Below the pieces are notes generated by a model. That model was given only the letters and a program-made list of their open reading frames with translations. It did not search any database and had not been told where the DNA came from. This document shows, in pieces, positions 1 through 60,515 of a stretch of 60,515 nt of DNA. The stretch comes from Pseudobdellovibrionaceae bacterium (GTDB taxonomy: Bacteria > Bdellovibrionota > Bdellovibrionia > Bdellovibrionales > JAMPXM01): contig CANHQR010000017.1 in the NCBI GenBank assembly GCA_947462815.1, positions 1 through 60,515 on the forward strand, written 5' to 3'. The position numbers were made by a program, and so were the translations under genes. The number at the start of each line of letters is the position of its first letter. The stretch's first letter is position 1.

Positions 1-673
1 CTAAAGTGTGGCTGCGGTTAATCGCCGCCGTCAGCTTACGTAAAGCCTGGGACATCAAGCGTGCCTGCAAGCCGACGTGGCTATCACCCATGTCGCCTTC
101 GATCTCCGCGCGCGGCACGAGAGCCGCGACCGAGTCGACCACGAGCACGTCGATGGCGCCAGAGCGAACCAGAGTCTCAGTGATCTCCAAAGCTTGTTCG
201 CCCGTATCGGGCTGCGAGATCAAAAGGTCCTGAGTGCGCACACCGAGCTTTCGAGCGTAACCGACATCCAGAGCATGCTCGGCGTCAACGTAGGCCACGA
301 CACCGCCAGTTTTTTGCGCCTGCGCAATCACCGAAAGCGCCAAAGTTGTCTTACCTGAAGATTCAGGTCCATAGATCTCGACGATTCGACCGCGCGGCAA
401 ACCGCCAATGCCGAGAGCGATATCCAAGGACAGAGCGCCTGTCGATACGACAGGAATGTCTTTGTAGAGCTGCTCATTCTGACCGAGGCGCATGATCGAG
501 CCTTTGCCGAACTGCTTTTCGATCGTACCGACCGCAAGCTCGAGAGCTTTACTGCGCTCAGCTGCCGCTTTCTCAGCCGCTTTATCGGCCGCCTTATCGA
601 CGATCTTTGAGTCGACGCCTCTTGAATCGGCGCCCTTGGTGTTCTCGGATGTGTTGCTCGTATTCATTGCCAT
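1..673 (-). CDS. recA: RecA recombinase (3' end outside the window)
   Basis: The gene encodes the ATP-dependent strand-exchange protein that also triggers the SOS response. About 224 codons are present, and the reading frame runs off the left edge. The translation shows the core-domain start [14 protein letters not shown] (about 51-64), the Walker A motif GPESSGKT (102-109), YVDAEHALD, and the [17 protein letters not shown] stretch before loop L1. The ATG at 673 is chosen because GGAGG lies 5 nt upstream; a second in-frame ATG at 667 would be too far from it. The N-terminus is about 33 residues longer than in E. coli RecA and is a low-complexity Ala/Lys/Glu/Asp run. pncC and pgpA lie upstream on the same strand, a common neighbourhood. 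Regulation is probably by LexA: see the TTAC motifs upstream. Confidence 0.97.
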
Positions 674-751
674 CTTTCCCTCCGCTCGCACTCCCCTCAG
701 AGTGCGGTTCTCGTTTTCTCGTTAGATCGACCCGATTTTTCTCGGGCCTTC

Positions 752-796
752 TTATGTTTTGCTGCCTTACGTTTTGGTGGTTTACGTTTTGTGTGG
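752..796. repeat. Three tandem 15-bp repeats in the recA leader
   Basis: Three consecutive imperfect 15-mers start at 752, 767 and 782, each beginning TTA(T/C)GTTTTG. On the recA strand they read CAAAACGTAA or a close variant. They lie about 80-120 bp upstream of the recA start codon, in non-coding DNA between pncC and recA. A nearby short inverted repeat (CCCGA/TCGGG around 731-746) could form a small hairpin in the leader. A role as protein-binding sites is inference. Confidence 0.7.
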
Positions 797-837
797 CGGA
801 CTCGGCGAACTTGGCCAACGCCCGACAAAAAGCATCC

Positions 838-863
838 TTACACTGTTCTTACAACCTTGTTAC
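838..863 (-). promoter_or_regulatory. Candidate SOS (LexA-type) operator upstream of recA
   Basis: The plus strand has TTAC at 838, 849 and 860, that is TTAC-N7-TTAC-N7-TTAC with exact 11-bp periodicity; the recA strand reads GTAA-N7-GTAA-N7-GTAA. From memory, the LexA half-site in Bdellovibrio is TTAC in the inverted form TTACN3GTAA, while alphaproteobacterial LexA uses direct repeats 11 bp apart. The arrangement here has the former half-site in the latter geometry. No promoter hexamers could be assigned with confidence. Confidence 0.45.
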
Positions 864-905
864 ACTTTTCTTTCACATCCCGCCTAAGGCCCATAACGCG
901 CAAAA

Positions 906-1469
906 TCAAAGTCCGCGTCGCGGACCAAAGACCCTCTCAACTTCATTTAAACCGTCAGTGAGGCCAGCCTCGAGCAAACGCAGTGCAGCTAAAGCCGACG
1001 CATCCTGAATGCCCGCGCGGTCTCGCGCCGCAAATTCAAAGGCCGTCGACCAGTCCACGCCGGGCCCCGAAACCGCCACACACACCGTGCCGACCGGCTT
1101 CGTCGGTGTCCCGCCCGTCGGCCCGGCGATCCCCGTAATACTGACCGCCCACTGCGCGTGCAGTCCGCGTCGAGCTCCCAGCGCCATATGCTCCGCCACG
1201 GTGGTCGACACCGCTCCGACTTGGCGAAGCACGGCCTCGGGCACACCCAAGAGCTCAATCTTCACGCGATTCGAGTAGGCCACGACCGCGCCGATAAAAA
1301 CATCGGACACTCCCGCAAGCGCGGCGACTCGCGAGGACAGCAAACCGCCGGTGCAGCTCTCCGCAAACGCGACACTCTCGCCGCGTTCGCGTAGCCGTCT
1401 CACGACGGACGCGAGCACTTCTTCAAAACTACGATTCATCCACTCGGCGCTCACGTTCACCTCAACCAC
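906..1469 (-). CDS. pncC: CinA C-terminal-domain protein, nicotinamide-nucleotide amidohydrolase family (PncC)
   Basis: This 187-residue protein consists only of the CinA C-terminal domain. The family deamidates nicotinamide mononucleotide to nicotinate mononucleotide, salvaging the product of NAD-dependent DNA ligase. Visible signatures are AESCTGG (36-42), a VVAYSNRVK segment, SITGIAGPTGG and the PVGTVCVA strand. The N-terminal molybdopterin-like domain of full-length CinA is absent, which is normal for the short form. The start overlaps the 3' end of pgpA by 13 bp, so the two are probably cotranscribed and translationally coupled, with recA next downstream after a 232-bp gap. Confidence 0.93.
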   Translation of the reverse strand: MVEVNVSAEWMNRSFEEVLASVVRRLRERGESVAFAESCTGGLLSSRVAALAGVSDVFIGAVVAYSNRVKIELLGVPEAVLRQVGAVSTTVAEHMALGARRGLHAQWAVSITGIAGPTGGTPTKPVGTVCVAVSGPGVDWSTAFEFAARDRAGIQDASALAALRLLEAGLTDGLNEVERVFGPRRGL

Positions 1470-1951
1470 AGCGTGTTTTGATCGATCACCTGCAAAATCA
1501 CACTCGCCGCAAGGCCCGCGGCCAGATCATCCACCACCGTGCCCAAACCGCCCTGCATATGCTGATCAAGCCAGGAGATCGGATAGGGCTTCAAAATATC
1601 GAAGATGCGAAACAACACGAAGGCCGCGGCGAGCGCTTTCCAAGTCGCGGGCAAAAAAGCCGCCGCCACTAAAAAACCAACGACCTCATCGATGACGATT
1701 TCTTTGTGATCGTGCCCGCCATGCTTTCGCTCGTAGGCCTCGCACACCACAATCGACAAGCCTATGCCGAGCAAAGTGACCGCCAGGTACAAGGCGTGCG
1801 GCGCACCCCAAAGCAACACGACGAGCAGTACGCCCCAAAACGTGCCGAGCGTGCCCGGCATTCGGCCTAGGTGGCCGATGCCCGCGCCGGTGGCCAGTGG
1901 ATCAATCGCGGCCTCCGCCCAGCGGCGCCATCCCGAAGCTGATGATTTCAT
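1457..1951 (-). CDS. pgpA: Phosphatidylglycerophosphatase A
   Basis: PgpA removes the phosphate from phosphatidylglycerophosphate to give phosphatidylglycerol at the inner membrane. The 164-residue reading has the family signatures in order: ATGAGIGHL-GRMPGTLGTFWG near the N-terminus, a hydrophobic pair of segments, IVIDEVVGF, FRIFDILKPYPISWLDQ and GGLGTVVDDLAAG. The start at 1951 gives a family-typical length. The frame stays open to a GTG at 2041, with an ATG at 2038, and would add 30 residues including CECPRC. Neither start has a convincing ribosome binding site, so the 5' end is uncertain. The 3' end overlaps pncC. Confidence 0.9.
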   Translation of the reverse strand: MKSSASGWRRWAEAAIDPLATGAGIGHLGRMPGTLGTFWGVLLVVLLWGAPHALYLAVTLLGIGLSIVVCEAYERKHGGHDHKEIVIDEVVGFLVAAAFLPATWKALAAAFVLFRIFDILKPYPISWLDQHMQGGLGTVVDDLAAGLAASVILQVIDQNTLWLR

Positions 1952-2359
1952 GCCCGGCACAATTTCCCATCGCTGCACGGCTGTCAAAGTGGAACTGCCA
2001 CGGCAGCGTGGGCATTCGCACGCAAAAGCCCGCGTCATCACTCAGTTTTTTAAAACTCACAAAAGCAACAACGGACTCCTTGCGCAACGCTCGCCAAAAG
2101 CCTTGTGGAATTGAGAACTTGTACTGTTGAGACTGCCTCAAAATCCACAACCAACCTTGGCAGCTAAAGTCGGGCCCGACCTCTTTCCCCGCGCTCCGCA
2201 CCACTTTCACGGCTATTCTATGAGCAGAAGTCGACGAGGCCGGAGGCCTTGCGACTTCCGCAAGGATTGTCGCGACAATTTTTGAGTCGATGCGTGCTGG
2301 CGTCAATGGACTCATCTTGCGACGATTCCCGGGTTTCAACCTTAGCTTGGAGAGTCAGG
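1952..2359. other. Divergent intergenic region pgpA / pilT
   Basis: This is about 400 bp between the two divergent starts. It may contain a 30-codon pgpA extension (1952-2041). Otherwise I see only weak overlapping frames with no recognisable protein, and no clear hairpin or operator. Confidence 0.5.
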
Positions 2360-3586
2360 ATGACGCTCAGAGAAATTTTCGAGCTCGCAATGAAGAAAGA
2401 AGCGAGCGACGTGCACTTGAAAGCGGGCCTCGTGCCCGTGATCCGCAAGCACGGCAAGCTGCGCCCGCTCATGCCCGGTCTCAAGCAACTCACCGCCGAA
2501 GAAGTCGAAGCCATGGCCAACGAAGTGCTGGACGTGAAACAGCGCGAGGAATTCGCGCGCTCGCGTGAGATCGACGTCGGCTACGGCGTCTCGGGCCTCG
2601 GCCGCTTCAGAATCAACATTTTCCGTCAGCGCGGCAGCGTCCGCATGGTGATTCGCACGATCTCCTTCAATGTCCCCACCGTCGAGTCGCTGAACTTGCC
2701 GACGGTGATGAAAGAGATCGCTCAGCTGGAGCGAGGACTCGTGATCGTGACGGGAGTCACGGGCTCAGGAAAATCGTCCACACTTGCGGCACTCGTCAAC
2801 GAGATCAACCAAACGAAAAACGCCCACATCCTGACGATCGAAGATCCGATCGAATTTCTGATTCGCGACAAGAAGTCCATCATCTCCCAGCGGGAAATCG
2901 GCCAGGACACCGGCAATTTTGCGAGTGCGCTGCGGGCCGCACTCCGCCAAGACCCCGACGTGATTCTCATCGGCGAAATGCGCGATCGCGAGACGATGGA
3001 GATTGCGCTCGAGGCCGCCGAGACCGGCCACCTCGTGCTCTCGACCCTGCACACGCTCGATGCCCAAGAGTCGATCAACCGTATCGTCTCCGTTTTCGAG
3101 GCCCATCGCCACGATCAAATCCGACGGCAGATCTCCAGCATCCTTCGCGCCGTGATCTCGCAGCGGCTCTGTCGCCGCAAGGACAAAACCGGATTTTTGC
3201 CGGCCGTGGAACTCTTGTTGGTGAATCAACGGGTTCGGGAATCCATCGAAGATGCCGGTCGCAATGCCTCTCTCCGTCAGATCATGGAAGAGTCGCGTGA
3301 GAGCGTCGGCATGCAGAGCTTCGACCAAAGCTTGTACGATCTACTGGTGAATGACTTGATCACTTTTGAAGAAGCGCTGTCGCAGTGTACGAACCCCGAT
3401 GACTTCAAGCTGCGCTTCAGCGGCGTGAACGCCGGCGGTCATCAGTGGCAACAGAACAATCCGCTGAACCTGAATCAGCAGCGTCACAAGCAGAGCCAGC
3501 GCGACGATTGGAAGAACATCAATCACGGCCTCTCGCTCGCCGACGATCCCCATGGCGACATGCGGACCGGCACCGACGACGAATAA
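2360..3586 (+). CDS. pilT: PilT-family type IV pilus retraction ATPase
   Basis: This is a hexameric secretion-superfamily ATPase that powers type IV pilus retraction, used for twitching and, in predatory relatives, prey invasion. Residues from the chosen start: Walker A GVTGSGKS at 132-139, Asp box TIEDPIE at 159-165, Walker B DPDVILIGEMRD at 198-209, and His box TGHLVLSTLHTLDA at 222-235. The ATG at 2360 is preceded by GGAGAG at a good distance; the frame extends further upstream but lacks family sequence. At 408 residues it is longer than a typical PilT (about 345-375) because of a polar Asn/Gln/His-rich tail after about residue 355. PilU is an alternative assignment. Confidence 0.93.
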   Translation: MTLREIFELAMKKEASDVHLKAGLVPVIRKHGKLRPLMPGLKQLTAEEVEAMANEVLDVKQREEFARSREIDVGYGVSGLGRFRINIFRQRGSVRMVIRTISFNVPTVESLNLPTVMKEIAQLERGLVIVTGVTGSGKSSTLAALVNEINQTKNAHILTIEDPIEFLIRDKKSIISQREIGQDTGNFASALRAALRQDPDVILIGEMRDRETMEIALEAAETGHLVLSTLHTLDAQESINRIVSVFEAHRHDQIRRQISSILRAVISQRLCRRKDKTGFLPAVELLLVNQRVRESIEDAGRNASLRQIMEESRESVGMQSFDQSLYDLLVNDLITFEEALSQCTNPDDFKLRFSGVNAGGHQWQQNNPLNLNQQRHKQSQRDDWKNINHGLSLADDPHGDMRTGTDDE

Positions 3587-3649
3587 CTGTCGCGATCAAG
3601 GTTTAATGTTCGATTCGTCAAAGCTCATAGGGCACGGGGTTGGTTCACT

Positions 3650-5143
3650 CTACCTTCCCCCTTGAAACTCTTGATCGATCCAGCGGGCCGCTCGCAAACC
3701 TTCCTCGAAGGCACCGTGAACAGTTCCATGATTCGACAGACTCGTGGCCTCGCCGACGTAGAGCCAAGCCTCCTCGGGCCGCCGGATCGATTCAAGATCG
3801 GATCGGGACGTCCTCAGACCTCGGACTGAATAAGCTCCGAGAGCCCAAGGATCTGACGACCACGACGTGAGTTGGGCGAACTCAAGCTGACCCATTTCAT
3901 TGCCAATCGCCTGAGCACCGAACATCTGCCGAAGTTGTCGCAAAGCACGGTTCGTCGCCTCGTCCACACCCATTTCACTCTGACGAATCGCTCTTTCGCC
4001 GCCGTACAATGCCGCTAAGACCGGAGTTTTTGGTGAAGCAAAGAACTGCGTGATTCGATCGGGATCGTCGTCAATCCACTCGAGCCATGGTCGATGGGTC
4101 ACCGGCCAACTCACTTTTGAGAATCTCAGCCATAGTTTCGTCAGGTGACCCACATCGAAATTTTGCAAGGCGGATAGTTTTTGCGGGGAGATCTCAGGAA
4201 TGAGAATTGAGGCTTGGGCTTTCAGCACGGCCAGAGGCAGGGTGACGACAGCCCACCTGTAGGTTTGTCGATCCAATTCCACGAACCCCTGCCCATGATT
4301 GTTGCGAGTTCTCAATGGCCGGTCCTTCGTGAGGGGCGACGCCAAGTCAATCTTGAAGGCATCGCCGAACGATTGGCACATCTCCAAAAGCTTCAACGGC
4401 AACTGGTCATATCCACCCTCGATGATCCAGTTACCTCCTCTTGCAGGAGAAGGATCCGCGTCCCGACTGATTCGATCATGAAGCGGCAACGCGGAAACTT
4501 CGAGGCCTTCGGTTTCCTCGTTCATTGATCGAAGCGCATGCCGAAGAGCTCGACGCTCTCGCGGCGTGACATCAGCCTGGCGACGCAAGATTCTCTCGAG
4601 ACCCTCGCTCAGGGAAAGTTGGGTTCGAAGTGCTGCCGGCCACTGCTTCTTTGCAAGGTCGACAAGCCGCTCAAGGCGAGCAAACAAGGCCTTCGTTTCT
4701 GTGACCGACCAGGCTCGCGTCAGTCCCGAATATGCGTCGCGTTCAAAGAGTAAAGACTCACCATTTGAGTCCGTCTTGACCATGGACCAACCCTGTCGTT
4801 GAGCAAAGCGGTAGATCGGATTGTGCTGCTCGCCATGAATCCAGCCGGCTCCCATCTCATAGGGATATCCCCCGTGCCGAAGGGTATGTACCCGGCCACC
4901 GACGCGATCCCGTGCTTCAACAAGATGCACCTCGAAACCCTTCCGCAGCAGCTCGAGGGCTGCCGCGAGACCGGCGACACCAGCGCCAACGACCAGAACT
5001 CGCGGCTTGCGACGCAGCTCGCGGAGGGAATCCGGGGCTCTTTGAGAATCTAAATCGAGAAGCCCGAGGGGGGACGTTGTTTTCGGAGAGCGATCGAGAG
5101 GTTGGCTCACACATCCCTGGTAAATGGGGAGACACGACAGCAT
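3650..5143 (-). CDS. Flavin-dependent amine oxidase (monoamine oxidase-like)
   Basis: The N-terminal region carries the Rossmann FAD-binding signature VVGAGVAGLAAALELL, then LVEARDRVGGRV and the GAGWIHG loop. The C-terminus has WLYVGEATSLSNHGTVHGAFEEG, the second FAD-contact motif of the amine oxidase/LSD1/polyamine oxidase superfamily. It is expected to oxidise a primary or secondary amine with oxygen; the substrate cannot be told. The start at 5143 (MLSCLPIYQGC) is uncertain: it lacks a good ribosome binding site, and the frame continues to 5287. About 47 residues precede the FAD motif. Convergent with pilT, 63 bp apart. A palindrome lies immediately upstream of the chosen start. Confidence 0.88.
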   Translation of the reverse strand: MLSCLPIYQGCVSQPLDRSPKTTSPLGLLDLDSQRAPDSLRELRRKPRVLVVGAGVAGLAAALELLRKGFEVHLVEARDRVGGRVHTLRHGGYPYEMGAGWIHGEQHNPIYRFAQRQGWSMVKTDSNGESLLFERDAYSGLTRAWSVTETKALFARLERLVDLAKKQWPAALRTQLSLSEGLERILRRQADVTPRERRALRHALRSMNEETEGLEVSALPLHDRISRDADPSPARGGNWIIEGGYDQLPLKLLEMCQSFGDAFKIDLASPLTKDRPLRTRNNHGQGFVELDRQTYRWAVVTLPLAVLKAQASILIPEISPQKLSALQNFDVGHLTKLWLRFSKVSWPVTHRPWLEWIDDDPDRITQFFASPKTPVLAALYGGERAIRQSEMGVDEATNRALRQLRQMFGAQAIGNEMGQLEFAQLTSWSSDPWALGAYSVRGLRTSRSDLESIRRPEEAWLYVGEATSLSNHGTVHGAFEEGLRAARWIDQEFQGGR

Positions 5144-5144
5144 C

Positions 5145-5162
5145 CAATACTTAAGCGTATTG
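5145..5162. promoter_or_regulatory. Palindrome at the amine oxidase start
   Basis: CAATAC (5145-5150) and GTATTG (5157-5162) form a perfect 6-bp inverted repeat with a 6-bp centre (TTAAGC). It sits 1 bp from the chosen ATG. It could be an operator or a leader hairpin covering the initiation site; if the true start is upstream, it is coding sequence. Confidence 0.3.
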
Positions 5163-5654
5163 TGCACAACGGACTCAAGAAGCCGGCGCCGGGACGCCAA
5201 AGAATCTGAATTCCGACCTCGCTTCTTGCCGTCACTCGGTTCCAAGCTTCTCCCCCCCACCGAACGTTGCCAGCTCGGTTGCTCCAATCAGATCACGGCC
5301 ACCGCAGATTCCTCGCCAGCTCTAGGTTACCACTTCCAGACTCGCACACCGAACGGAATTGGCTGATTCGATAGATGCCCCGCGGACCCACGATCCGACC
5401 CTCAGCTCTTTTGGGCGGTCCGTTCTCCTGAGCCTTCTTGACCTAAGACGAGGCCTCAGACGAGGGCTAAGACGCCGTAAGAGATCGACGTCAACCATGT
5501 CAGCCGACCATCAAAAAAACTCGCACTTCGGCTTACTCTGCAAGCGAGACGACTCATCGGGTGATTCTGCCACATCATCGGCGGTGAGCTTGGCGACCAG
5601 GTCAAAACCTGGAAGCATTTGACCGGGCCTTCATCTTTGTGAAATCTGCGAACC
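5163..5654. other. Divergent intergenic region amine oxidase / recX
   Basis: About 490 bp without a supportable gene. A plus-strand frame at 5359-5622 is Arg/Ser-rich and looks like chance. The 5445-5475 area has a short direct repeat of GACGAGGCCTCA/GACGAGGGCTAA. No clear promoter was identified. Part of this stretch could be a longer amine oxidase N-terminus (to 5287). Confidence 0.4.
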
Positions 5655-6383
5655 ATGGATCACTCCGAAATTCCTCCGCAAAAACGACGTCGGCGAAGTG
5701 AGCTTCGAACCCATGCCATGACGGAAGCGCAGGGGAGTTCGAGATCAAGTTTGCCTCTCGAGGACGATTTATTCGGACGACCCAGCCCCTCAAAGCTTTC
5801 AACGGCTGCCCCGACGCGACGAGGGCGAACTTCCTTTGTCCCGAAATCCGCTCGCGAGCGCGCTATGGACTTGATCGCGCGGCGTGATCACTCCGAGCGA
5901 GAGTTGGTGCAAAAACTCACGCGCGCCCAGCACTCCGCGGACGAAATTGCCGCCACCATCGAGGAGCTTCGCGAACGCGGTTGGCTGCCGGATCCGTCGG
6001 TCTTGGCCGAACGCGAGGCGGATCGCCTGCGTCGGCGCGGCAAATCCGAGATGCAGATCCACGCTTGGCTCATCAAGAAGGGACTCCCCGCCGCACAACG
6101 CCAAGCCGATGCCGAGGTCGAAACCGGTCTTCGCTCATTGAGCTCGGCTTGGCCGAAGTTGCTGCGGCAAGCCCAGCGCGATTTGGACCGCGCCGCAACG
6201 GCGACAGCTCGGTCACATGGGGTCCGTCGAGGCGTCGATGCTGGCGATTCCGAGGACGATCGGCTCAATCTGCAAGCCGCACTCAAGCAACGCTGCCTCA
6301 AATGGATGGCCGGCCGAGGCTTCAGCGGCGCTACGGCGCGGGCTGTCTTCACTCGCCTTCTCGAGGAAAATCCGCTCAAATGA
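5655..6383 (+). CDS. recX: RecX-family regulator of RecA
   Basis: RecX proteins bind RecA filaments and limit their growth. The conserved part starts near residue 70 (RERAMDLIARRDHSERELVQKL), followed by the helical repeat ...EELRERGWLPDPSVLAEREADRLRRRGKSEMQIHAWLIKKGLP, the typical tandem three-helix architecture. The last segment (KWMAGRGFSGATARAVFTRLLEE) is the third RecX repeat. At 242 residues it is longer than most (150-165) because of about 65 low-complexity N-terminal residues. The start at 5655 lacks a clear ribosome binding site; ATG 5718 is an alternative. alaS starts 4 bp after the stop, so the two are one transcription unit. recA is 5 kb away on the other strand. Confidence 0.88.
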   Translation: MDHSEIPPQKRRRRSELRTHAMTEAQGSSRSSLPLEDDLFGRPSPSKLSTAAPTRRGRTSFVPKSARERAMDLIARRDHSERELVQKLTRAQHSADEIAATIEELRERGWLPDPSVLAEREADRLRRRGKSEMQIHAWLIKKGLPAAQRQADAEVETGLRSLSSAWPKLLRQAQRDLDRAATATARSHGVRRGVDAGDSEDDRLNLQAALKQRCLKWMAGRGFSGATARAVFTRLLEENPLK

Positions 6384-6387
6384 AGGC

Positions 6388-9093
6388 ATGAAATCTCGCG
6401 CGATTCGTCAGCTCTACGTCGATTATTTTGCCAAACACGGTCACCAGCACGTCGCCTCATCGGGTCTCATTCCCGAGAACGATCCGACACTCCTGTTCGC
6501 GAATGCGGGCATGAACCAATTCAAGAATTTGTTCTTGGGGCTCGAGAAGCGCAACTACTCGCGGGCCGTGACTTCGCAAAAATGCGTGCGGGCCGGCGGC
6601 AAGCACAATGACTTGGAAAATGTCGGCTTCACCGCTCGCCATCACACCTTCTTTGAGATGCTGGGGAACTTCTCTTTTGGCGACTACTTCAAGAAAGACG
6701 CCATTCACTTCGCATGGGAACTGCTCACCAAAGAGTTGCAAATCCCCAAAGACAAGCTGTACGTGACAGTTTTTCAGAATGACGACGAGGCGGCCGACAT
6801 TTGGCATAAGCAAGAAGGTGTGCCGCGCGAGCGAATTTACCGCTTCGGCGAAAAGGACAACTTCTGGCGCATGGGCGACACTGGGCCTTGCGGACCCTGC
6901 TCGGAGATTTTTTACGATCATGGTCCCGAGGCCGATCTGGATCCCAGTAAGCCCTCGGTCATGGGCGGCGAAGGCGATCGCTACGTCGAAATTTGGAACA
7001 ACGTCTTCATGCAGTTCAACGAAGACGGCACTGGTCAAAAGCCGCTGCCGAAGCCTTCTGTGGACACGGGTGCAGGTCTTGAGCGCTGGGCTGCTATGCT
7101 GCAAGGAAAGCCCAACAACTACGACACGGATTTGTTTCTACCGATCATCTCCAAGGCCGCGCAAATCTCTCGCCGAGATTATGTGACCGACTACAAAGTT
7201 CTCGCTCGCCACGCCGAGGCTCGCGACATCACTTCCGCCATGCGCGTGGTCGCCGATCACTCGCGCGCCACCGCGTTTTTGATGGCCGATGGCGTGCTGC
7301 CCTCGAACGAGGGCCGCGGCTATGTTCTCCGCCGCATCATGCGCCGGGCGATTCGCTATGCGCGGAAGCTCAGCGATGACCCCTCGCTCTTCGTACAAAC
7401 TTGCGCGGTCGTGATCGACGAAATGAGCGATGTGTATCCCGAGCTCACCCGCGGACGAGAACTGGTGCTCACCAATGTTCGCGATGAGGTGGCGCGCTTC
7501 CTCACGACTCTGGATCAGGGTACCCACATTCTCGAAGATGCGATGAAGAAGCTCAGCACGCGCGGGGCCAAGACACTCGAAGGTGATGTGATCTTTAAGC
7601 TTTACGACACCTTCGGCTTTCCGATGGATCTCACGCGCCTCATGGCGCAGGAGAAAGGTTTCGCCATCGATGAGGCGGGCTTTGAGCGCAAGATGGATGA
7701 AGCCCGAGCCAAGTCGGCCCAAGGCGCCAAGTTCAAAACTTCGGCCGATGCCAAACATTTGATCGAGTTCGCGCAGTCGGTGAAGTCCAAGAGCGGCGCC
7801 ACGCGCTTCAATGGTTACGAAAGAACCTCCAGCGAGGCCCGCGTTCTCGCGCTTTCCGATGGCAAGCAGATCGTCAACGAACTCAAAGCTGGCCAAGAAG
7901 GCTTAGCGATTTTCGATACCACACCTTTTTACGCCGAGGGCGGCGGTCAAGTCGGCGATCGCGGTGGCCTCAGCACCGGTGCCGGTGCGACCAAAGCCGA
8001 AGTTCTCGATTGCACCAAGCAGGACGAGATGCACGTGCATCACCTGCGCGTGTCCCAAGGCGGACTCACCGCCGGAGCGACGGTTCAACTTGAGGTTGCG
8101 GTCAGCCGCCGGCGAGCCACGGCGAACAACCACTCCGCAACTCATCTTCTGCATGCGGCTCTCCGACAGGTGCTCGGCACGCATGTCACACAGGCCGGCT
8201 CGCTGGTAGAGGCGGAGCGCTTGCGCTTTGACTTCACGCACGGCAAGGGACTGACCCGCGATGAGATCTCACGCATTGAACGGCTCGTGAACGACGAGAT
8301 CGCTGCGGGCCGCGACGTGAGTTCCAAATTGATGGCACACAAAGATGCCCTCGCTGCCGGAGCCCTCGCTCTATTTGGCGAAAAGTACGGCGACGAGGTT
8401 CGCGTCATTCAGATGGGTGGGTTTTCGACCGAACTGTGTGGCGGAACGCATGTCTCCAACACCAGTCAGATCCGCCTGTTCAAAATTTTGAGTGAAGGTG
8501 GAGTCTCCGCAGGAGTTCGACGGATCGAGGCCACGACGGCAGAGCGAGCGCTCGAGTATCTCGAGGCTCATGCTCAGGAAAATATGATCGCACGCGAAAG
8601 TGCAGGACTCGCGGCGAGCACTCCGGCTCGCGATGCCGATGTGTCAGTCGCCCAAGTTCTGGCAGGACTACGCGAGCAAGTGAAAGAACTCGAAAAACAA
8701 GTGCGACAACTCAAAGGCTCGGCGATCGATGTCGACGCCTTGATCGCCAATGCGCGGCCCTTCGCGGTCGCTGGCAAGAGCGGTCGAGCCGTGATGGCCA
8801 CTCTCGAACTTGATGATCGCAATGTGATGGCGAAGCTCGCCGACCAGATCCGCGACAAACTCGGCTCAGCCGTCGTCGCCTTGGTGGGCCACAGCGGCAG
8901 TGGCAAGCACCCGATCATCGTCAGCGTCTCCAAAGATTTGGTGGGACCGGTCAACGCTGGAAAGTTACTGGGTGAGATCGCACGCGAAATGGGCGGTAAG
9001 GGTGGCGGTCGTCCTGACTTCGCCCAGGGAGCCGGAGAAAATCTCGCGCAGGCGAACACGGGCTTCGCGAAGGCCCTTGCTCTGCTCGGCTAA
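6388..9093 (+). CDS. alaS: Alanyl-tRNA synthetase
   Basis: AlaRS charges tRNA-Ala and clears mischarged Ser and Gly. The 901-residue length is typical. The start MKSRAIRQLYVDYF is the conserved N-terminus, and the ATG lies 4 bp after recX. In order: class II catalytic domain with SSGLIPENDPTLLFANAGMNQFK, RMGDTGPCGPCSEI and VDTGAGLERW; editing domain with NNHSATHLLHAAL (HxxxH zinc site, about 575-590) and CGGTHV (about 683); and the C-Ala oligomerisation domain ending in GGKGGGRPDFAQGAG. All key motifs are intact. Several antisense open frames lie within it and are shadows. Confidence 0.98.
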   Translation: MKSRAIRQLYVDYFAKHGHQHVASSGLIPENDPTLLFANAGMNQFKNLFLGLEKRNYSRAVTSQKCVRAGGKHNDLENVGFTARHHTFFEMLGNFSFGDYFKKDAIHFAWELLTKELQIPKDKLYVTVFQNDDEAADIWHKQEGVPRERIYRFGEKDNFWRMGDTGPCGPCSEIFYDHGPEADLDPSKPSVMGGEGDRYVEIWNNVFMQFNEDGTGQKPLPKPSVDTGAGLERWAAMLQGKPNNYDTDLFLPIISKAAQISRRDYVTDYKVLARHAEARDITSAMRVVADHSRATAFLMADGVLPSNEGRGYVLRRIMRRAIRYARKLSDDPSLFVQTCAVVIDEMSDVYPELTRGRELVLTNVRDEVARFLTTLDQGTHILEDAMKKLSTRGAKTLEGDVIFKLYDTFGFPMDLTRLMAQEKGFAIDEAGFERKMDEARAKSAQGAKFKTSADAKHLIEFAQSVKSKSGATRFNGYERTSSEARVLALSDGKQIVNELKAGQEGLAIFDTTPFYAEGGGQVGDRGGLSTGAGATKAEVLDCTKQDEMHVHHLRVSQGGLTAGATVQLEVAVSRRRATANNHSATHLLHAALRQVLGTHVTQAGSLVEAERLRFDFTHGKGLTRDEISRIERLVNDEIAAGRDVSSKLMAHKDALAAGALALFGEKYGDEVRVIQMGGFSTELCGGTHVSNTSQIRLFKILSEGGVSAGVRRIEATTAERALEYLEAHAQENMIARESAGLAASTPARDADVSVAQVLAGLREQVKELEKQVRQLKGSAIDVDALIANARPFAVAGKSGRAVMATLELDDRNVMAKLADQIRDKLGSAVVALVGHSGSGKHPIIVSVSKDLVGPVNAGKLLGEIAREMGGKGGGRPDFAQGAGENLAQANTGFAKALALLG

Positions 9094-9104
9094 GAGTTTT
9101 CACC

Positions 9105-9441
9105 TCAAGGCGCCGTGGAGCTTCGAGAGTCGACGGCAGGGATACCGAGGCGACTCTCGATCCCCTGCACGCGGCGTCGAAGCTCCTCATTTTCTCGCTC
9201 GAGCTGCTGAACCCGCTGCTGAGTTCGCTCTTGCTGTTCCCCAACAGATTTTAGTTCAGCGCTGAGGGACTTCAACTTCGAGGAAATTTCCGCGAGCTCG
9301 GAGAGCGCGCTTTGTACCTGTTCGCGCAGCATCTTGAGTGTCGCAACGACAGGGGCGATCAAGTGGGAGAACCGCCCTGTGGCCTAAACGGTCTTCGACA
9401 AGTTGTGTATACATGTTCTCGGCGGTAAAGTTTTGATGCAA
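9105..9441 (-). pseudogene. Degenerate C-terminal tip of an S74 chaperone/fibre gene
   Basis: Two adjacent frames on the minus strand together resemble the end of the neighbouring fibre protein. One frame gives ENMYTQLVEDRLG (about 9363-9415), like EKVYPELVETDKQG of the neighbour. The next frame gives GRFSHLIAPVVATLKML, like NYSHFVAPLIEAVKTLY, followed by a coiled coil containing VQQLERENEELRRRVQGIESRL and a stop. A one-base shift around 9365-9390 separates them, and no upstream fibre domains are present. It is therefore a broken, 5'-truncated paralogue of the S74 tip. The 85-residue coiled-coil frame (9105-9362) has only a TTG start and no ribosome binding site. Confidence 0.65.
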
Positions 9442-9447
9442 AATTTT

Positions 9448-9477
9448 GCCTCAAATATGCCGCCGAAAATTTGAGGC
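9448..9477. repeat. 9-bp perfect inverted repeat between fibre gene and tip fragment
   Basis: GCCTCAAAT (9448-9456) and ATTTGAGGC (9469-9477) are perfectly complementary around a 12-bp loop. It lies exactly where homology of the tip fragment to the fibre gene stops. No T-tract follows on either strand, so it could be a weak terminator or a relic of the rearrangement that left the fragment. Confidence 0.55.
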
Positions 9478-9487
9478 CACAACAAAG

Positions 9488-11101
9488 CTAGTCCACCGGA
9501 AAACGCACGATGAAATGTGCGTTTATTTCGATTTGAGCGACTTCTCGATTTTGTCGAGGCGAGCTTCTATTTCGCGATTCTCTTGTTCTAGTTTTTTGAT
9601 TTTTAGCTTCCAGCTGCTGAACTTTGGCATCTAAGACGGCTTTATCGGCCTTAGAGGCGATTTCTATGGCTTGAGTGCTCTGAACTGCTTCAACACCAGT
9701 TAAGCGTTTGTAGAGCGTTTTAACGGCCTCAATGAGAGGAGCAACAAAGTGCGAGTAGTTGACAGACTTCATACCCTGCTTGTCTGTTTCAACAAGCTCA
9801 GGGTAAACCTTCTCAACTTCTTGAGCAATAACACCGACTTGTTTGCGATCTCCGTGCGTCTCAGCATCATTCCAGTAGTAGCTCACACCTTGAAGATTCA
9901 AAATTTTATCAAGATCATTCTGAAGAGGTTGAACATCGTGCTTGAGTCTGATGTCTGACGAGTCAGTGATTCCATAGCCTCTGATTGTTCCATTCACATC
10001 GAGCTTGTAACTTGGGCTAACTGTACCTATCCCGACGTTGCCATTCTGTAGAACCGAGAGCCGCGGTACGTTTTCGACGCGAAGGTCAATGCGGCCGCTT
10101 GGTAGGCCGCCGTTGTGCCCGTAATTGAGTACCCCCGCGTCGGTCGCGTGATCGACAAACATCTGCACCACATTCCCCGTAGGAGCCGAGGGGTGCGAGG
10201 AAGCGATAATCCCACCGTCGGCCGCTGTCGCCATTACATGAATCGGGTGTTGCGGATTCGATGTCCCAATTCCGACGTTTCCACTTTCCGTAACTCGAAT
10301 TCGCTCCACTGAATTAGACCAAAGGGTGAGATGATTTCCTACGGCTCCGATACCTGGGCTTATTGTGGAGTTCAAATCACTAAAAATAATCGAAGCTCCT
10401 GCGGAATTCGTTCCTCTGAAGTTTGCCACTGTGTAAGAACCATTATTGGATTGGACGGTTAAGGGGAATGCCGGAGTCGCTGTTCCGATACCGACGAATT
10501 GACTTGCGGTGTAAATTCCGTCTGCAACACTTGGAGATGACAACCAGAACTGACTTCCGCTTGATCCTGTCGCCGTACAATTAATGATTTGATTCGAACC
10601 GTTGAGCTCCGCATTGATGCCGAGATTGCGCACATATTCTTTTGGACCAACAGGGTCTCCCAAGGGCTCCAAGCGAATGACCAATAACGCCCGACCTGCG
10701 GTGGGCACGGCCACATCGTGCGGCACATAGCCTCGCAGCTGCAGACTTCCGAGGCGGAGCATGTTGTTTTGAATGATGGCACCCACATCGTGCAACACAG
10801 AATTGTCCGCTCGCTTAATCTGCGTGACACTCGCTCCGGGGGCGAGGGGTGACAAACCACCCAGTGTCCTCGTACAGGCCGTGGAATCACTGAGATGACT
10901 GAGAAGCTCTGTCTCGGTAATTCGTACGGCATCACGCACTTCAACGGCTCGCTGGCCGCGCATCGATGAGGTCAGAAGCGAAGCGATGGCGATCGACAGA
11001 AAGCCGGTGATCCCGGCCACGACGAGGACTTGAATCAAACCCGAGCCTTGCCGCGAGCCCAGGAGTCTCAGGTGTAAAATCAGACGAGGCTTCTTCGACA
11101 T
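9488..11101 (-). CDS. Pilin-like anchored fibre protein with C-terminal S74 intramolecular chaperone; probable frameshift near its 3' end
   Basis: The 537-residue open frame has three parts. Residues about 17-45 form a type IV pilin-like helix (QGSGLIQVLVVAGITGF) with Gln where prepilins have Glu5. The middle has three fibre motifs: VGIGTATP, VGIGTSNP, VGIGTVSP. The C-terminus is a peptidase S74 (endosialidase-type) chaperone domain with the Ser-Asp autocleavage context SSDIRLKHDVQPL, then VGVIAQEVEKVYPELVE and NYSHFVAPLIEAVK. Such chaperones trimerise a fibre and cut themselves off. After VQQLEAKNQK the frame turns to Arg/Ser-rich sequence; one base fewer in the T6 run at 9592-9597 restores KLEQENREIEARLDKIEKSL and a stop at 9523-9525, followed at once by a hairpin. 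Start: ATG 11101 with CAGGAG 6 nt upstream. It resembles the trimeric fibre proteins described in Bdellovibrio (from memory). Confidence 0.85.
   Translation of the reverse strand: MSKKPRLILHLRLLGSRQGSGLIQVLVVAGITGFLSIAIASLLTSSMRGQRAVEVRDAVRITETELLSHLSDSTACTRTLGGLSPLAPGASVTQIKRADNSVLHDVGAIIQNNMLRLGSLQLRGYVPHDVAVPTAGRALLVIRLEPLGDPVGPKEYVRNLGINAELNGSNQIINCTATGSSGSQFWLSSPSVADGIYTASQFVGIGTATPAFPLTVQSNNGSYTVANFRGTNSAGASIIFSDLNSTISPGIGAVGNHLTLWSNSVERIRVTESGNVGIGTSNPQHPIHVMATAADGGIIASSHPSAPTGNVVQMFVDHATDAGVLNYGHNGGLPSGRIDLRVENVPRLSVLQNGNVGIGTVSPSYKLDVNGTIRGYGITDSSDIRLKHDVQPLQNDLDKILNLQGVSYYWNDAETHGDRKQVGVIAQEVEKVYPELVETDKQGMKSVNYSHFVAPLIEAVKTLYKRLTGVEAVQSTQAIEIASKADKAVLDAKVQQLEAKNQKTRTRESRNRSSPRQNREVAQIEINAHFIVRFPVD
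9501..9524 (-). terminator. Candidate terminator hairpin of the fibre gene
   Basis: AAACGCAC (9501-9508) and GTGCGTTT (9517-9524) pair perfectly around an 8-nt loop. On the fibre-gene strand the stem starts at the TAA of the frame-corrected end (9523-9525) and closes with GTGCGTTTTCC, a short T run. Its position supports the frame-corrected stop as the original gene end. Confidence 0.5.
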
Positions 11102-11220
11102 GGCCAGCTCCTGAACTGAAACTCAATTCTGAACTGGCGATCGCAGAGAATGAAGAGAACGGCGTGAAATCACGACCTCAAGTCGACTTCAAGACCTAGG
11201 TCCGACGCGAGGATCGGTGG

Positions 11221-11295
11221 CTCCCTCCATCGCCACTCCCTCCATCGCCACTCCCTCCATCGCCACTCCCTCCATCGCCACTCACTCCATCGCCA
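11221..11295. repeat. Five tandem 15-bp repeats
   Basis: Five 15-mers of CTCCCTCCATCGCCA run head to tail; the last (11281-11295) differs by one base (CTCACT). On the minus strand this change creates the TGA stop of the next gene inside the array. The repeats stay in frame with that gene and would encode Val-Ala-Met-Glu-Gly units if read through. Confidence 0.95.
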
Positions 11296-12121
11296 TGGAA
11301 TGCTGATCCTCAACGTCCTCTTCAATGGCGATCTTGATCGTTCCTCGATCTTGGGGAAACGAGTAGGCATCGTAGGGATCGCCCTCCAGATCCTCCGCGC
11401 TCAACACTTTGATCCAGGCTATGTAGCCATCTCCAAGCGTCCACGCTTTGAAATCAGGCTGATCCGAAACTAGGCGAGCTCCGGCAGGGAGCAAACCTCT
11501 CACAATCGAAACAGCGGAGGACAGAGAGTCCGCTCCAGGGCGAAGATCAAAAGAGAGGTGCTGAACAAACTCTCCGCCCTGACTATTCTCAAAAACCTGC
11601 GCATGAAAGTGACGAGTGCCCGGTAAAAACGAAGTCGAACGAATGATGTAACTCCTCCCAGTCACGGGATTCACTTCTCTTCTCGCATCCGGCTTCAAGC
11701 CCATTTCCCGCATTCGTTGCAACAAAGACCGCAAATCGAATTGCTTGCGACTGGCGTCGACCATCAGCGAGGCCAAGCGATGGCTCGCCAAAAGTTCTTC
11801 ACGCGACAACTTTTGCGTGGCCAGCGCGCGATTGAAACTTTCGTCCTCCATCGAGTTCTTCAGCGCGCTTGGGGAAACTGGAGTGGTTAGCCCGCTGAGA
11901 CCTTGCTGTTCTTTTTGAGCTCGCGGGGATGCGGCGCCGAACGACGTCAGATCATCTGAACCCGCACGACGACCTTTTGCCGACGATGTCTTGGGCGATT
12001 GATCCACACCAGCCTCAGCAAATGGCGCTTTCGATTCGCGCAAGGCGTAACCGATCAACATAAGGATCGCGAGAGTCGCCGCGACAACTCCAGAAAGTCG
12101 TCGATTCTTCATCCTTGACAT
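11282..12121 (-). CDS. Unknown membrane-anchored or exported protein
   Basis: I do not recognise this 279-residue protein. ATG 12121 is preceded by GGAGG 5 nt upstream. Basic residues (KNRR) followed by one hydrophobic segment (GVVAATLAILMLIGYAL, about 8-24) make an N-terminal anchor or signal. A Ser/Ala/Gln-rich linker follows to about residue 80. The rest looks like a compact globular domain with LASLMVDASRKQFDLRSLLQRM and a beta-rich end (TGRSYIIRS, HFHAQVFENS, DGYIAWIKVLS). The C-terminus is acidic (EEDVEDQHSMAME), and the stop codon lies in the first unit of a 15-bp tandem array. The same-strand M23 peptidase is 78 bp upstream, so the two may be cotranscribed. Confidence 0.75.
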   Translation of the reverse strand: MSRMKNRRLSGVVAATLAILMLIGYALRESKAPFAEAGVDQSPKTSSAKGRRAGSDDLTSFGAASPRAQKEQQGLSGLTTPVSPSALKNSMEDESFNRALATQKLSREELLASHRLASLMVDASRKQFDLRSLLQRMREMGLKPDARREVNPVTGRSYIIRSTSFLPGTRHFHAQVFENSQGGEFVQHLSFDLRPGADSLSSAVSIVRGLLPAGARLVSDQPDFKAWTLGDGYIAWIKVLSAEDLEGDPYDAYSFPQDRGTIKIAIEEDVEDQHSMAME

Positions 12122-12199
12122 GCACTCCTCCAGTTTCAAAATCGCCGTTGTTTGCAATCGCGAACTCAGCTGCGTGAGTTCGCGCCGGCCTCATCTCGA

Positions 12200-13573
12200 T
12201 CAGGGGACTCGGAAGCTCTTCTGCTCCCAACGCAGCATGTGCGCTGTGGGATCGATGATGTCTCGTCGTCTCTGAAAGCGATTCCCCGAGCGCTGCGAAA
12301 GCGCGCCACGGGCTTGCCCCGAGTACAGCTCAAAGTGAAGCATCGGATGACAGCATCGAGTCTTCTTAATTCGACCCAAGTCTTGACCTGCTGAAATTCG
12401 CGAGCCTGTCCCCAAGCCTCTCGTCAACTGCGGAAAGATCTCGCCGTAACGAACAACAAAACCACCCTGATGGAGAACTTCGAGAGCGTAGGTGCCTTGA
12501 TAGAAGCGATAGGGCCCTTGCAGAATTCGCCCGTCGGCCACAGCGCGAAACGGCGTCGCTTGCGGAGTGTAGAGATCGACGCCCGCGTGCAAGCGGCGTC
12601 CTCCGCTTCGGCGTGCAGCAAATTTAGTTTTGCCCTGCGTGTAGCTCGCTTGCGGACGTATGCGGATGGGGAAAACACAACACTTCGTATCCTGAAGTCC
12701 GCGAATGTCGCGACCCAAGTCCTGAACGGACGTCCTCGTTGCGGGGCGCACCGGGCCTCGCTGAGTCGAATCTGTCGGCGCCGCGGGCCGAAGCATTTCG
12801 ACGGTGCGAATGGGTGGCGTGGGCAGCATGGGCGGCGCCACGGGGCCGCCGGCCTCATGGGTTTCTTGGACAGGACCATCGCTCAATGAGCTCTCGAGTT
12901 CGTCTTCCGCATCTTCTTCGTCGTCTTCCGGCACAACCATCGGCGGCACAACCATCGGCGGCGCCGTCGAGGCTAAAGTTTGCGGGTTCGCTGTGGACCC
13001 ACTCTTCTCTCTCTCATCAATTGTCGTTGGAGATCCAGGAGTCGCAGAAGCGCCCGACCCCATTTCGCTCGGCTGAACTTCGACCGATGCAACGGCTTGA
13101 TGTGGGCATCGCGCTCGCGTCGTGACAAGCGAGAACTTGACGTAGCCTTCGCTCGGCGATCCTGAGCTTGGATTGACAATGGCTCGAGTCACATCAAGGA
13201 CTTGAATGCGCATCAAACGCATTCGCCGACCCTCACGGCGGACCGTGATTTCATTTCGTCCCCAACCCTGAAACAGTTTGATCTCCTGAAGAGGATGCAA
13301 CTGGGCGATGACGGCGCCGCGGGTGTTCATCAAGTCGACTTTCGTTGAGCTTGGCGCACATAGAACTCGCGGCATCGAGGCCTGTGCGCCATCCGTCCAC
13401 ACAAGTGACACGAGCGCCATCGATGCGACCCAAGCGAGAGATCGGCTTCGTTGCTGAGATCGACTCCGCTTTTGCGCAGACTCGAAACCTGCGGACGTCC
13501 GAGGCCCAAGGTCCCCAGCTTGATCTTCCACTTGATCCTGATGGGCTTCGCAAAATTCCGGCTGGCCAAACAT
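12200..13573 (-). CDS. M23-family (LytM/lysostaphin-like) peptidase, exported
   Basis: This is a 457-residue protein expected to cut peptidoglycan cross-bridges in the periplasm or in prey. ATG 13573 has AAGGAG 7 nt upstream. A basic stretch and hydrophobic segment (LAWVASMALVSLVW, ending AQAS, about 46-66) act as a late signal or anchor. The middle (about 190-290) is a Pro/Glu/Ser-rich linker containing a duplicated PPMVVP. The C-terminal M23 domain keeps the zinc ligands in RLHAGVDLYTP (about 330) and the HPMLHFELYSG motif (about 410). Cys pairs (TKCCVF, TRCCHP) flank the active site and may form disulfides. It ends 78 bp before the gene at 11282-12121. Confidence 0.88.
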   Translation of the reverse strand: MFGQPEFCEAHQDQVEDQAGDLGPRTSAGFESAQKRSRSQQRSRSLAWVASMALVSLVWTDGAQASMPRVLCAPSSTKVDLMNTRGAVIAQLHPLQEIKLFQGWGRNEITVRREGRRMRLMRIQVLDVTRAIVNPSSGSPSEGYVKFSLVTTRARCPHQAVASVEVQPSEMGSGASATPGSPTTIDEREKSGSTANPQTLASTAPPMVVPPMVVPEDDEEDAEDELESSLSDGPVQETHEAGGPVAPPMLPTPPIRTVEMLRPAAPTDSTQRGPVRPATRTSVQDLGRDIRGLQDTKCCVFPIRIRPQASYTQGKTKFAARRSGGRRLHAGVDLYTPQATPFRAVADGRILQGPYRFYQGTYALEVLHQGGFVVRYGEIFPQLTRGLGTGSRISAGQDLGRIKKTRCCHPMLHFELYSGQARGALSQRSGNRFQRRRDIIDPTAHMLRWEQKSFRVP

Positions 13574-14130
13574 ACTCTGACTCCTTCTGATCGAGCTCTC
13601 ATCGCACAAAGCCCATCTCAAATCTCACCAAAACAACTTTCGATACGAATGGGTCTAGACCTCGTCGCAACTTGCGATTCGGACAGCAACACGCAAACCA
13701 TCTTAGGGTCCCGCGCTCCCATCTCGAGCTCCATACGTGGGCCCAAGGATCGACGAAACAATTCTGTGCAGGAGCATCGCCAAGGCTTGGTGTAGCTAAA
13801 ATGCAGGCGACAACAAAACTTCAGGAATGGATTTCAACTCTGAGCGCAAAGATGTTTCCGGACTTTTTCGGCAATTCTCTGGAACACTCGAGCTCCGGAT
13901 CCAACTCAAAGCGCAATTCATAACTGTCGCCGAGCATTCGCTATGCCTTACCAATGACCTAACCAAACTTTGGCAAAGCCGTGGCCGACCTCAGATCAAA
14001 GTCGAGATGATCGCAGTTGTACTTCATCAAGAGTCATGTCTAAGGCAGTCTGTGGTGGTCTTGCGGACCTCGCCCTCGTGCACGAAACCGCTCAAGAGCC
14101 AAACCGATTGCCAAACTAGGAGAGGCAAAC
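13574..14130. other. Divergent intergenic region without a recognised gene
   Basis: About 555 bp between the M23 peptidase and the outer-membrane-type protein. Short plus-strand frames (13672-13923, 13827-14249) have no signal, family motif or ribosome binding site and change character where they enter the next gene. I see no clear hairpin, repeat or operator. Confidence 0.5.
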
Positions 14131-15246
14131 GTGCGAATCGCTCCGCTCACACTCCTCGCACTCTTCCTCGCCGTCGTCTCGGTCGCCGATTTGTCGGATC
14201 AAGAGTTGGCACTCCTCCACCTCTCGACCGCATGGGCCTCCGAAGTTGAAGTGCAAAGTGATTCGCAAGACGTCCAAAGATGGGCGGGAGAGAAGCCTCG
14301 CACACTCGGGCTCAGATTCGGGCTCTATACGCCGGGATCGGATTTCAATTTCCAGCCCGATCGCGGTCCCGGAGTGACCTTTGTGCCGGGCAACTCACCA
14401 CGAGTCTACACCGAGCTCAGCTACGAACGCATCGCCGTTGGAATTCAGATCCCGAGTTCGATCCAACAAAGTGAAAGCTCGGATAACTCAAGCGCCGTCA
14501 CCTCGAGTCCGAAAGGACAATCCAACTTTAGAGACTTCCAATTTCGAAGCTTCGGGCACCGGAACAATTTTGAGTTTCTTCATCAACGAGTCGACGGCTT
14601 TGCCCTACAAGATTGGCCTGATGCCAACCGGCCCGGATTTTGGCGACGCAGGGGCGACGTCCGCATCGAGATCAATCAATTCAATTGGCTTCAGAGCTTG
14701 AGCCCTGCCCATTACTCGAAGGCCATCGCGATGGATCTCAAGGGAAAACAGATAAAATCAGGGGGCGCCCTCCTCGCCTTTCTATCCGTTGGAGAGTTCA
14801 GGCTCAGCGCTGATCAAGCGCTGCTTCCCGCCGAGCTCGCGCCAACCTCAGGGGAGATCGGACAACTTCGCGGGCTCGTCAGTCAGTTCGTGTTGATCGG
14901 CTCCGGCTATGGTCACGTCCTCCCGATCACCGATTCCCTTTTTGCAGGATTCAACGTTCTCGGTGGCCTCGGTTTACGACGCCAAAAATACGAAGCCTCG
15001 GAGGTTCAAGATTGGCATTGGGGGCCAGCGCATCGAGTTGGAGTTCGCCCCATTATCGGCTTCAACGGCAAAAAATGGTTGGGCTCATTCAGTTTGCTGG
15101 TCGACTCGACAGCCTGGCGAGTCGGCGATGCTCAGTTTTCGCAAGCGACCTTTGCCCTCAAGGGCAGCATCGGTTACCGATTCGAAGACGTCGAGATTCC
15201 CTCTTATGACTTGATCGAGAATGGCCTCCGCCGTCTGATTCAGTAG
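14131..15246 (+). CDS. Outer-membrane beta-barrel-like protein (possibly DUF4421-type)
   Basis: The 371-residue protein starts at GTG 14131, with AGGAGAGG just upstream. An N-terminal hydrophobic segment (LTLLALFLAVVSVA) and an AWAS site near residue 35 suggest export. The mature part alternates short amphipathic strands (TLGLRFGLYTPGSDFNF, RVYTELSYERIAVGIQIP, FRDFQFRSFGHRNNFEFL, FNVLGGLGLRRQKYE, IGYRFEDVEIPSYD), as in small outer-membrane barrels. The YTPGSDF and RNNFEFLHQRVDGF segments remind me of DUF4421 proteins, but this is not certain. No catalytic motif is seen. Confidence 0.75.
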   Translation: MRIAPLTLLALFLAVVSVADLSDQELALLHLSTAWASEVEVQSDSQDVQRWAGEKPRTLGLRFGLYTPGSDFNFQPDRGPGVTFVPGNSPRVYTELSYERIAVGIQIPSSIQQSESSDNSSAVTSSPKGQSNFRDFQFRSFGHRNNFEFLHQRVDGFALQDWPDANRPGFWRRRGDVRIEINQFNWLQSLSPAHYSKAIAMDLKGKQIKSGGALLAFLSVGEFRLSADQALLPAELAPTSGEIGQLRGLVSQFVLIGSGYGHVLPITDSLFAGFNVLGGLGLRRQKYEASEVQDWHWGPAHRVGVRPIIGFNGKKWLGSFSLLVDSTAWRVGDAQFSQATFALKGSIGYRFEDVEIPSYDLIENGLRRLIQ

Positions 15247-15442
15247 CTTAAGTCCTTAAAGCATGACTCGACCAACATCCCCCTTCATGACTTTTTAACG
15301 ACTCATGAGGCATAAGCTTGTATCCTGAACATGGATCCCAATCGTGTCTCGTGGTCGTGTTTTCGGGCAGAGAAAAATCCTCAGCTTCGGTCGCGACCCA
15401 TTCCCCGTCGCAGACCACTTCTTGGAACAAGGCAAAGCTTCG

Positions 15443-16393
15443 ATGTCGAAGGAAAAGCTGCACCCAAACTTTGGACCCAACGATGAACCGCCCGATGGAC
15501 CTATCGCGACCGCGTCGTTCTCTCCCCGTCGTGACCTCAAGCGCGAGCTGACATATCGATTGCAAACTCGGCACGCCGTGCGTGGCGCTTTCGCGATCTG
15601 GATTCTCTGTAGCTTGCCCATGCTCATCGTTGGCGGCCAAATGCTCGCGACGGGTCACAGTATCGGCGGCGGTGTCGCGATCGGCATCACTTTTCTTCTG
15701 CTCGCCGGGATTTACCTTCTCATCCGACATCTTCATCACAATCGCGTCGAGTCCGTGAACATCGATGGCCGGCGCATCGAAGTGAAGATCGCGGGTAAAG
15801 TCGATCAATTCGATGTCAGTGAGGTGAAGAGTATCTCGATCCCCGCCAACAGTGGCTTGGTTATTGTTCGACTCCAAGACGGGCGCGAGTTCAGCTTCTC
15901 CATCATGCTGGAACGACCCGACTACCTGCTCGACGCCCTCGTTCAGCAAGATCGAAATCTCGTGGCAGGACAAAGCTTCATGGAGTTCCGCCAGGCGACG
16001 ATCTTTGCCGATCACTCTTGGGCAAGACTCTACGATCAAATTCGCGATTGGATTCGCTTGCCGATTTTCTTTGTCGGCTTGCCTGCGATCTTGTTGCTCC
16101 TGCAATACTACGCTCGGCAGTTTCTTTTCGACATGATCCAGCCCATCGAGTTCATCGACTTTGCGGTGATTTTCACATTCAACGCTCTGCTGATCTTTTT
16201 TGTCTACGGCGCGACGGAAACCCGCTTGTTCCGTGAGTTTCGGCACGTGATGCAAGATGATCCGACGCAGGTACGACGAAATCTCGATCTCGAGCGCGAT
16301 GAGCGACGTCGCATGGGCGTGCATTACATGATCGGCTGGGCGCTCAGCATCGGTTTGTGGGCACTGTGGAATCTAAACTCCGTCTCATTCTGA
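15443..16393 (+). CDS. Polytopic membrane protein of unknown function
   Basis: 316 residues from ATG 15443; the frame is open to a GTG at 15344 and neither start has a strong ribosome binding site. Hydrophobic segments lie at AFAIWILCSLPMLIVGG, VAIGITFLLLAGIYLLI, LPIFFVGLPAILLLLQYY, FAVIFTFNALLIFFVYG and a last one near the C-terminus (MIGWALSIGLWALWNL), giving about five membrane spans. Between spans 2 and 3 is a soluble beta-rich PH-like stretch (VESVNIDGRRIEVKIAGKVDQF...SVKSISIPANSGLV style) often seen in small membrane regulators. No family is recognised. Two hairpins, one across the stop codon, follow it. Confidence 0.75.
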   Translation: MSKEKLHPNFGPNDEPPDGPIATASFSPRRDLKRELTYRLQTRHAVRGAFAIWILCSLPMLIVGGQMLATGHSIGGGVAIGITFLLLAGIYLLIRHLHHNRVESVNIDGRRIEVKIAGKVDQFDVSEVKSISIPANSGLVIVRLQDGREFSFSIMLERPDYLLDALVQQDRNLVAGQSFMEFRQATIFADHSWARLYDQIRDWIRLPIFFVGLPAILLLLQYYARQFLFDMIQPIEFIDFAVIFTFNALLIFFVYGATETRLFREFRHVMQDDPTQVRRNLDLERDERRRMGVHYMIGWALSIGLWALWNLNSVSF

Positions 16394-16443
16394 GACGGAC
16401 TCGGATGCGTGTCGAAGAGGTCGACAGGCGTCGACTTCGACAC
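16379..16443 (+). terminator. Two consecutive strong hairpins at the end of the membrane-protein gene
   Basis: First hairpin: TCCGTCTCA (16379-16387), loop TTC, TGAGACGGA (16391-16399), a 9-bp perfect stem whose right arm begins with the TGA stop. Second: GTGTCGAAG (16409-16417) pairs with CTTCGACAC (16435-16443), with an inner TCGAC/GTCGA stem and a 3-nt bulge. Neither is followed by a T-tract, so they may block exonucleases or terminate in a factor-assisted way. Confidence 0.5.
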
Positions 16444-16682
16444 CGAGCTGACAAACACTCGCCAAGCCGCCCACCTGAAACAAGAACAAGCCGAGGCTCA
16501 GTCGGCCCAAAATTTGAATCCATCAAAATGGACGGAAGCCTAAGGGCAGAACTTAACACCGGAAAGCAAGCAAACGACTGCTCCAGCTCCTGCCCATTCC
16601 GCGAGATGCGAAAACTTCACAAACTCCCCCGGCCCTCTCGCTGAAGCGACAGGTCGGGCAGAGCTTTGTACGCGGCAAGCTT

Positions 16683-18077
16683 TTGCAATGGAAGCTTCGC
16701 GGGGCAATCGGCCTGCTCGGACTCGCCTTGAACGGCCTTGGCCTGATGGTTCCGAGCTTGAGCGCCGCGAACAATCTGCCTGAACCTGGTCAGATCACCG
16801 ATATCGTCTTGGTGCCGCGGCCCTCTCCCCGTCCGGTGGCGCCGACAGAACGACGCCCGCCCTTGGATCGACTCGGCACCATGCCGTATGATTCGATCGT
16901 CGAAGTTCCTGAATCGGTGTTGCGTGAGCCAACCGTGCTGCGCACGGATGCGGGTTATCGCGGGCGTTTTGTTGAAGATGTGCGCGTGATCGACATTCCG
17001 GATTTTCAGTTTCCACCACGCGATCTGTGGCAAAAGTCGGCCACGCTTCGCCGTTTGAACTCGCGCTACTTGTATTTGAATGCGAGCGACCTGGTGCCCG
17101 CCGAAGGCGAGGCCTCACGCCCTGGCTACGTGCGCATGCGTGTGCGCCAACAAGCGCGCATCTACCAGAGTGAGTTTCGCACGCGACCTCTCTACACGCC
17201 CGAAGACGCGGTTCGCGCCGTCGAACAGGGGCGTCGCGCCGTCGAGGCTCAACCGACTCCCTGCCCTTCGCCGACGGCCGCACCGGCCCGCATCCCCACG
17301 CCGCCTCCTCGTCCGACAGATCCGGAGGTGCGTGGCGCCTCACCCGCTCCCCCAGCTCCGCCCTCAGCTCTGCCCTCTGGCCCCGATCGCCCCGTGGGCA
17401 CGCGCGCCGAGACCGAGACCGAACTGCAACGCGCCCGCAGTCTCAGCGACATCCAGCCTCGCAATGATCGCGAACGCCGCTTGCTCGAGGCAATTCGGCG
17501 TTCGGGCGCAAACATTCCTTTGATGGCCGTGAAGCGCATGCATTTTTTCATGCGACATCCACCCGCAGGCGGGACTCCGGCCAACCAGCGCTACCTCACA
17601 ATCGCCGATCTCTCCGCGGATTCTGCAACGCCGCGCAACCACATCATCGATCTGCAGAACATGACGGCTCAAACAGTCGCGGTGGCCCACGGCCGAGGCA
17701 TTCGCGGCGAGAACTCGCATGAACGGGCTCGCGTCTTTGGTAACCGCAACGGTTCCAACCTCACGCCCATCGGCTTCATGGTGGCCACAGGTCCTCACGC
17801 GAATTGGGAGCGCAACAAAGGCTCACCGGCGCTCACCTTGCGCGGTCTTCAGCCCGGCGTGAATGATCTCAACGAACAGCGCGGCATCATTATCCACGCG
17901 GCCGACTTTGTCTCAGACGCCCGAGCGCGAGCCGGTCAGCCCCAAGGTCGAACCCAAGGCTGCCTCGGCTATGATCCGCGCACGGCGCGCTGGGTGAGGC
18001 AGAATCTCCAGCAGAGCGTGGTGATGGTCTACGGCGGCATCGAACGCTCCATCGACTACTCGCGCGATCGATATTGA
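16683..18077 (+). CDS. YkuD_2-type L,D-transpeptidase-like protein, exported
   Basis: 464 residues with a signal peptide (about 1-28, GLLGLALNGLGLMVPSLSAA). A Pro-rich linker spans about 185-240. The C-terminal part matches the murein L,D-transpeptidase catalytic-domain family (PF13645 type): FFMRHPP, VAHGRGIRGENSHERARVFGNRNGS, TPIGFMVATG, LRGLQPGVNDLNEQRGIIIHAADF and GRTQGCLGYDP. The presumed catalytic His is residue 405 and the Cys residue 427, in the usual H-x(about 20)-GC order. It could modify host or prey cell wall, and L,D-transpeptidases are prominent in predatory bacteria. A weak ribosome binding site leaves the start slightly uncertain. Confidence 0.85.
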   Translation: MQWKLRGAIGLLGLALNGLGLMVPSLSAANNLPEPGQITDIVLVPRPSPRPVAPTERRPPLDRLGTMPYDSIVEVPESVLREPTVLRTDAGYRGRFVEDVRVIDIPDFQFPPRDLWQKSATLRRLNSRYLYLNASDLVPAEGEASRPGYVRMRVRQQARIYQSEFRTRPLYTPEDAVRAVEQGRRAVEAQPTPCPSPTAAPARIPTPPPRPTDPEVRGASPAPPAPPSALPSGPDRPVGTRAETETELQRARSLSDIQPRNDRERRLLEAIRRSGANIPLMAVKRMHFFMRHPPAGGTPANQRYLTIADLSADSATPRNHIIDLQNMTAQTVAVAHGRGIRGENSHERARVFGNRNGSNLTPIGFMVATGPHANWERNKGSPALTLRGLQPGVNDLNEQRGIIIHAADFVSDARARAGQPQGRTQGCLGYDPRTARWVRQNLQQSVVMVYGGIERSIDYSRDRY

Positions 18078-18116
18078 GTTGGCTTGAGCGCGGCACTTTA
18101 GGCAACCTGGACTCGC

Positions 18117-18236
18117 GTGCGCAAAGCTCTCGGCGTCCTCTTCATCTCATCGCTAGTCTCTTTCACCGCGCTGTTTGTGTGGTGGAAATGGAGCGATCGG
18201 CCCAAGAGCCGACCGTTTTGGGACGCGGTCGCCTAA
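18117..18236 (+). CDS. Possible 39-residue single-span membrane protein
   Basis: A GTG-initiated frame encodes a short basic N-terminus (MRKALG), a hydrophobic helix (VLFISSLVSFTALFVWW) and a polar end (DRPKSRPFWDAVA). It lies 40 bp after the transpeptidase-like gene on the same strand. The composition fits a small membrane protein, but there is no clear ribosome binding site and no known family, so it could be chance. A short TCGGC/GCCGA hairpin lies near its end. The rest of 18237-18489 holds nothing I can identify. Confidence 0.3.
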   Translation: MRKALGVLFISSLVSFTALFVWWKWSDRPKSRPFWDAVA

Positions 18237-18489
18237 GAGATAGAGAACTTCGGCCTTTGGCATTGCGGATTTTTTCCCAAACAAAGTGATTGTAAATCGC
18301 GCGAGCGACTCTCAACTCAACGTACTCGATCGACAACCGAGGACGCTGCGAAAAAAGCTAAAGAAGAACCGGCATTATGGCGACGGCTCTCACGCGCATC
18401 ACTGAGGCGCATCTGATTCTAATCGCAAGCCTTACAATTAATTTCCACGTAGACTTTGCGCGCCGCAATCCGCGCCAGCGCGGAATCAC

Positions 18490-19437
18490 TCACGCCTTCC
18501 GCATCACCGGCATCAAACCGATGAGCTCAAACACCGCATCCATCGCAGCAAGCTGAGTGATCTCGGCGACATCGTAGGCCGGTGACACTTCGACCACATC
18601 TCCGCCAACCAAGTTGCCGACTTTCAGGCCGCGCAAAATCGTCTGCGTCTCAAAAGTCGTGAGGCCCCCCGGCACAGGTGTACCCGTGCCCGGAGCAAAT
18701 GCCGGATCGAGGCAATCCACGTCGTAGGAAATGTAAGTGGGTGCGGACCCGAAATCGGGAAGGCTCGCCACAAACTGCGCGAGCGACTGCGAGCGAATTT
18801 CATCCATCGTGCATACGCGCAGTCCATGGCGCTTCACAAAATCCAGATCCTGAGCGCCTGTCAAAGGTCCGCGAATGCCGATTTGCACCGAGTGCTTGGC
18901 ATCCACCAGTCCCTCTTCGATCGCGTGACGCGCAAAACTTCCATGATGATATTCGCAACCCCAAGCCGCCGGATACGTGTCGAGGTGGGCATCAAAATGA
19001 ATCAAGCGAAGTGGCGCACCCCACCTCTTTCGATGCGCGCGCAAGATCGGTAGCGTGATCGAGTGATCCCCACCCACGGCGATCAGGCGGCGACCAAGCT
19101 GAAGGGCATCACCAAAATGCTTTTCGATGCGTTGATAAGTCTGCGCCAAATCGATTGGCACCACCGGCACATCGCCGATGTCAGCGACGCGGACTCGTTC
19201 GGTGAAGTCCTGCATGCGGCCCCAGTTGTAAACGCGGCCTAGGGATGAAACTTCGCGGACGCGTGTCGGACCAAAACGCTGACCAGGTCGGTAGCTGGCG
19301 CCGCCATCAAAGGGCACACCGATCACCCCGACATCGTAGTCGCCGAGGTGATCGACCTGCAGCAGGCGAAAGAAAGTTTTGATTCCCGCAAAGCGCGGCA
19401 TCTCGCGACCCGAAATCGGCTTAAAGTCATGGCTCAT
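18490..19437 (-). CDS. speB: Agmatinase / ureohydrolase family protein
   Basis: 315 residues, the usual length. It is a dinuclear manganese hydrolase that releases urea from a guanidino compound, classically agmatine to putrescine. Metal-binding motifs are intact: AVGGDHSIT, LIHFDAHLDTY and YISYDVDCLDPAFAPGTGTPVPGG. An HxGS-like HHGSFARHA loop and the N-terminal GVPFDGGASYRPGQRFGPTRVRE are typical of agmatinases, guanidinobutyrases and guanidine hydrolases, which cannot be separated by eye. No arginine decarboxylase is in the window. It stands alone on its strand, with the HEAT-like protein gene 87 bp upstream. Confidence 0.92.
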   Translation of the reverse strand: MSHDFKPISGREMPRFAGIKTFFRLLQVDHLGDYDVGVIGVPFDGGASYRPGQRFGPTRVREVSSLGRVYNWGRMQDFTERVRVADIGDVPVVPIDLAQTYQRIEKHFGDALQLGRRLIAVGGDHSITLPILRAHRKRWGAPLRLIHFDAHLDTYPAAWGCEYHHGSFARHAIEEGLVDAKHSVQIGIRGPLTGAQDLDFVKRHGLRVCTMDEIRSQSLAQFVASLPDFGSAPTYISYDVDCLDPAFAPGTGTPVPGGLTTFETQTILRGLKVGNLVGGDVVEVSPAYDVAEITQLAAMDAVFELIGLMPVMRKA

Positions 19438-19524
19438 GCGATCATCCTAGATGAGGCCACCGGCCACCGCAAGCCATCCGCTGCGCATCCAGAGAGATCT
19501 GCGACCCGACATTCCCGCGCAGGA

Positions 19525-20463
19525 TCAAAGCGCCAGATCGCGCTGGCGCTCTTCGATATTCTGCTTGAGATACTGAGCGACGCGCGAACGCGGCGGCGCC
19601 TGTCTCAACACGCGCTGGAAGGAAGCTAAATTGTCCGAGTTCAAAAACGGCAAGAGCTCACGAGCCACCGTGTCGCGCACCTGAAAACCACCTCGCTCCA
19701 ACGCAGTCAGCAGAGTTTCTGTGGTCTGCTGAGGTGCGAGCTCATGACCGCGCTTCAACAAATCCAGCGCCACGAGAACAGCTTCGCCGCTATTGGAGGC
19801 TTTGACCACATGCTGGGCCGCCTCGACCATCGCCTCACTCGCCGGCAAGTCACCCAGAATCTGCAAGGCCGCAACGCGAACATCGTCATTCGAATGATGA
19901 ACGAAGGCCCGACCCACGTCCAAGGGATCAACTTCAGGAGTTTCCCCACGAGCCATCGCCGCACGAGCTTCACCGCGCAAATCGTAGAGAGCAGCCACCG
20001 TCGCGTCAATCAAGGCATCGTAATCCGCACGTGGATCATCGATGCGCGAAGGACGAGGACAACCGGTACGCAGGGCAGTCCGAGACTGGCTCATGCTCAA
20101 TTCACACTGACGCAAAGCTCTGAGTCGACGCATGGCCTGTCGAGTCGCGCTCGGCGATTCGTCAGGCGATTTGTCACGTGATTCGGGCGTCGAACCCTCC
20201 GTCGAGTCCTTCGAAGCTCCATCCGAGTTCAGGGCCTGCTCGATCAATTGGTCGATGCGCGCAAAATTCATCGTTTCCGTCGCCGCATGGTCTTGAGCGG
20301 ACAGCTGACCCGTCGCAGGTGTCGGAGCCGTCGTCGTCGCGCGAGATTGGCGACGCGCATCTGGGCCGGTGTCCGTCGCATGATGCATCAGTTCGCGAGC
20401 GCTCCAGAGCACCACGCCACCGACCAACAGCAACATCAACATCTGACGATCCACGCGACTCAC
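19525..20463 (-). CDS. Membrane-anchored protein with HEAT-like helical repeats
   Basis: 312 residues, starting at GTG 20463 with AGGAG 7 nt upstream. One hydrophobic segment (MLMLLLVGGVVLWSA, about 8-22) anchors it. A Ser/Thr/Ala/Asp-rich linker runs to about 110. The C-terminal half is alpha-helical with HEAT-like helices (DVGRAFVHHSNDDVRVAALQILGDL, EAAQHVVKAS..., VRDTVARELLPFL). These usually mediate protein contacts. I do not recognise a specific family. It lies 31 bp after the stop of the lytic transglycosylase gene on the same strand, so the two probably form an operon. Confidence 0.75.
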   Translation of the reverse strand: MSRVDRQMLMLLLVGGVVLWSARELMHHATDTGPDARRQSRATTTAPTPATGQLSAQDHAATETMNFARIDQLIEQALNSDGASKDSTEGSTPESRDKSPDESPSATRQAMRRLRALRQCELSMSQSRTALRTGCPRPSRIDDPRADYDALIDATVAALYDLRGEARAAMARGETPEVDPLDVGRAFVHHSNDDVRVAALQILGDLPASEAMVEAAQHVVKASNSGEAVLVALDLLKRGHELAPQQTTETLLTALERGGFQVRDTVARELLPFLNSDNLASFQRVLRQAPPRSRVAQYLKQNIEERQRDLAL

Positions 20464-20494
20464 GACTTAACTCCTGAAATGAAACTCACGTCCC

Positions 20495-22150
20495 TCATCG
20501 AACAACTTCAATTCGACTCACAATCGAAAGCTGAGGATATGTGCGACCCGCATAGATCCAGCCCTGCTGCTGGTTCGCCGTCGCAACTTTCAACCAAATT
20601 TCGTTGGCGGTACCTCGTACTTCCACTTTCTCAACTTGCAAGACCGAGCCTCGCGCGACGATGGGCGCGCTGGTGCCGGCCGCGGCAATCTGCGCTTCTG
20701 TGCCCTGCACGATCTCGGCCAGAAGACGCAGGCCCTCGGTCTTCTTCACCCGCACACGTCCTCCCTGGATCGGTAACGCGATGGGCGTTGTCGCCGGCGG
20801 TGCTTGGAAGCCCGTACTTTCAACCGCGAACCAAGTCGCCGCATTTTCCGAGTTCCCCGCATAGGCCCAGCCCTCTACACTGTTGGCCATGCGCACGCGA
20901 TAGTAGCGATCGCCGTCTTTGGCCAAATCCACTTCAAAGTCCAAGACCTGATAGCGCTGACCTTTGCGAATGAAGCCCACATCGGCGCCGCCCAACTCGC
21001 GACGCACCCGCACATCCTTTTCGGCGCGGATCACGTCGCCGATGCGCGAGAGACCCGGCACAGCTTGCGCACAGAACTGCGCGCGATCGCTGATACGATT
21101 TTGGCGCAATGAACGAACTTGACGATCATTGGCCGCCACACGCAAGGGACGCGCGCGCAGCACATCCGCATCCAGACGCGCCAAGCACGCGAAGGTGCGC
21201 AGGTCGCTCGCGCAGTGCAGAGACTGTCCATCCCGTGTCACGCAGGTTGATCCCTCTTCCAGAATCAGCGGTCGGCTGGTCAAATATTCTCCGCGACGTT
21301 CGGTTGCGATCGCGCAAAGTTCATCCCCCGAGCGAATGCAGTTCAGATCCAACTTCAAAGGTGCTGAAGAATCGGCAACCAAACCCGACCACTCGTTGCG
21401 CTGCCACTTGCCGTGAAAGCCTTTGTCGTTCTTCGCCCAAGCATGATTCGGATTGGCCCAGCGACAGATGGCGCCACTGCCGCCGTTATACGCCGAGTAG
21501 GCAGCACGCGTGAGGGCTTCCAAATACTGGGCGCGCGTCGACCTTCGATTGCTCTGAATTCGCGTGACGCAACTGGCGGACTTGGCCCGCGTCCACTCAT
21601 CGAGATAGTGCTCGACGCCATAGGTGACGTTACCGACGAGATCAAAGGAGTTATCTTGGCCGCGTGCTGCGTGATACCGCTGGTTGATCTGCATCATGCC
21701 GTGAGAAATGAAGCGATCGCCCGTCATCAATTTGTAACGACCATCAGGACCGATGCGATAGTGCGACCAATACGTCTCTTGCGTGGCCACGCCCTTGACG
21801 GCGCGAACGAAAGCCGCGACCTCGTCCTCTTGGACGCCGGAGACTTTGGCACGAATGGTTTGCGTGGAGACCTCTCTGAGCAAGGCGTTCATGCTGCTCA
21901 TGTAGTTGCGTCTCTGTTCGTCGTTGCCGCTCACGCTTCGCCGATCGATCACATAGTCGCCGTAGACAAAGCGAATGCGCGACGGATCGCCGAAGCGATT
22001 GGCGTCACAACCGGTGGGCGCTTCGCCCCAAGCCCAAGCACCGCGATCAGGATTGATACAATTTCCTTGCGCCGCCCGCGCCGGAACCGACAACGTCGTG
22101 GCACTTAAGGCCACAAGCCAACTCAACATCTTCATGCTTTGCCAAATCAC
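20495..22150 (-). CDS. Exported lytic transglycosylase-like protein with two SH3-type domains
   Basis: 551 residues with a signal peptide (MLSWLVALSATTLSVPARAA). The central domain has the soluble-lytic-transglycosylase features: a likely catalytic Glu in VATQETYWSHYR (about 125), SHGMMQINQRYH (about 155), YGVEHYLDEW, and AAYSAYNGGSGAICRW. These enzymes cleave glycan strands, leaving 1,6-anhydro ends. Two bacterial SH3 domains follow (about 355-430 and 455-550), ending in VEGWAYAGN and QQGWIYAGRTYPQL; they probably bind cell wall. Many Cys residues suggest disulfides. GTG 22150 has GAGGT 8 nt upstream; ATG 22135 is an alternative that keeps the signal peptide. Confidence 0.87.
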   Translation of the reverse strand: MIWQSMKMLSWLVALSATTLSVPARAAQGNCINPDRGAWAWGEAPTGCDANRFGDPSRIRFVYGDYVIDRRSVSGNDEQRRNYMSSMNALLREVSTQTIRAKVSGVQEDEVAAFVRAVKGVATQETYWSHYRIGPDGRYKLMTGDRFISHGMMQINQRYHAARGQDNSFDLVGNVTYGVEHYLDEWTRAKSASCVTRIQSNRRSTRAQYLEALTRAAYSAYNGGSGAICRWANPNHAWAKNDKGFHGKWQRNEWSGLVADSSAPLKLDLNCIRSGDELCAIATERRGEYLTSRPLILEEGSTCVTRDGQSLHCASDLRTFACLARLDADVLRARPLRVAANDRQVRSLRQNRISDRAQFCAQAVPGLSRIGDVIRAEKDVRVRRELGGADVGFIRKGQRYQVLDFEVDLAKDGDRYYRVRMANSVEGWAYAGNSENAATWFAVESTGFQAPPATTPIALPIQGGRVRVKKTEGLRLLAEIVQGTEAQIAAAGTSAPIVARGSVLQVEKVEVRGTANEIWLKVATANQQQGWIYAGRTYPQLSIVSRIEVVR

Positions 22151-22426
22151 GTACCACGACCTCGGTGAGAGGGTTCAGTTCGACCAACTCCGAATTGCCA
22201 CTTCCGCAAGGCCGTGGGGGAAGCAAGACTCGGGCGCAATTTGCCTTTGCCGCAATCCCTGCGACCCGTCGCTCAAGGCCCCCTGGCCTCAAAGCAAGTT
22301 CCTATGTCATCTCAAGGACTTCTGCTCCGAGCCCCAAAGCCAAGTTTTCCGCAGAGCCCCAGGGAAATTGGCCCGGATCGCCCAGGCGGTGACAAGAACC
22401 GGCATTTCAGGCAACTCTTTTTGACC

Positions 22427-23506
22427 ATGCCCTCCACCCGATCCGCCTCAAAAACCCGGAACACCCCCGCCCGCTCCCAGGCGCGGGCAAAAGCCCCCCC
22501 CCGCCAACTCGCCGACACTCTTGTGCATTGGTTTTCGCAAAACGCACGGCCTTTGCCGTGGCGAAAGTCCCGCGATCCCTATCGAATCTGGCTTTCCGAA
22601 GTGATGTTGCAACAAACCACCGTCACCGCCGTGATTCCCTATTATGAAAAATTCCTCGCGCGGTTTCCCCAGCTCGCTGACCTTGCGCAATCCGAGCTCG
22701 CCGATGTCTTGGAGCTTTGGGCGGGACTCGGCTACTACTCGCGCGCTCGCGCCCTCCACAAAAGTGCACAAGCCCTGCACGCTCGTGGCGGTTTTCCACA
22801 AACTGCAACGGCTCTCGAAGAGCTTCCTGGTTTTGGACCCTACACCTCGCGCGCCGTCGCCAGCCTCGCCTTCGGCGAAAGTGTCGGCGTCGTCGATGGC
22901 AATGTGATTCGGGTACTCTCGCGTCTGCACGCCCTGGATTTGAAATGGTGGACGACCAAAGCGCGGCGAGAATATCAAAGCCTTGCGGACGAGCTCGCGC
23001 AAAGTGCGGACCCCTACTTCGTCAATCAAGCTTTGATGGAGCTGGGCGCGACGATTTGCACGCCCAAGAGTCCCACTTGCCTGCTTTGTCCTTGGCAAAG
23101 CGCCTGCGCGGCGCGTACCGCAGCTTCCCGCTCCCGCCGAGACGCCAAGTCCGTCACCGACTATCCTCGTCCGCGCCCGAAGCGTGAACACGAAATCTGG
23201 ATCTGGAGACCTCGTCTCATCCGGAGCGGCTCGCTCGTCGCTTTGCTCCCCAACACACATGCGCCGTTTTTGCGCGGACAACTGCTGCCGCCGGGCCAAG
23301 CTGAGCGCCGTCAAGTCGCGCCCAAAGACTTCACTTATCGAGGTCAAATCACACATCACAAAATCTTCGTGATGCCTGAGATGGAAAGTTGGCCGCGGCC
23401 TCGTGCCAAGCTCGACGGTCAGCCACTAACCTGGGTGAAGCGTGAGGAGCTTTCTCGTCAGGTCCCCTCCAGTCTCGTGCGCCGCGCGTTCGATGCCATG
23501 AAGTAG
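22427..23506 (+). CDS. mutY: A/G-specific adenine DNA glycosylase
   Basis: MutY removes adenine mispaired with 8-oxoguanine. The 359-residue reading has PLPWRKSRDPYRIWLSEVMLQQTTV with the catalytic Glu, the helix-hairpin-helix LEELPGFGPYTSRAVASLAFG, the catalytic Asp in VVDGNVIRVLSR, and the four-Cys iron-sulfur loop CTPKSPTCLLCPWQSAC (spacing 6-2-5). The C-terminal NUDIX-like 8-oxoG recognition domain is present (FLRGQLLPPG... to TYRGQITHHKIFV). The frame is open for 71 more codons upstream, but only the ATG at 22427 gives a family-like start. Its ribosome binding site is weak. Confidence 0.95.
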   Translation: MPSTRSASKTRNTPARSQARAKAPPRQLADTLVHWFSQNARPLPWRKSRDPYRIWLSEVMLQQTTVTAVIPYYEKFLARFPQLADLAQSELADVLELWAGLGYYSRARALHKSAQALHARGGFPQTATALEELPGFGPYTSRAVASLAFGESVGVVDGNVIRVLSRLHALDLKWWTTKARREYQSLADELAQSADPYFVNQALMELGATICTPKSPTCLLCPWQSACAARTAASRSRRDAKSVTDYPRPRPKREHEIWIWRPRLIRSGSLVALLPNTHAPFLRGQLLPPGQAERRQVAPKDFTYRGQITHHKIFVMPEMESWPRPRAKLDGQPLTWVKREELSRQVPSSLVRRAFDAMK

Positions 23507-23546
23507 GGCTTGCGCCCTTGCCTCAGCTTCGAAACAATAGTCGCCG

Positions 23547-24782
23547 ATGTTGATCTCTCGCTGCCCCCACACTCGAATCCACAAGCTGACCACACTCGCG
23601 GGTCTCGGGACGCTTGTGTTGGCCGCACTCACCGGCTGCAGCTCCGCGCCTCCGCGGGTTAAGCCGCCGGAAGGCTCACGCCCCGAAGCGGCGCTACCCA
23701 TCGACAGCACAGCACCCGGCTCGCGCCCCGTTGATCAATCGCAAATCGAAGCCGATCGCGCCGCTCTGATCTTCGACTTCGATGGCCGCTCCGCACCCGT
23801 CACCCGGCTGATCACGCCGGGCGAAGCACGTCGCCCTCTCTATGTCGGACCTCGCCTCATCGCCTACTCGGTGAAACCCTTTGGCGCCTCGCGCTTTCAA
23901 GTGCATGCCGTGGACCTCGATAGCAAAATAGAAAAACGCCTGAGCTTTGATGCCGGCGATGCCGAACCGCTTGCCGTGATGCCGGGCCTTCGCCTCGTCT
24001 ATCGCACGAATAGCGAGGCCACTAAATCTCCGCAAGCCATCAGCGAAGCCCTCAAAAGAAAGTTCCGCAATCTTGAGGGCGCCGCTCCCGCTCTCTGGCA
24101 TCTTCGACTCGGCAAAAACTCCTTCGCGTCGGTTCGCTTCGATGACTTTGGAACCGAAGAGGGAGCCGCACATGTCGCGGCCCACGCGGATCTCGGTGGC
24201 CAACTCGCGCTCGTGCTCGAAAGACCGCTCGCCACCGAACCGAACGCGCGAGCACGCGAGAACATCACGCGCTACCGACTCGGCAAAAAGGGTGAGCTGC
24301 AAAGAGTCGGCACACTTCGCGTCGCGCGCCCAAGCGGTGTCGCCGCGGATCGGCCCGTCGAATGGATGCTCGTTTCACCACTCGGAGAACAAGTCCTTTG
24401 GTCCAATGGTGCGGAGCTGTGGTGGACCGACGCCAATGGCGAAAAGCCCATGGCTTGGGTAGCCACCAACGTGCCTTTCTTTCAGTCCGCCACTTTTCAT
24501 CCGCGCGGCGACTGGCTGATCGGCTCGGGCCTCGGCACCGACGGCCACCTCAATCTCTTCGCTGTGCACATCAGCGGACGCTGTCTGCGCGAGCTCACCC
24601 GCCTGATCGGCAACGAAGTCCATCCGCAAATTTCTCCAGACGGTCGTCACTTGCTCTTCGTCCAACGCGAGGGCGAGCGCACCGAAATTTTAATGGCTCA
24701 ATTGAATATTCAAAATGCTGTGTGCGAGGCCGCCGCAACGCCGCCTCCCACTCCAACGCCGTCGAGTTCGCCTCGGCCCTGA
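23547..24782 (+). CDS. Lipoprotein with TolB-like beta-propeller
   Basis: 411 residues. A signal peptide ends in the lipobox LTGC, with the lipidated Cys at residue 31. A Pro/Ser-rich spacer follows. The rest has WD40/TolB-like blades, most clearly EVHPQISPDGRHLLFVQREGERTEILM near the C-terminus and ATFHPRGDWLIGSGLGTDGHLNLFAVH before it. The tail is a Pro/Thr/Ser run. Periplasmic propellers of this type usually scaffold envelope proteins; no tol/pal genes are adjacent. It starts 40 bp after mutY on the same strand. Confidence 0.8.
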   Translation: MLISRCPHTRIHKLTTLAGLGTLVLAALTGCSSAPPRVKPPEGSRPEAALPIDSTAPGSRPVDQSQIEADRAALIFDFDGRSAPVTRLITPGEARRPLYVGPRLIAYSVKPFGASRFQVHAVDLDSKIEKRLSFDAGDAEPLAVMPGLRLVYRTNSEATKSPQAISEALKRKFRNLEGAAPALWHLRLGKNSFASVRFDDFGTEEGAAHVAAHADLGGQLALVLERPLATEPNARARENITRYRLGKKGELQRVGTLRVARPSGVAADRPVEWMLVSPLGEQVLWSNGAELWWTDANGEKPMAWVATNVPFFQSATFHPRGDWLIGSGLGTDGHLNLFAVHISGRCLRELTRLIGNEVHPQISPDGRHLLFVQREGERTEILMAQLNIQNAVCEAAATPPPTPTPSSSPRP

Positions 24783-24909
24783 CCCGAGTCCGCAACTGCT
24801 GCGTGACTCAGCAAGTCTCTTGAAACACACGAATGTCACTGGACACGGCCGCCGTTTAAGATAATTTAAGAATCAGATTCCGAGGACTCGCCCATCAAGG
24901 AGGACAGGC

Positions 24910-25533
24910 GTGACCGATCACTTCGCAGCATTCCGTCAAGCCACAGCTCATCCTGGCCGCGCGTTGAAATCTCGAGCTCCTCATTGGGGGCTCTTGATCG
25001 CTTTCGCCCTCACGAGCGCCGCTCTCCTCCCCCCGATCTCTCTGCACGCGGCCCCTCACCCGGCGACCTCCTCCTCGCAACTCGTCGCTCCCAAGCTCGG
25101 CATGTTCAGATCTCCCGATGGCTTTCGCCTGCATGCGGGTGAGTCGGGCTGGCTGCAAACGCCGCCACCGGCGGGTAACTCCACCATCCTCACCGTGTAT
25201 CGCAGCCCCAAGCCCGAATCGCGCGCCTCGCTCACGGTGCGCGTCGATCGCCTCGCGCGCGAAGTCACCGCCGAGCGCTACGTCCAACGCTGGCTCAAAG
25301 ATTACCCGCGCTTTGGCTTCGATGTGCTTGGCACCCAGGCCTTCACGCAGAACGGTCTCAAAGCTCAAGTCATTGATCTCATCAATCGCGACTCCAAAAT
25401 GCAGCTTCGCCAAATCGTGTTTGTGAACGAGTCGCAAAAGCGCGCGGCCATTCTCACTTGCCGCGATCTCACCGACCAGTTCGCCGACTCGCTCAAGCGC
25501 TGCAACTCCATCATCAAATCTTTCGAGTGGTGA
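24910..25533 (+). CDS. Periplasmic protein of unknown function
   Basis: 207 residues from GTG 24910, with AAGGAGG 6 nt upstream. A long N-region and hydrophobic segment (WGLLIAFALTSAALLPPISLHA) form a signal peptide cleaved near residue 47. The mature domain begins FRSPDGFRLHAGESGWLQTPP and continues with alternating strands and helices (TILTVYRSPKPES, ASLTVRVDRL, KAQVIDLINRDSKMQLRQIVFVNESQKRAAILTC). This resembles small PsbP/DUF1795-like folds, but I cannot assign it firmly. A hairpin straddles its stop codon. Confidence 0.75.
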   Translation: MTDHFAAFRQATAHPGRALKSRAPHWGLLIAFALTSAALLPPISLHAAPHPATSSSQLVAPKLGMFRSPDGFRLHAGESGWLQTPPPAGNSTILTVYRSPKPESRASLTVRVDRLAREVTAERYVQRWLKDYPRFGFDVLGTQAFTQNGLKAQVIDLINRDSKMQLRQIVFVNESQKRAAILTCRDLTDQFADSLKRCNSIIKSFEW

Positions 25534-25545
25534 AGGCCTTCACCA
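25528..25545 (+). terminator. Hairpin across the stop codon
   Basis: TGGTGAAGG (25528-25536) and CCTTCACCA (25537-25545) form an 18-bp perfect palindrome that includes the TGA stop at 25531-25533. As RNA it would fold as a 7-bp stem with a GGCC loop, followed by GATCTTAAT. It is a candidate terminator or mRNA end. Confidence 0.4.
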
Positions 25546-25657
25546 GATCTTAATGTTGAGCCCACGGGGTGCCGATCGCTCGTGGGCTTCGCTCTCGATC
25601 ATCAACGCTGCCCTGCGTTTTGAACTTGCGCGCCGAAGCTGCCAGATCAATTGCTTT

Positions 25658-26437
25658 ATGAATTCAACGGAACTTGAAATCTCGAAGGTCGACTCCGGCA
25701 CTCCTCTCGAAGATTGGCCGATCGTTGAAAGCCGCCTCAGCCCAGATCAACTCGCCAAGCGCAGCCTCGATGTCGGCTGTGGCCCGCACAAGCTCGAGGA
25801 CTCAGTCGGCATCGATATTCGCAAACTCCCCGGTGTGGATGTCGTCGCCAACCTCGATCGACATCCGTGGCCGCTTCCGGAATCGCACTTCAAGTTCATC
25901 CGCTGCCAACATGTGATCGAACATTTAAGCGACTTGTTTGGACTTGCGCGAGAAATGTACCGCGTCTCTGCCGCGCATTCGGTGATCGAGTTCAAAACTC
26001 CACATTACTCTTCTTACGCGAGCTGGGGCGATCCCACTCATCGCTGGCATTTTGCCTTGGGGAGCATTCCGCAACTTTTCGAAATGGCGGTTGGGCCTCA
26101 GGCCTATCGCGTGCGTCGCTTGGAACTGAAGTTCACTGGCTCGGTCTTGGATGTTTTCGGGTGGCTGATCTACAAGCTCTCCCAAAAAACCTACGAGAAA
26201 CACTTTGCGTGGATCTTCCCGGCCAACGAGATTATCTGCGAAATTGAAATTCTGAAGTTAGCGAAGCCAGAGCCCCTGGCAGCAGGCCAAGAGCTCCGTC
26301 ACATCGAAACAGCACCGGGCGCTGATCAGCCGCCGATCAGGCGCTTAAAGAAGCCCGCAACTTTTTTGCCAATGCCATCGTTCTTCGCGGGCATTGGATT
26401 CGGCGGCGGAATCTTCTTGCGATCACCACCACCGTGA
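25658..26437 (+). CDS. SAM-dependent methyltransferase
   Basis: 259 residues from ATG 25658. Motif I is SLDVGCGPHKLEDSVGIDI, followed by VDVVANLDRHPWPLPESHFKFIRCQHVIEHL (motif II/III region of class I type-11 methyltransferases) and REMYRVSAAHSVIEF. The substrate is unknown. The last about 37 residues (GADQPPIRRLKKPATFLPMPSFF...) are encoded by DNA that on the other strand is the end of the DEAD-box helicase gene, so they are probably a non-conserved run-on extension. Confidence 0.85.
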   Translation: MNSTELEISKVDSGTPLEDWPIVESRLSPDQLAKRSLDVGCGPHKLEDSVGIDIRKLPGVDVVANLDRHPWPLPESHFKFIRCQHVIEHLSDLFGLAREMYRVSAAHSVIEFKTPHYSSYASWGDPTHRWHFALGSIPQLFEMAVGPQAYRVRRLELKFTGSVLDVFGWLIYKLSQKTYEKHFAWIFPANEIICEIEILKLAKPEPLAAGQELRHIETAPGADQPPIRRLKKPATFLPMPSFFAGIGFGGGIFLRSPPP

Positions 26438-28194
26438 CCTCGCTTGCCACCAGGACCCTCGTGACGCTTGCCTTGCGTTTCGGATCGACGCCCTTCATGA
26501 CGACGCCCCGATCCAGTCCCTGGACCCGTCTGACCAGCATTGCGATCGCGATCTCGTCCGCGTCCTTGGCCCTGCGAGCCCTGACCAGGTCGACGACCTT
26601 CGTGACGATTTTCATATCGACGAGGTCCGCCCGCCGACGGTCCCTGTCCTGAGCCCACCGGTGTCGGTCCATTCGCGGCCGCTGGGGCATTTGGATCTCG
26701 CGGCGCGTGCTCACGCTGCGGTCGCTGACCGTCTCGTTGGTGGTCTCTCTGATGGTCTTTCTGATGGTCTCGTTGGCCTGCACGCGGACCATCACGGCGT
26801 CCGCCATCGCGTCCACCACCGCGCGGTCCTCCGTCTCGACGACCGCCATCGCGACCGCCGCCACGGCGTGCTCCGTCGCGCCGGCCCTCGCCGCCTTCAC
26901 GTCCACGACGCGGCTCCTCGCCGCGAAACTCGCGCGAAAAATCTTTGCTGCCGCGATCCGAAGACATGGCTTTGAACTCTTTTGGAATCTGAGCGTCGTC
27001 GAGGAAATCCGTATCCACTTTGTGCTTCAAGTAGCCTTCCACACGAGCCAAAGCATCCACGTCGCGATCGCTCACCAATGAATAGGCGATGCCATTAGCT
27101 CCCGCACGACCCGTTCGACCGATGCGATGCACGTAGTTTTCTGGATCATCGGGCAACTCGAAGTTCACCACCATGTCGACGCCCTTGATGTCGAGGCCTC
27201 GGGCCGCCACATCCGTCGCCACAAGAATGTTCTTGTCGCTATCGCCTTTGAATTGCTCCATCACGCGATTGCGCTGCGATTGCGTGAGCAAAGAGGAGAT
27301 CCCCACCGCCGGCAAATCATTGTCGTTCAAAAACTGCGTGATGCGCGGCACGTTCATCTTGAAGTTCGAAAAGACGATGGCTTGGCGGGGGTTGTGCTTT
27401 CGCAAAAGCGCCAATAGAAACGCACCCTTTTCGTCTTGGCCGAGGTGAATGATTTTATCGACGACGTTCTCAGCTTTGGCCTGGTCGCGCGAAACGTTGA
27501 ACTCCACCGGCATCGCGCCGAACTGGTAGGCGGTGTTCAGCACATCCAGGTTCAAGGTCGCCGAGAACACCATGAACTGGCGATCCTTTGGGATGCGCGT
27601 GAGGATGTACTTCATGTCGTCTTTGAAGCCCATATCGAACATGCGATCGGCTTCGTCGAACACGATGCCCCGCACCTGTTTCAAGTCGACGACATTGTCT
27701 TTGTACAGATCGAGCAAGCGCCCGGGGGTCGCGATCACGAACTCGACTCCACCGCGCAAACCTTCCTTCTGCTTATCGTAACCGACGCCACCGTAGACCG
27801 ATACGGCGCGCAGGCCCGACTCGCCACCAAATTTCAACACGTTCTCATAGACTTGTTCGGCGAGCTCGCGCGTCGGCACCAGCACCAGAATGAAATTCAT
27901 CGCCACCCAATCCGGGAAGCGACGCGCACGCACCAGCTCGAGCTCTTCGGCGCTCAAGCCCTCTTCTTTTTGTCGAGATCGCAAAATGCGCTCCATGATC
28001 GGCAACACGAAAGCGGCCGTTTTACCCGTGCCCGTTTGCGCGAGTCCTGCGACGTCTTTGCCCTCCATGATGGACGGCATCGCCGTTTTTTGAATCGGCG
28101 TGGGTTCAGCGAAGCCGAGCTTATCGACGGCGGCCTGAAGTTGGGGATGGAGCTGGAGGTCTTTGAAACTTTGGATCGGTGAATCGGAACTCAT
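26326..28194 (-). CDS. DEAD-box RNA helicase (RhlE-like) with a long basic Gly/Arg/Asp/His tail
   Basis: 622 residues from ATG 28194, with a GAGG ribosome binding site; the frame continues upstream without family sequence. The motifs are complete: Q motif (FAEPTPIQKTAMP), AQTGTGKT, PTRELAEQ, TPGRLLD, DEAD (VFDEADRMFD), SAT (VFSAT), ARGLDIKGVDMV and HRIGRTGRAG. From about residue 400 the tail is low complexity, with RRDGG/RGGGRDGGRRDG runs and a DHQ(R/K) heptad, ending in KKIPPPNPMPAKNDGIGKKVAGFFKRLIGG-like sequence. Such tails bind RNA and can drive condensates. Probable role: cold or ribosome-assembly RNA remodelling. Confidence 0.95.
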   Translation of the reverse strand: MSSDSPIQSFKDLQLHPQLQAAVDKLGFAEPTPIQKTAMPSIMEGKDVAGLAQTGTGKTAAFVLPIMERILRSRQKEEGLSAEELELVRARRFPDWVAMNFILVLVPTRELAEQVYENVLKFGGESGLRAVSVYGGVGYDKQKEGLRGGVEFVIATPGRLLDLYKDNVVDLKQVRGIVFDEADRMFDMGFKDDMKYILTRIPKDRQFMVFSATLNLDVLNTAYQFGAMPVEFNVSRDQAKAENVVDKIIHLGQDEKGAFLLALLRKHNPRQAIVFSNFKMNVPRITQFLNDNDLPAVGISSLLTQSQRNRVMEQFKGDSDKNILVATDVAARGLDIKGVDMVVNFELPDDPENYVHRIGRTGRAGANGIAYSLVSDRDVDALARVEGYLKHKVDTDFLDDAQIPKEFKAMSSDRGSKDFSREFRGEEPRRGREGGEGRRDGARRGGGRDGGRRDGGPRGGGRDGGRRDGPRAGQRDHQKDHQRDHQRDGQRPQREHAPRDPNAPAAANGPTPVGSGQGPSAGGPRRYENRHEGRRPGQGSQGQGRGRDRDRNAGQTGPGTGSGRRHEGRRSETQGKRHEGPGGKRGHGGGDRKKIPPPNPMPAKNDGIGKKVAGFFKRLIGG

Positions 28195-28548
28195 GAAGGG
28201 CCTCGGAAAAAGAAAAAGGAGCGTCCGTGCACAGCAAGTCTTTGCGCTCGATCTCAACTTGGCAGTTTTGCATCATGGCGCCGGCGTTCAATCGGCGGGC
28301 GCGAGGGGTCGACAGCAAACGCCCGAGCTGACGTCGCCGCGGCGACGCAAAACACTTCGACCAGAAGTCGGGCTGAGTGTGCTGAAGAACAAGTGACTGC
28401 GTTAAGATGGGCATTTTGGGTCTGGCTGGGGCCTGAACTCAGGCCTGTGACGCTGACAGTTAAACACGCGCCGCAAGAAGAATCTCCTGCGACTTCTTCC
28501 AGCTTAAGCGAGGCCGGAGGGAGAGTCAAAACGCCCTGGTCCATGAAA
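28195..28548. other. Intergenic region upstream of the helicase
   Basis: About 350 bp with no supportable gene. It probably holds the helicase promoter. Frames here on both strands lack a start context and any family sequence. The 28549-28717 inverted-repeat element follows. Confidence 0.4.
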
Positions 28549-28717
28549 CTGGTCTCGTTGAGTGTTGCGGGCTCAGCGAGGGACGCCGCTTCCCTCTACG
28601 ATGGCGACTCAACCCAGATATGCTCCAAAAATGAGCACCCCATAAAAGAGCATTTATTTGGTGATATTCGACACTTGGATCGAAACGCCGAGCTTTCGCA
28701 ACACTCAATGAGACCAG
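28549..28717. repeat. 169-bp element bounded by 21-bp inverted repeats
   Basis: The 21 bases at 28549-28569 are the reverse complement of 28697-28717 with one mismatch. The pairing extends imperfectly inward (GCTCAGCG against GCTCGGCG). Inside are further hairpins: GAGGGA/TCCCTC (28578-28583/28591-28596) and AAATG/CATTT around 28630-28660. No open frame of note lies inside. The right arm overlaps the last codons of the alpha/beta hydrolase gene. It could be a MITE-like relic or a structured RNA/terminator shared by the flanking genes. Confidence 0.7.
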
Positions 28718-29562
28718 AAGCTTGTGAGCTCCGCGAGAAACGCTTCCGGCGCCTCCGCGTGCAGCCAGTGCCCCACCCCTGGAATCTCGACCGCATGGAT
28801 CAATCCCGGTCGGCGGGCCGCGATGCGCTCAAACTGCTCGCGAGGCAGGTCGCGGCTGAGCTCGCCCCTCAACCAAAGCGTTGGACAGCGAAGTTTGTCG
28901 ACCAGATCCCAGCGATCTCGATCGCGTCCGGCCTTGAGAGCCGCGCGCAGGCCGACCGCATCAAATCGCCAGGTCGCTGAGCCATCCTCAAGCTCGGTGA
29001 TGTTGGAGTAGAGCCAAGGTGCCAACATGGGCGAGGCCCCCGGGAACTCGCGCTGAAAGCTCTGGTCGAACCAAGCTTTGGCCGCCGCTTTGTCCGCAAA
29101 AGGCACGGGCACGCGATCGAGGATTCGTTGCGCGATTGAGCCCCCGGCGACCTCGATCATTTCGGGACCAATGTCGACGATCACGAGGCGCTCCACGCGC
29201 TGCGGATAGATTGCAGCGAAAGCGAGCGCCACGCGCCCCCCCATCGAGTGTCCCACAAGACGAATCTGCGACCAGCCCAAGTCGTCGATCAGCAAACGCA
29301 AATCATCCGCCATGCGCTCCGGCGTGTAGGCATCGGGATCAGCGGCCAGATCGGCGTGAAAGCTGCGCCCATGGCCACGTTGGTCGAAGGCGAGCACACG
29401 ATGCGTGGCCTCGAACTCGCGAGCGATGCGCCGAAAATTGAGCGCATAGCCCATGACCCCATGAAGAAAGACAATTGCGGGAGGTCCGGGCTCGCCCCGA
29501 TGCGGCTCACGGCCTGTCAACAAGGTAAAGAACTGCGATGGGGTGGGTGAAGATTTCGACAT
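28705..29562 (-). CDS. Alpha/beta-fold hydrolase
   Basis: 285 residues. Motifs: IVFLHGVMGYALNFR (oxyanion HG), LAFDQRGHGRSFHA, the nucleophile elbow VGHSMGGRVALAF, LVIVDIGPE, and the catalytic His in IPGVGHWLHAEAPEAFL. The pattern (HSMGG, VDIGP, VPFADKAAAKAW...) is close to the YbfF/epoxide-hydrolase-like esterases. The substrate is unknown. Its last codons lie in the right arm of the inverted-repeat element. It is divergent from pcnB, and the two starts overlap the same short region. Confidence 0.9.
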   Translation of the reverse strand: MSKSSPTPSQFFTLLTGREPHRGEPGPPAIVFLHGVMGYALNFRRIAREFEATHRVLAFDQRGHGRSFHADLAADPDAYTPERMADDLRLLIDDLGWSQIRLVGHSMGGRVALAFAAIYPQRVERLVIVDIGPEMIEVAGGSIAQRILDRVPVPFADKAAAKAWFDQSFQREFPGASPMLAPWLYSNITELEDGSATWRFDAVGLRAALKAGRDRDRWDLVDKLRCPTLWLRGELSRDLPREQFERIAARRPGLIHAVEIPGVGHWLHAEAPEAFLAELTSFWSH

Positions 29563-29643
29563 ACCGGCCGCCTCGGCAGAAGTTCTAGGCTCGGCGTTTC
29601 GGGCGCAGGATCAGGCCGAGCAGCGCGGTCCATCAGGCCTTTG

Positions 29644-29671
29644 TTGCGCCTGTGAACGATGCAGGTATACT
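29644..29671 (+). promoter_or_regulatory. Weak candidate promoter of pcnB
   Basis: TATACT (29666-29671) is a good -10 match, with a poor -35 TTGCGC (29644-29649) 16 bp upstream. The ATG chosen for pcnB is at 29681, so the transcript would have at most a few leader bases. No ribosome binding site is seen there, which agrees with leaderless translation but does not prove it. Confidence 0.3.
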
Positions 29672-29680
29672 GCCCAGCGA

Positions 29681-31201
29681 ATGTCCGACGCGCAAGCTTC
29701 GCCGACCGCTTCCAAAGCGACTGACGGCACCACTCATCTTCCGATTGATCCAACTCAGCCGCCAACTGGGACTCGAGACACAGCGAACTCCGCTTCAAGA
29801 GAGGTCAGCGTCGGCAACCCCTCATCCTCTGCTGTCGCCGCTCACCGCCCCGTTCTGCACGCCGATTGGATTGATCCGCACGCTTACGGCATCGTCAAAG
29901 CTTTGCAAAAGGCCGGACACGAAACCTACCTCGTGGGCGGCTGTGTGCGCGATCTCTTGATCGGCATGAATCCCAAAGACTTCGACATTGCGACGATGGC
30001 CCATCCGCCGCAAGTGAAGCGCATCATCCACATGGCCTTCATCATCGGCAAACGCTTTCGCCTCGTGCTCGTGAAGCGGGGCGATCAGCAATATGAAGTC
30101 GCGACTTTCCGCCGCGAGTTTGATCCGACCGAGTTTCCCGCCGATCAGTATCCCGACGGTCCACCCCCGGGCGATAACGTGTTCGGCACGCCCGAGGAAG
30201 ACGCTGTCCGCCGCGACTTCACCATCAACGCCTTGTTCTATGATCCGGTCCGCGAGCGCGTGATCGATTATGTCGGAGGCCAACGCGACATCGAGTCGCG
30301 CATTCTGCGTATGATCGGCGACCCCGATCGTCGCCTCGTTGAAGATCCGATCCGCATGCTTCGTGCACTCCGCTTGGCGCACAAAATTCGCTTCGCCTTG
30401 GATCCCGAACTCCGCGCCTCGATCACACGGAATGCGGCCTCCGTGATGCAAGGCGTACTGCCGCGCCGGCGCGAAGAATTGCTCAAGATCTTACGCCTCG
30501 AAGACCCTTTTGCCGCCTTGGTCGAGGCTCACGATTTGGGCTTACTTCGCCACGCTTTTCCTTCGCTGGACCGAATGTTCGAGACGCCCCGGCGCACCGA
30601 CATTTTCCGCGCGCTGTTTGAGCAGTTTTCCTTCAGCGTGATGGATGCCTCCAACACCACGCAACTCTTTGGCTGGCTTCTGTACGCGATGTTGGAGACT
30701 TGGAAGGAAGAAGTGCGCATCGAGTTGGGTGAAGGTGGCGAGGCCGCCGAATCTCAGGCGCGCTGGCCGAAGATCGACAACGAAGACTTCGCGCGCGTCA
30801 TGCGCGACGAGTTCGGCATGTACAAGTTTGAGCAGTCCGCCGTTGTTTCAGCGGTGCGGATGATCGGCTTACTCGAGCGATCCGCGGATTATCGCCGCAA
30901 GGGCGATCGTCGTCAGAACAATGTGGTTCGACGTGAAGGCTTCACTTTGGCGCTTCGCCTCGGGATCTGCGATCATCGACTTGCCGGCGAAGACATCGTT
31001 TTTTGGCTACAGATTGCCGAACGACTTCAGCCTGAGATCGAGGCCGCCGAGACTGAACGCCGTAATGAGAAGTCGTCGCGGCGGCGTCGGGGACGACGTA
31101 GCGGAAGCCGAGACGCCACTGGGAATCGGTCGGAAAACTCATCCGAAGACTCCGCCGATGATTCAACGGGGCCTGATGAGGATGAGAACGTCCCAAATTG
31201 A
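29681..31201 (+). CDS. pcnB: Poly(A) polymerase / CCA-adding-enzyme family nucleotidyltransferase
   Basis: 506 residues from ATG 29681. Class II nucleotidyltransferase motifs: YLVGGCVRDLLIG, PKDFDIAT (catalytic Asp pair), RRDFTINALFYDP and RLVEDPIRMLRALRLAHKIRF. The FRLVLVKRG and EVATFRREFDP segments favour PcnB-type poly(A) polymerase, which tags RNA for decay, but tRNA CCA-addition cannot be excluded. The first about 60 residues are low complexity. The tail is a basic run (SSRRRRGRRSGSR) followed by an acidic run (DSTGPDEDENVPN). The frame is open upstream to 29543, inside the hydrolase gene on the other strand. Confidence 0.9.
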   Translation: MSDAQASPTASKATDGTTHLPIDPTQPPTGTRDTANSASREVSVGNPSSSAVAAHRPVLHADWIDPHAYGIVKALQKAGHETYLVGGCVRDLLIGMNPKDFDIATMAHPPQVKRIIHMAFIIGKRFRLVLVKRGDQQYEVATFRREFDPTEFPADQYPDGPPPGDNVFGTPEEDAVRRDFTINALFYDPVRERVIDYVGGQRDIESRILRMIGDPDRRLVEDPIRMLRALRLAHKIRFALDPELRASITRNAASVMQGVLPRRREELLKILRLEDPFAALVEAHDLGLLRHAFPSLDRMFETPRRTDIFRALFEQFSFSVMDASNTTQLFGWLLYAMLETWKEEVRIELGEGGEAAESQARWPKIDNEDFARVMRDEFGMYKFEQSAVVSAVRMIGLLERSADYRRKGDRRQNNVVRREGFTLALRLGICDHRLAGEDIVFWLQIAERLQPEIEAAETERRNEKSSRRRRGRRSGSRDATGNRSENSSEDSADDSTGPDEDENVPN

Positions 31202-31345
31202 GGCAGTGTGAGACGCGGACAGTTGATGGATTCGAGCTTCTCGCCAACTGGGAGCATACTAAAGGGCAAGCTTGAGCGATTCGCGAAGCAGGTGTAAGAA
31301 CAAAGAGTTTTCGCGGCAATCCCAGAGCTGAATTGAGGAGAGTAA

Positions 31346-31588
31346 ATGAGCATCGGACCACTACAGGCCCTCATCATCGTCGCATTGATTCTGATTTTCT
31401 TTGGTCCCTCTCGCTTACCGGGCCTCGGTAAATCAGTGGGCGAAGCGATTCGCGGCTTCAAAAAGGGTATCAGCGGCGACGAAATCGATGTGACGGATTC
31501 AGCGAAGCCCGCCAACGAAAAGTTGAGCGCCCAGGCGAATGAGAGCGCCACGCAAAAGTCGACCCAGACTGAGAAAGATAAAGCCTAA
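31346..31588 (+). CDS. tatA: Twin-arginine translocase subunit TatA
   Basis: 80 residues. A short periplasmic N-terminus is followed by one membrane helix (LQALIIVALILIFFG), the hinge GPSRLPGLGKSVGEAIRGFKKG with the FGPxxLPxLG signature, and a polar Ser/Glu/Lys-rich tail. TatA forms the pore for folded Tat substrates. GAGGAG sits 7 nt before ATG 31346. tatB and tatC are not in the window. A weak promoter-like pair (TTGAGC at 31272, TAAGAA at 31295, 17-bp spacer) lies upstream. Confidence 0.95.
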   Translation: MSIGPLQALIIVALILIFFGPSRLPGLGKSVGEAIRGFKKGISGDEIDVTDSAKPANEKLSAQANESATQKSTQTEKDKA

Positions 31589-31650
31589 TCGCGACCGGCT
31601 AAACCCCTACCCCTGCATTCTGAGCCTCGAAATTGCTGTCGGATCGGGGT

Positions 31651-32871
31651 ATGTGCCAAACACTGAGTCGAGGCATAGAGCTCCTCTGGCCAAGCCGAAC
31701 AACATGGGGCGGGCTCATCCTCTACATCTTGCTCTTGAGCGGGTTTCAGCCATCCTTGGCGGCTGCCCGAAACGACACTCCGGAGCGCCGTACGACGGCA
31801 CCGGGCGAGCTCCTATTTGGCCCAGAATTGTCATTCACCAACGAAAGAATTCAAGAGGTCCACGGGCGCACCCGTCAGACTGATTCACCGGCCGCGGTGG
31901 CCGCCATGGGCAGGTTTCGCCAGCGAGTGCTCGAGCTTTGTGTGGATCACCACCGCGTGTGTCGGATTACGGCCGAAGTCGACGCGAAAGGCTACGATAC
32001 GTATCGCATCGATGTGAGTTCGCTCCGCGGCCAGGACGCGTGGTGGTTTCGCCTCAGCTATGATCCCGGAGTCATCGAAGTGCAAATGCAGCCCGCGACA
32101 TTAAGCGAGCTCCAATCTCGACAGAATCTGATTCAGCGTTTGATCTTTGATGCCGCTGACCTCGCGGACCTGAGGCCCTACATGTGGGCGGGTGGCGGAC
32201 ACCTTCACCTCGACGCCCGCCAAGCCTTCGGCGGCGATGTGCGTGTGTTCCGCGATTTCATCGTCGACATGAACAATCACGCCGCGCTGTTCTTGTTCCT
32301 CATGCGCGGCAGCCCTCCCAACGCTCCTGCCGTCTGGATGCTACCCGAGGCTCGACAGCGCAGCTTTCTGCGTTTGCTTGCGGAAGTGGACACTCGCCCC
32401 AGCGATTGGCGAGTCGAAACGCTCGCCGATGCGATCAAGTCGCGCGTCTACTCAGAAACCCTGGAAAACTGGGCGCCCTCGGACAAGTATCAGTTCATCA
32501 ATATCACCCGCCTGACGCAGAGAGGGCCGCGCGGGTTTGCGGCGAATGAGCGTACAGCCGAAGTTCGCGGCCTAGGGCCGCAATACTCCGCCGAACAACT
32601 CACGCTGATTGCGGAGATTCTTGAGGCACGTCTGAAGTGGATTCGCCGACGAGCCGCTCGAGGCGAAGCTCCCTTAGAGTGGAACCCACTTCGGCTGCCA
32701 ATGAGTACGGGCTACAGCACGCAGGCACCGCCTGAACTGCGCGAAGCTTTTGATGAGTATTTACGTGAGTCCGGCTTTCGCTCACGCGCGCGATTTGCGA
32801 GCTTCGTCCGCGATAAAGCCCCCGAACCGCACCGGCTGTGCCGCGGGCTGTTCACCCGCGCCCTGCATTGA
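31651..32871 (+). CDS. Exported protein resembling amidoligase / glutamine-synthetase-fold ligases (tentative)
   Basis: 406 residues from ATG 31651 (frame open to TTG 31633). A hydrophobic segment (GLILYILLLSGFQPSLAAA, about 21-39) looks like a signal peptide. The body has GGGHLHLDARQAFGG (about 179-193), a helical insert, then KYQFINITRLTQRGPRGF and RTAEVRGLGPQ. The HxH, KYxxIN and RTxExR order recalls putative amidoligases (PF12224), which join carboxyl and amine groups using ATP. This is my reading of motifs, not a database match. A signal peptide on an ATP-dependent ligase would be odd, so either the fold works without ATP here or the N-terminus is a membrane anchor. Confidence 0.6.
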   Translation: MCQTLSRGIELLWPSRTTWGGLILYILLLSGFQPSLAAARNDTPERRTTAPGELLFGPELSFTNERIQEVHGRTRQTDSPAAVAAMGRFRQRVLELCVDHHRVCRITAEVDAKGYDTYRIDVSSLRGQDAWWFRLSYDPGVIEVQMQPATLSELQSRQNLIQRLIFDAADLADLRPYMWAGGGHLHLDARQAFGGDVRVFRDFIVDMNNHAALFLFLMRGSPPNAPAVWMLPEARQRSFLRLLAEVDTRPSDWRVETLADAIKSRVYSETLENWAPSDKYQFINITRLTQRGPRGFAANERTAEVRGLGPQYSAEQLTLIAEILEARLKWIRRRAARGEAPLEWNPLRLPMSTGYSTQAPPELREAFDEYLRESGFRSRARFASFVRDKAPEPHRLCRGLFTRALH

Positions 32872-32882
32872 AGGTTAGAAGC

Positions 32883-35030
32883 TCAAGCGAGTTCGGTGGC
32901 CGCACGTTCGATCGCGACGGAGTCCAAGCCATGCTTGGCATAGAGTTCAAGCGCTGAATAGGCGCTCTGCCCAAAGTGCTCCCCCACACCCAGAAGCTTC
33001 GCTCGCACCGGCACACCCGCTCCGTGCAGAGCTTGCAAGGTGATCGAACCTAATCCGCAGATTTGTCGATGCTCTTCCACCACCACAAGTCGCCCATCGG
33101 CCTGGGTCAGTACAGACTTGAGTGTCGCGAGATCGGGATGATTCACGTTGGATGCGTGCAAGACGATCGCACCTCGACCCTGAGCCTGGAGTCGATCCGC
33201 GGCCTTGAGAGCTTCGGGAACGAGTGAACCACTCGCGGCGATCACCACAGGCTTCGCTCCCTCGGTACGAAGGAGTGTGGGCCACGTATTCAGCGAATGC
33301 TTTTGCCCTTCGGGGATGAGGCGCTTGGGAAAGTTCTCACGGCCCAAGAAAAACACGCGCGTGGGCGGGACCTCGCCTCGAATTCGTGCCGCTGCGAAGT
33401 CCTCAATCGCGAGCGTCAGCAAGTCCTCAGCTTCTGCCGAGGTGGAGAGTGAAAACACCTCGGTGTGCGGAATGCTCGCGACCTGAGCGAAGAAGCTCAG
33501 CGCCTGGTGACTCGCACCATCGGCCGCATCTTGAAAGCCGGTGTGCGAAAAAATCGCGATCACCGGAGCCAGCGAAAGATTCGCCATGGTGATCGGCAAA
33601 GCGCCCTTGGTCACGCCGAACTGCGCGAAGGTATCGACGACGGGAATATAGCCGGCCAGCGAAAGCCCCGCCGCCGTAGAGATCATGTTGGCCTCGGCAA
33701 TGCCGACATCAAGAGCTGAATCCGGATACACTTTGTGAAAATCGGCTACGCCGGTGGAGCCCGGCAAATCCGAAGTGACGGAGACCACCGGAAGCCCACG
33801 GCCTCGAGCGGCGACCAGAGCTTTGGCCACACCGACTTGGATTTTTTCGCTACCGGTCGCTTTGAGCAAGGCCGCGCCGGGAGTCGTGGGTTGCACCGTC
33901 GCACTCACGCGCGAAGAGAGTTCAGTCTCCCGCTTTTGTACGGTTTCGATCCAGGCCATGAACTCAGGTGGAACCTGTGCAGGTGCGTAGATCTCGGTCA
34001 AGAACTCAGGCAGTTCTTTGGCCGATTTCAGAGGGAAGCCATGTGCGCCCGAAGCCGAGGCCTCAGCTTTCTTATTTCCCTTACCCTTGATCGTGCGTGC
34101 GACGATCGCAACGGGCACCGAAGGATTGAGTCGCGCCAATTCAAAGGCTTCCTCAAGAGTCGAAGCGCAAGCTTGCAACGAATGTCCATCCTCAAGTCGC
34201 AGAACTTTCCATCCCAAATCGTCCAGGGCACGGAAAGAAGGCTCCATCGAAAAGCAGTCTTGCTCGATGCGACCGCTGAGTTTGGTGCGGTTATCGCTGA
34301 TGATCAGCACAAAGGGCGCCACTTTACCCTTCTGCGCCAGGCCCGGGATGGCGGCTAAAGCTTCACGCGCTTCGCCCTCCATCGCGCCACCATCGGATAG
34401 CGCACACACGGTCACGCGCTGACGCGCATCGAAGCCCGCCGTCGCGCTTGTTGCACGCGCGCCCGTCAAAGCGTCGGCAATCGCCAAACCCTGAGCCTGC
34501 GGCAGACCCGATCCCAAAGGTCCGTTCGAGACGAGCACGCCCTCAGGGAACAAGTGGGCTTCGCCGTGACCGGTGAGTTTGGACGTGATGGAGCGGAACT
34601 CTTTCAGCGACTCCAGCTTCAAACCCGCCATGCCGTAGTTGGCCTTCAGTGCGTAGAGGCCGTTTTCGCAGTGACCGGCATCGTTGACGAAGTTGTAGAG
34701 ATCGAACCAGGGACGCGACTTCGTTTCCGCATCGTGGAACATCAAGCCATGCAGGGCCGACATTAACTCGGCAAATGCTGAAGGCCCGCCAAAGTGCGAG
34801 GCGGCTCCACCGAGCTGGGCCTCCATGTCCATGAGTGCCACCATCGCGCGCGTCGACTTGGGACAAGCCACAGGGATCGATTCCCCGCTGAGTCTTTGCA
34901 CGCTGGCGCTCCAGCGAGGTCTAAGGCCTCGGGAGTCGGCCAGGCGAGATTTCATCGCCAGCGGACGCAGTGGTTCGTGGGATTTGTTTTGAAGAAGAGA
35001 AGGATTGGGTGCGACGGTTTCTGCTGCCAT
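32883..35030 (-). CDS. tkt: Transketolase family protein
   Basis: 715 residues from ATG 35030. It is a thiamine-diphosphate enzyme moving two-carbon units between sugar phosphates. The PP domain has VSNGPLGSGLPQAQGLAIADA and SDGGAMEGEAREAL with LIISDNRTKLSG. The Pyr domain has DVGIAEANMISTAAGLSLAGYIPVVDTFAQFG with the catalytic Glu, and HTGFQDAADGASHQA. The C-terminal domain closes with VVVEEHRQICGLGS. The early HFGGPSAFAELMSALH replaces the usual AxxHxGxPxG region, so it is a divergent transketolase or a DXS/PDH-E1-like relative. The frame remains open upstream to 35513 as antisense of add, which is rejected as coding. The thiamine transporter genes lie 12 kb away. Confidence 0.88.
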   Translation of the reverse strand: MAAETVAPNPSLLQNKSHEPLRPLAMKSRLADSRGLRPRWSASVQRLSGESIPVACPKSTRAMVALMDMEAQLGGAASHFGGPSAFAELMSALHGLMFHDAETKSRPWFDLYNFVNDAGHCENGLYALKANYGMAGLKLESLKEFRSITSKLTGHGEAHLFPEGVLVSNGPLGSGLPQAQGLAIADALTGARATSATAGFDARQRVTVCALSDGGAMEGEAREALAAIPGLAQKGKVAPFVLIISDNRTKLSGRIEQDCFSMEPSFRALDDLGWKVLRLEDGHSLQACASTLEEAFELARLNPSVPVAIVARTIKGKGNKKAEASASGAHGFPLKSAKELPEFLTEIYAPAQVPPEFMAWIETVQKRETELSSRVSATVQPTTPGAALLKATGSEKIQVGVAKALVAARGRGLPVVSVTSDLPGSTGVADFHKVYPDSALDVGIAEANMISTAAGLSLAGYIPVVDTFAQFGVTKGALPITMANLSLAPVIAIFSHTGFQDAADGASHQALSFFAQVASIPHTEVFSLSTSAEAEDLLTLAIEDFAAARIRGEVPPTRVFFLGRENFPKRLIPEGQKHSLNTWPTLLRTEGAKPVVIAASGSLVPEALKAADRLQAQGRGAIVLHASNVNHPDLATLKSVLTQADGRLVVVEEHRQICGLGSITLQALHGAGVPVRAKLLGVGEHFGQSAYSALELYAKHGLDSVAIERAATELA

Positions 35031-35100
35031 GAGAGGGTTTTCCCTAAACGCTCGCAGGGCGTCAACCCTCAACAGCGCCCGGCGAACACCAAGTTGCCCC

Positions 35101-35177
35101 AGAGACTCGAAAAATGACTCGAGACCAGAGAATCGAAGTAAGACTCGCGATAAGAGACTCGTGACAAGAGACTCATG
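35101..35177. repeat. Degenerate 12-16-bp repeat between transketolase and adenosine deaminase
   Basis: About six imperfect units of the type AGAGACTCGTGACA follow one another (clearest at 35136-35149 in AGACTCGCGATA form, 35152-35165 and 35166-35177). The array sits in the divergent promoter region, just before the add start. Confidence 0.6.
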
Positions 35178-35196
35178 AGCCGCCAATTTGTGGTTC

Positions 35197-36252
35197 ATGA
35201 GCTCATCGACAAACTCCGCCCCAAGCAAAAAATGGTCGCCATGGTCGCATCTTCCCAAAGTCGATCTCCACCGGCATTTGGATTGCTCCATTCGTCCGTC
35301 CACCCTGCGCGAGCGCCTCAAGGAGCAGGGCGTTGTTCTCCCGTCGACGGATCGCGAGTTTCGCGAGCAGTTTTTGGTGACCGAACCGATGCGGGATCTC
35401 GGCAGTGTCTTGCGAAAATTCTTGGCGGCCCAGCAAGCTCTGTCGACACCCGACTTCCTCACGCGCGTGACCCGTGAGTGTATTGAGGACGCGGCGGAGG
35501 AGGGCATTCGCATTCTTGAACTTCGCTATGCCCCCACCTTTATTCAAGATGGCCATGAGCACCTGAGCTTTGAAGAGATTCACGCGGCCATCGTCGCGGG
35601 TGTTCAGTCTTGCCGCCACTTGCCCATCGCAGTGGGTCTCATCGCCATTCTTCAGCGAATCAAGCCCGTCGCTGTGGCCGAACGCGTAACGGAGTTCGCA
35701 ATTGCTCACCGCGACACTTTTGTCGGCCTCGATCTGGCCGATAACGAAGTCGGCTTTGACGCTCGCCCCTTTGAAGCGTGCTTCGCTCGAGCGCGAGCCG
35801 GAGGCTTACGGATCACCGTGCATGCGGGCGAAGCTCCGAGCGCTGACGCCGTTGAAAACGTGCGCATTGCCGCCGAACGGCTGGGTGCGGAACGCATCGG
35901 CCACGGCATTCAGATCGCCCAAGATCCCGATATGCTGCGCTGGGTGCGCGACCGCGGTTTGGTGTTGGAAGTCTGCCCGACTTCAAATGTGCTCACGCAA
36001 GCGGCGGCATCGATTGCAGAACATCCGCTGCGTCGCCTGCTGGATGCGGGGATCAAGTGCACGCTCAATACGGATGATCCGGGTGTCTTTGATTTGGACC
36101 TCACGCACGAATACAACGCCGTCGCGCAAGGCCTCGGCCTGACTGAAGTCGAGTTTCGCCAGATGAATGAGATAGCGGCGCGCGCTTCATTCATCCCTCT
36201 CGAGCTTCGCCAGATTGTCTGGCCCAGTTCATTGGACCAGCCAGCACGTTAA
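35197..36252 (+). CDS. add: Adenosine deaminase family protein
   Basis: 351 residues from ATG 35197. It is a zinc hydrolase deaminating adenosine (or a related purine). Motifs in order: LPKVDLHRHLDCSIRP (HxH zinc ligands), LELRYAP, ITVHAGEAPS, AERIGHGIQI (catalytic His), VCPTSNVLTQA and CTLNTDDPGVFDLDLTHEY (zinc and catalytic Asp). All are intact. The family also includes adenine and aminofutalosine deaminases, but the SI.PSTL and CPTSN context favours adenosine. lemA follows 59 bp downstream on the same strand. Confidence 0.94.
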   Translation: MSSSTNSAPSKKWSPWSHLPKVDLHRHLDCSIRPSTLRERLKEQGVVLPSTDREFREQFLVTEPMRDLGSVLRKFLAAQQALSTPDFLTRVTRECIEDAAEEGIRILELRYAPTFIQDGHEHLSFEEIHAAIVAGVQSCRHLPIAVGLIAILQRIKPVAVAERVTEFAIAHRDTFVGLDLADNEVGFDARPFEACFARARAGGLRITVHAGEAPSADAVENVRIAAERLGAERIGHGIQIAQDPDMLRWVRDRGLVLEVCPTSNVLTQAAASIAEHPLRRLLDAGIKCTLNTDDPGVFDLDLTHEYNAVAQGLGLTEVEFRQMNEIAARASFIPLELRQIVWPSSLDQPAR

Positions 36253-36311
36253 AATCGGCAACTCTTGCCTGCGGCCAGGCTTTGACGTCACAATTTTCAG
36301 ACGAGGTATTT

Positions 36312-36902
36312 ATGACGATGTTTTTTGGGGTGGTCTCAGGTCTGCTGGTCGCTTTGCTTCTTTACACGATCACCGTCTACAACGGCTTGGTGCGCCTCAA
36401 GACGGCTTTGTCCAACAGCTTCGCGCAAATCGATGTACAGATGAAACGCCGCTACGACTTGATTCCAAATCTCGTCGAAACGGCCAAAGCCTACATGAAG
36501 CATGAACGCGAGACTCTTGAAGCTGTGATCGCTGCGCGCAATCAAGGCTTAGCGGCCATGCGCATGCTTTCACAAAACCCAGCCGACGCCGCCCAGATCG
36601 GCAAGCTTGCCCAAGCTGAATCGCAACTGCGAGGCGGACTGCAGTCGCTGTCAGTCGTGATGGAGTCCTATCCCGACCTCAAGGCCAATACCACCATGCT
36701 GCAGATGATGGAGGAGCTGACCTCAACGGAGAACAAGATTTCCTTCGCGCGGCAGGCTTTCAATGACGCGGTGATGGAGTACAACACTGCACGACAAGTA
36801 TTTCCCAGCAACATCGTGGCTGGCCTATTCAACTTCACCGCCGCGCAGAGTTTTGAAATCGAAAATCCGCGTGAGCGCGAAGCCGTCGCCGTGAAGTTCT
36901 GA
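36312..36902 (+). CDS. lemA: LemA family protein
   Basis: 196 residues from ATG 36312, with GAGG 8 nt upstream. An N-terminal membrane helix (FGVVSGLLVALLLYTITVY) is followed by the family signature VYNGLVRLKTALSNSFAQIDVQMKRRYDLIPNLVETAKAYMKHE and helical bundle, then ENKISFARQAFNDAVMEYNTARQVFPSNIVAGLF. LemA proteins are anchored with the bulk outside the cytoplasm. The next gene starts on the last base of its stop codon (TGATG), a tight coupling typical of LemA with an M48 protease. Confidence 0.95.
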   Translation: MTMFFGVVSGLLVALLLYTITVYNGLVRLKTALSNSFAQIDVQMKRRYDLIPNLVETAKAYMKHERETLEAVIAARNQGLAAMRMLSQNPADAAQIGKLAQAESQLRGGLQSLSVVMESYPDLKANTTMLQMMEELTSTENKISFARQAFNDAVMEYNTARQVFPSNIVAGLFNFTAAQSFEIENPREREAVAVKF

Positions 36903-38839
36903 TGATACGTGCGGATGGCTCTCGTAAAGCGACGGTGCGCCAGACAGCCGACCAGACGCGCGTTTTTGCAACAAACTTCTTTGCTCAACAAGCTCAGGCT
37001 CGACGCAACACCTGGCGCATACTTCTGTTGTTTTGGATAGCGATGGTCGCGACGATCGCGCTGACGTTCCTATTGCTCGTTGTCTACAGTGGTTACAAGG
37101 CCGGACAACGTTGGGTTCACCCCTGGGAGATCATCGCTTGCCTCTTGTTTACCCTTTGGATGGTGGTTTTTGGCTACCTCCGTAGGCGCGAAATGCTCAA
37201 CCAAGGCGGTAAGTCCGTCGCCACAAGTTTGGAGGGTCGGCTCGTCGAGCGAAAAACAGAGCACGCGGACGAACGTCGCCTTCTCAACGTCGTCGACGAA
37301 ATGGCCCTGGCCGCTCGAATTCCCTCGCCGCCGGTTTACTTACTCGATCAAGAAAACAGCATCAACGCTTTTGCGGCCGGCTACCATCAGTTCGACGCCG
37401 TCATCGGGATCACCCGGGGAGCCGTGCGGCGTCTGAACCGCGACGAGCTTCAAGGACTTGTGGCGCATGAGTTCTCTCATATCTTCAACGGCGATATGCG
37501 ACTCAACATGCAGATGGTCTGCTGGATCGGCGGCTTGGACGCAATCAGCACGTTGGGTTACATGATGATACAGGGTCGCCGCTCCAGTAGCTCGGGAAAA
37601 AACGACGGTGGATCGCATCTGATTATTGGTTTAGCCATGATTGTGGTCGGCAGCTTCGGCAGGTTTCTCGGAAGTCTACTCCGCGCCACACTGTCTCGAG
37701 AGCGAGAGCACCTGGCGGACGCGAGCGCTCTGCAGTACACACGCAATCCCTACGGAATTGGCGGCGCGCTCTGGAAAATCTGGAAACTCAAGGACAAGGG
37801 ATTGAACGCTCCCTTCGCCCACGAAATGTCGCACTTCTTTTTGAGCTCGGCGCGCGGCCAACCCCCCCGCTCGTTCTTCGGTTCCAAGTTCCTCGAAACT
37901 CATCCTTCGCTGGAAACTCGGCTACAAAGAATTTGTCCTGAGCTGTTGCGAACCGGGGCGGCTCCACCCGGAATCAAGCCCGACTTCTTCGAACGCGTCG
38001 ACCTTCCCGTCGAAGAGCGGCCCGACGAGCGGATTGACATTCTGAAACCGCAAACTGCGAAACTCGCCGGGGCGGTTTCCTTGCTCCAGCAAGCGACAGA
38101 TCAGGTCTCGTCGTTCGGTACGAATCTGGAGCGCTCGCATCACACCGGTACGCACTTGCTCCAACTTGCGAGGCGCGAGGCGGCACTCGCAAAATCTTTA
38201 GCCCTCGCATTGGCTAATATTCGCCCAACCTCTGCGACCTCGAAAGACGACGAGCTTCGAGCCCAGCTGGAGGCCTGGCTCGCCACCGTCGAGCAACCCG
38301 AGTTCGAACGTCTGCAACTTTTGAACTTAAGTTTGCCCGCTCTTCGCGAGAATCGAGAAGACGAACGTCGCCATTGGCTCAGTGAACTCGAAAAACTGGA
38401 GATTCACGATTCAACGCCCGACGGTCGCTTCAACATGCTTCTGGTCGCATATACAATTTTTGCGCTTCACCCGGACCGTCGCACACCGCTTCGCGCACCG
38501 GCAACGGCGGACCTCATGCTCGCGACGCATCAGATTCTCAGCTTTGCCTCACAAGTTGGTCACGAATCGGCGACCGAGCGTGCTAAGGCCTACGCCGCAG
38601 GGTGGATGCTCATGAAGCGAAATCTGCCGAGCCTTTCGGCCAAGCCCCTTGCGCGACTGCGAATCGCCGATCTCGTGCTCGCCTTCCGTGTTTTGAAAGC
38701 CACGCCGCCGCTCACTCTCACCGAGCTTCATCAAAGTTTGGATCGCGTAATGGAGTTCGATCGACGAGTTACGGGCCGCGAAGCCGCGATGGTGCAGGCG
38801 CTGCGGACGGCGGCAGGCGCCCCGGACTGGCCCGGTTGA
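36902..38839 (+). CDS. M48-family membrane metalloprotease (HtpX-like, large)
   Basis: 645 residues. Two N-terminal membrane spans (about 40-62 and 77-96) precede the zinc site HEFSH (about 189-193) in LQGLVAHEFSHIFNGDMRLNM; the third ligand is the Glu in SREREHLADASALQY (about 266). Two hydrophobic segments lie between them (LIIGLAMIVVGSFGRFLGSLL). Family members degrade damaged membrane proteins. The C-terminal 300 residues beyond THPSLETRLQRI are an extra helical region not found in ordinary HtpX (about 290 residues). The pairing with lemA is the known lemA-M48 arrangement. Confidence 0.9.
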   Translation: MIRADGSRKATVRQTADQTRVFATNFFAQQAQARRNTWRILLLFWIAMVATIALTFLLLVVYSGYKAGQRWVHPWEIIACLLFTLWMVVFGYLRRREMLNQGGKSVATSLEGRLVERKTEHADERRLLNVVDEMALAARIPSPPVYLLDQENSINAFAAGYHQFDAVIGITRGAVRRLNRDELQGLVAHEFSHIFNGDMRLNMQMVCWIGGLDAISTLGYMMIQGRRSSSSGKNDGGSHLIIGLAMIVVGSFGRFLGSLLRATLSREREHLADASALQYTRNPYGIGGALWKIWKLKDKGLNAPFAHEMSHFFLSSARGQPPRSFFGSKFLETHPSLETRLQRICPELLRTGAAPPGIKPDFFERVDLPVEERPDERIDILKPQTAKLAGAVSLLQQATDQVSSFGTNLERSHHTGTHLLQLARREAALAKSLALALANIRPTSATSKDDELRAQLEAWLATVEQPEFERLQLLNLSLPALRENREDERRHWLSELEKLEIHDSTPDGRFNMLLVAYTIFALHPDRRTPLRAPATADLMLATHQILSFASQVGHESATERAKAYAAGWMLMKRNLPSLSAKPLARLRIADLVLAFRVLKATPPLTLTELHQSLDRVMEFDRRVTGREAAMVQALRTAAGAPDWPG

Positions 38840-39072
38840 GTATGCAAAAAGACCGGACAGCCCGCGGCCGGGAACTCCGTCGCTGACCGACCGCCTGCGC
38901 AAACCCTGGATTTTGCTCGGCCGTGAGCCTTCCTCTGAGACGCGGCTGATCGGAATTGCGACCGCCTCGTCTCGATTCATGATGTTAAAGACGCGAATCT
39001 TAAATTTGTTGAGTAAAAATGGAAAGTTAGGCGCGAGCGCTTCAAAGTTTACACACTCAGTGGGGGCATCTC

Positions 39073-39103
39073 TTGACCTTCCCATGATGGCAAGCTTCAT
39101 CTT
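39073..39103 (+). promoter_or_regulatory. CueR-type copper-responsive promoter of copA
   Basis: TTGACC (39073-39078) and CATCTT (39098-39103) are separated by 19 bp, the overlong spacer typical of MerR-family promoters. The segment from 39076 is ACCTTCC-N7-GCAAGCT, matching the E. coli copA CueR site ACCTTCC-N7-GGAAGGT (from memory) in the whole left half and five of seven right-half bases. A CueR-like gene is encoded in the operon. The expected start of transcription, about 39110, coincides with the copA ATG. Confidence 0.75.
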
Positions 39104-39109
39104 TCTCGA

Positions 39110-41365
39110 ATGGAACAAAGGCTCCTGCTGAATGAAATGAAGTGCGCGGGGTGCGTGAACAAAGTCGACTCCACGCTCCGAAAGATCGATGGGATCCAGA
39201 ACGTTCGCGTCAACTTACTAACCCAAGAAGCGCGCTTCGATCTGGAAGACGACGGCAAACCCGACCAAGTTCGGCAGCGGCAAGAGCTTCTCACGACTCA
39301 GGCCATTTCCCAGCTTGAATCCTTAGGCTACAAAGTGCAGTTGAAGTCGGAGGTCAAAGCCTCCACAGTTCGCGAGCTCGCCGACGCGCGCGTGCGCGAT
39401 GAGAAGTGGCGCGCGATCTTTGCGCTGGCTCTGACCTTACCCATGTTGCTGCCCATGCTGTGGTCGGTATGGCCCATGCCCTCGCCTGAGGTGCAGCTGT
39501 TGCTGACAGGCCTGGTGATGCTGGGGGTGGGCACCTCGTTCGCGAAGCGCGCCCTCGCCAATCTCCGCCACTTGAGTTTTACGATGGACGTGTTGGTGTT
39601 TCTCGGCACCACAACCGCCTTCGCCTACTCTGTCTATCGTTGGCAAATCCATCGAGGTCATCATACTCACCTGTTTTTTGAATCGGCCGCGGCGATCTTG
39701 GCCTTCGTACAACTCGGAAAGTGGATGGAGGCCGTGGCCAAGAGGCGCGCGGGCTCGGCCCTTGAGTCGCTCAAGCGTCTGCAACCCGAAATCGTGCGTG
39801 TGAAAACTCCCAAGGGCGTGATCGAGAGAACATTGGAAGCCTTGCAGCCCGGCCATCTCCTGGTGACGCGAAGTGGGGAGCGCATCGCCTGCGACGGCGT
39901 CATCGCCGAGGGTGCGGCGAGTATTGATGAGAGTTCGATGACGGGAGAGAGCGCACCTCGCTGGGTGACGGCGGGCGACGCCGTTTACGGAGGCGCACTG
40001 GTCCTCGACAGTGAGATCATCACGCGAGTGTCGCATGCCGCGGATCGCGGCCTGCTCGCGCAAATGCTGGAGGCGCTCGAAAACGCCCAAGCAAAAAAAG
40101 ATAAGATCGCCCGTCTCGTCGATCGTTGGAGTGCGGTATTCGTGCCGCTGATTCTCGGCATTTCGGCTCTCGTCGCAATTGGCTACGGCGCCGTGACGGG
40201 AGACTGGAGTGAAGGCCTCATTCGGGCGATTGCGATTCTGGTGATCGCTTGCCCTTGCGCCCTTGGACTCGCCACGCCGACGGCTGTGATGGTCGCCTTG
40301 GGTGAAGCCGCAAAGCGCGGATTCATCATTCGCGATCCCGGAATCTTTGAAGTCGCACCTCGGCTACATCGGGCAGCCTTCGATAAGACCGGCACACTCA
40401 CTCGCGGTGAGCCCACGCTGCGAGAGTTCAGCCTCAATGAGGTCGACCTCGCCGCCGCCGCGGCACTGCAGACAAGCAGTACCCATCCCCTCGCGTTATC
40501 GCTTTTGGCCGAAGCCAAGAACCAGCAGCTTCAGCTGCCGACAGCCGATGAGGTCCGCGTCGTCGCGGGATCTGGAATTCAAGGTCGGGTCGGACACGGC
40601 TCAACGGCGCGACATCTCGCACTCGGTTCGGAGCGGTGGATGCAGGAAATGGGTTTGCACCCCAGCGAGAATCTCGACGCGTCCGCAGCAGGCACGCTGA
40701 GTTTTCTTGCCGATCTTGGCGCCAAGCGAATTCTCGGGCACTTGCGTTTTGTCGACGAGCTAAGACCCGAGTCGGCCGAACTTATTGATGCTCTTCGCGC
40801 CCAGGGCGTGAAGGTCGCGCTGCTCTCCGGAGATCGACACGCTGAAGTGGCTCGAATCGCGCGCGAACTCAAAATCGATGAAGCTCACGGCGAAATGCGG
40901 CCGCAAGATAAGGTCGCATGGATTCAAGCCGCCCAAGCTCGCGGCGAACATGTCGCTATGCTGGGCGATGGCATCAACGACTCGGCAGCCCTCGCGCAGG
41001 CCGATCTCGGCGTCGCAGTCAGCAGCGCCACGGAGATCGCCGGTCAAGCCGCCGCAGTCGTTTTACTCAACCCTGATCCTCGATCGCTGTTGCGCGTGAT
41101 TCTTCTCGCCCGAGCCACGCATCGTAAACTCTGGCAGAATCTAGCATGGGCATTCGGATACAATCTCATCGCCGTCCCCATGGCGGCGACCGGTCAACTC
41201 ACTCCAACTCTCGCGACCTTCGCGATGGGCTTCAGCTCCGTCAGCGTTGTCGTTTCAAGTCTCCTCCTGATCTTGTCGGTGCGACGGGCCGAAGCGAAGG
41301 CCGGCCTCAGCGGCGAGACTCAAGTCGCTAAGTCCGCATTCGCGATCGCTGGAGGTGGACAATGA
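39110..41365 (+). CDS. copA: Copper-exporting P1B-type ATPase
   Basis: 751 residues. The N-terminal metal-binding domain has MKCAGCVNKVDSTL (CxxC). P-type motifs: TGES (about 276), ACPCALGLATP in the membrane (CPC, about 382), DKTGTLTRG (phosphorylated Asp, about 425), the P1B HP motif in SSTHPLA, and GDGINDSAALAQADLGVA (about 618). The last membrane helices contain FGYNLIAVPMA and MGFSSVSVVVSSLL, the YN and MxxSS residues characteristic of Cu(I) pumps. ATG 39110 is needed to complete the first strand of the metal-binding domain, yet it lies about where transcription should begin. cueR starts within its stop codon (4-bp overlap). Confidence 0.96.
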   Translation: MEQRLLLNEMKCAGCVNKVDSTLRKIDGIQNVRVNLLTQEARFDLEDDGKPDQVRQRQELLTTQAISQLESLGYKVQLKSEVKASTVRELADARVRDEKWRAIFALALTLPMLLPMLWSVWPMPSPEVQLLLTGLVMLGVGTSFAKRALANLRHLSFTMDVLVFLGTTTAFAYSVYRWQIHRGHHTHLFFESAAAILAFVQLGKWMEAVAKRRAGSALESLKRLQPEIVRVKTPKGVIERTLEALQPGHLLVTRSGERIACDGVIAEGAASIDESSMTGESAPRWVTAGDAVYGGALVLDSEIITRVSHAADRGLLAQMLEALENAQAKKDKIARLVDRWSAVFVPLILGISALVAIGYGAVTGDWSEGLIRAIAILVIACPCALGLATPTAVMVALGEAAKRGFIIRDPGIFEVAPRLHRAAFDKTGTLTRGEPTLREFSLNEVDLAAAAALQTSSTHPLALSLLAEAKNQQLQLPTADEVRVVAGSGIQGRVGHGSTARHLALGSERWMQEMGLHPSENLDASAAGTLSFLADLGAKRILGHLRFVDELRPESAELIDALRAQGVKVALLSGDRHAEVARIARELKIDEAHGEMRPQDKVAWIQAAQARGEHVAMLGDGINDSAALAQADLGVAVSSATEIAGQAAAVVLLNPDPRSLLRVILLARATHRKLWQNLAWAFGYNLIAVPMAATGQLTPTLATFAMGFSSVSVVVSSLLLILSVRRAEAKAGLSGETQVAKSAFAIAGGGQ

Positions 41366-41772
41366 GAGGCGTCTACAACATTGGCCAGGCCTCTCACCTC
41401 AGTGGCGTTACCGCTAAAATGATCCGGCATTATGAGGCCATCGGCCTCTTGCCCGAAGCCAAGAGAACCGAATCGGGTTATCGCCAATACTCCAACGAAG
41501 ACGTGCACACTTTACGCTTCGTCAAAACTTCGCGCGACTTAGGTTTTTCCCTGCAAGAGATTCAGCAACTCCTTTCGCTTTGGTTCAACAAGCGCCGAGC
41601 GAGTCGCGATGTCCATCGGCTCGTGGAGAAACATGTGGATGAACTGAATCAAAAGATCATGGATCTCGAGCGCATGCGTGACTCACTCAAAAAACTCGCG
41701 CAATGTTGTCATGGCGACGAGAGACCTGAATGCCCCATCCTCGATCAACTCGCTGAGGGAGAGTCCACTTGA
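41362..41772 (+). CDS. cueR: MerR-family copper-responsive regulator (CueR-like)
   Basis: 136 residues. The N-terminal winged helix-turn-helix (YNIGQASHLSGVTAKMIRHYEAIGLLPEAKRTESGYRQY) is typical MerR. A dimerisation coiled coil follows (VEKHVDELNQKIMDLERMRDSL). The metal loop is QCCHGDERPECPI, with Cys116 and Cys124 eight residues apart as in CueR Cys112/Cys120, which reads Cu(I) and Ag(I). Its likely target is the operator at 39073-39103, giving feedback control of its own operon. The start overlaps copA by 4 bp, and cusA starts within its stop. Confidence 0.93.
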   Translation: MRGVYNIGQASHLSGVTAKMIRHYEAIGLLPEAKRTESGYRQYSNEDVHTLRFVKTSRDLGFSLQEIQQLLSLWFNKRRASRDVHRLVEKHVDELNQKIMDLERMRDSLKKLAQCCHGDERPECPILDQLAEGEST

Positions 41773-44700
41773 ACCCTTCATCACCGACGCCTCATCCTAT
41801 AGAAACCGATCACTCCCCACTCGACCGCCTCATTCATTGGTCGCTGCGCAATCGCCTGCTCGTCCTCGCATTTTCAGCCTTGGTTCTGGCTTGGGGCGGC
41901 TACGCGATCACGCATCTTCCCGTCGATGTGTTTCCCGACCTCAACAAACCGACGATCTCGGTGATGACCGAGGCTGAGGGCCTCGCCCCGGAGGAAACCG
42001 AAACTCTGGTGACAATTCCAATCGAGAGCGCCCTCCTGGGACTGCCAGATGTCGAGCGCGTTCGCTCGCAGTCCGGCGCGGGACTGAGCATAGTTTGGGT
42101 GGAGTTCGATTGGGACACGGACGTCTACCGAAACCGTCAGTTGGTGCAAGAGCGGCTAGCGATCGCGCGAGAGCGCTTGCCTCGCGACGTCCTGCCTCAG
42201 CTCGGACCGATTTCCTCGATCATGGGTGAAATCCAATTGGTCGGACTGGTGGCCGAAAAGGGCGCCGACCTGAGCCCTCTCGAGCTTCGCAATTTTGCCG
42301 ACTGGGTGGTACGGCCTCGTCTGATGGCCATCAACGGCGTCTCACAAGTCGTCGCCATCGGCGGCGGCGTTCGTCAGTATCAAATTCTACTGAGTGCCGA
42401 AAAGATTCAACAGCGCCAGTTGTCTCTGGCGACTATCGAGCATTCGATCGCGGAGATCTCCAAGAACACCTCGGGCGGCTTTATTGATTTGGACCAGCGC
42501 GAAAACCTGATCCGCATCATCGGCGGGGTCCGCGAAAAGGAAGAGATTCTCAATTCCTTTATGGGCTATCACCTCGGCCAGCCCGTGCGCGTCCGAGACG
42601 TCGCCACCGTCATCGAGGGCCCTCGCACGAAACGCGGCGATGCGAGCATCAACGCTGAGCCCGGCATCATTCTCAGCGTCCAGAAGGCGCCCGGCGCTTC
42701 GACGCTGGACCTCGCGAAGAGTCTCGATGTCGCCTTTGACGAGCTCGAACGACAGCTACCCGGGCAAGTGAAGTTGCATCGAAATCTCTTTCGTCAGGCC
42801 ACGTTCATAGAAACATCGGTTCACAATGTGATCGAGGCGCTGCGCGATGGATCGCTTCTCGTCATCGTTGTTCTCATGATGTTCCTCGCAAATCTCCGAA
42901 CCACAGCGATCACCTTAACCGCGATCCCCTTGAGCTTCGCCGTCTCTGCCCTGGTCTTCGAGCTGATGGGCATGACCGTCAACACCATGACGCTTGGCGG
43001 GTTGGCCGTCGCAATTGGTGAACTCGTCGACGATGCGATTGTCGACGTTGAAAACGTGTATCGACGCTTGCGGGAGAACGCCCTGAAGGCCGTACCGGAT
43101 CCGATCCTCGGTGTTGTGTTTCAGGCGTCCAGTGAAGTGCGAAACTCCATCGTCATCGCCACCCTCATTGTGATCGCTGTATTCTTCCCCCTGTTCGCAA
43201 TGAGCGGCATCGAAGGTCGCCTTTTCGCTCCCTTGGGGGTCGCCTATGTCGTCTCGATTCTCGCTTCGATGTTCGTCTCGCTGACACTCACGCCCGTGCT
43301 TTGCTCTTACCTTCTCGGCGGTCGTCAACTCAAAGAGCAATCTGAAACGCGCTTGGCGCGTTGGCTGAAGGCTCGACAGGCGGCATTTCTACGCGTGTGG
43401 TTGAATCGTAGCGGTTGGTGGCTCGCACCCGTCGCCGCGCTGTTTTTGTTCACCACCCTCATCGCCTTTCGCATGGACCGCGACTTTCTACCGCAGTTCA
43501 ATGAGGGAACAGCGACGATCAACTTACTCCTTGATCCCGGAGTCTCGCTGACCGAGTCGAATCGAATCGGTCAAGAGGCCGAACGCCTGATCGCCGCTGT
43601 GCCCGAAGTCCTATCCGTCTCAAGACGGACAGGGCGTGCGGAGATGGATGAGCATGCCGAGGGCGTTCACTATTCCGAAATCGACGTCGATTTTAAACCC
43701 TTGGAGGATTGGCGTAAGGGTCAGAGCAAAGAGAGCGTTCTGGAGGAGATCCGCTCACAGCTTGAAAAACTATCCGGCGTTTACTTCAATATTGGCCAGC
43801 CGATCTCGCACCGCCTCGATCACCTCACTTCGGGAGTTCGCGCTCAAATCGCCTTGAAAATCTTTGGCGAAGACCTCGCTGAACTTCGAGCCAAGGCCGC
43901 CGAAGTCGAGGGCGCACTTCAAAATATTGATGGTTTGGTGGATTTGCAGGTAGAGAGCCAAGCGCTGATTCCTCAGTTGAAGATTCAGATTCTTCGCGAG
44001 GAAGCCTCGCGCTACGGACTGACGACGGGCGATTTGGCGGATCTCTTGGAGCAAGCCCTCCAAGGGCGCGTTGTCGGACAAGTGATCGAAGGTCAACGCA
44101 GCGTCGATCTATTTTTGCGCTTTGATGAAGAGTCGCGGCGCAATCCCGAGCTGATCTCAAACACCATCGTAAAAGTCATGCCAGACGGACAAAGAATTCG
44201 CGTTGCCGATGTGGCCGACGTGTATGAGGCGGAAGGGCCTAACCTGATCGCTCGCGAAAATGCCTTACGCCGAATCGTGGTCTCAGCCAATACCTCGGGT
44301 CGCGCACTCTCGCCCGTGGTCGATGAGATTCGCAAGGCTCTCGATGACAAGGTCAAATTCGAAAGCGGTCTCAGCTATTCCATCGAAGGACAGTTTGAGT
44401 CTCAGGTGCGTGCCACGAGATTGATGACCGGACTTGGAGTGCTGTCGCTGATCCTCATCTTCACCATTCTGACGACCCACTTTAAATCGGCTTGGATGGC
44501 GGGCCAAGTCATGCTGAACGTCCCTCTGGCCCTGATCGGCGGCGTGCTCGCCATGCAGATCACCCAAATGCCGATGACCATTGCAAGCCTGCTGGCACTT
44601 GTGACGCTTGCTGGAATCGCCTCGCGAAATGGCATCATGATGCTTTCGCACTACTTACACCTCATGCGCTTTGAAGGTGAAAAATTCACCCTCGAAATGG

Positions 44701-44948
44701 TGGTGCGCGGCTCTTGTGAACGCCTCATTCCGGTCTTGATGACAGCGCTCACGGCGATCCTCGCCCTGTTGCCACTTCTCGTGGCGGCCGGAGCTCCCGG
44801 CAAAGAGATCTTGCATCCGCTCGCCGTGGTGATCACCGGTGGATTGCTGTCCTCGACGGCCTTGGATCTTGTCGTTACCCCCATGGTCTTCTGGAAGTTC
44901 AGCCGGAAAGCCGCGGAGCAAAGCTTAGCCAAAATGAAGTTCATTTAA
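41769..44948 (+). CDS. Heavy-metal RND efflux pump, CusA/CzcA family
   Basis: 1059 residues, a full-length inner-membrane trimeric pump. It starts at TTG 41769, overlapping the cueR stop (TTGA). The N-terminus has the first membrane span then ITHLPVDVFPDLNKPTISVMTEAEGLAPEE, diagnostic of the heavy-metal RND group. Span 4 carries GELVDDAIVDVENVYRRLREN, the proton-relay motif. The second half repeats the fold (RMDRDFLPQFNEGTATINLLLDPGVSL, VTLAGIASRNGIMMLSHYLH). With copA and cueR next door, copper or silver is the likely substrate. A canonical pump needs an adaptor, and none is encoded nearby. Confidence 0.95.
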   Translation: MNPSSPTPHPIETDHSPLDRLIHWSLRNRLLVLAFSALVLAWGGYAITHLPVDVFPDLNKPTISVMTEAEGLAPEETETLVTIPIESALLGLPDVERVRSQSGAGLSIVWVEFDWDTDVYRNRQLVQERLAIARERLPRDVLPQLGPISSIMGEIQLVGLVAEKGADLSPLELRNFADWVVRPRLMAINGVSQVVAIGGGVRQYQILLSAEKIQQRQLSLATIEHSIAEISKNTSGGFIDLDQRENLIRIIGGVREKEEILNSFMGYHLGQPVRVRDVATVIEGPRTKRGDASINAEPGIILSVQKAPGASTLDLAKSLDVAFDELERQLPGQVKLHRNLFRQATFIETSVHNVIEALRDGSLLVIVVLMMFLANLRTTAITLTAIPLSFAVSALVFELMGMTVNTMTLGGLAVAIGELVDDAIVDVENVYRRLRENALKAVPDPILGVVFQASSEVRNSIVIATLIVIAVFFPLFAMSGIEGRLFAPLGVAYVVSILASMFVSLTLTPVLCSYLLGGRQLKEQSETRLARWLKARQAAFLRVWLNRSGWWLAPVAALFLFTTLIAFRMDRDFLPQFNEGTATINLLLDPGVSLTESNRIGQEAERLIAAVPEVLSVSRRTGRAEMDEHAEGVHYSEIDVDFKPLEDWRKGQSKESVLEEIRSQLEKLSGVYFNIGQPISHRLDHLTSGVRAQIALKIFGEDLAELRAKAAEVEGALQNIDGLVDLQVESQALIPQLKIQILREEASRYGLTTGDLADLLEQALQGRVVGQVIEGQRSVDLFLRFDEESRRNPELISNTIVKVMPDGQRIRVADVADVYEAEGPNLIARENALRRIVVSANTSGRALSPVVDEIRKALDDKVKFESGLSYSIEGQFESQVRATRLMTGLGVLSLILIFTILTTHFKSAWMAGQVMLNVPLALIGGVLAMQITQMPMTIASLLALVTLAGIASRNGIMMLSHYLHLMRFEGEKFTLEMVVRGSCERLIPVLMTALTAILALLPLLVAAGAPGKEILHPLAVVITGGLLSSTALDLVVTPMVFWKFSRKAAEQSLAKMKFI

Positions 44949-44989
44949 CTCGTCTATTTAACTCGTCCATCAACAACAAGGAGTTTGGC

Positions 44990-45451
44990 GTGTCTCAAAA
45001 CCCACAAACAAAAATCACTCAAGTTCTCATGGCATCATCTTTCGCGATGCTGACTGTCTTCGCTCTCGTCTCGTTCAGCCATCAGGCCCAAGCCCATGAG
45101 GGACATCACGCACCCGTGAAGCTCAAGTCGAAGTACGGTGGCATGGTGAAAGCCGGCAAAGCCTTGGATCTTGAATATCGCGTCCAGCAGGGCGAATTGA
45201 AGGTTTGGCCACGAGCTCACGAAGGCGAACAACTTAAAGACGTGAAGATCGCAGCGACTCTGACTCCTCCGCGTGGAAAATCTCAAGCACTTCCGCTCAA
45301 CTGGGATACGGCGACGGGCCTTGCCGTTGCGAAGCTCGACTTCGGCAAATCGCATCGTTTAGCGATCGAAATCAGACTCGAGGCGATGGCTGACGTGAAC
45401 GGTCAACTGACCGCCATCCAAGAGCAATTCAAGTTTCAGGCTGAGAAGTGA
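44990..45451 (+). CDS. Small periplasmic His-containing protein, resembling the beta domain of some RND adaptors
   Basis: 153 residues from GTG 44990, with AAGGAG 7 nt upstream. A signal peptide ends at HQAQA, and the mature protein starts HEGHHAP, a plausible metal-binding end. The body (KYGGMVKAGKALDLEYRV, ELKVWPRAHEGEQLKDVKIAATLTPPRGKSQALPL, then HRLAIEIRLEAMADVNGQ) has the pattern I recall from a beta domain that precedes or follows the HlyD part of some CzcB/CusB-type adaptors (GG-V...ELQI...VYAY.DG..L...V..). The coiled-coil hairpin and lipoyl parts of an adaptor are absent. It overlaps the next gene by 4 bp (GTGA). Confidence 0.7.
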   Translation: MSQNPQTKITQVLMASSFAMLTVFALVSFSHQAQAHEGHHAPVKLKSKYGGMVKAGKALDLEYRVQQGELKVWPRAHEGEQLKDVKIAATLTPPRGKSQALPLNWDTATGLAVAKLDFGKSHRLAIEIRLEAMADVNGQLTAIQEQFKFQAEK

Positions 45452-46845
45452 GGTCGAGAGTGTCCAATTGCCGTGAGCTCCTGAGCTGTCGTCGCGATCG
45501 ATTTCCAGTGCGCCATCTGCGGAAGGCCGAACATTCCAAGACGCTTCATCGAACTTCATCGGGACCCTACTGGCGGCAGGCGGCTGGCGCGACGATCCTC
45601 ATACTCTCTCTGGCGACCGGGACAACATACGCTGATCCCGCTCGCGAAGCTTCGGCTCGATCTAACTTGGCTACTACGAATTCAGCCGAATCGGCACCGA
45701 CAGGGCATCGCCATTTGAGCCTCGAAGAGGCCATTGCATCCGCACCGAATGTGAAAGCGGCTGAACTCACTTTCAAGGCTCGGCAGTCCGCGACTCGCTT
45801 GTTCCAGTCGGCCTACGGACCACGCGTCGATGCCTTTTTCGGCGCACAAGATAAACGCGAAGGCCCGGAATTGGATCGCGGCGGAATTGCGGGCGTGGAA
45901 CTGAAGTGGAACCTATGGCGCGGCGGCGGAGATCGCGCCCGCCTCCAGCAAGGTGAAGCCGAAGTCGCGATCGCCGAGATCGAATACCGTCGGCAACAAC
46001 AAATCATGCGAGGCGAACTCTTGATGAAGGTTGGGCGCGCCTTGATGGCCCACGAACTCGTGATGATCGAAGAGCGCGAGCTGACCTTAAATCAAGAGCA
46101 CAGCGACATGGCTCAACGCAAAGTTGCAGCGGGTCTCACCAGCCGCATCGACAAGCTCGAGTTTGAGTTGCGACGCAACGAGATCGAAGCCCGCCTCGAA
46201 GACTATCGAACGCAACTTCAGGATCAACTCGCGCGCCTCGCGAGCTTCGGCTTGGGCGATCCCAAAAGCTCCCCGGAGTTGACGCAGGCCTGGCGCGAGC
46301 ACTTGAAACTGAATCCTCGGCTTCAAGAATCTCTCGAGATCTTGGCGGCGGAACCGATCGTGCGCGTTCAGCAGCTCCAGGCGGACTCGGCCAAATCAAC
46401 CCGCTGGGGCGAACTCGATCTGCTCGCCTCGGCGGGCCGACTACGGGCCGTCGATCAGCGCACCGACTTCGATGATCGGCACTTTGAATTGAAAATCCGA
46501 ATTCCTCTGTGGGCCAGTGGACAAATCCAATCCAGAGTGGATGAGGCCCAAGCTTTTCTCTCGCGCGAAGAGAGCCGGCTCAGCGAACTGCGGCGGCAAA
46601 AGCAGGTCGAACGCTTAGATCTAGAGCGCCAGGTCTCAAGCACTCGACGACTTCTCGATCTCGCCAAGTCTCGCGTGCAAAGGGCGCAGAACTATTTTGA
46701 CATGACGACAGCCGAGTACCGTCGCGGTATCAAAAACTCTCCGGACCTTGCATCGGCATCGGAGTTGCTATTTGAGGCCCACAAGCACCGAGCCGAGCTC
46801 GAACTTCGGCTCGGGGAACTTCTGGCAAAAACACTGGCATTTTGA
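45448..46845 (+). CDS. TolC-family outer membrane efflux protein
   Basis: 465 residues from GTG 45448, with the start codon inside the previous stop. A long basic N-region and hydrophobic stretch (AAGATILILSLATGTTYA) give a late signal peptide. The mature part has the TolC repeat pattern: HLSLEEAIASAPNVKAAELTFKARQSATRLFQSAYGPRVDAFFG, IAGVELKWNLWRGGGDRARLQQGEAE, long helices, then FELKIRIPLWASGQIQSRVDEAQAFLSREESRL in the second repeat. It would form the exit duct for the RND pump. The 3' end is 7 bp from thiQ, convergent. Confidence 0.88.
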   Translation: MRSRVSNCRELLSCRRDRFPVRHLRKAEHSKTLHRTSSGPYWRQAAGATILILSLATGTTYADPAREASARSNLATTNSAESAPTGHRHLSLEEAIASAPNVKAAELTFKARQSATRLFQSAYGPRVDAFFGAQDKREGPELDRGGIAGVELKWNLWRGGGDRARLQQGEAEVAIAEIEYRRQQQIMRGELLMKVGRALMAHELVMIEERELTLNQEHSDMAQRKVAAGLTSRIDKLEFELRRNEIEARLEDYRTQLQDQLARLASFGLGDPKSSPELTQAWREHLKLNPRLQESLEILAAEPIVRVQQLQADSAKSTRWGELDLLASAGRLRAVDQRTDFDDRHFELKIRIPLWASGQIQSRVDEAQAFLSREESRLSELRRQKQVERLDLERQVSSTRRLLDLAKSRVQRAQNYFDMTTAEYRRGIKNSPDLASASELLFEAHKHRAELELRLGELLAKTLAF

Positions 46846-46852
46846 GATCGAC

Positions 46853-47506
46853 TCATTTGCTAGATCGCAGACGTCCGTTCTCGATATCGATGACTTTGGT
46901 CGCCAAAGCATCGACGTCTGCAGGGTCGTGCGTGACGAGTAGCGCGGGACAAGCCTCTTCATGCAGCACCTGCTGGAGAAGCTGACGCGCCTCAGCCCGC
47001 AAGTCTTGATCGAGAGCTGCGAAAGGTTCATCGAGAAGTAGAAATCGCGGCTGCCCGATGAGAGCTCGCGCCAAAGCCACACGCTGCTTTTCACCGCCTG
47101 AAAGCTTTTCGGCTCGCCGTTCGAGGATCGGCTCGAGACTCAGTCGCTGGATCAAGCGCCTCAAACGATTCGCGGTCGAAGCTGGATCTAAACCTCGAGC
47201 TTCTGCAGCGAAGCTCAGGTTTTGCTGGGCACTCAAATGCGGGAAGAGTTCATAGCTCTGAAAGACAACGCCCAGACGCCGATCGCGTACGGAAAGTTCG
47301 GCGAGATTGATTTCACGTCCTTGATCTTGGATCCACCACTCGAAACCGTCGCAAGGCTCAAGGCCCGTCAGAATTCGCAGCACGCTGGTTTTTCCGGATC
47401 CCGAGGGGCCTCGCAAGACGGTCACGCCTTGATCACTCAATTCCATCAACGGAATTTCAAGACGGAAGCCGTCGTAGTCCTTGATGAGACCGCGAATCTG
47501 GGACAT
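46853..47506 (-). CDS. thiQ: ABC transporter ATPase, ThiQ-like (thiamine)
   Basis: 217 residues. Walker A GPSGSGKTS, Q-loop VVFQSYELFPHLSAQQNL, signature LSGGEKQRVALARAL, Walker B RFLLLDEPFAALD and the H-loop LLVTHDPADVDAL are all intact. Short length and position after the permease fit ThiQ of the thiBPQ thiamine/thiamine-pyrophosphate importer. It lies 68 bp after the permease gene on the same strand. Confidence 0.87.
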   Translation of the reverse strand: MSQIRGLIKDYDGFRLEIPLMELSDQGVTVLRGPSGSGKTSVLRILTGLEPCDGFEWWIQDQGREINLAELSVRDRRLGVVFQSYELFPHLSAQQNLSFAAEARGLDPASTANRLRRLIQRLSLEPILERRAEKLSGGEKQRVALARALIGQPRFLLLDEPFAALDQDLRAEARQLLQQVLHEEACPALLVTHDPADVDALATKVIDIENGRLRSSK

Positions 47507-47574
47507 GTCACTTCCTCCTGCGAGCTTCGAAAATGGACTTCCAGAACGAACTTCAGAGCCTCAAAATCCCCAGC

Positions 47575-49041
47575 TCACTCTCGTCGCCGCAATAGGTTCT
47601 GCGTGATGGCGGCTTGCACAATGCCCATCAACAAACACAAGACAATGCAAAGCGCAGCGGCTTCCAGACGATAGGCCTGCATCAAGTCTCGAGCGACCAG
47701 AGCCAAACTTTGCGATCGACCCGCGACCACCGAACTCAACGCAAAATCACCCCAGGCCCAAAACGCGGCCAGGCCCGCCACCCAAGCTAAGTCATTACGA
47801 ATTGCCGGCACGACCACTCTTGCGGCAATCAACGAGTCTCGTGCGCCCAAGCATCTCGCAACTTCAACTTGTCGATCGAGCTCCGCAAGACGCGGGGCAA
47901 TTCGCCATCTCCAGAGCGCCGGAGCAAACATCAAGCTGCAACCCACGATGATGCGGAGGAGATCCATCTCAAAGCCGTGCCCCTCGCCGAGAGCCAAGGT
48001 GGCAAAGCCCAACAGCACGGCCGAGGGCGTGGTGTAAGCGGAAAGCCATTGACGCTCGCGTTGATCCGGAAGTCCGCGCGCCACCAGCCAAAGCCCCAAC
48101 GCTACAAAAACCGACGTTCCGAAGGCGACAAGCCCTGAGGCTAAAATTGCGCGAGGCAGTTCGCGCCAAAGCGTGGGGTCAAACTGAGCCACACCGATTC
48201 CCGCTCGTGCGAGCAGTGTACCGAGCATCGCGGCTGCGGGAAGTAGCCCGAGAGCCAAACTCCACCGCGAGCCCAGATGCTCTCGCAATCGAGCACGCGT
48301 CGCCATCTGATCTTCACCGCGAGGGCGCAAGAGCGTTACCAGAAAAACGAGCAAGAGCAGTTGGATGAGCGACAGACTCAGAGCTGCCGACCAATTCATC
48401 TCGAGCTGCAAAGCCTGATAGATCCCCATTTCAAAATTGATCGCCTGTCGCCCTCCGAGCACCAATGGGATGGAAAAGCTCGTGAGGGCCACGGCCAGCA
48501 CGAAGGTGAAACCCTGCCGAAGCTCACCGCTCAATCCGGATAGGAGGGCCCGGCGCCAGATCATCCGCGGCGAAGCTCCCTCAGCAATTGCCAATTCGAC
48601 GGCGCCCGCCCAGCGACTCTCTAAGCCGCGGGCCAAGCTCACCGCCACCAAACCCGCATTCATGATCGCTTGTACAAAAATCACCGCCGTGAGGCCCCGC
48701 CACCCAGGGAACAAATCCAACCAAGTGAGAATGGGAACAAGTGCAGGAACAGCGGCCGGCAAAATGAGCGCCCACGTGAAAACACCTTGGGCCCGCAAAG
48801 CACCGGGCACCAAAATGAGCCCCAAGAGGACGGCAAGAGCGGCTGTACCTCCCGCCATGAGCAAACTGCGCCCCAAAAGCTCCGTCGCTCCCTCTGGCCA
48901 ATACAGTCGTCCGCCTGCAAACCTCCACGTCATCGCATAGGGTGCGAGCAGAACAAACAGCAAGGGAAGAAAAATGGGCCACAAAGCCCAGCGGACACTT
49001 GTTCCACGAAAATTGAGTCCCGCGAACATCAGCCAACCCAC
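47575..49041 (-). CDS. thiP: ABC transporter permease, ThiP-like (two fused permease halves)
   Basis: 488 residues with about 12 hydrophobic segments. Each half carries an EAA loop: LAIAEGASPRMIWRRALLSGLSGEL in the first and VARCLGARDSLIAARVVVPAI in the second. This double-permease layout is that of ThiP and FbpB-type importers. The GTG at 49041 and the ATG at 49029 are both possible starts. The substrate assignment rests on the neighbouring ThiB-like protein, 13 bp upstream. Confidence 0.87.
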   Translation of the reverse strand: MGWLMFAGLNFRGTSVRWALWPIFLPLLFVLLAPYAMTWRFAGGRLYWPEGATELLGRSLLMAGGTAALAVLLGLILVPGALRAQGVFTWALILPAAVPALVPILTWLDLFPGWRGLTAVIFVQAIMNAGLVAVSLARGLESRWAGAVELAIAEGASPRMIWRRALLSGLSGELRQGFTFVLAVALTSFSIPLVLGGRQAINFEMGIYQALQLEMNWSAALSLSLIQLLLLVFLVTLLRPRGEDQMATRARLREHLGSRWSLALGLLPAAAMLGTLLARAGIGVAQFDPTLWRELPRAILASGLVAFGTSVFVALGLWLVARGLPDQRERQWLSAYTTPSAVLLGFATLALGEGHGFEMDLLRIIVGCSLMFAPALWRWRIAPRLAELDRQVEVARCLGARDSLIAARVVVPAIRNDLAWVAGLAAFWAWGDFALSSVVAGRSQSLALVARDLMQAYRLEAAALCIVLCLLMGIVQAAITQNLLRRRE

Positions 49042-49054
49042 TTCGCTGGTTGTT

Positions 49055-50164
49055 TCATAGTTCGGCCTCTTGCCACTTCTTCAGCAAGTTTTCTCGTTGT
49101 GCGGGCCAACTCTCGAGACGCTTCAGAGAGGTCTTGAGGCGTTCGGCACGTTCGAAGGTCTTTGCAAAGGCCTCTTGTCCGGGCGCAAAAGCAACTTCGC
49201 GTCTTACCGGAAGCATCCAATTGTGTCGCATAATCAACGTCTGTCCCTCGTGCGAAAGCATCAACATCAAAAATCTTTCCGCAACCTCACAAGCTCGACA
49301 GTCCGCCGGAATCGCCGCGTACTCGATCTGAATGGGGTGAAAGGAATTTTCACCCCACTCAGGAACAAGACCCGATGAGCCCGCGGCCTGTTCATCAAAC
49401 CAAGCGAATCGATAGCGATCATCTTTCTCTTCGAGAGCATGATAGATCGGCGAAGTGGCGTAGCTTAAAACGAGCGGTGCCTCGCCGCGGGTGAACAGAC
49501 CATAGGCTTGAGACCACGATGAGGTGACCGAGAACACATTCGCTTTCAAATCACGCAGATACTGAAAGCCGCCGCGTTCACCGAACGTGGCCATGACCCA
49601 AAATAAAAACTGCAGGCCGGGCGATGAGGATCGTGGATCCTGTAAGAGCAAGGCGCGCTCAAAGTGCTTGCTCTGCAGGTCGCTCAAGGATCGCGGTATA
49701 GATTTGGGCTCGCCTTCTCGATAGACAAAGCCGATGGGTGCCCAATCGAAGGCGACGAAACGAGGGTCTCGAAACTCCTCGGGGACACGTTCCGTGACTC
49801 CGCTGGCAATTTCACGCCACCCGAAGGCCTGACCTTGAGAAGGACGCGGCTTGAACTCCGCCATGTGCCGGCCGAATTGATCCAAGCCGATGACCAGATC
49901 GCTGGGAAAATGCTCGAGCTTCGCCAGCATAACCCCCGCGTCGTCGGCCTGAATCAACTCGACACGAACTTTCTCACGCGCTTCAAACAACTCGACCAGC
50001 TGTGGTCCGGGCCCCCAACTCGATACGAAACTCGAATAGGCAAGAATTCGCAGTCTCGGCCCAAGGCCAATGGCTTCGTCGGATGAGTCGCCCCACTTCG
50101 GCCAACGATCGCGAGCCGCAACAAAAATCAGCACGCCAAAGACGACCAAGGCCAAGATGGCCAT
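49055..50164 (-). CDS. thiB: Thiamine-binding protein, ThiB-like, membrane-anchored
   Basis: 369 residues from ATG 50164, with AAAGGA 5 nt upstream; the frame is open further upstream but unconvincing. One hydrophobic segment (AILALVVFGVLIFVAA) is followed by a charged residue rather than a clear cleavage site, so it may remain anchored. The body matches ThiB in sequence order: RILAYSSFVSSWGPGPQL, SDLVIGLDQFG, FVAFDWAPIGFVY, LLQDPRSSSPGLQFLFWVM, SSWSQAYGLFTRGEAPLVLSY, TSPIYHALEEKDDRYRF and NWMLPVRREVAF. It delivers thiamine or its phosphates to ThiPQ. No TPP riboswitch was seen upstream; a DoxX-like gene lies 55 bp before it. Confidence 0.88.
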   Translation of the reverse strand: MAILALVVFGVLIFVAARDRWPKWGDSSDEAIGLGPRLRILAYSSFVSSWGPGPQLVELFEAREKVRVELIQADDAGVMLAKLEHFPSDLVIGLDQFGRHMAEFKPRPSQGQAFGWREIASGVTERVPEEFRDPRFVAFDWAPIGFVYREGEPKSIPRSLSDLQSKHFERALLLQDPRSSSPGLQFLFWVMATFGERGGFQYLRDLKANVFSVTSSWSQAYGLFTRGEAPLVLSYATSPIYHALEEKDDRYRFAWFDEQAAGSSGLVPEWGENSFHPIQIEYAAIPADCRACEVAERFLMLMLSHEGQTLIMRHNWMLPVRREVAFAPGQEAFAKTFERAERLKTSLKRLESWPAQRENLLKKWQEAEL

Positions 50165-50219
50165 ACCCGTCCTTTGAAATCTCGAGGTCGACGAGGAGTT
50201 CGCCGGGGGAGTCACAAGT

Positions 50220-50732
50220 TCACCACCACAAGCCGCGGCGACGCTTATAGAAGAAGTAATCGAAGCCCAGGCAACGACCAGCACCAATCCAACCCAGCAC
50301 GAGATGCAAAACCAACATGAAAGTGGTCGCCTGGAAATTGATGCTTGCACCCGTCGAGCCTGTCGCGTTGATGCCAACGGCACCCATCAGTGCCATTGAC
50401 ATCAGCACGCCGATCAGGGCAGCAGGGCGAACCGCGAGCCCAATGATGTAACTGACGCCGATGAACAGCTGCAACGTGGTGAGTGAAATCGCGAAGACCT
50501 GCCAATTCGAGATCGCGACGTTCTCCAAAAACCATCGATACCATTCTGGAGCTGTCGAGTTCGGGAGATGCTGGCGGATGTCTTCGGCAAGGTAGGCTTT
50601 GACCAGATAGTCGCTCTGGAATGAAGCCAAGGCATGCTTGAAGTAATAGCCACCCAAAAAAATCCGCAAGCAGGCCACGGGAATCAGGTGACCGATGTAC
50701 TTAAAACTCTCCACAAATGCGACGAGCAGCAT
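50220..50732 (-). CDS. DoxX/DoxD-like membrane protein
   Basis: 170 residues from ATG 50732 (frame open to 50768). About four hydrophobic helices, with the family pattern IPVACLRIFLGGYYFKHAL at the start, VFAISLTTLQLFIGVSYIIGLAVRPAALIGVLMSMALMG in the middle and FMLVLHLVLGWIGAGRCLGFDYFFYKR at the end. DoxX relatives act in respiratory-chain or redox membranes, but the function here is not evident. The thiB start is 55 bp downstream on the same strand, so the two may share a transcript. Confidence 0.8.
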   Translation of the reverse strand: MLLVAFVESFKYIGHLIPVACLRIFLGGYYFKHALASFQSDYLVKAYLAEDIRQHLPNSTAPEWYRWFLENVAISNWQVFAISLTTLQLFIGVSYIIGLAVRPAALIGVLMSMALMGAVGINATGSTGASINFQATTFMLVLHLVLGWIGAGRCLGFDYFFYKRRRGLWW

Positions 50733-50906
50733 GGCTGCTAGTCTCGCCTGAGGTCGAGTTGGGGTCAAACCAAACAGAAGCTAGGGCCTAAATGAGCGAC
50801 CAACGGGACCTGGCCGAGAAAAGTCCAGCTCGACCAACGACATGATCGAGAGCCCCGACCTCCGCGTCCCCGCCGACCAAGGCTAAACTTAAGGGAGGGA
50901 GGCCTC

Positions 50907-52013
50907 ATGTCCATGGAAGGACCGCGAGCGCCACGCGAATCCGAACTTCGCGGGCTTTACGACTTTCTCAATCGCGAACTTCGACCCAACTCCAAATGGT
51001 CGATCGCTGACGAATACCCACGTGCTCTGCAAGATTTCAATCGCCACAACATGCGCGTGATCTTGGAGGGTGAGCGTGTTCTCTCCCACGCTGTTCTCAA
51101 ACCCTTTGTCATCAAAACTCCGATCGGGGCCTTCAAGCTCGCGGGCATCGGCAGTGTGGTCACCGAAGGCGGACACCGGGGTCAGGGACTTTCAACACAA
51201 GTGCTCGAGAGCTGCCTTCATGCAGCGGAATCAGCAGATTGTGAAATTGCGATTCTGTGGACCGAGCTTTACGACTTCTATCGGCGCCTCGGATTTGAGC
51301 TCGCCGGCAGCGAAGTCGCTCTGCAGATCGACGGCGAACTGAAGTCACCTGCGCGCGACCTGCGCTTTCTCGACACCGCGCAAATCGACGCCGATGCTCT
51401 GCTTCGAGTTTACAATCAACACAGCGTCGGCACGCACCGAGGAGTCGACGATGTGCGAGAGTATCTTCGCATTCCCAATTCGCGAGTCTGCACAGCTTGG
51501 GACAAGCACGGCAAACTGGTCGCATACGCAATCGAAGGCAAAGGCGCGGACCTCAGTGGCTACATTCACGAGTGGGGCGGCGGAGTCGGCGCCCTCACAG
51601 CTCTCATCAGCCACATGTGGAAAACACGTCGAAGTCCCGAACACGGCCTCACGCTGATCGCTCCGCACCATAGCGAAAACTTGATTCGAACCCTCACATC
51701 AATGGGCGTTCGACGTCACGATGGTCATCTCGGCATGATCAAAATTCTTCGTCATGAATCGATTTTTGCGAAAGTGCGCCGGGCCGCTCGACAACAAGGC
51801 ATCGGCGATTTGGTCTTGGAGAGGACCAAAACCGATTTTCGCATTGGTCGAGGCCAACAAATTTATGCCACGCAATCTGAACAAGACATCACTCGTTTGC
51901 TGTTTGGGCCCGCTCTTCCTCACGAAATCCACAGCTTTGATCCGAGCACAGCGCAAGCCCTGAAAAGCATTTTGCCAATTCCCTTGTGGATTTGGGGATG
52001 GGACTCGGTTTGA
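50907..52013 (+). CDS. GNAT-family N-acetyltransferase (two GNAT-like halves)
   Basis: 368 residues. GGGAGGGAGG lies just upstream of ATG 50907. The first half has the acetyl-CoA loop VVTEGGHRGQGLSTQVLESCL and FYRRLGFELAGSEVAL. The second half has another GNAT-like arrangement (AYAIEGKGADLSGYIHEWGG, ALISHMWKTR) as in Eis-like or double-GNAT enzymes. The acceptor is unknown. The following gene starts 1 bp after the stop, so they form an operon. Confidence 0.85.
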   Translation: MSMEGPRAPRESELRGLYDFLNRELRPNSKWSIADEYPRALQDFNRHNMRVILEGERVLSHAVLKPFVIKTPIGAFKLAGIGSVVTEGGHRGQGLSTQVLESCLHAAESADCEIAILWTELYDFYRRLGFELAGSEVALQIDGELKSPARDLRFLDTAQIDADALLRVYNQHSVGTHRGVDDVREYLRIPNSRVCTAWDKHGKLVAYAIEGKGADLSGYIHEWGGGVGALTALISHMWKTRRSPEHGLTLIAPHHSENLIRTLTSMGVRRHDGHLGMIKILRHESIFAKVRRAARQQGIGDLVLERTKTDFRIGRGQQIYATQSEQDITRLLFGPALPHEIHSFDPSTAQALKSILPIPLWIWGWDSV

Positions 52014-52014
52014 T

Positions 52015-53052
52015 ATGATGAAAGACAAGGATTTAAAAAATCACTCAGATCCTCAAATCGAAACGCCCAAAGACATCACGTCGCAGCCTTGGAGCATGGA
52101 AGGCGCTCGCGCGCTGGTCATCGTGCATTTGGCTTTGGCTCTGCTGCTTCCTTTTCTCTTTTCGCAAATCGGCGGCTGCCAACCCGAGGATGGAATTATG
52201 CCGGTCGACTTCGGTCCCCCCGTGGCCGAGTCGGTCGTCGACCAAGCCCTCAACACCTCAACGGGCGACATGGACCCGATGGGAATTGAACTTGGGCAGT
52301 TTGTTCTCATCACAGACACTCAAGAACTCGCGGCAGGTGCCTCGCGAGCGATTACTGCGGACACCGGCCAAACCATCATCGATCGCCAAGAGTCGTCCAC
52401 TGAGGTTTTGCTCACGCTGATCCAACATCGACAGACGTATGAAAATGGCGAAGTTAGAAAAGTATCCACCGAGATCCCCCTGCGCATCGATAAGACGGCT
52501 GCAGCTTCAAGCGACACGAAATTAATGATTGGACCCAATGAAGATCAAGTGACGAGTTCTTCTTACCATTTCCGCCCTGAGGTCGATCGCATGTTACGCG
52601 ATCGCTCGCCGCGCGCTTTGACCGATTGGCTGCGTCGCGCTTCAACGATTGGGAGTTTAGGTCCTGCGCGTTTAGGCGACTCGGGATCTGAACTGATCCC
52701 GCAAGACTTGCAGCCACACAATGCCGTACAAACATTAGCCACGCGCATCACCTACCACAATCTCAAGCAGCGAGTGGCCACCGAAGCGCCCCCCCTTGCC
52801 GTTCAGCAAGCGGCACAATGCGGTGGTATGACTCAGTGTCAGATGCAAGTTCACCACGTCAGCTTCGACATGGTATTCTGGGAAAACGACGTGCCGGATC
52901 GCTTACACTGGATCTTCGCCTTCAGTCCGGATGCGCCTTACCTCGCCTCAACACTCAACCGCTGTGTTGAAGGCCTCGCCAGCGTCGGTACAGGGCAAGC
53001 AAAGCTGCTCGTGAAGCAGTGCTCGACCGTGATGAACTTTAAGCATCGCTGA
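52015..53052 (+). CDS. Unknown exported protein, possible lipoprotein
   Basis: 345 residues, not recognised. A polar N-region of about 33 residues precedes a hydrophobic segment (ALVIVHLALALLLPFLF) that ends in QIGGC, an acceptable lipobox. The mature part is rich in Thr/Ser/Gln and has ITDTQELAAGASRAITADTGQ, DRMLRDRSPRALTDWLRRAS, and a paired Cys segment (AAQCGGMTQCQM) plus CVEGL/KQCST near the end, suggesting two disulfides. It follows the acetyltransferase by 1 bp. A CGCTG/CAGCG hairpin straddles its stop codon. Confidence 0.7.
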   Translation: MMKDKDLKNHSDPQIETPKDITSQPWSMEGARALVIVHLALALLLPFLFSQIGGCQPEDGIMPVDFGPPVAESVVDQALNTSTGDMDPMGIELGQFVLITDTQELAAGASRAITADTGQTIIDRQESSTEVLLTLIQHRQTYENGEVRKVSTEIPLRIDKTAAASSDTKLMIGPNEDQVTSSSYHFRPEVDRMLRDRSPRALTDWLRRASTIGSLGPARLGDSGSELIPQDLQPHNAVQTLATRITYHNLKQRVATEAPPLAVQQAAQCGGMTQCQMQVHHVSFDMVFWENDVPDRLHWIFAFSPDAPYLASTLNRCVEGLASVGTGQAKLLVKQCSTVMNFKHR

Positions 53053-53120
53053 GGCAGCGGCTCATCGGGCCAACCCTGTCCCTATGGACAAGACCGAATG
53101 GAAGTGTTGTACTCCGACCC

Positions 53121-53741
53121 ATGAGTCCTTCTCCGTCGACTTCAAAAAAGCGCGTCGCGATCATCTTGAGCGGCGCTGGATTTATCGAAGGTTCTGAAAT
53201 CACCGAAAGCGTGAGCACGCTCATTTCGCTCAGTGAGTTTGGCGCCGAGGTTCAGGCCTTTGCCCCACCCGAGTGCACCGAAGACTCAAGCAAAATCACT
53301 CGCTTTGCGGTGCGGTCTCTCCGTGAGCTTCGCGAGATCGACTTCGATGCATTAGTTTTTCCAGGCGGCTATGGAGCGGCCAAGCGTTTATCGAATTTCG
53401 CTTCTGCGGGAGCCCGCGCCGAAGTTCACGCCGACGTTGTTCGCTGCATTCGAGAGTTTCACGAAGCTTCCAAGCCCATCGGCGCGATTTGCATCGCGCC
53501 TGCGATCGTCGCCTGCTCGCTTCCCCACCATGGCCTTGAAATGACGGTCGGTGGCGACCCCGCGACGGATGCGGAGCTCAAGAAGCTCGGCGCAACACCG
53601 ATCCCCTGCACCGCGACGGACTACGTGAGCGATCGTCTCAACAAAGTCCTGACGACTCCAGCCTACATGTTGGATGCACGTCCACATGAAGTCTTCACGG
53701 GGATCCGGAAGATGCTCCGCGAGCTCGTCGAAATGTGTTGA
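53121..53741 (+). CDS. elbB: ElbB-like glyoxalase / DJ-1-PfpI superfamily protein
   Basis: 206 residues. Motifs: ILSGAGFIEGSEITESVSTL at the N-terminus, ALVFPGGYGAAKRLSNFA, and the nucleophile elbow IGAICIAPAIVA with Cys, then VGGDPATDAELKKLGATPIPCTATDYV. This is the ElbB pattern; the family has weak glyoxalase activity and was once linked to isoprenoid synthesis. A GAGGG/CCCTC hairpin starts at the stop codon, followed by a 14-bp tandem repeat. Confidence 0.93.
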   Translation: MSPSPSTSKKRVAIILSGAGFIEGSEITESVSTLISLSEFGAEVQAFAPPECTEDSSKITRFAVRSLRELREIDFDALVFPGGYGAAKRLSNFASAGARAEVHADVVRCIREFHEASKPIGAICIAPAIVACSLPHHGLEMTVGGDPATDAELKKLGATPIPCTATDYVSDRLNKVLTTPAYMLDARPHEVFTGIRKMLRELVEMC

Positions 53742-53756
53742 GGGGATTAGGCCCTC

Positions 53757-53812
53757 GGAATTTCGCTTCTGGAATTTCGCTTCTGGAATTTCGCTTCTGG
53801 CATTCCGCTCGC
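53757..53812. repeat. 14-bp tandem repeat after elbB
   Basis: Three exact copies of GGAATTTCGCTTCT (53757-53770, 53771-53784, 53785-53798) and a fourth, diverged copy (53799-53812). It lies between the convergent elbB and the CHAP-like gene. The junction of each unit reads TTCTGG, the core shared with the arrays at 55785 and 59147. Confidence 0.95.
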
Positions 53813-53818
53813 CGCTGT

Positions 53819-54682
53819 TCACTTCACGTAGATTCCGGTGAGTCGACGTCGTAAGTTCGTCCAACTCGTGGCGGGCGATTCATTCGTCGGTCCAAAGTAA
53901 TAGCCACTTGAAGTCCTGTACTCAATATGACCGTAAGGACCACCGGTGTAGACCAGCACGGCACCCACTGGAGCGGCCAGAGCCTGCTCGCGGAGGTTCG
54001 CACGTGGATTGAGCGTATTGCGGAATCCGGCACGCACAAGACCTCGACCCGCATCGCGCGCGGCCTGACCAAATCGCATGCCATCAGGAATCAGACTGCG
54101 CTGATCCAACAGCATCCGAACATACATTAAACAGCAGCCCATCAAGATCCGGCCCGGCACAGGGCGACACTTCGATCGCCCACCGCGCCTCACCAGATTC
54201 ATAAACGTTTCGGGCTCACCGGGAAGAGTTGCCATCGATGATGTGTCTTCGCCCAAATCGAAGTAGCCCTCTTGCAGAAGGAGCTCTCGCATTTTCTCAT
54301 CAAAGGCCTCGGCATTCTGATCCGCCCAAGCCGAGAAGTTTTGCAAACTCTGGCGACCTTGAGCATCCAATTCCACTTCGGCCTCACCGAAGTAGTCATT
54401 CGCCCCAGCAGAGACGTCCTCGGCGGCATCCAAAGCCGGGGCATCGCCAACGGCAGAGTTCGGATTGAGTCTTGTGAAATCGCGCACCAACTGAGCTTGG
54501 TTTCCCTGTCCAGCTGTCAGAGCTTGTGCGGGGATACTCATGGCCACCATCGCGAATGCGAGCATCGCTTTAACCCCACGATTGACGCTTCGTTTGTCCC
54601 AAATCGAGCACGAGCCGCCCTCCGAAGTTCGAGATTTTAAACTCGATTCGATCAACTTGTTGTCCTGAAACTGCGGCTTCAT
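53819..54682 (-). CDS. Exported CHAP/NlpC-like cysteine amidase candidate
   Basis: 287 residues from ATG 54682, with AAGGAGAG just upstream. A signal-like segment (VKAMLAFAMVAMSIPAQALT, about 38-57) is preceded by a basic region. An acidic middle region follows (DAAEDVSAGANDYFGEAEVEL). The C-terminal part has GRILMGCCLMYVRMLLDQ (candidate Cys nucleophile) and AAPVGAVLVYTGGPYGHIEYRTSSGYYFG (candidate His in GHIEY), the order seen in CHAP amidases. This is a motif-level guess. It ends near the repeat array and lies 92 bp downstream of the M23 gene on the same strand. Confidence 0.7.
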   Translation of the reverse strand: MKPQFQDNKLIESSLKSRTSEGGSCSIWDKRSVNRGVKAMLAFAMVAMSIPAQALTAGQGNQAQLVRDFTRLNPNSAVGDAPALDAAEDVSAGANDYFGEAEVELDAQGRQSLQNFSAWADQNAEAFDEKMRELLLQEGYFDLGEDTSSMATLPGEPETFMNLVRRGGRSKCRPVPGRILMGCCLMYVRMLLDQRSLIPDGMRFGQAARDAGRGLVRAGFRNTLNPRANLREQALAAPVGAVLVYTGGPYGHIEYRTSSGYYFGPTNESPATSWTNLRRRLTGIYVK

Positions 54683-54773
54683 GGTCGGTCTCTCCTTCAA
54701 AATCCCTGTATCCTAAAGATCTGCAAGTCGATTGAATCCCCTAAGTCGTCAGGGATCCATCAGTACGAACACA

Positions 54774-55676
54774 TCAATGACGACGGCGCTCATAATGCAA
54801 ATGCGGACCAGTGCTTCGCCCTGTGTTGCCCACGCGACCTATCAACGTACCCTGTGCCACGCGCTGGCCTTCGCTCACATGGGCTCGCGAGAGATGCGCA
54901 TAGCGCGTGAAGACTCCGCCTGCATGATTAATCTGGATCATGATTCCATACCCACCTGCGTGACCCGAGAAGGTGACGACACCTGCAGCCGCCGCTTTGA
55001 CCGGCGTGCCGATCGGAGCGGCGTAGTCCGTACCTGCATGGTAAATTCTGCGGCGAAGGATCGGGTGAAATCGCATACCGACCCGACCCGTGATGCGGCC
55101 GCGAACCGGGGTGATGAAGCTTTGCCCCGCCACTTCCGTGCGCTCCAAGGATTCCAACTGCGCCAAGTCTCGGGTTGCAACCCACGCCATCATTTGTTCG
55201 TTGATCAAAATGCGAGTGTAGTCGAGCCCGTCTTCGCCTCGCCCTGACTCGAGAGTCTGGATCCGTGAGTTGGCCGGAATTCCCAGCTCGCGGGCTTCCT
55301 CGAGCGGTGCCGCTGTGAGCGACTCCAAGCGCGAATCGCCAACGACGGTCAAGCCATACGCCGTGATTTGCGTATCACGCGCAAGAACTGAAACTCCGTT
55401 AGAACCAGCTCGCATCGCATTCGGACCCAACAAGAATTCCCCACCGAAGCGTCCCTGCACTTCTGTGCGTTCAAAATCCACGGGCGCTTCATCGACAGCC
55501 GCAGAGGCCGACTCTGCAAGAACTTGGGCGAACACCAGACCTAGACCCAAAGCGACCCGAAGGGTCAAGATCACGGATGGCCTCCAGCCTCGGCGGACGG
55601 TCTCGGCGGGGGCCGATCGCCATGGGCATTGATCCAGAACTGCTGTGAATCTGTCGTCAAACTTTCGCTTCGCCAT
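54774..55676 (-). CDS. M23-family peptidoglycan endopeptidase, exported
   Basis: 300 residues from ATG 55676, with GGGAG upstream. A hydrophobic segment (VALGLGLVFAQVLAESASAA, about 41-60) is the signal. An SH3-like region (about 95-165, RIQTLESGRGEDGLDYTRILINEQMMAWVATRDL) precedes the M23 domain with GMRFHPILRRRIYHAGTDYAAPIGTPVKAAAAG, GYGIMIQINH, and GNTGRSTGPHLHYERRRH. The zinc ligands are all present (HAGTD, HLH). The protein stops directly after HLHYE, omitting the 8-12 residues that usually close the domain. Confidence 0.9.
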   Translation of the reverse strand: MAKRKFDDRFTAVLDQCPWRSAPAETVRRGWRPSVILTLRVALGLGLVFAQVLAESASAAVDEAPVDFERTEVQGRFGGEFLLGPNAMRAGSNGVSVLARDTQITAYGLTVVGDSRLESLTAAPLEEARELGIPANSRIQTLESGRGEDGLDYTRILINEQMMAWVATRDLAQLESLERTEVAGQSFITPVRGRITGRVGMRFHPILRRRIYHAGTDYAAPIGTPVKAAAAGVVTFSGHAGGYGIMIQINHAGGVFTRYAHLSRAHVSEGQRVAQGTLIGRVGNTGRSTGPHLHYERRRH

Positions 55677-55784
55677 AGGGCTCCCTCTAGATCACTCACA
55701 TTACTCTCTGAGTCGCCTTCTGAGGCCCATTCTGGGGCCTCTCAAACCAAGTCAACTCGAGGGCCAAAATACCAACCGCATCCC

Positions 55785-55875
55785 AGCTTTCTGGTGCAGC
55801 TTTTTGGCGCGACCTTCTGGCGCGGCCCTCGAGCCCGGCCCTCGAGCCCGGCCCTCGAGCGCGGCCCTCGAGCGC
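55785..55875. repeat. Compound 13-bp repeat upstream of ddl
   Basis: Four 13-bp units of GGCCCTCGAGC(C/G)C at 55824-55836, 55837-55849, 55850-55862 and 55863-55875, each with a CTCGAG palindrome. They are preceded at 55785-55823 by looser units with TTCTGG or TTTTGG cores. This 54-bp left part aligns without gaps to 59147-59200. The rest of 55677-56021 holds no gene. Confidence 0.9.
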
Positions 55876-56021
55876 GATAAATTCGCAAGGCCTGTGCCTC
55901 CCTGACACCGACCTCTCGGCGAATCAGTTGGAACTCGTCGACGCGGGCTTCAAACTCTCTACAACTTGGGTGACGAAAGAGGTCGACTTGCGCAGAATGA
56001 AATTGTGAAGGGGGACGCCAA

Positions 56022-57167
56022 ATGACGGACGCAACTCGAACTTCGCCCCAGAGCGCTTCTCGAAAAACCAAGATCTTGGTTCTCTGTGGAGGCCAAAGCG
56101 CCGAGCACGATGTTTCGCTCGCATCCGGGAAGAGTATTGTCGATGCCCTGGATCCTTCGCGCTACGAGATTTTCGCCGTTGCCATCGACCCACAGGGCGT
56201 CATGCGCTGGATTCAAGATCTCGCGGATCTTCGCCGCACGACACTCGATCAGCCCATCGATGTTCGGCAATTTGCGACGCGTGTATCTTTGGTGCGCGGC
56301 GCAGAGGGCCCGGAACTGATCAGCATCAACAGCGACGGGGGCGGCGGCCGCAGCATCTCTTCCCTCGACGTGGCCTTCCCCATCCTGCACGGACCCTATG
56401 GTGAGGACGGAACTGTCCAGGGTTATCTGAAATTCATCGGCTTACCCTTTGTCGGACCTTCTGTGTTGGCCAGTGCCGTCGGCATGGACAAGGACGTGAC
56501 CAAGCGACTCCTGCAACAAGCCGGAATTCGCATCGGCAAGTTTGTCACACTTTGGAAGCACGAACCCGTCTCGCATCACTTCGGTTCCCTCACGAAGGAG
56601 CTCGGCACGCCGTTTTTCCTGAAACCCGTCAATATGGGTTCTTCCATCGGTGTGTTTAAGATCAAAGACGAAATGAGTTTCAAATCCGCCTTGGCCGAAG
56701 CGTTTCAGTTCGACAACAAGGTGATTTGCGAAGAGTTCATCGACGGTCGAGAGATCGAATGCGCCGTCATCGGCAATCAAAAGACCGAAGCTTCGCCTCC
56801 CGGAGAAATTATTCCGCAACACGAGTTCTATTCTTATGAAGCAAAGTACCTCGATGCCGAAGGTGCGCGACTTGAGCTCCCAGCCAAACTGAACACGGAG
56901 ATCTCCGACCAAGTTCGACAAGTGGCGCTGAAGGTGTATCGAACGCTGAATTGCGAGGGCTTATCTCGCGTCGATTTTTTTCTGCGCAAGAAAGACAGTG
57001 TCTTGTTTGTGAATGAGATCAACACCATGCCGGGCTTCACCAAGATTTCGATGTATCCAAAGATGATGGAACTCGCAGGACGCAGTTACTCTGGACTCGT
57101 CGACGAACTCGTGCAGCTCGCCATTCGCCGCCGCGACGAAGAATCGAGACTGAAAACAGGTCGCTAA
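56022..57167 (+). CDS. ddl: D-alanine--D-alanine ligase
   Basis: 381 residues. Ddl makes the D-Ala-D-Ala dipeptide for peptidoglycan precursors in the cytoplasm. ATP-grasp motifs: VLCGGQSAEHDVSLASG, AFPILHGPYGEDGTVQGYL, FLKPVNMGSSIGVFKI, VICEEFIDGREIECAVIG, SRVDFFLRKKDSVLFVNEINTMPGFT. The large-form length fits DdlA. A GAAGGGGGA element precedes ATG 56022 by about 6-8 nt. The 3' end overlaps the crotonase gene by 4 bp, tail to tail. Confidence 0.97.
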   Translation: MTDATRTSPQSASRKTKILVLCGGQSAEHDVSLASGKSIVDALDPSRYEIFAVAIDPQGVMRWIQDLADLRRTTLDQPIDVRQFATRVSLVRGAEGPELISINSDGGGGRSISSLDVAFPILHGPYGEDGTVQGYLKFIGLPFVGPSVLASAVGMDKDVTKRLLQQAGIRIGKFVTLWKHEPVSHHFGSLTKELGTPFFLKPVNMGSSIGVFKIKDEMSFKSALAEAFQFDNKVICEEFIDGREIECAVIGNQKTEASPPGEIIPQHEFYSYEAKYLDAEGARLELPAKLNTEISDQVRQVALKVYRTLNCEGLSRVDFFLRKKDSVLFVNEINTMPGFTKISMYPKMMELAGRSYSGLVDELVQLAIRRRDEESRLKTGR

Positions 57168-57940
57168 GATCGTGTGAAGGCCTTCAGGCGAGCGCGGTGC
57201 TCAGGACTCCACCAGAGTTTGTCGAAAATTCGACGAGCTGCCGTGGTCGATGAGGCTTCAAGTATAGATTTACTGGCTTGTGCTGTAGCCAATGACAATT
57301 CGCGCTGCCGCTGAGTCCAGGTTCGAAGATCAGCTTCGATGCTCGCGCGGGGAACAATGGCGTCAATCAATCCCAAATCCAGGGCCGCCTCGGCCGTGAG
57401 AGCTCGCGCCGCCAAAATTTCATAGCGCAACTTCGCAAGGCTCAGGCGATCGCGCAAACGCCGTTCGCCTCCCCACCCAAAACTTAAACCGACGCGCCTT
57501 TGCCAAAACCCGAACATGGCTTCAGGGACTGACCAAATCGCATCGAAAGCTGCCAACATCTCCAAGCCACCGCCAAGTACATCGCCCTCAATGATGGCGA
57601 GACTCGGCCCCGGCCACGCACGGAGTTCGTCGATGATTGCGGCGATCTCGCGATTCGCTTTGCGCCCCGCCGCCGAGCCCATCTTTTCATAATCGTGCAG
57701 GTGCCCACCGGCACAGAACACATGGCCCTTCGCCCGGTAGATCAGCGTGGCGGTCTCTTCTCCGCGGCGAGACGTCGATTTCATTTGTCGTAAGATGCCC
57801 CGCAGCTCGCGAGCTGTCGTCAGGCGAAACGCATTGCGATGTCCCTGATCATCGAGCACCAACTCAAAACTATCGGGCCGATGAACAAGTTGGAAAACCC
57901 TCTTTGCCGAACGACCGCCGGGCGCGCTAGAAGTAGTCAT
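57164..57940 (-). CDS. Enoyl-CoA hydratase/isomerase (crotonase) family protein
   Basis: 258 residues from ATG 57940. The oxyanion-hole segments are AKGHVFCAGGHLHDYEKMG and AIIEGDVLGGGLEMLAAFDAIW, with RVGLSFGWGGERRLRD after the second. The usual catalytic Glu pair is not obvious, so hydratase, isomerase or hydrolase cannot be distinguished. The start codon shares CATG with the start of the divergent peptidase gene. The 3' end overlaps ddl by 4 bp. Confidence 0.88.
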   Translation of the reverse strand: MTTSSAPGGRSAKRVFQLVHRPDSFELVLDDQGHRNAFRLTTARELRGILRQMKSTSRRGEETATLIYRAKGHVFCAGGHLHDYEKMGSAAGRKANREIAAIIDELRAWPGPSLAIIEGDVLGGGLEMLAAFDAIWSVPEAMFGFWQRRVGLSFGWGGERRLRDRLSLAKLRYEILAARALTAEAALDLGLIDAIVPRASIEADLRTWTQRQRELSLATAQASKSILEASSTTAARRIFDKLWWSPEHRARLKAFTRS

Positions 57941-59147
57941 GCGCAAATTTGAATCAATTCTCAGCGCAATGTCGAGTCCCGATGCTCAAACCTCCGCCTC
58001 GGCCGACCTGCACTTTCCCAAAACGCCTCGCGATGCTCGCGAACGTTTTCGACTCGCGGCCGAACCCACCGGCGCGGTCCTCACTTCACGCTCACTTCTC
58101 AACGCCTCTCCTGAGAATTCACGTGAAGCCCATCCTGAACCCAACGCCGATTTGACGATTGAAATAGCCGAATTGGCTCCTGAACGACAGCGTTTGCTGG
58201 TGCTCACCTCTGGCGTCCACGGACCTGAGACCCCCGCGGGCTCGCGCATCCAAGAGGAGTTTTTTTTGCAATCCGCACGCCGCTTGTACGAACAAGGCTG
58301 GGGCGTCCTCGCAATTCACGGTATCAACGCGTGGGGCTTTTTGCACGGCCGGCGCAACAACGCTCGCAATGTGAATTTGAACAGAAATTTTTCCCTCGAT
58401 CCCGCGACCTTTCAAACTCGAAACCCCGGCTACGAACGGCTACGTGAGTTTCTCGAGCCCACCTCACCTCTCCACTCCATTCCCGCTGAGACTTTGCGAC
58501 TTGCCAGTGGCATCGCGTGGCGAATGGCTCGCGGCGAGATGAGCCGCTCAGATCTCGCGATCGCAGCAGGTATGGGCCAATACCAATATGCGACGGGTTT
58601 GAGCTATGGCGGCACAGAACCTGAGCCGGAAACTCGCATCGTCGCCGAGTTCTTCCAGAAACATCTTGGGGGTCCACGCGAGCGTGTCGTGGCCATCGAT
58701 CTTCACACGGGATTGGGCTCTCGCGGCTGTCTCCACGCCATCTTGAGTGATGGGCCAAGTGCTCGCGGCATGGAACCCATGCGACGTCGATTGGCCTCTG
58801 TGCTCAAGCCTGGAGAAATTGAAATCACGCCGACCGATACCGCGGGATTTTATAAGACGACCGGCGATATGAACGACTTCGCTGCAAACTTTTGTCGAGA
58901 GGCCCGCGAGGCCATTTGTGTAACCGCCGAGTTTGGCACCATCGGCGCTGACGGCCTCAATCAATTCAAAACTTTATTGATGTTCATTGCCGAGAACCGC
59001 GGCCACACACGTGGCTACCGAAACTCTGCGGATCGAGAAAAGTTGAAGCAACTCAATCGCCAGCTCTTCGATCCTCAGGATCGTCTCTGGCAAGATCAGG
59101 TGTTGCAACGCGGTCTCACATTGATCGAAAAGCTCACCGCCGACTAA
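57939..59147 (+). CDS. M14-like zinc carboxypeptidase (DUF2817 family)
   Basis: 402 residues. Zinc-site motifs of the DUF2817/succinylglutamate-desuccinylase-like clan: LTSGVHGPETPAGSRIQEEF (HxxE), NNARNVNLNRNFSLD, VVAIDLHTGLGSRG (His ligand) and ICVTAEFGTIGADGL with the catalytic Glu. The substrate is unknown, perhaps peptides or acylated compounds. No signal peptide is obvious, so it is probably cytoplasmic. The ATG at 57939 overlaps the divergent crotonase start; a downstream ATG at 57969 is possible. Repeat DNA begins at its stop codon. Confidence 0.87.
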   Translation: MRKFESILSAMSSPDAQTSASADLHFPKTPRDARERFRLAAEPTGAVLTSRSLLNASPENSREAHPEPNADLTIEIAELAPERQRLLVLTSGVHGPETPAGSRIQEEFFLQSARRLYEQGWGVLAIHGINAWGFLHGRRNNARNVNLNRNFSLDPATFQTRNPGYERLREFLEPTSPLHSIPAETLRLASGIAWRMARGEMSRSDLAIAAGMGQYQYATGLSYGGTEPEPETRIVAEFFQKHLGGPRERVVAIDLHTGLGSRGCLHAILSDGPSARGMEPMRRRLASVLKPGEIEITPTDTAGFYKTTGDMNDFAANFCREAREAICVTAEFGTIGADGLNQFKTLLMFIAENRGHTRGYRNSADREKLKQLNRQLFDPQDRLWQDQVLQRGLTLIEKLTAD

Positions 59148-59200
59148 GCTTTCTGGTGGCGCTTTTTGGGGTCGCTTCCTGGAGTCAGCCCTCAGCCCGG
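59147..59200. repeat. Copy of the 55785-type repeat at a convergent gene end
   Basis: 54 bases starting AGCTTTCTGGTG match 55785-55838 at about 38 positions with no gaps. The copy begins at the last base of the peptidase stop codon and covers the stop of the PilZ gene. Confidence 0.65.
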
Positions 59201-59911
59201 GCCATAGAAATCGCGCTTCACTTCCGCGCGGCCTGTGAACTTGACGCCCAGACCGGTGCCGCCGTGTTGACCCATAGGCGCCGTCCAAATCACTTCACAA
59301 GGCATCACATAAGTTCGACTCACGTCGTGCAGCTCCATACGCAAGCGAATGGGCTCACCGGGTAAACACTGCCGAAGAGTGCTCAGCTCAAGGTAGGCAC
59401 CGGTGCGCGAGAGGTTAAAGAGGCGCGACTGGAAAATCTGCCCGCCCATTTCAAACTCAACCTCAGCATCCTGAAGTGTGTTGAATCGACGATGCAACCG
59501 CTGCTTCACATGGCCCTGCTGAATCGCCTTTTGCGCGATCCCAACGAGCTCCCGAGCCTCGTACGGCTTCTCGAGGTAAACGACTCGATCCATAAACTTC
59601 AGATTTTGCACGGCTGTCGGCGCGTCGCTCTTAGCCAGCACCAAGATCATACGGTCATAGCCCTCGCTTCGCACCTCGGCGACCGACTTGAGCTCCTCTC
59701 GAGACCAGTCGTTGAAGTTAAACACAATTAAGTCCGGGTCGATTTGCGTGAGCTCGAGCTTTGCAGACTGAGGACGCGTGGGGATCATCTTGACGCCGTC
59801 GTCGAAGCAATCCTCAAGAGACACCAGCTTGCGCCGGAGCAAGAGGTTCTCTTGTTCGGTTCGACTCGCGAGGATGACTTGCTTAGGAGTTTTAGGTCGA
59901 TATCCACTCAT
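59192..59911 (-). CDS. PilZ-domain protein with N-terminal receiver-like domain
   Basis: 239 residues from ATG 59911 (frame open to GTG 59977). The N-terminal half (QVILASRTEQENLLLRRKL, DPDLIVFNFNDW, DRMILVLAKSDAP, RVVYLEKPYEARELVGI) has the strand-helix order of a response-regulator receiver, including a Lys-Pro near the end, but the usual acidic triad at the N-terminus is lacking. The C-terminal half is PilZ, the cyclic-di-GMP binding domain: RLHRRFNT (RxxxR) and NLSRTGAYLEL (N/DxSxxG), ending VIWTAPMGQHGGTGLGVKF. It probably couples c-di-GMP to motility or attachment. Confidence 0.9.
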   Translation of the reverse strand: MSGYRPKTPKQVILASRTEQENLLLRRKLVSLEDCFDDGVKMIPTRPQSAKLELTQIDPDLIVFNFNDWSREELKSVAEVRSEGYDRMILVLAKSDAPTAVQNLKFMDRVVYLEKPYEARELVGIAQKAIQQGHVKQRLHRRFNTLQDAEVEFEMGGQIFQSRLFNLSRTGAYLELSTLRQCLPGEPIRLRMELHDVSRTYVMPCEVIWTAPMGQHGGTGLGVKFTGRAEVKRDFYGPG

Positions 59912-60026
59912 GTCTGACTTATCGGTCAGGCCGAGGTAAAAATCGAATCTCCAACAAACTGGCGACAACTTGTTCACTCGACTGAACGTTCATGCCAGCA
60001 AAAACTACGGTGTCTCAAAATGAGAA

Positions 60027-60049
60027 AGGCAACTTCAGCGAAGTTGCCT
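60027..60049 (-). terminator. Rho-independent terminator of gltA
   Basis: AGGCAACTTC (60027-60036) and GAAGTTGCCT (60040-60049) form a 10-bp perfect stem with a 3-nt loop. On the minus strand it is followed by TTCTCATTTT, and it lies about 38 nt after the citrate synthase stop. Nothing else of note lies in 59978-60086. Confidence 0.8.
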
Positions 60050-60086
60050 CTCTCAAACCTTCGAAATCTATTGAACGGAATAGCAA

Positions 60087-60515
60087 TTACGAGAGCTTCA
60101 AACCGTTCTTACCGACCCACTTGCCGCGCGGACGATAGATGCGGTTATTTTGCCACTGCTCCAAGATGTGCGAGAGCCATCCCGACACACGCGAGGCCGC
60201 AAAAATGGGCGTGAATAAGTCCGTGGGAATGCGCATGGAGTAGTAAACCGTCGCGGAATAGAAATCCACGTTCGGCAACAAGCCCTTCTTCTCCTGCATA
60301 ATGTCGTCAATCATCGTCGACATCGTGTACAGATGTGCCTCACCCATCTTCTTGGTGAGACGCTCGGACATAGCTCGCAAAATCTTCGCGCGTGGATCGC
60401 CGTTTTTGTAAACGCGATGACCGATCCCCATGACTTTTTCCTTGTTGTCCAAAGCTCGCACAATCCAAGTCTTGCAATTTTCGATCGAGCCAATGGTCTG
60501 CAACATTTTGATGAC
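60087..60515 (-). CDS. gltA: Citrate synthase (5' part outside the window)
   Basis: The C-terminal 142 residues of type II citrate synthase, the first enzyme of the TCA cycle. KVMGIGHRVYKNGDPRAKIL carries the catalytic His and CoA-contact region, FYSATVYYSMRIPTDLFTPIFAASRVSGWLSHILEQ carries the catalytic Asp-equivalent region, and the tail IYRPRGKWVG is the conserved C-terminus. The frame runs off the right edge (codons VIK precede the first Met). A strong terminator follows. Confidence 0.96.
   Translation of the reverse strand, partial: VIKMLQTIGSIENCKTWIVRALDNKEKVMGIGHRVYKNGDPRAKILRAMSERLTKKMGEAHLYTMSTMIDDIMQEKKGLLPNVDFYSATVYYSMRIPTDLFTPIFAASRVSGWLSHILEQWQNNRIYRPRGKWVGKNGLKLS

Follow-up and report, generated by a model that had tools for sequence, protein, structure and literature searches.

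A probable 169-bp MITE beside a hydrolase gene and its IS1-like family found at the 3' ends of genes in Bdellovibrionota

The 169-bp sequence with inverted ends analysed here is very probably a MITE, a non-autonomous miniature element whose terminal repeats of about 20 bp would be recognised by an IS1-like transposase that moves it in trans. It lies between a hydrolase gene and a helicase-like gene in the window, which is the whole stretch of 60,515 nucleotides that was analysed, from a Pseudobdellovibrionaceae bacterium. As a MITE the element is ordinary. The behaviour of the family to which it belongs is not: whereas numerous small IS insert broadly and cause damage to genes, copies of this family are found mostly where neither neighbouring gene is harmed. 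From comparison of the sequences we lean towards the view that this phylum-wide IS1-like family and its MITEs target the 3' ends of genes, on or beside the stop codons and mainly where genes converge, and that the element ends, which start with AA, rebuild the stops (T/AA, TG/A and TA/A), the spacer or the terminator often being swapped out. This would be a general safe-site strategy of a single transposase that is not tied to one gene, and that perhaps senses terminators or termination complexes.

The features of the window that are needed for the description are the following.

28549 to 28569, plus strand: left terminal inverted repeat of the probable MITE, recognised by the complementarity of the arms and by matches of this end elsewhere in the genome
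28570 to 28696, no strand assigned: interior of the probable MITE, 127 nt, with no coding evidence; other members of the family match only over the terminal 20-32 bp
28697 to 28717, minus strand: right terminal inverted repeat of the probable MITE, holding the last three hydrolase codons and the stop
28705 to 29562, minus strand: alpha/beta hydrolase gene (Pfam Abhydrolase_1 and Abhydrolase_6), ending inside the right arm
28705 to 28707, minus strand: TGA stop of the hydrolase gene, made of right-arm sequence
26326 to 28257, minus strand: DEAD-box helicase-like ORF, the next gene in the same direction as the hydrolase

The two arms are of 21 nt each, are complementary at 20 of 21 positions and stand 127 nt apart. 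They form the sole 21-mer inverted repeat of the window (at most one mismatch, within 400 nt), and a comparable inverted repeat was present in one of 100 copies generated from the window by a first-order Markov model. The near-perfect inverted ends seen in the initial annotation are confirmed. That annotation had also noticed that the right arm supplies the end of the hydrolase gene, and indeed the last three codons (W, S and H) and the TGA are arm sequence, with the stop at +9 relative to the TGG of the element end. The genes on either side of the element have the same direction, the one upstream of its left end not being convergent. A target-site duplication, which had been suggested as a check, was looked for by inspection at the flanks of the 169-bp element and none was found. 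Elsewhere in the window three short tandem repeats were observed (11221-11295, 53743-53809 and 55785-55867, with units of 15, 14 and 13 nt, respectively), two of which are in or near runs of repeated motifs.

Folding of the 169-nt strand gave -73.4 kcal/mol (z -7.7), and a fold of this strength is what would be expected if the 169 bp were a structured RNA, a terminator or an attenuator between the hydrolase and the helicase, an option also put forward at first. We regard this as very improbable. The fold arises mostly from the arms; folded alone, the interior is near background on both strands (z -1.9 on the plus and -2.2 on the minus strand), so that the interior described at first as non-coding with nested stems kept the former attribute and its stems turned out to be weak. 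Moreover, no Rfam family reached its gathering score anywhere in the window, the interiors of the family members are unrelated, and the only site given by a terminator scan of positions 28150-28760 (28370-28358, with 1.1 sites expected) is outside the element. The structured RNA was rejected on the empty Rfam result together with the near-background folding of the interior.

The genome of origin (3.43 Mb in 107 contigs) contains the whole 169-bp element once and its ends many times. The search for copies thus gave a divided answer, since the multiplicity of the ends supports a mobile element and the single copy of the whole had been named beforehand as part of its refutation. The end pattern with up to three mismatches was found in 14 places against none for the reversed control, and a looser, degenerate pattern in 24 places against two. 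Most of the good matches are inverted pairs. Five such pairs bound small elements, of 169 bp (the one in the window), 245, 167, 207 and 150 bp, and others bound the IS copies C5 (1069 bp) and C11 (1298 bp, both measured from the TGG), which carry transposase ORFs between their ends; the C5 type is represented once more by a copy that contig ends split (C65 and C72). Of 20 positions in the left end of the window element, 18 agree with the IS ends of C5 and C11. Because the ends are multi-copy, paired and shared with full IS of the same genome, the element is best read as a MITE of that IS family, and the associated transposase that had been proposed as a check is provided by these IS. Three marks of a MITE are found here: a short element has terminal inverted repeats, these are common to an autonomous IS of the genome, and the interior holds no transposase gene. 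As for copy number, there are five small elements with common ends, each with a different interior: they align with each other only over the terminal 20-32 bp, save for one weak match of 44 bp (75%) to a partial copy. No duplications were found at the own-genome copies that were inspected, and their mode of insertion is presumed from the relatives, among whose IS copies 18 of 65 carry a target duplication that is exact and 8 nt or longer. The window MITE would have been mobilised by one of the transposases described here.

In the same genome two family ends in the same direction were observed 135 bp apart (C11:10042-10061 and C11:10177-10196; locus L179 of genome G000). We read this pair as a partial or nested element; it has no matching opposite end among the matches listed.

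The ends might instead be REP-like repeats that decorate gene ends and form pairs where genes converge, with no transposon involved. They are indeed near gene ends, and a few matches are single or point the same way (C11 10042 and 10177). However, most of the good matches are inverted pairs that also flank transposase genes, and the exact target duplications just mentioned belong to IS copies. This explanation is very improbable and is already largely refuted by the transposase-bearing copies. Of the options first listed for the element, the REP-like one therefore falls, the ends bounding elements and not standing alone as palindromes, and the MITE is retained.

In other named genomes the exact end pattern gave two records with one match each (Bacteroidetes and Porphyromonas), which were taken as chance. 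A related end pattern gave match numbers in the relatives like those of the reversed control, hence the window-type end sequence seems, by these pattern searches, to be particular to its own genome.

The ORF at 26326-28257 was named from its sequence and is presumably DEAD-box helicase-like, judging by its motifs. The hydrolase-helicase order is present in six of 12 loci of relatives. The hydrolases of the relatives terminate at about the same position or somewhat farther, the shortest of them (L189) ending in ...EELKKFF compared with ...LAELTSFWSH in the window, and this is consistent with the element having entered on or next to the native stop. The MITE probably inserted there, after which the repeat would have given the hydrolase its three last codons and a new stop. 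With its right arm carrying these codons and the stop, the window copy fits the gene-end pattern of the family described below.

The transposase ORF of the C5 IS has 300 aa. It had no Pfam match and matched the NCBIfam IS1 model (NF033558) weakly, with 24.8 bits against a cut-off of 100, and thus does not reach the curated score of the IS1 family. All of the 12 aligned transposases, from this and related genomes, match the IS1 model weakly (best E 2.6e-16). Invariant in the 12 are D126, D204, E237, a block N250-H251...R257, and cysteines near the N-terminus. With regard to the catalytic acidic triad, N250 seems to occupy the position of the IS1 glutamate, and E237 may serve in place of that residue. 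The target duplication of 8-10 bp, mostly 9, that goes with the IS1 family is seen in the copies that have a duplication (13 of 48). A search of solved structures by sequence gave no convincing transposase relative. Within the family and order, 20 of 39 genomes carry this kind of transposase; of 240 genomes sampled across the phylum, 81 do. No copies were found in plasmids or phages, and none of 27 pattern matches in viral contigs was confirmed.

The position of the elements relative to genes was counted with genes defined by ORF calls, many of the genomes being drafts. An end was scored as lying at a stop when the stop of an ORF of at least 100 codons was within -14 to 0 of the element end (AACTGG; TGG in the own genome). 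Because the search for ends demanded CTG or TGG/TGA close to the tip, part of the end consensus is set by the search itself; the flanks are not. Long ORFs in the own genome extend up to the elements and terminate at their edges. Nine of 19 ends are at stops there, among them the two ends of the 150-bp MITE and likewise those of the C11 IS. The five MITEs have ten ends, of which four satisfy the strict rule, or five if the hydrolase at +9 is counted.

A first set, mapped in related genomes, comprised 48 elements whose ends were acceptable (three belong to the own genome), after exclusion of seven of 55 for poor ends (L146, L149, L152, L154, L157, L167 and L174). In this set 62 of 95 ends are at stops (95 of the 96 ends were usable for the background because of flank length), compared with 1.2% of 19,000 random flank positions. 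The stops peak at -5 to -1 (47 stops), and there are at most two per 5-nt bin from -300 to -21. At least one end is at a stop in 44 of the 48 elements, and both ends in 18. The second set was obtained from 30 loci and came to 17 elements in other genomes, since one locus had no ends (L209), three had poor ends (L215, L217 and L222) and nine were already in the first set; one end (L204R) was dropped for its short flank. Here 21 of 33 ends are at stops, with 14 of 17 elements having at least one such end and seven having both, again against a background of 1.2%. Taken together, 58 of 65 IS copies mapped in the phylum have at least one end at a stop and 25 have both, counts in which L127 and L134 are the same insertion in two species. 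The seven elements outside the rule are L140, L148, L163, L171, L202, L204 and L210.

Most of the flanking ORFs are genuine genes of full length, often convergent ones. Pfam matches were obtained for six of ten sampled proteins in the own genome and for nine of ten and four of ten in the other samples. At L138 the ACT domain of the left gene ends at residue 403 of 408 and the FAD-oxidase domain of the right gene at 458 of 459, and the carbonic anhydrase domain at L124 extends to residue 323 of 325. Domains that reach so near the protein ends indicate that these flanking genes are not cut in the middle.

Target duplications of 9-12 nt accompany 13 of the 48 copies of the first set, 11 being exact and two having one mismatch; in the clean cases they are mostly of 9 bp and situated at native stops. 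When the target sites were rebuilt, 12 of the 13 insertions proved to lie no more than 10 nt from the native stop of an ORF of at least 100 codons, the exception being L171. Some duplications, read by eye, start at overlapping convergent stops, either TTAG (L212 and L218) or CTAA (L214). With AACTGG as the first bases of the ends, a T, TA or TG immediately before the element becomes a full stop codon, and stops of this completed type (positions -1 and -2) make up 22 of the 62 counted.

For copies without a duplication, empty sites were sought in sister species and three could be resolved, in all of which 18-44 nt of intergenic DNA had been replaced. At L128 it was the 18-nt spacer between two convergent stop codons, at L122 about 44 nt with a terminator-like hairpin and a T run, and at L159 about 20 nt. 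The insertion at L124 is common to the sister species, and the sequences at L139 are too diverged for the comparison. The target DNA missing beside the element could have been lost during the insertion or through a later deletion on the element side. Adjacent deletions are known for IS1.

Some individual junctions deserve description. At L159 (genome G038) the IS lies a few bases past the T run of the hairpin terminator of the left gene, and the empty site in two sister species retains the terminator. L131 (G028) and L133 (G035), from two species that belong to one genus, are separate insertions at a shared convergent junction, with different target duplications offset by a few bases. The junction of L168 (G020) has a different insert in every relative that was compared (L272, L273, L274, L277 and L278): it is an IS in G020, an ORF of 284 codons in G129, in G030 an ORF which by its motif resembles a REP-associated transposase, and in G033, G107 and G245 a stretch of about 200-450 nt that holds no long ORF. 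This convergent junction looks like an insertion hot spot.

A gene-end position could also result if the elements, while being MITEs and IS as proposed, inserted anywhere and survived only between gene ends. The genomes are compact, with 87-89% coding by ORF calls and median convergent gaps of 39, 17 and 68 nt in the ORF-based gene maps (400 kb from three genomes) used as a null model, and this agrees with survivorship. Nevertheless, if insertion were uniform across intergenic DNA as a whole, about 8% of elements would have one end at a stop and less than 1% both, and restriction to convergent gaps would give 19-34% and 0-5%. The observed 58 of 65 and 25 of 65 exceed both predictions, although these nulls are uniform over DNA and a model with equal hits per convergent junction would fit better. 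IS3-type elements in the same genomes had none of 12 ends at stops in six elements (L224, L225, L227, L228, L229 and L231), a small control without significance test in which loci and ends were picked by eye and seven of 13 loci were dropped for want of convincing ends; no DDE_Tnp_1-type IS was found for this purpose in 10 genomes. The two separate insertions at one junction (L131 and L133) are a further point against survivorship. We therefore consider survivorship alone possible but doubtful, and on the sequence comparisons an active preference for gene ends seems likelier. The gene-end position would then reflect a choice of target by the transposase, with selection contributing.

One of the nearest known systems is IS1, which has a target duplication of 9 bp and itself inserts broadly. 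The present family resembles IS1 (NF033558), by profile in 12 of 12 members, in the cysteine-rich N-terminal part, the helix-turn-helix and the catalytic domain, as well as in the 9-bp duplications of the clean cases. It differs in being far under the cut-off (24.8 against 100 bits for the C5 member), in its single ORF of about 300 aa, in ends that start with AACTGG and in the insertion next to stop codons. We found no report of such stop-codon-adjacent insertion by an IS1-like family in the open-access literature, as far as excerpts such as those of PMC3196728 go. Bacterial MITEs in general (review PMC10969869) are likewise short and non-coding, with terminal inverted repeats common to an IS in the genome; apart from the weak 44-bp match, the interiors found here match neither each other nor the IS beyond 20-32 bp. 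The IS that target REP sequences (PMC1525189) share the extragenic preference, but their target is a repeated palindrome, whereas at the targets here no shared repeat was seen, only stop codons and gene ends. Stop codon, terminator hairpin and convergent transcription are the candidate target signals, and all are directly testable. If gene ends are picked by the transposase itself, a single protein would provide a compact way of inserting harmlessly at many loci. The corresponding comparison is with Tn7 at glmS (PMC2918618): in both cases the insertion is just past a gene that is left intact, but Tn7 uses a single conserved gene together with a dedicated target protein, and the present family is found at many different genes and has, as far as seen, one transposase ORF.

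Follow-up and report, generated by a model that had tools for sequence, protein, structure and literature searches.

The window analysed here, a 60,515-nt stretch of the genome of a Pseudobdellovibrionaceae bacterium, carries a five-gene operon. This is probably a unit for metal export under copper induction, from an HME-RND branch without adaptors, and includes a CrdA-like copper chaperone that we call sml. The prevailing view is that an RND pump can use a TolC-type channel only with the help of an adaptor. That a lineage of predatory bacteria, the Bdellovibrionota, keeps pump, channel and small protein without an adaptor makes the need for one directly testable.

Results

A CueR-type promoter/operator (39073-39097, + strand; TTGACC and a 19-nt spacer with ACCTTCC-N7-GCAAGCT) lies just 5' of copA (39110-41365), which encodes a Cu-exporting P1B-type ATPase with an HMA domain (TIGR01511, 456 bits). 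On the same + strand follow cueR (41362-41772), for a Cu(I)-responsive MerR-family regulator (TIGR02044, 164.7 bits, above the curated cut-off of 147.4), and the gene of an HME-RND permease of the CusA/CzcA family and the NieA-type HAEGVH/HRLDH subgroup (41769-44948; TIGR00914, 775.4 bits, above the curated cut-off of 701.45). They are succeeded by sml (44990-45451), which encodes a 153-aa secreted, possibly CrdA-like beta-sandwich protein with the predicted mature N-terminus HEGHH, and by the gene of a TolC-like outer-membrane factor, an OEP channel (45448-46845; PF02321, 1.7e-31). Three of the gene junctions overlap by 4 nt; the remaining one, between permease and sml, is a 41-nt gap in which AAGGAG precedes the GTG start codon of sml. 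The original prediction had described copA, cueR, a pump, a 153-residue protein and a TolC-like channel as one tight unit, and all five genes were found where it had placed them. Reading of the genes from copA to the channel revealed no adaptor. Set against the CBA tripartite plan, the window unit thus has the OEP-family channel and lacks the membrane-fusion adaptor. Convergent to the operon, on the - strand (46853-50383), are genes for an ABC ATPase, a permease and a solute-binding protein, a separate uptake-type transporter.

The operator was identified by comparison with what we take to be the E. coli copA promoter. It is the single exact match in the 3.43-Mb genome to a pattern that was loosened after the window site had been read, a stricter first pattern having missed that site. 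Operators of the same type stand 5' of copA/cueR in relatives, at L047 with 2 mismatches and at L062 with 0 and 1 mismatches.

A survey of the phylum found sml homologues in 130 of 369 genomes. The usual order at the 78 loci read was permease, sml, channel; a few related loci, fetched later, had sml after permease and channel, or began with the channel. In a tree of 148 permeases, 80 further permease loci drawn from all bacteria being included, 111 permeases (the window's among them) fell together in a single clade (support 1.0) within a larger assembly of permeases that have adaptors. Judged by organism names such as Bacteriovoracaceae, Bdellovibrionaceae, Halobacteriovorax and Oligoflexus, most of this clade belongs to the Bdellovibrionota. 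A profile of adaptors built from the fetched loci detected none within the unit at any of 108 clade loci, but did detect an adaptor at 28 of the 31 other tree loci; at L067, L071 and L149 an adaptor lies in a separate neighbouring operon, outside the unit. The sml gene was seen at all 105 adaptor-less loci where the contig was long enough, being absent only at L134, L163 and L170, where the contig stops. It was seen in only 7 of the 31 other tree loci, a count that is biased because the sml model was built from the adaptor-less clade. The computations therefore strongly support the missing adaptor as a phylum-wide trait and not a local accident, as the conserved arrangement in related genomes indicates. 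Our searches of the literature on adaptor-less RND systems and on RND adaptors in Bdellovibrio returned nothing relevant within the library covered.

The pump had been labelled CusA-type. Its membership of the CusA/CzcA family holds, with TIGR00914 above its cut-off; it is not CusA proper, lacking the methionines that are diagnostic of CusA, which makes the label a loose one. The CusA triad M573/M623/M672, in what we take to be the E. coli numbering of these and the following CusA residues, corresponds to N585, Y635 and H685 in the window permease, and the third site is a histidine in 111/111 clade permeases. E939 and K984 are replaced by R and V, and D405 is kept. The window permease has both HAEGVH and HRLDH. 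The first motif is found in 11/11 sister-clade permeases and in 61/111 of those in the window's clade, and HR[IL]DH in 11/11 and 80/111, respectively.

The structure of sml was modelled by AlphaFold2 as an eight-stranded beta sandwich with a mean pLDDT of 86.7, which strongly supports this fold. Two homologous groups, sml and sml2, can be distinguished (hhalign 99.9%). Their members have a signal peptide and, with the cleavage site inferred from a small-x-small pattern, a predicted mature N-terminal His (99/114 sml, 28/31 sml2), as in the starts HEGHDH, HDEGHG and HGEDKPG. Outside the N-terminal stretch the 114 sml homologues average 1.7 Met and 4.9 His, and there is no methionine-rich Cu(I) site. 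No sequence family matching sml was found in Pfam, NCBIfam or the PDB, PDB sequence searches with sml itself and with both profiles gave nothing credible, and no relatives of the window sml were found in viral contigs or on plasmids. When the model was compared with the PDB by Foldseek, a DUF4426 protein came first, followed by H. pylori CrdA (9ll2, E 3.8e-4, TM 0.40/0.54; silver-bound 9ll4, E 6.3e-4). With moderate TM-scores, and with many of the common Ig-like folds listed below CrdA, the likeness to CrdA is a lead and not a proof.

The 153-residue protein had been thought to be an adaptor-type domain, and this part of the original prediction did not hold. The sml profile gave an hhalign probability of 3.1% against 25 adaptors including CusB, with no homology to MPD, barrel, lipoyl or hairpin parts, and below 1% against adaptor N-terminal extensions; the 50 best PDB fold matches of the sml model included no adaptor. 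Adaptor-profile matches with E ~5e-5 were also considered and rejected: they covered the signal peptide and the His motif, and disappeared with mature sequences. Moreover, sister-clade permeases (Aquabacterium L189, Herminiimonas L176, Hyphomicrobiaceae L175 and others) are accompanied by both a full adaptor and a stand-alone sml. Since sml thus occurs beside full adaptors and has no adaptor profile similarity, it is an inherited accessory and not a cut-down adaptor. Tandem two-domain versions of sml are found 3' of adaptor-bearing permeases (L193:3716-4450, L196:10308-11261). The window genome also has an sml2 copy with the start HGENHPGPNGGE (L024:7096-7557; G000 contig C12:51188-51517), alone between rnhB and rplS-like genes and away from any pump.

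It could still be argued that sml acts as a minimal adaptor of a new kind, not homologous to the known ones, and that a number of copies would ring the top of the permease, dock the channel and so replace the membrane-fusion protein. The biased co-occurrence of sml with the adaptor-less loci, the position of its gene mostly between those of permease and channel, the mini-adaptors of the same phylum described below, and BesA of Borrelia, in which an adaptor has lost its hairpin (PMC3807786), all speak for such a bridge. Yet sml resembles adaptor domains neither in sequence nor in fold, its homologues stand beside full adaptors, a mature protein of ~12 kDa is small for spanning the periplasm and sml2 stands alone beside rnhB, away from pumps; we regard this reading as unlikely. 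Its broadest form, in which RND metal exporters of the whole phylum would dispense with membrane-fusion adaptors and the His-tipped sml would be a new, unrelated bridging ring to the TolC-type channel, appears doubtful as well. The role of metal chaperone, one of the two roles first proposed for the protein, is the better reading, and we favor a copper chaperone of the CrdA-like kind.

Reduced adaptors do exist elsewhere in the phylum. Mini-adaptors of 130-202 residues, found in 123/369 genomes, are similar to adaptors only in the C-terminal, membrane-proximal region (TIGR01730 249-314 of 322; CusB 324-388, hhalign 92%). In the 20 loci read they always adjoin a CusA/CzcA-type permease gene, mostly with a channel-size gene on the other side. 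Examples are P0001 of the window genome (G000 contig C20:49057-49479), L134:3595-3987, L051:3113-3715 and L210-L229; a mini-adaptor structure predicted alone had a pLDDT of 36.8 and was set aside. Adaptor reduction thus recurs in the phylum, as these MPD-only proteins indicate.

An adaptor might instead be supplied in trans, one of the genome's own MacA-type proteins being a candidate. The window genome (3.43 Mb, 96% complete) has six RND permeases and two convincing adaptor genes only, according to two adaptor profiles with which a third agrees. Both are followed by MacB-type ABC transporter genes and are MacA-type partners of these. Profile searches and reading of the loci found no full-length adaptor gene near any RND pump of this genome, so that a full adaptor is missing from the unit and from the surroundings of the other pumps alike. 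A search of the whole genome for an adaptor under the same operator found none, the operator having its one exact match in the window and neither MacA-type gene having an exact CueR-site match nearby. As candidates for an adaptor serving the pump from elsewhere, these MacA-type genes were the only ones found, and they are improbable ones. The other RND permeases (L016, L017, L018 and L019, on contigs C19, C6, C44 and C37) likewise stand without a nearby adaptor gene, and on contig C6 a channel gene adjoins the RND permease.

In favor of supply in trans, 31 of the 32 unit-bearing genomes carry at least one adaptor gene. Residues that we presume to contact the adaptor, e.g. R771 and R777, are mostly conserved in the adaptor-less permeases. 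Apart from single-residue differences, no extra or compensating domain was found in the permease, and the channels of the loci (~400-450 residues) are not enlarged; the persisting contact residues and the want of a replacement domain count against the adaptor-less explanation. On the other side, both adaptors of the window genome belong to MacAB-type ABC operons without a CueR site, and the genome G045 (99% complete) carries the unit but, by two profiles, has no adaptor: there is no match with E of 1e-5 or lower, and HlyD_3 reaches only E 0.77. Supply in trans is, on this evidence, quite improbable. It is more improbable still that permease and channel act separately, with a pump that takes metal no further than between cytoplasm and periplasm, and with a channel that serves other exporters: no bridging component was identified and other RND pumps of the genome stand without an adaptor, but at almost all loci the channel gene has stayed next to those of permease and sml, and in the window it overlaps sml.

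Discussion

Our results support the notion that the window operon represents a variant of the HME-RND system. The original prediction of a variant tripartite arrangement is borne out in that the adaptor is indeed absent, a search of the genome gave no co-regulated one and the arrangement is conserved in the phylum. In the adaptor-less export unit that we favor, Cu(I) would be sensed by CueR, which would switch on the operon, and CopA would move Cu(I) from the cytoplasm to the periplasm. There, sml, a beta-sandwich protein with an N-terminal His motif, may bind copper and hand it to the permease, a role that has been proposed for CrdA and CusF. Copper export without a membrane-fusion protein would then fall to the permease and the TolC-like channel encoded with it; the two may be joined by direct docking, by an sml bridge or by loose coupling.

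Copper is the likely metal of the window unit, because the unit holds the CueR operator, cueR and copA, because copA and cueR recur at clade loci (17/108 and 5/108, respectively) and because a CsoR-family gene is present at L044. The NieA-like motifs of the pump might count against this reading, since HAEGVH and HRLDH of NieA are nickel sites that were proposed from sequence alone (PMC7060636).

Adaptor loss from an adaptor-bearing ancestor is strongly supported. Sister-clade operons have a channel, an extra protein, an adaptor, a permease and sml, and betaproteobacterial plasmids are annotated with the order TolC protein, hypothetical, adaptor, permease and a second hypothetical, which is the sml homologue; this plasmid order is similar to nieIC-cep-nieBA (PMC7060636). 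Given these operons, the simplest history is that the ancestor of the Bdellovibrionota clade lost the adaptor and cep from such an operon and retained sml. The adaptor-less clade, its one nearly complete adaptor-free genome and the MPD-only mini-adaptors are natural minimal systems in which the role of the adaptor and pump-channel coupling might be tested.

Among known systems, nieIC-cep-nieBA of Cupriavidus neocaledonicus and relatives, the proposed HME class 6 (PMC7060636), shares the HAEGVH/HRLDH permease with the window operon; the sister clade holds the operons of Herminiimonas and Aquabacterium, and related plasmid operons have an sml-like gene directly 3' of the permease. In contrast to the window operon, with its copA, cueR and copper regulation, nie-type operons retain cep along with a complete adaptor, and nickel is their proposed metal. 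In H. pylori, the periplasmic copper-binding CrdA is encoded with CrdB, CzcB and CzcA, and binds through methionines, having no histidines (PMC9182242). The window unit similarly encodes a small periplasmic protein together with a channel and an RND pump, and CrdA is among the best fold matches of sml; however, the H. pylori system keeps the adaptor CzcB, and the Met-rich, His-free CrdA has no detectable sequence similarity to sml. E. coli CusCFBA resembles the unit in its CusA/CzcA-family permease, TolC-like channel, small periplasmic metal protein (CusF) and copper regulation. It differs in that CusB is absent from the window unit and the Met triad and E939/K984 are replaced; at the loci read, a phmmer search with CusF gave no CusF-like gene. 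Finally, BesABC of Borrelia burgdorferi is an RND system with a reduced adaptor, BesA, which is the published exception that we found: it has lost the hairpin only and has kept MPD, barrel and lipoyl parts (PMC3807786), whereas the adaptor is wholly absent from the window unit and more than 100 conserved operons described here do without any adaptor.
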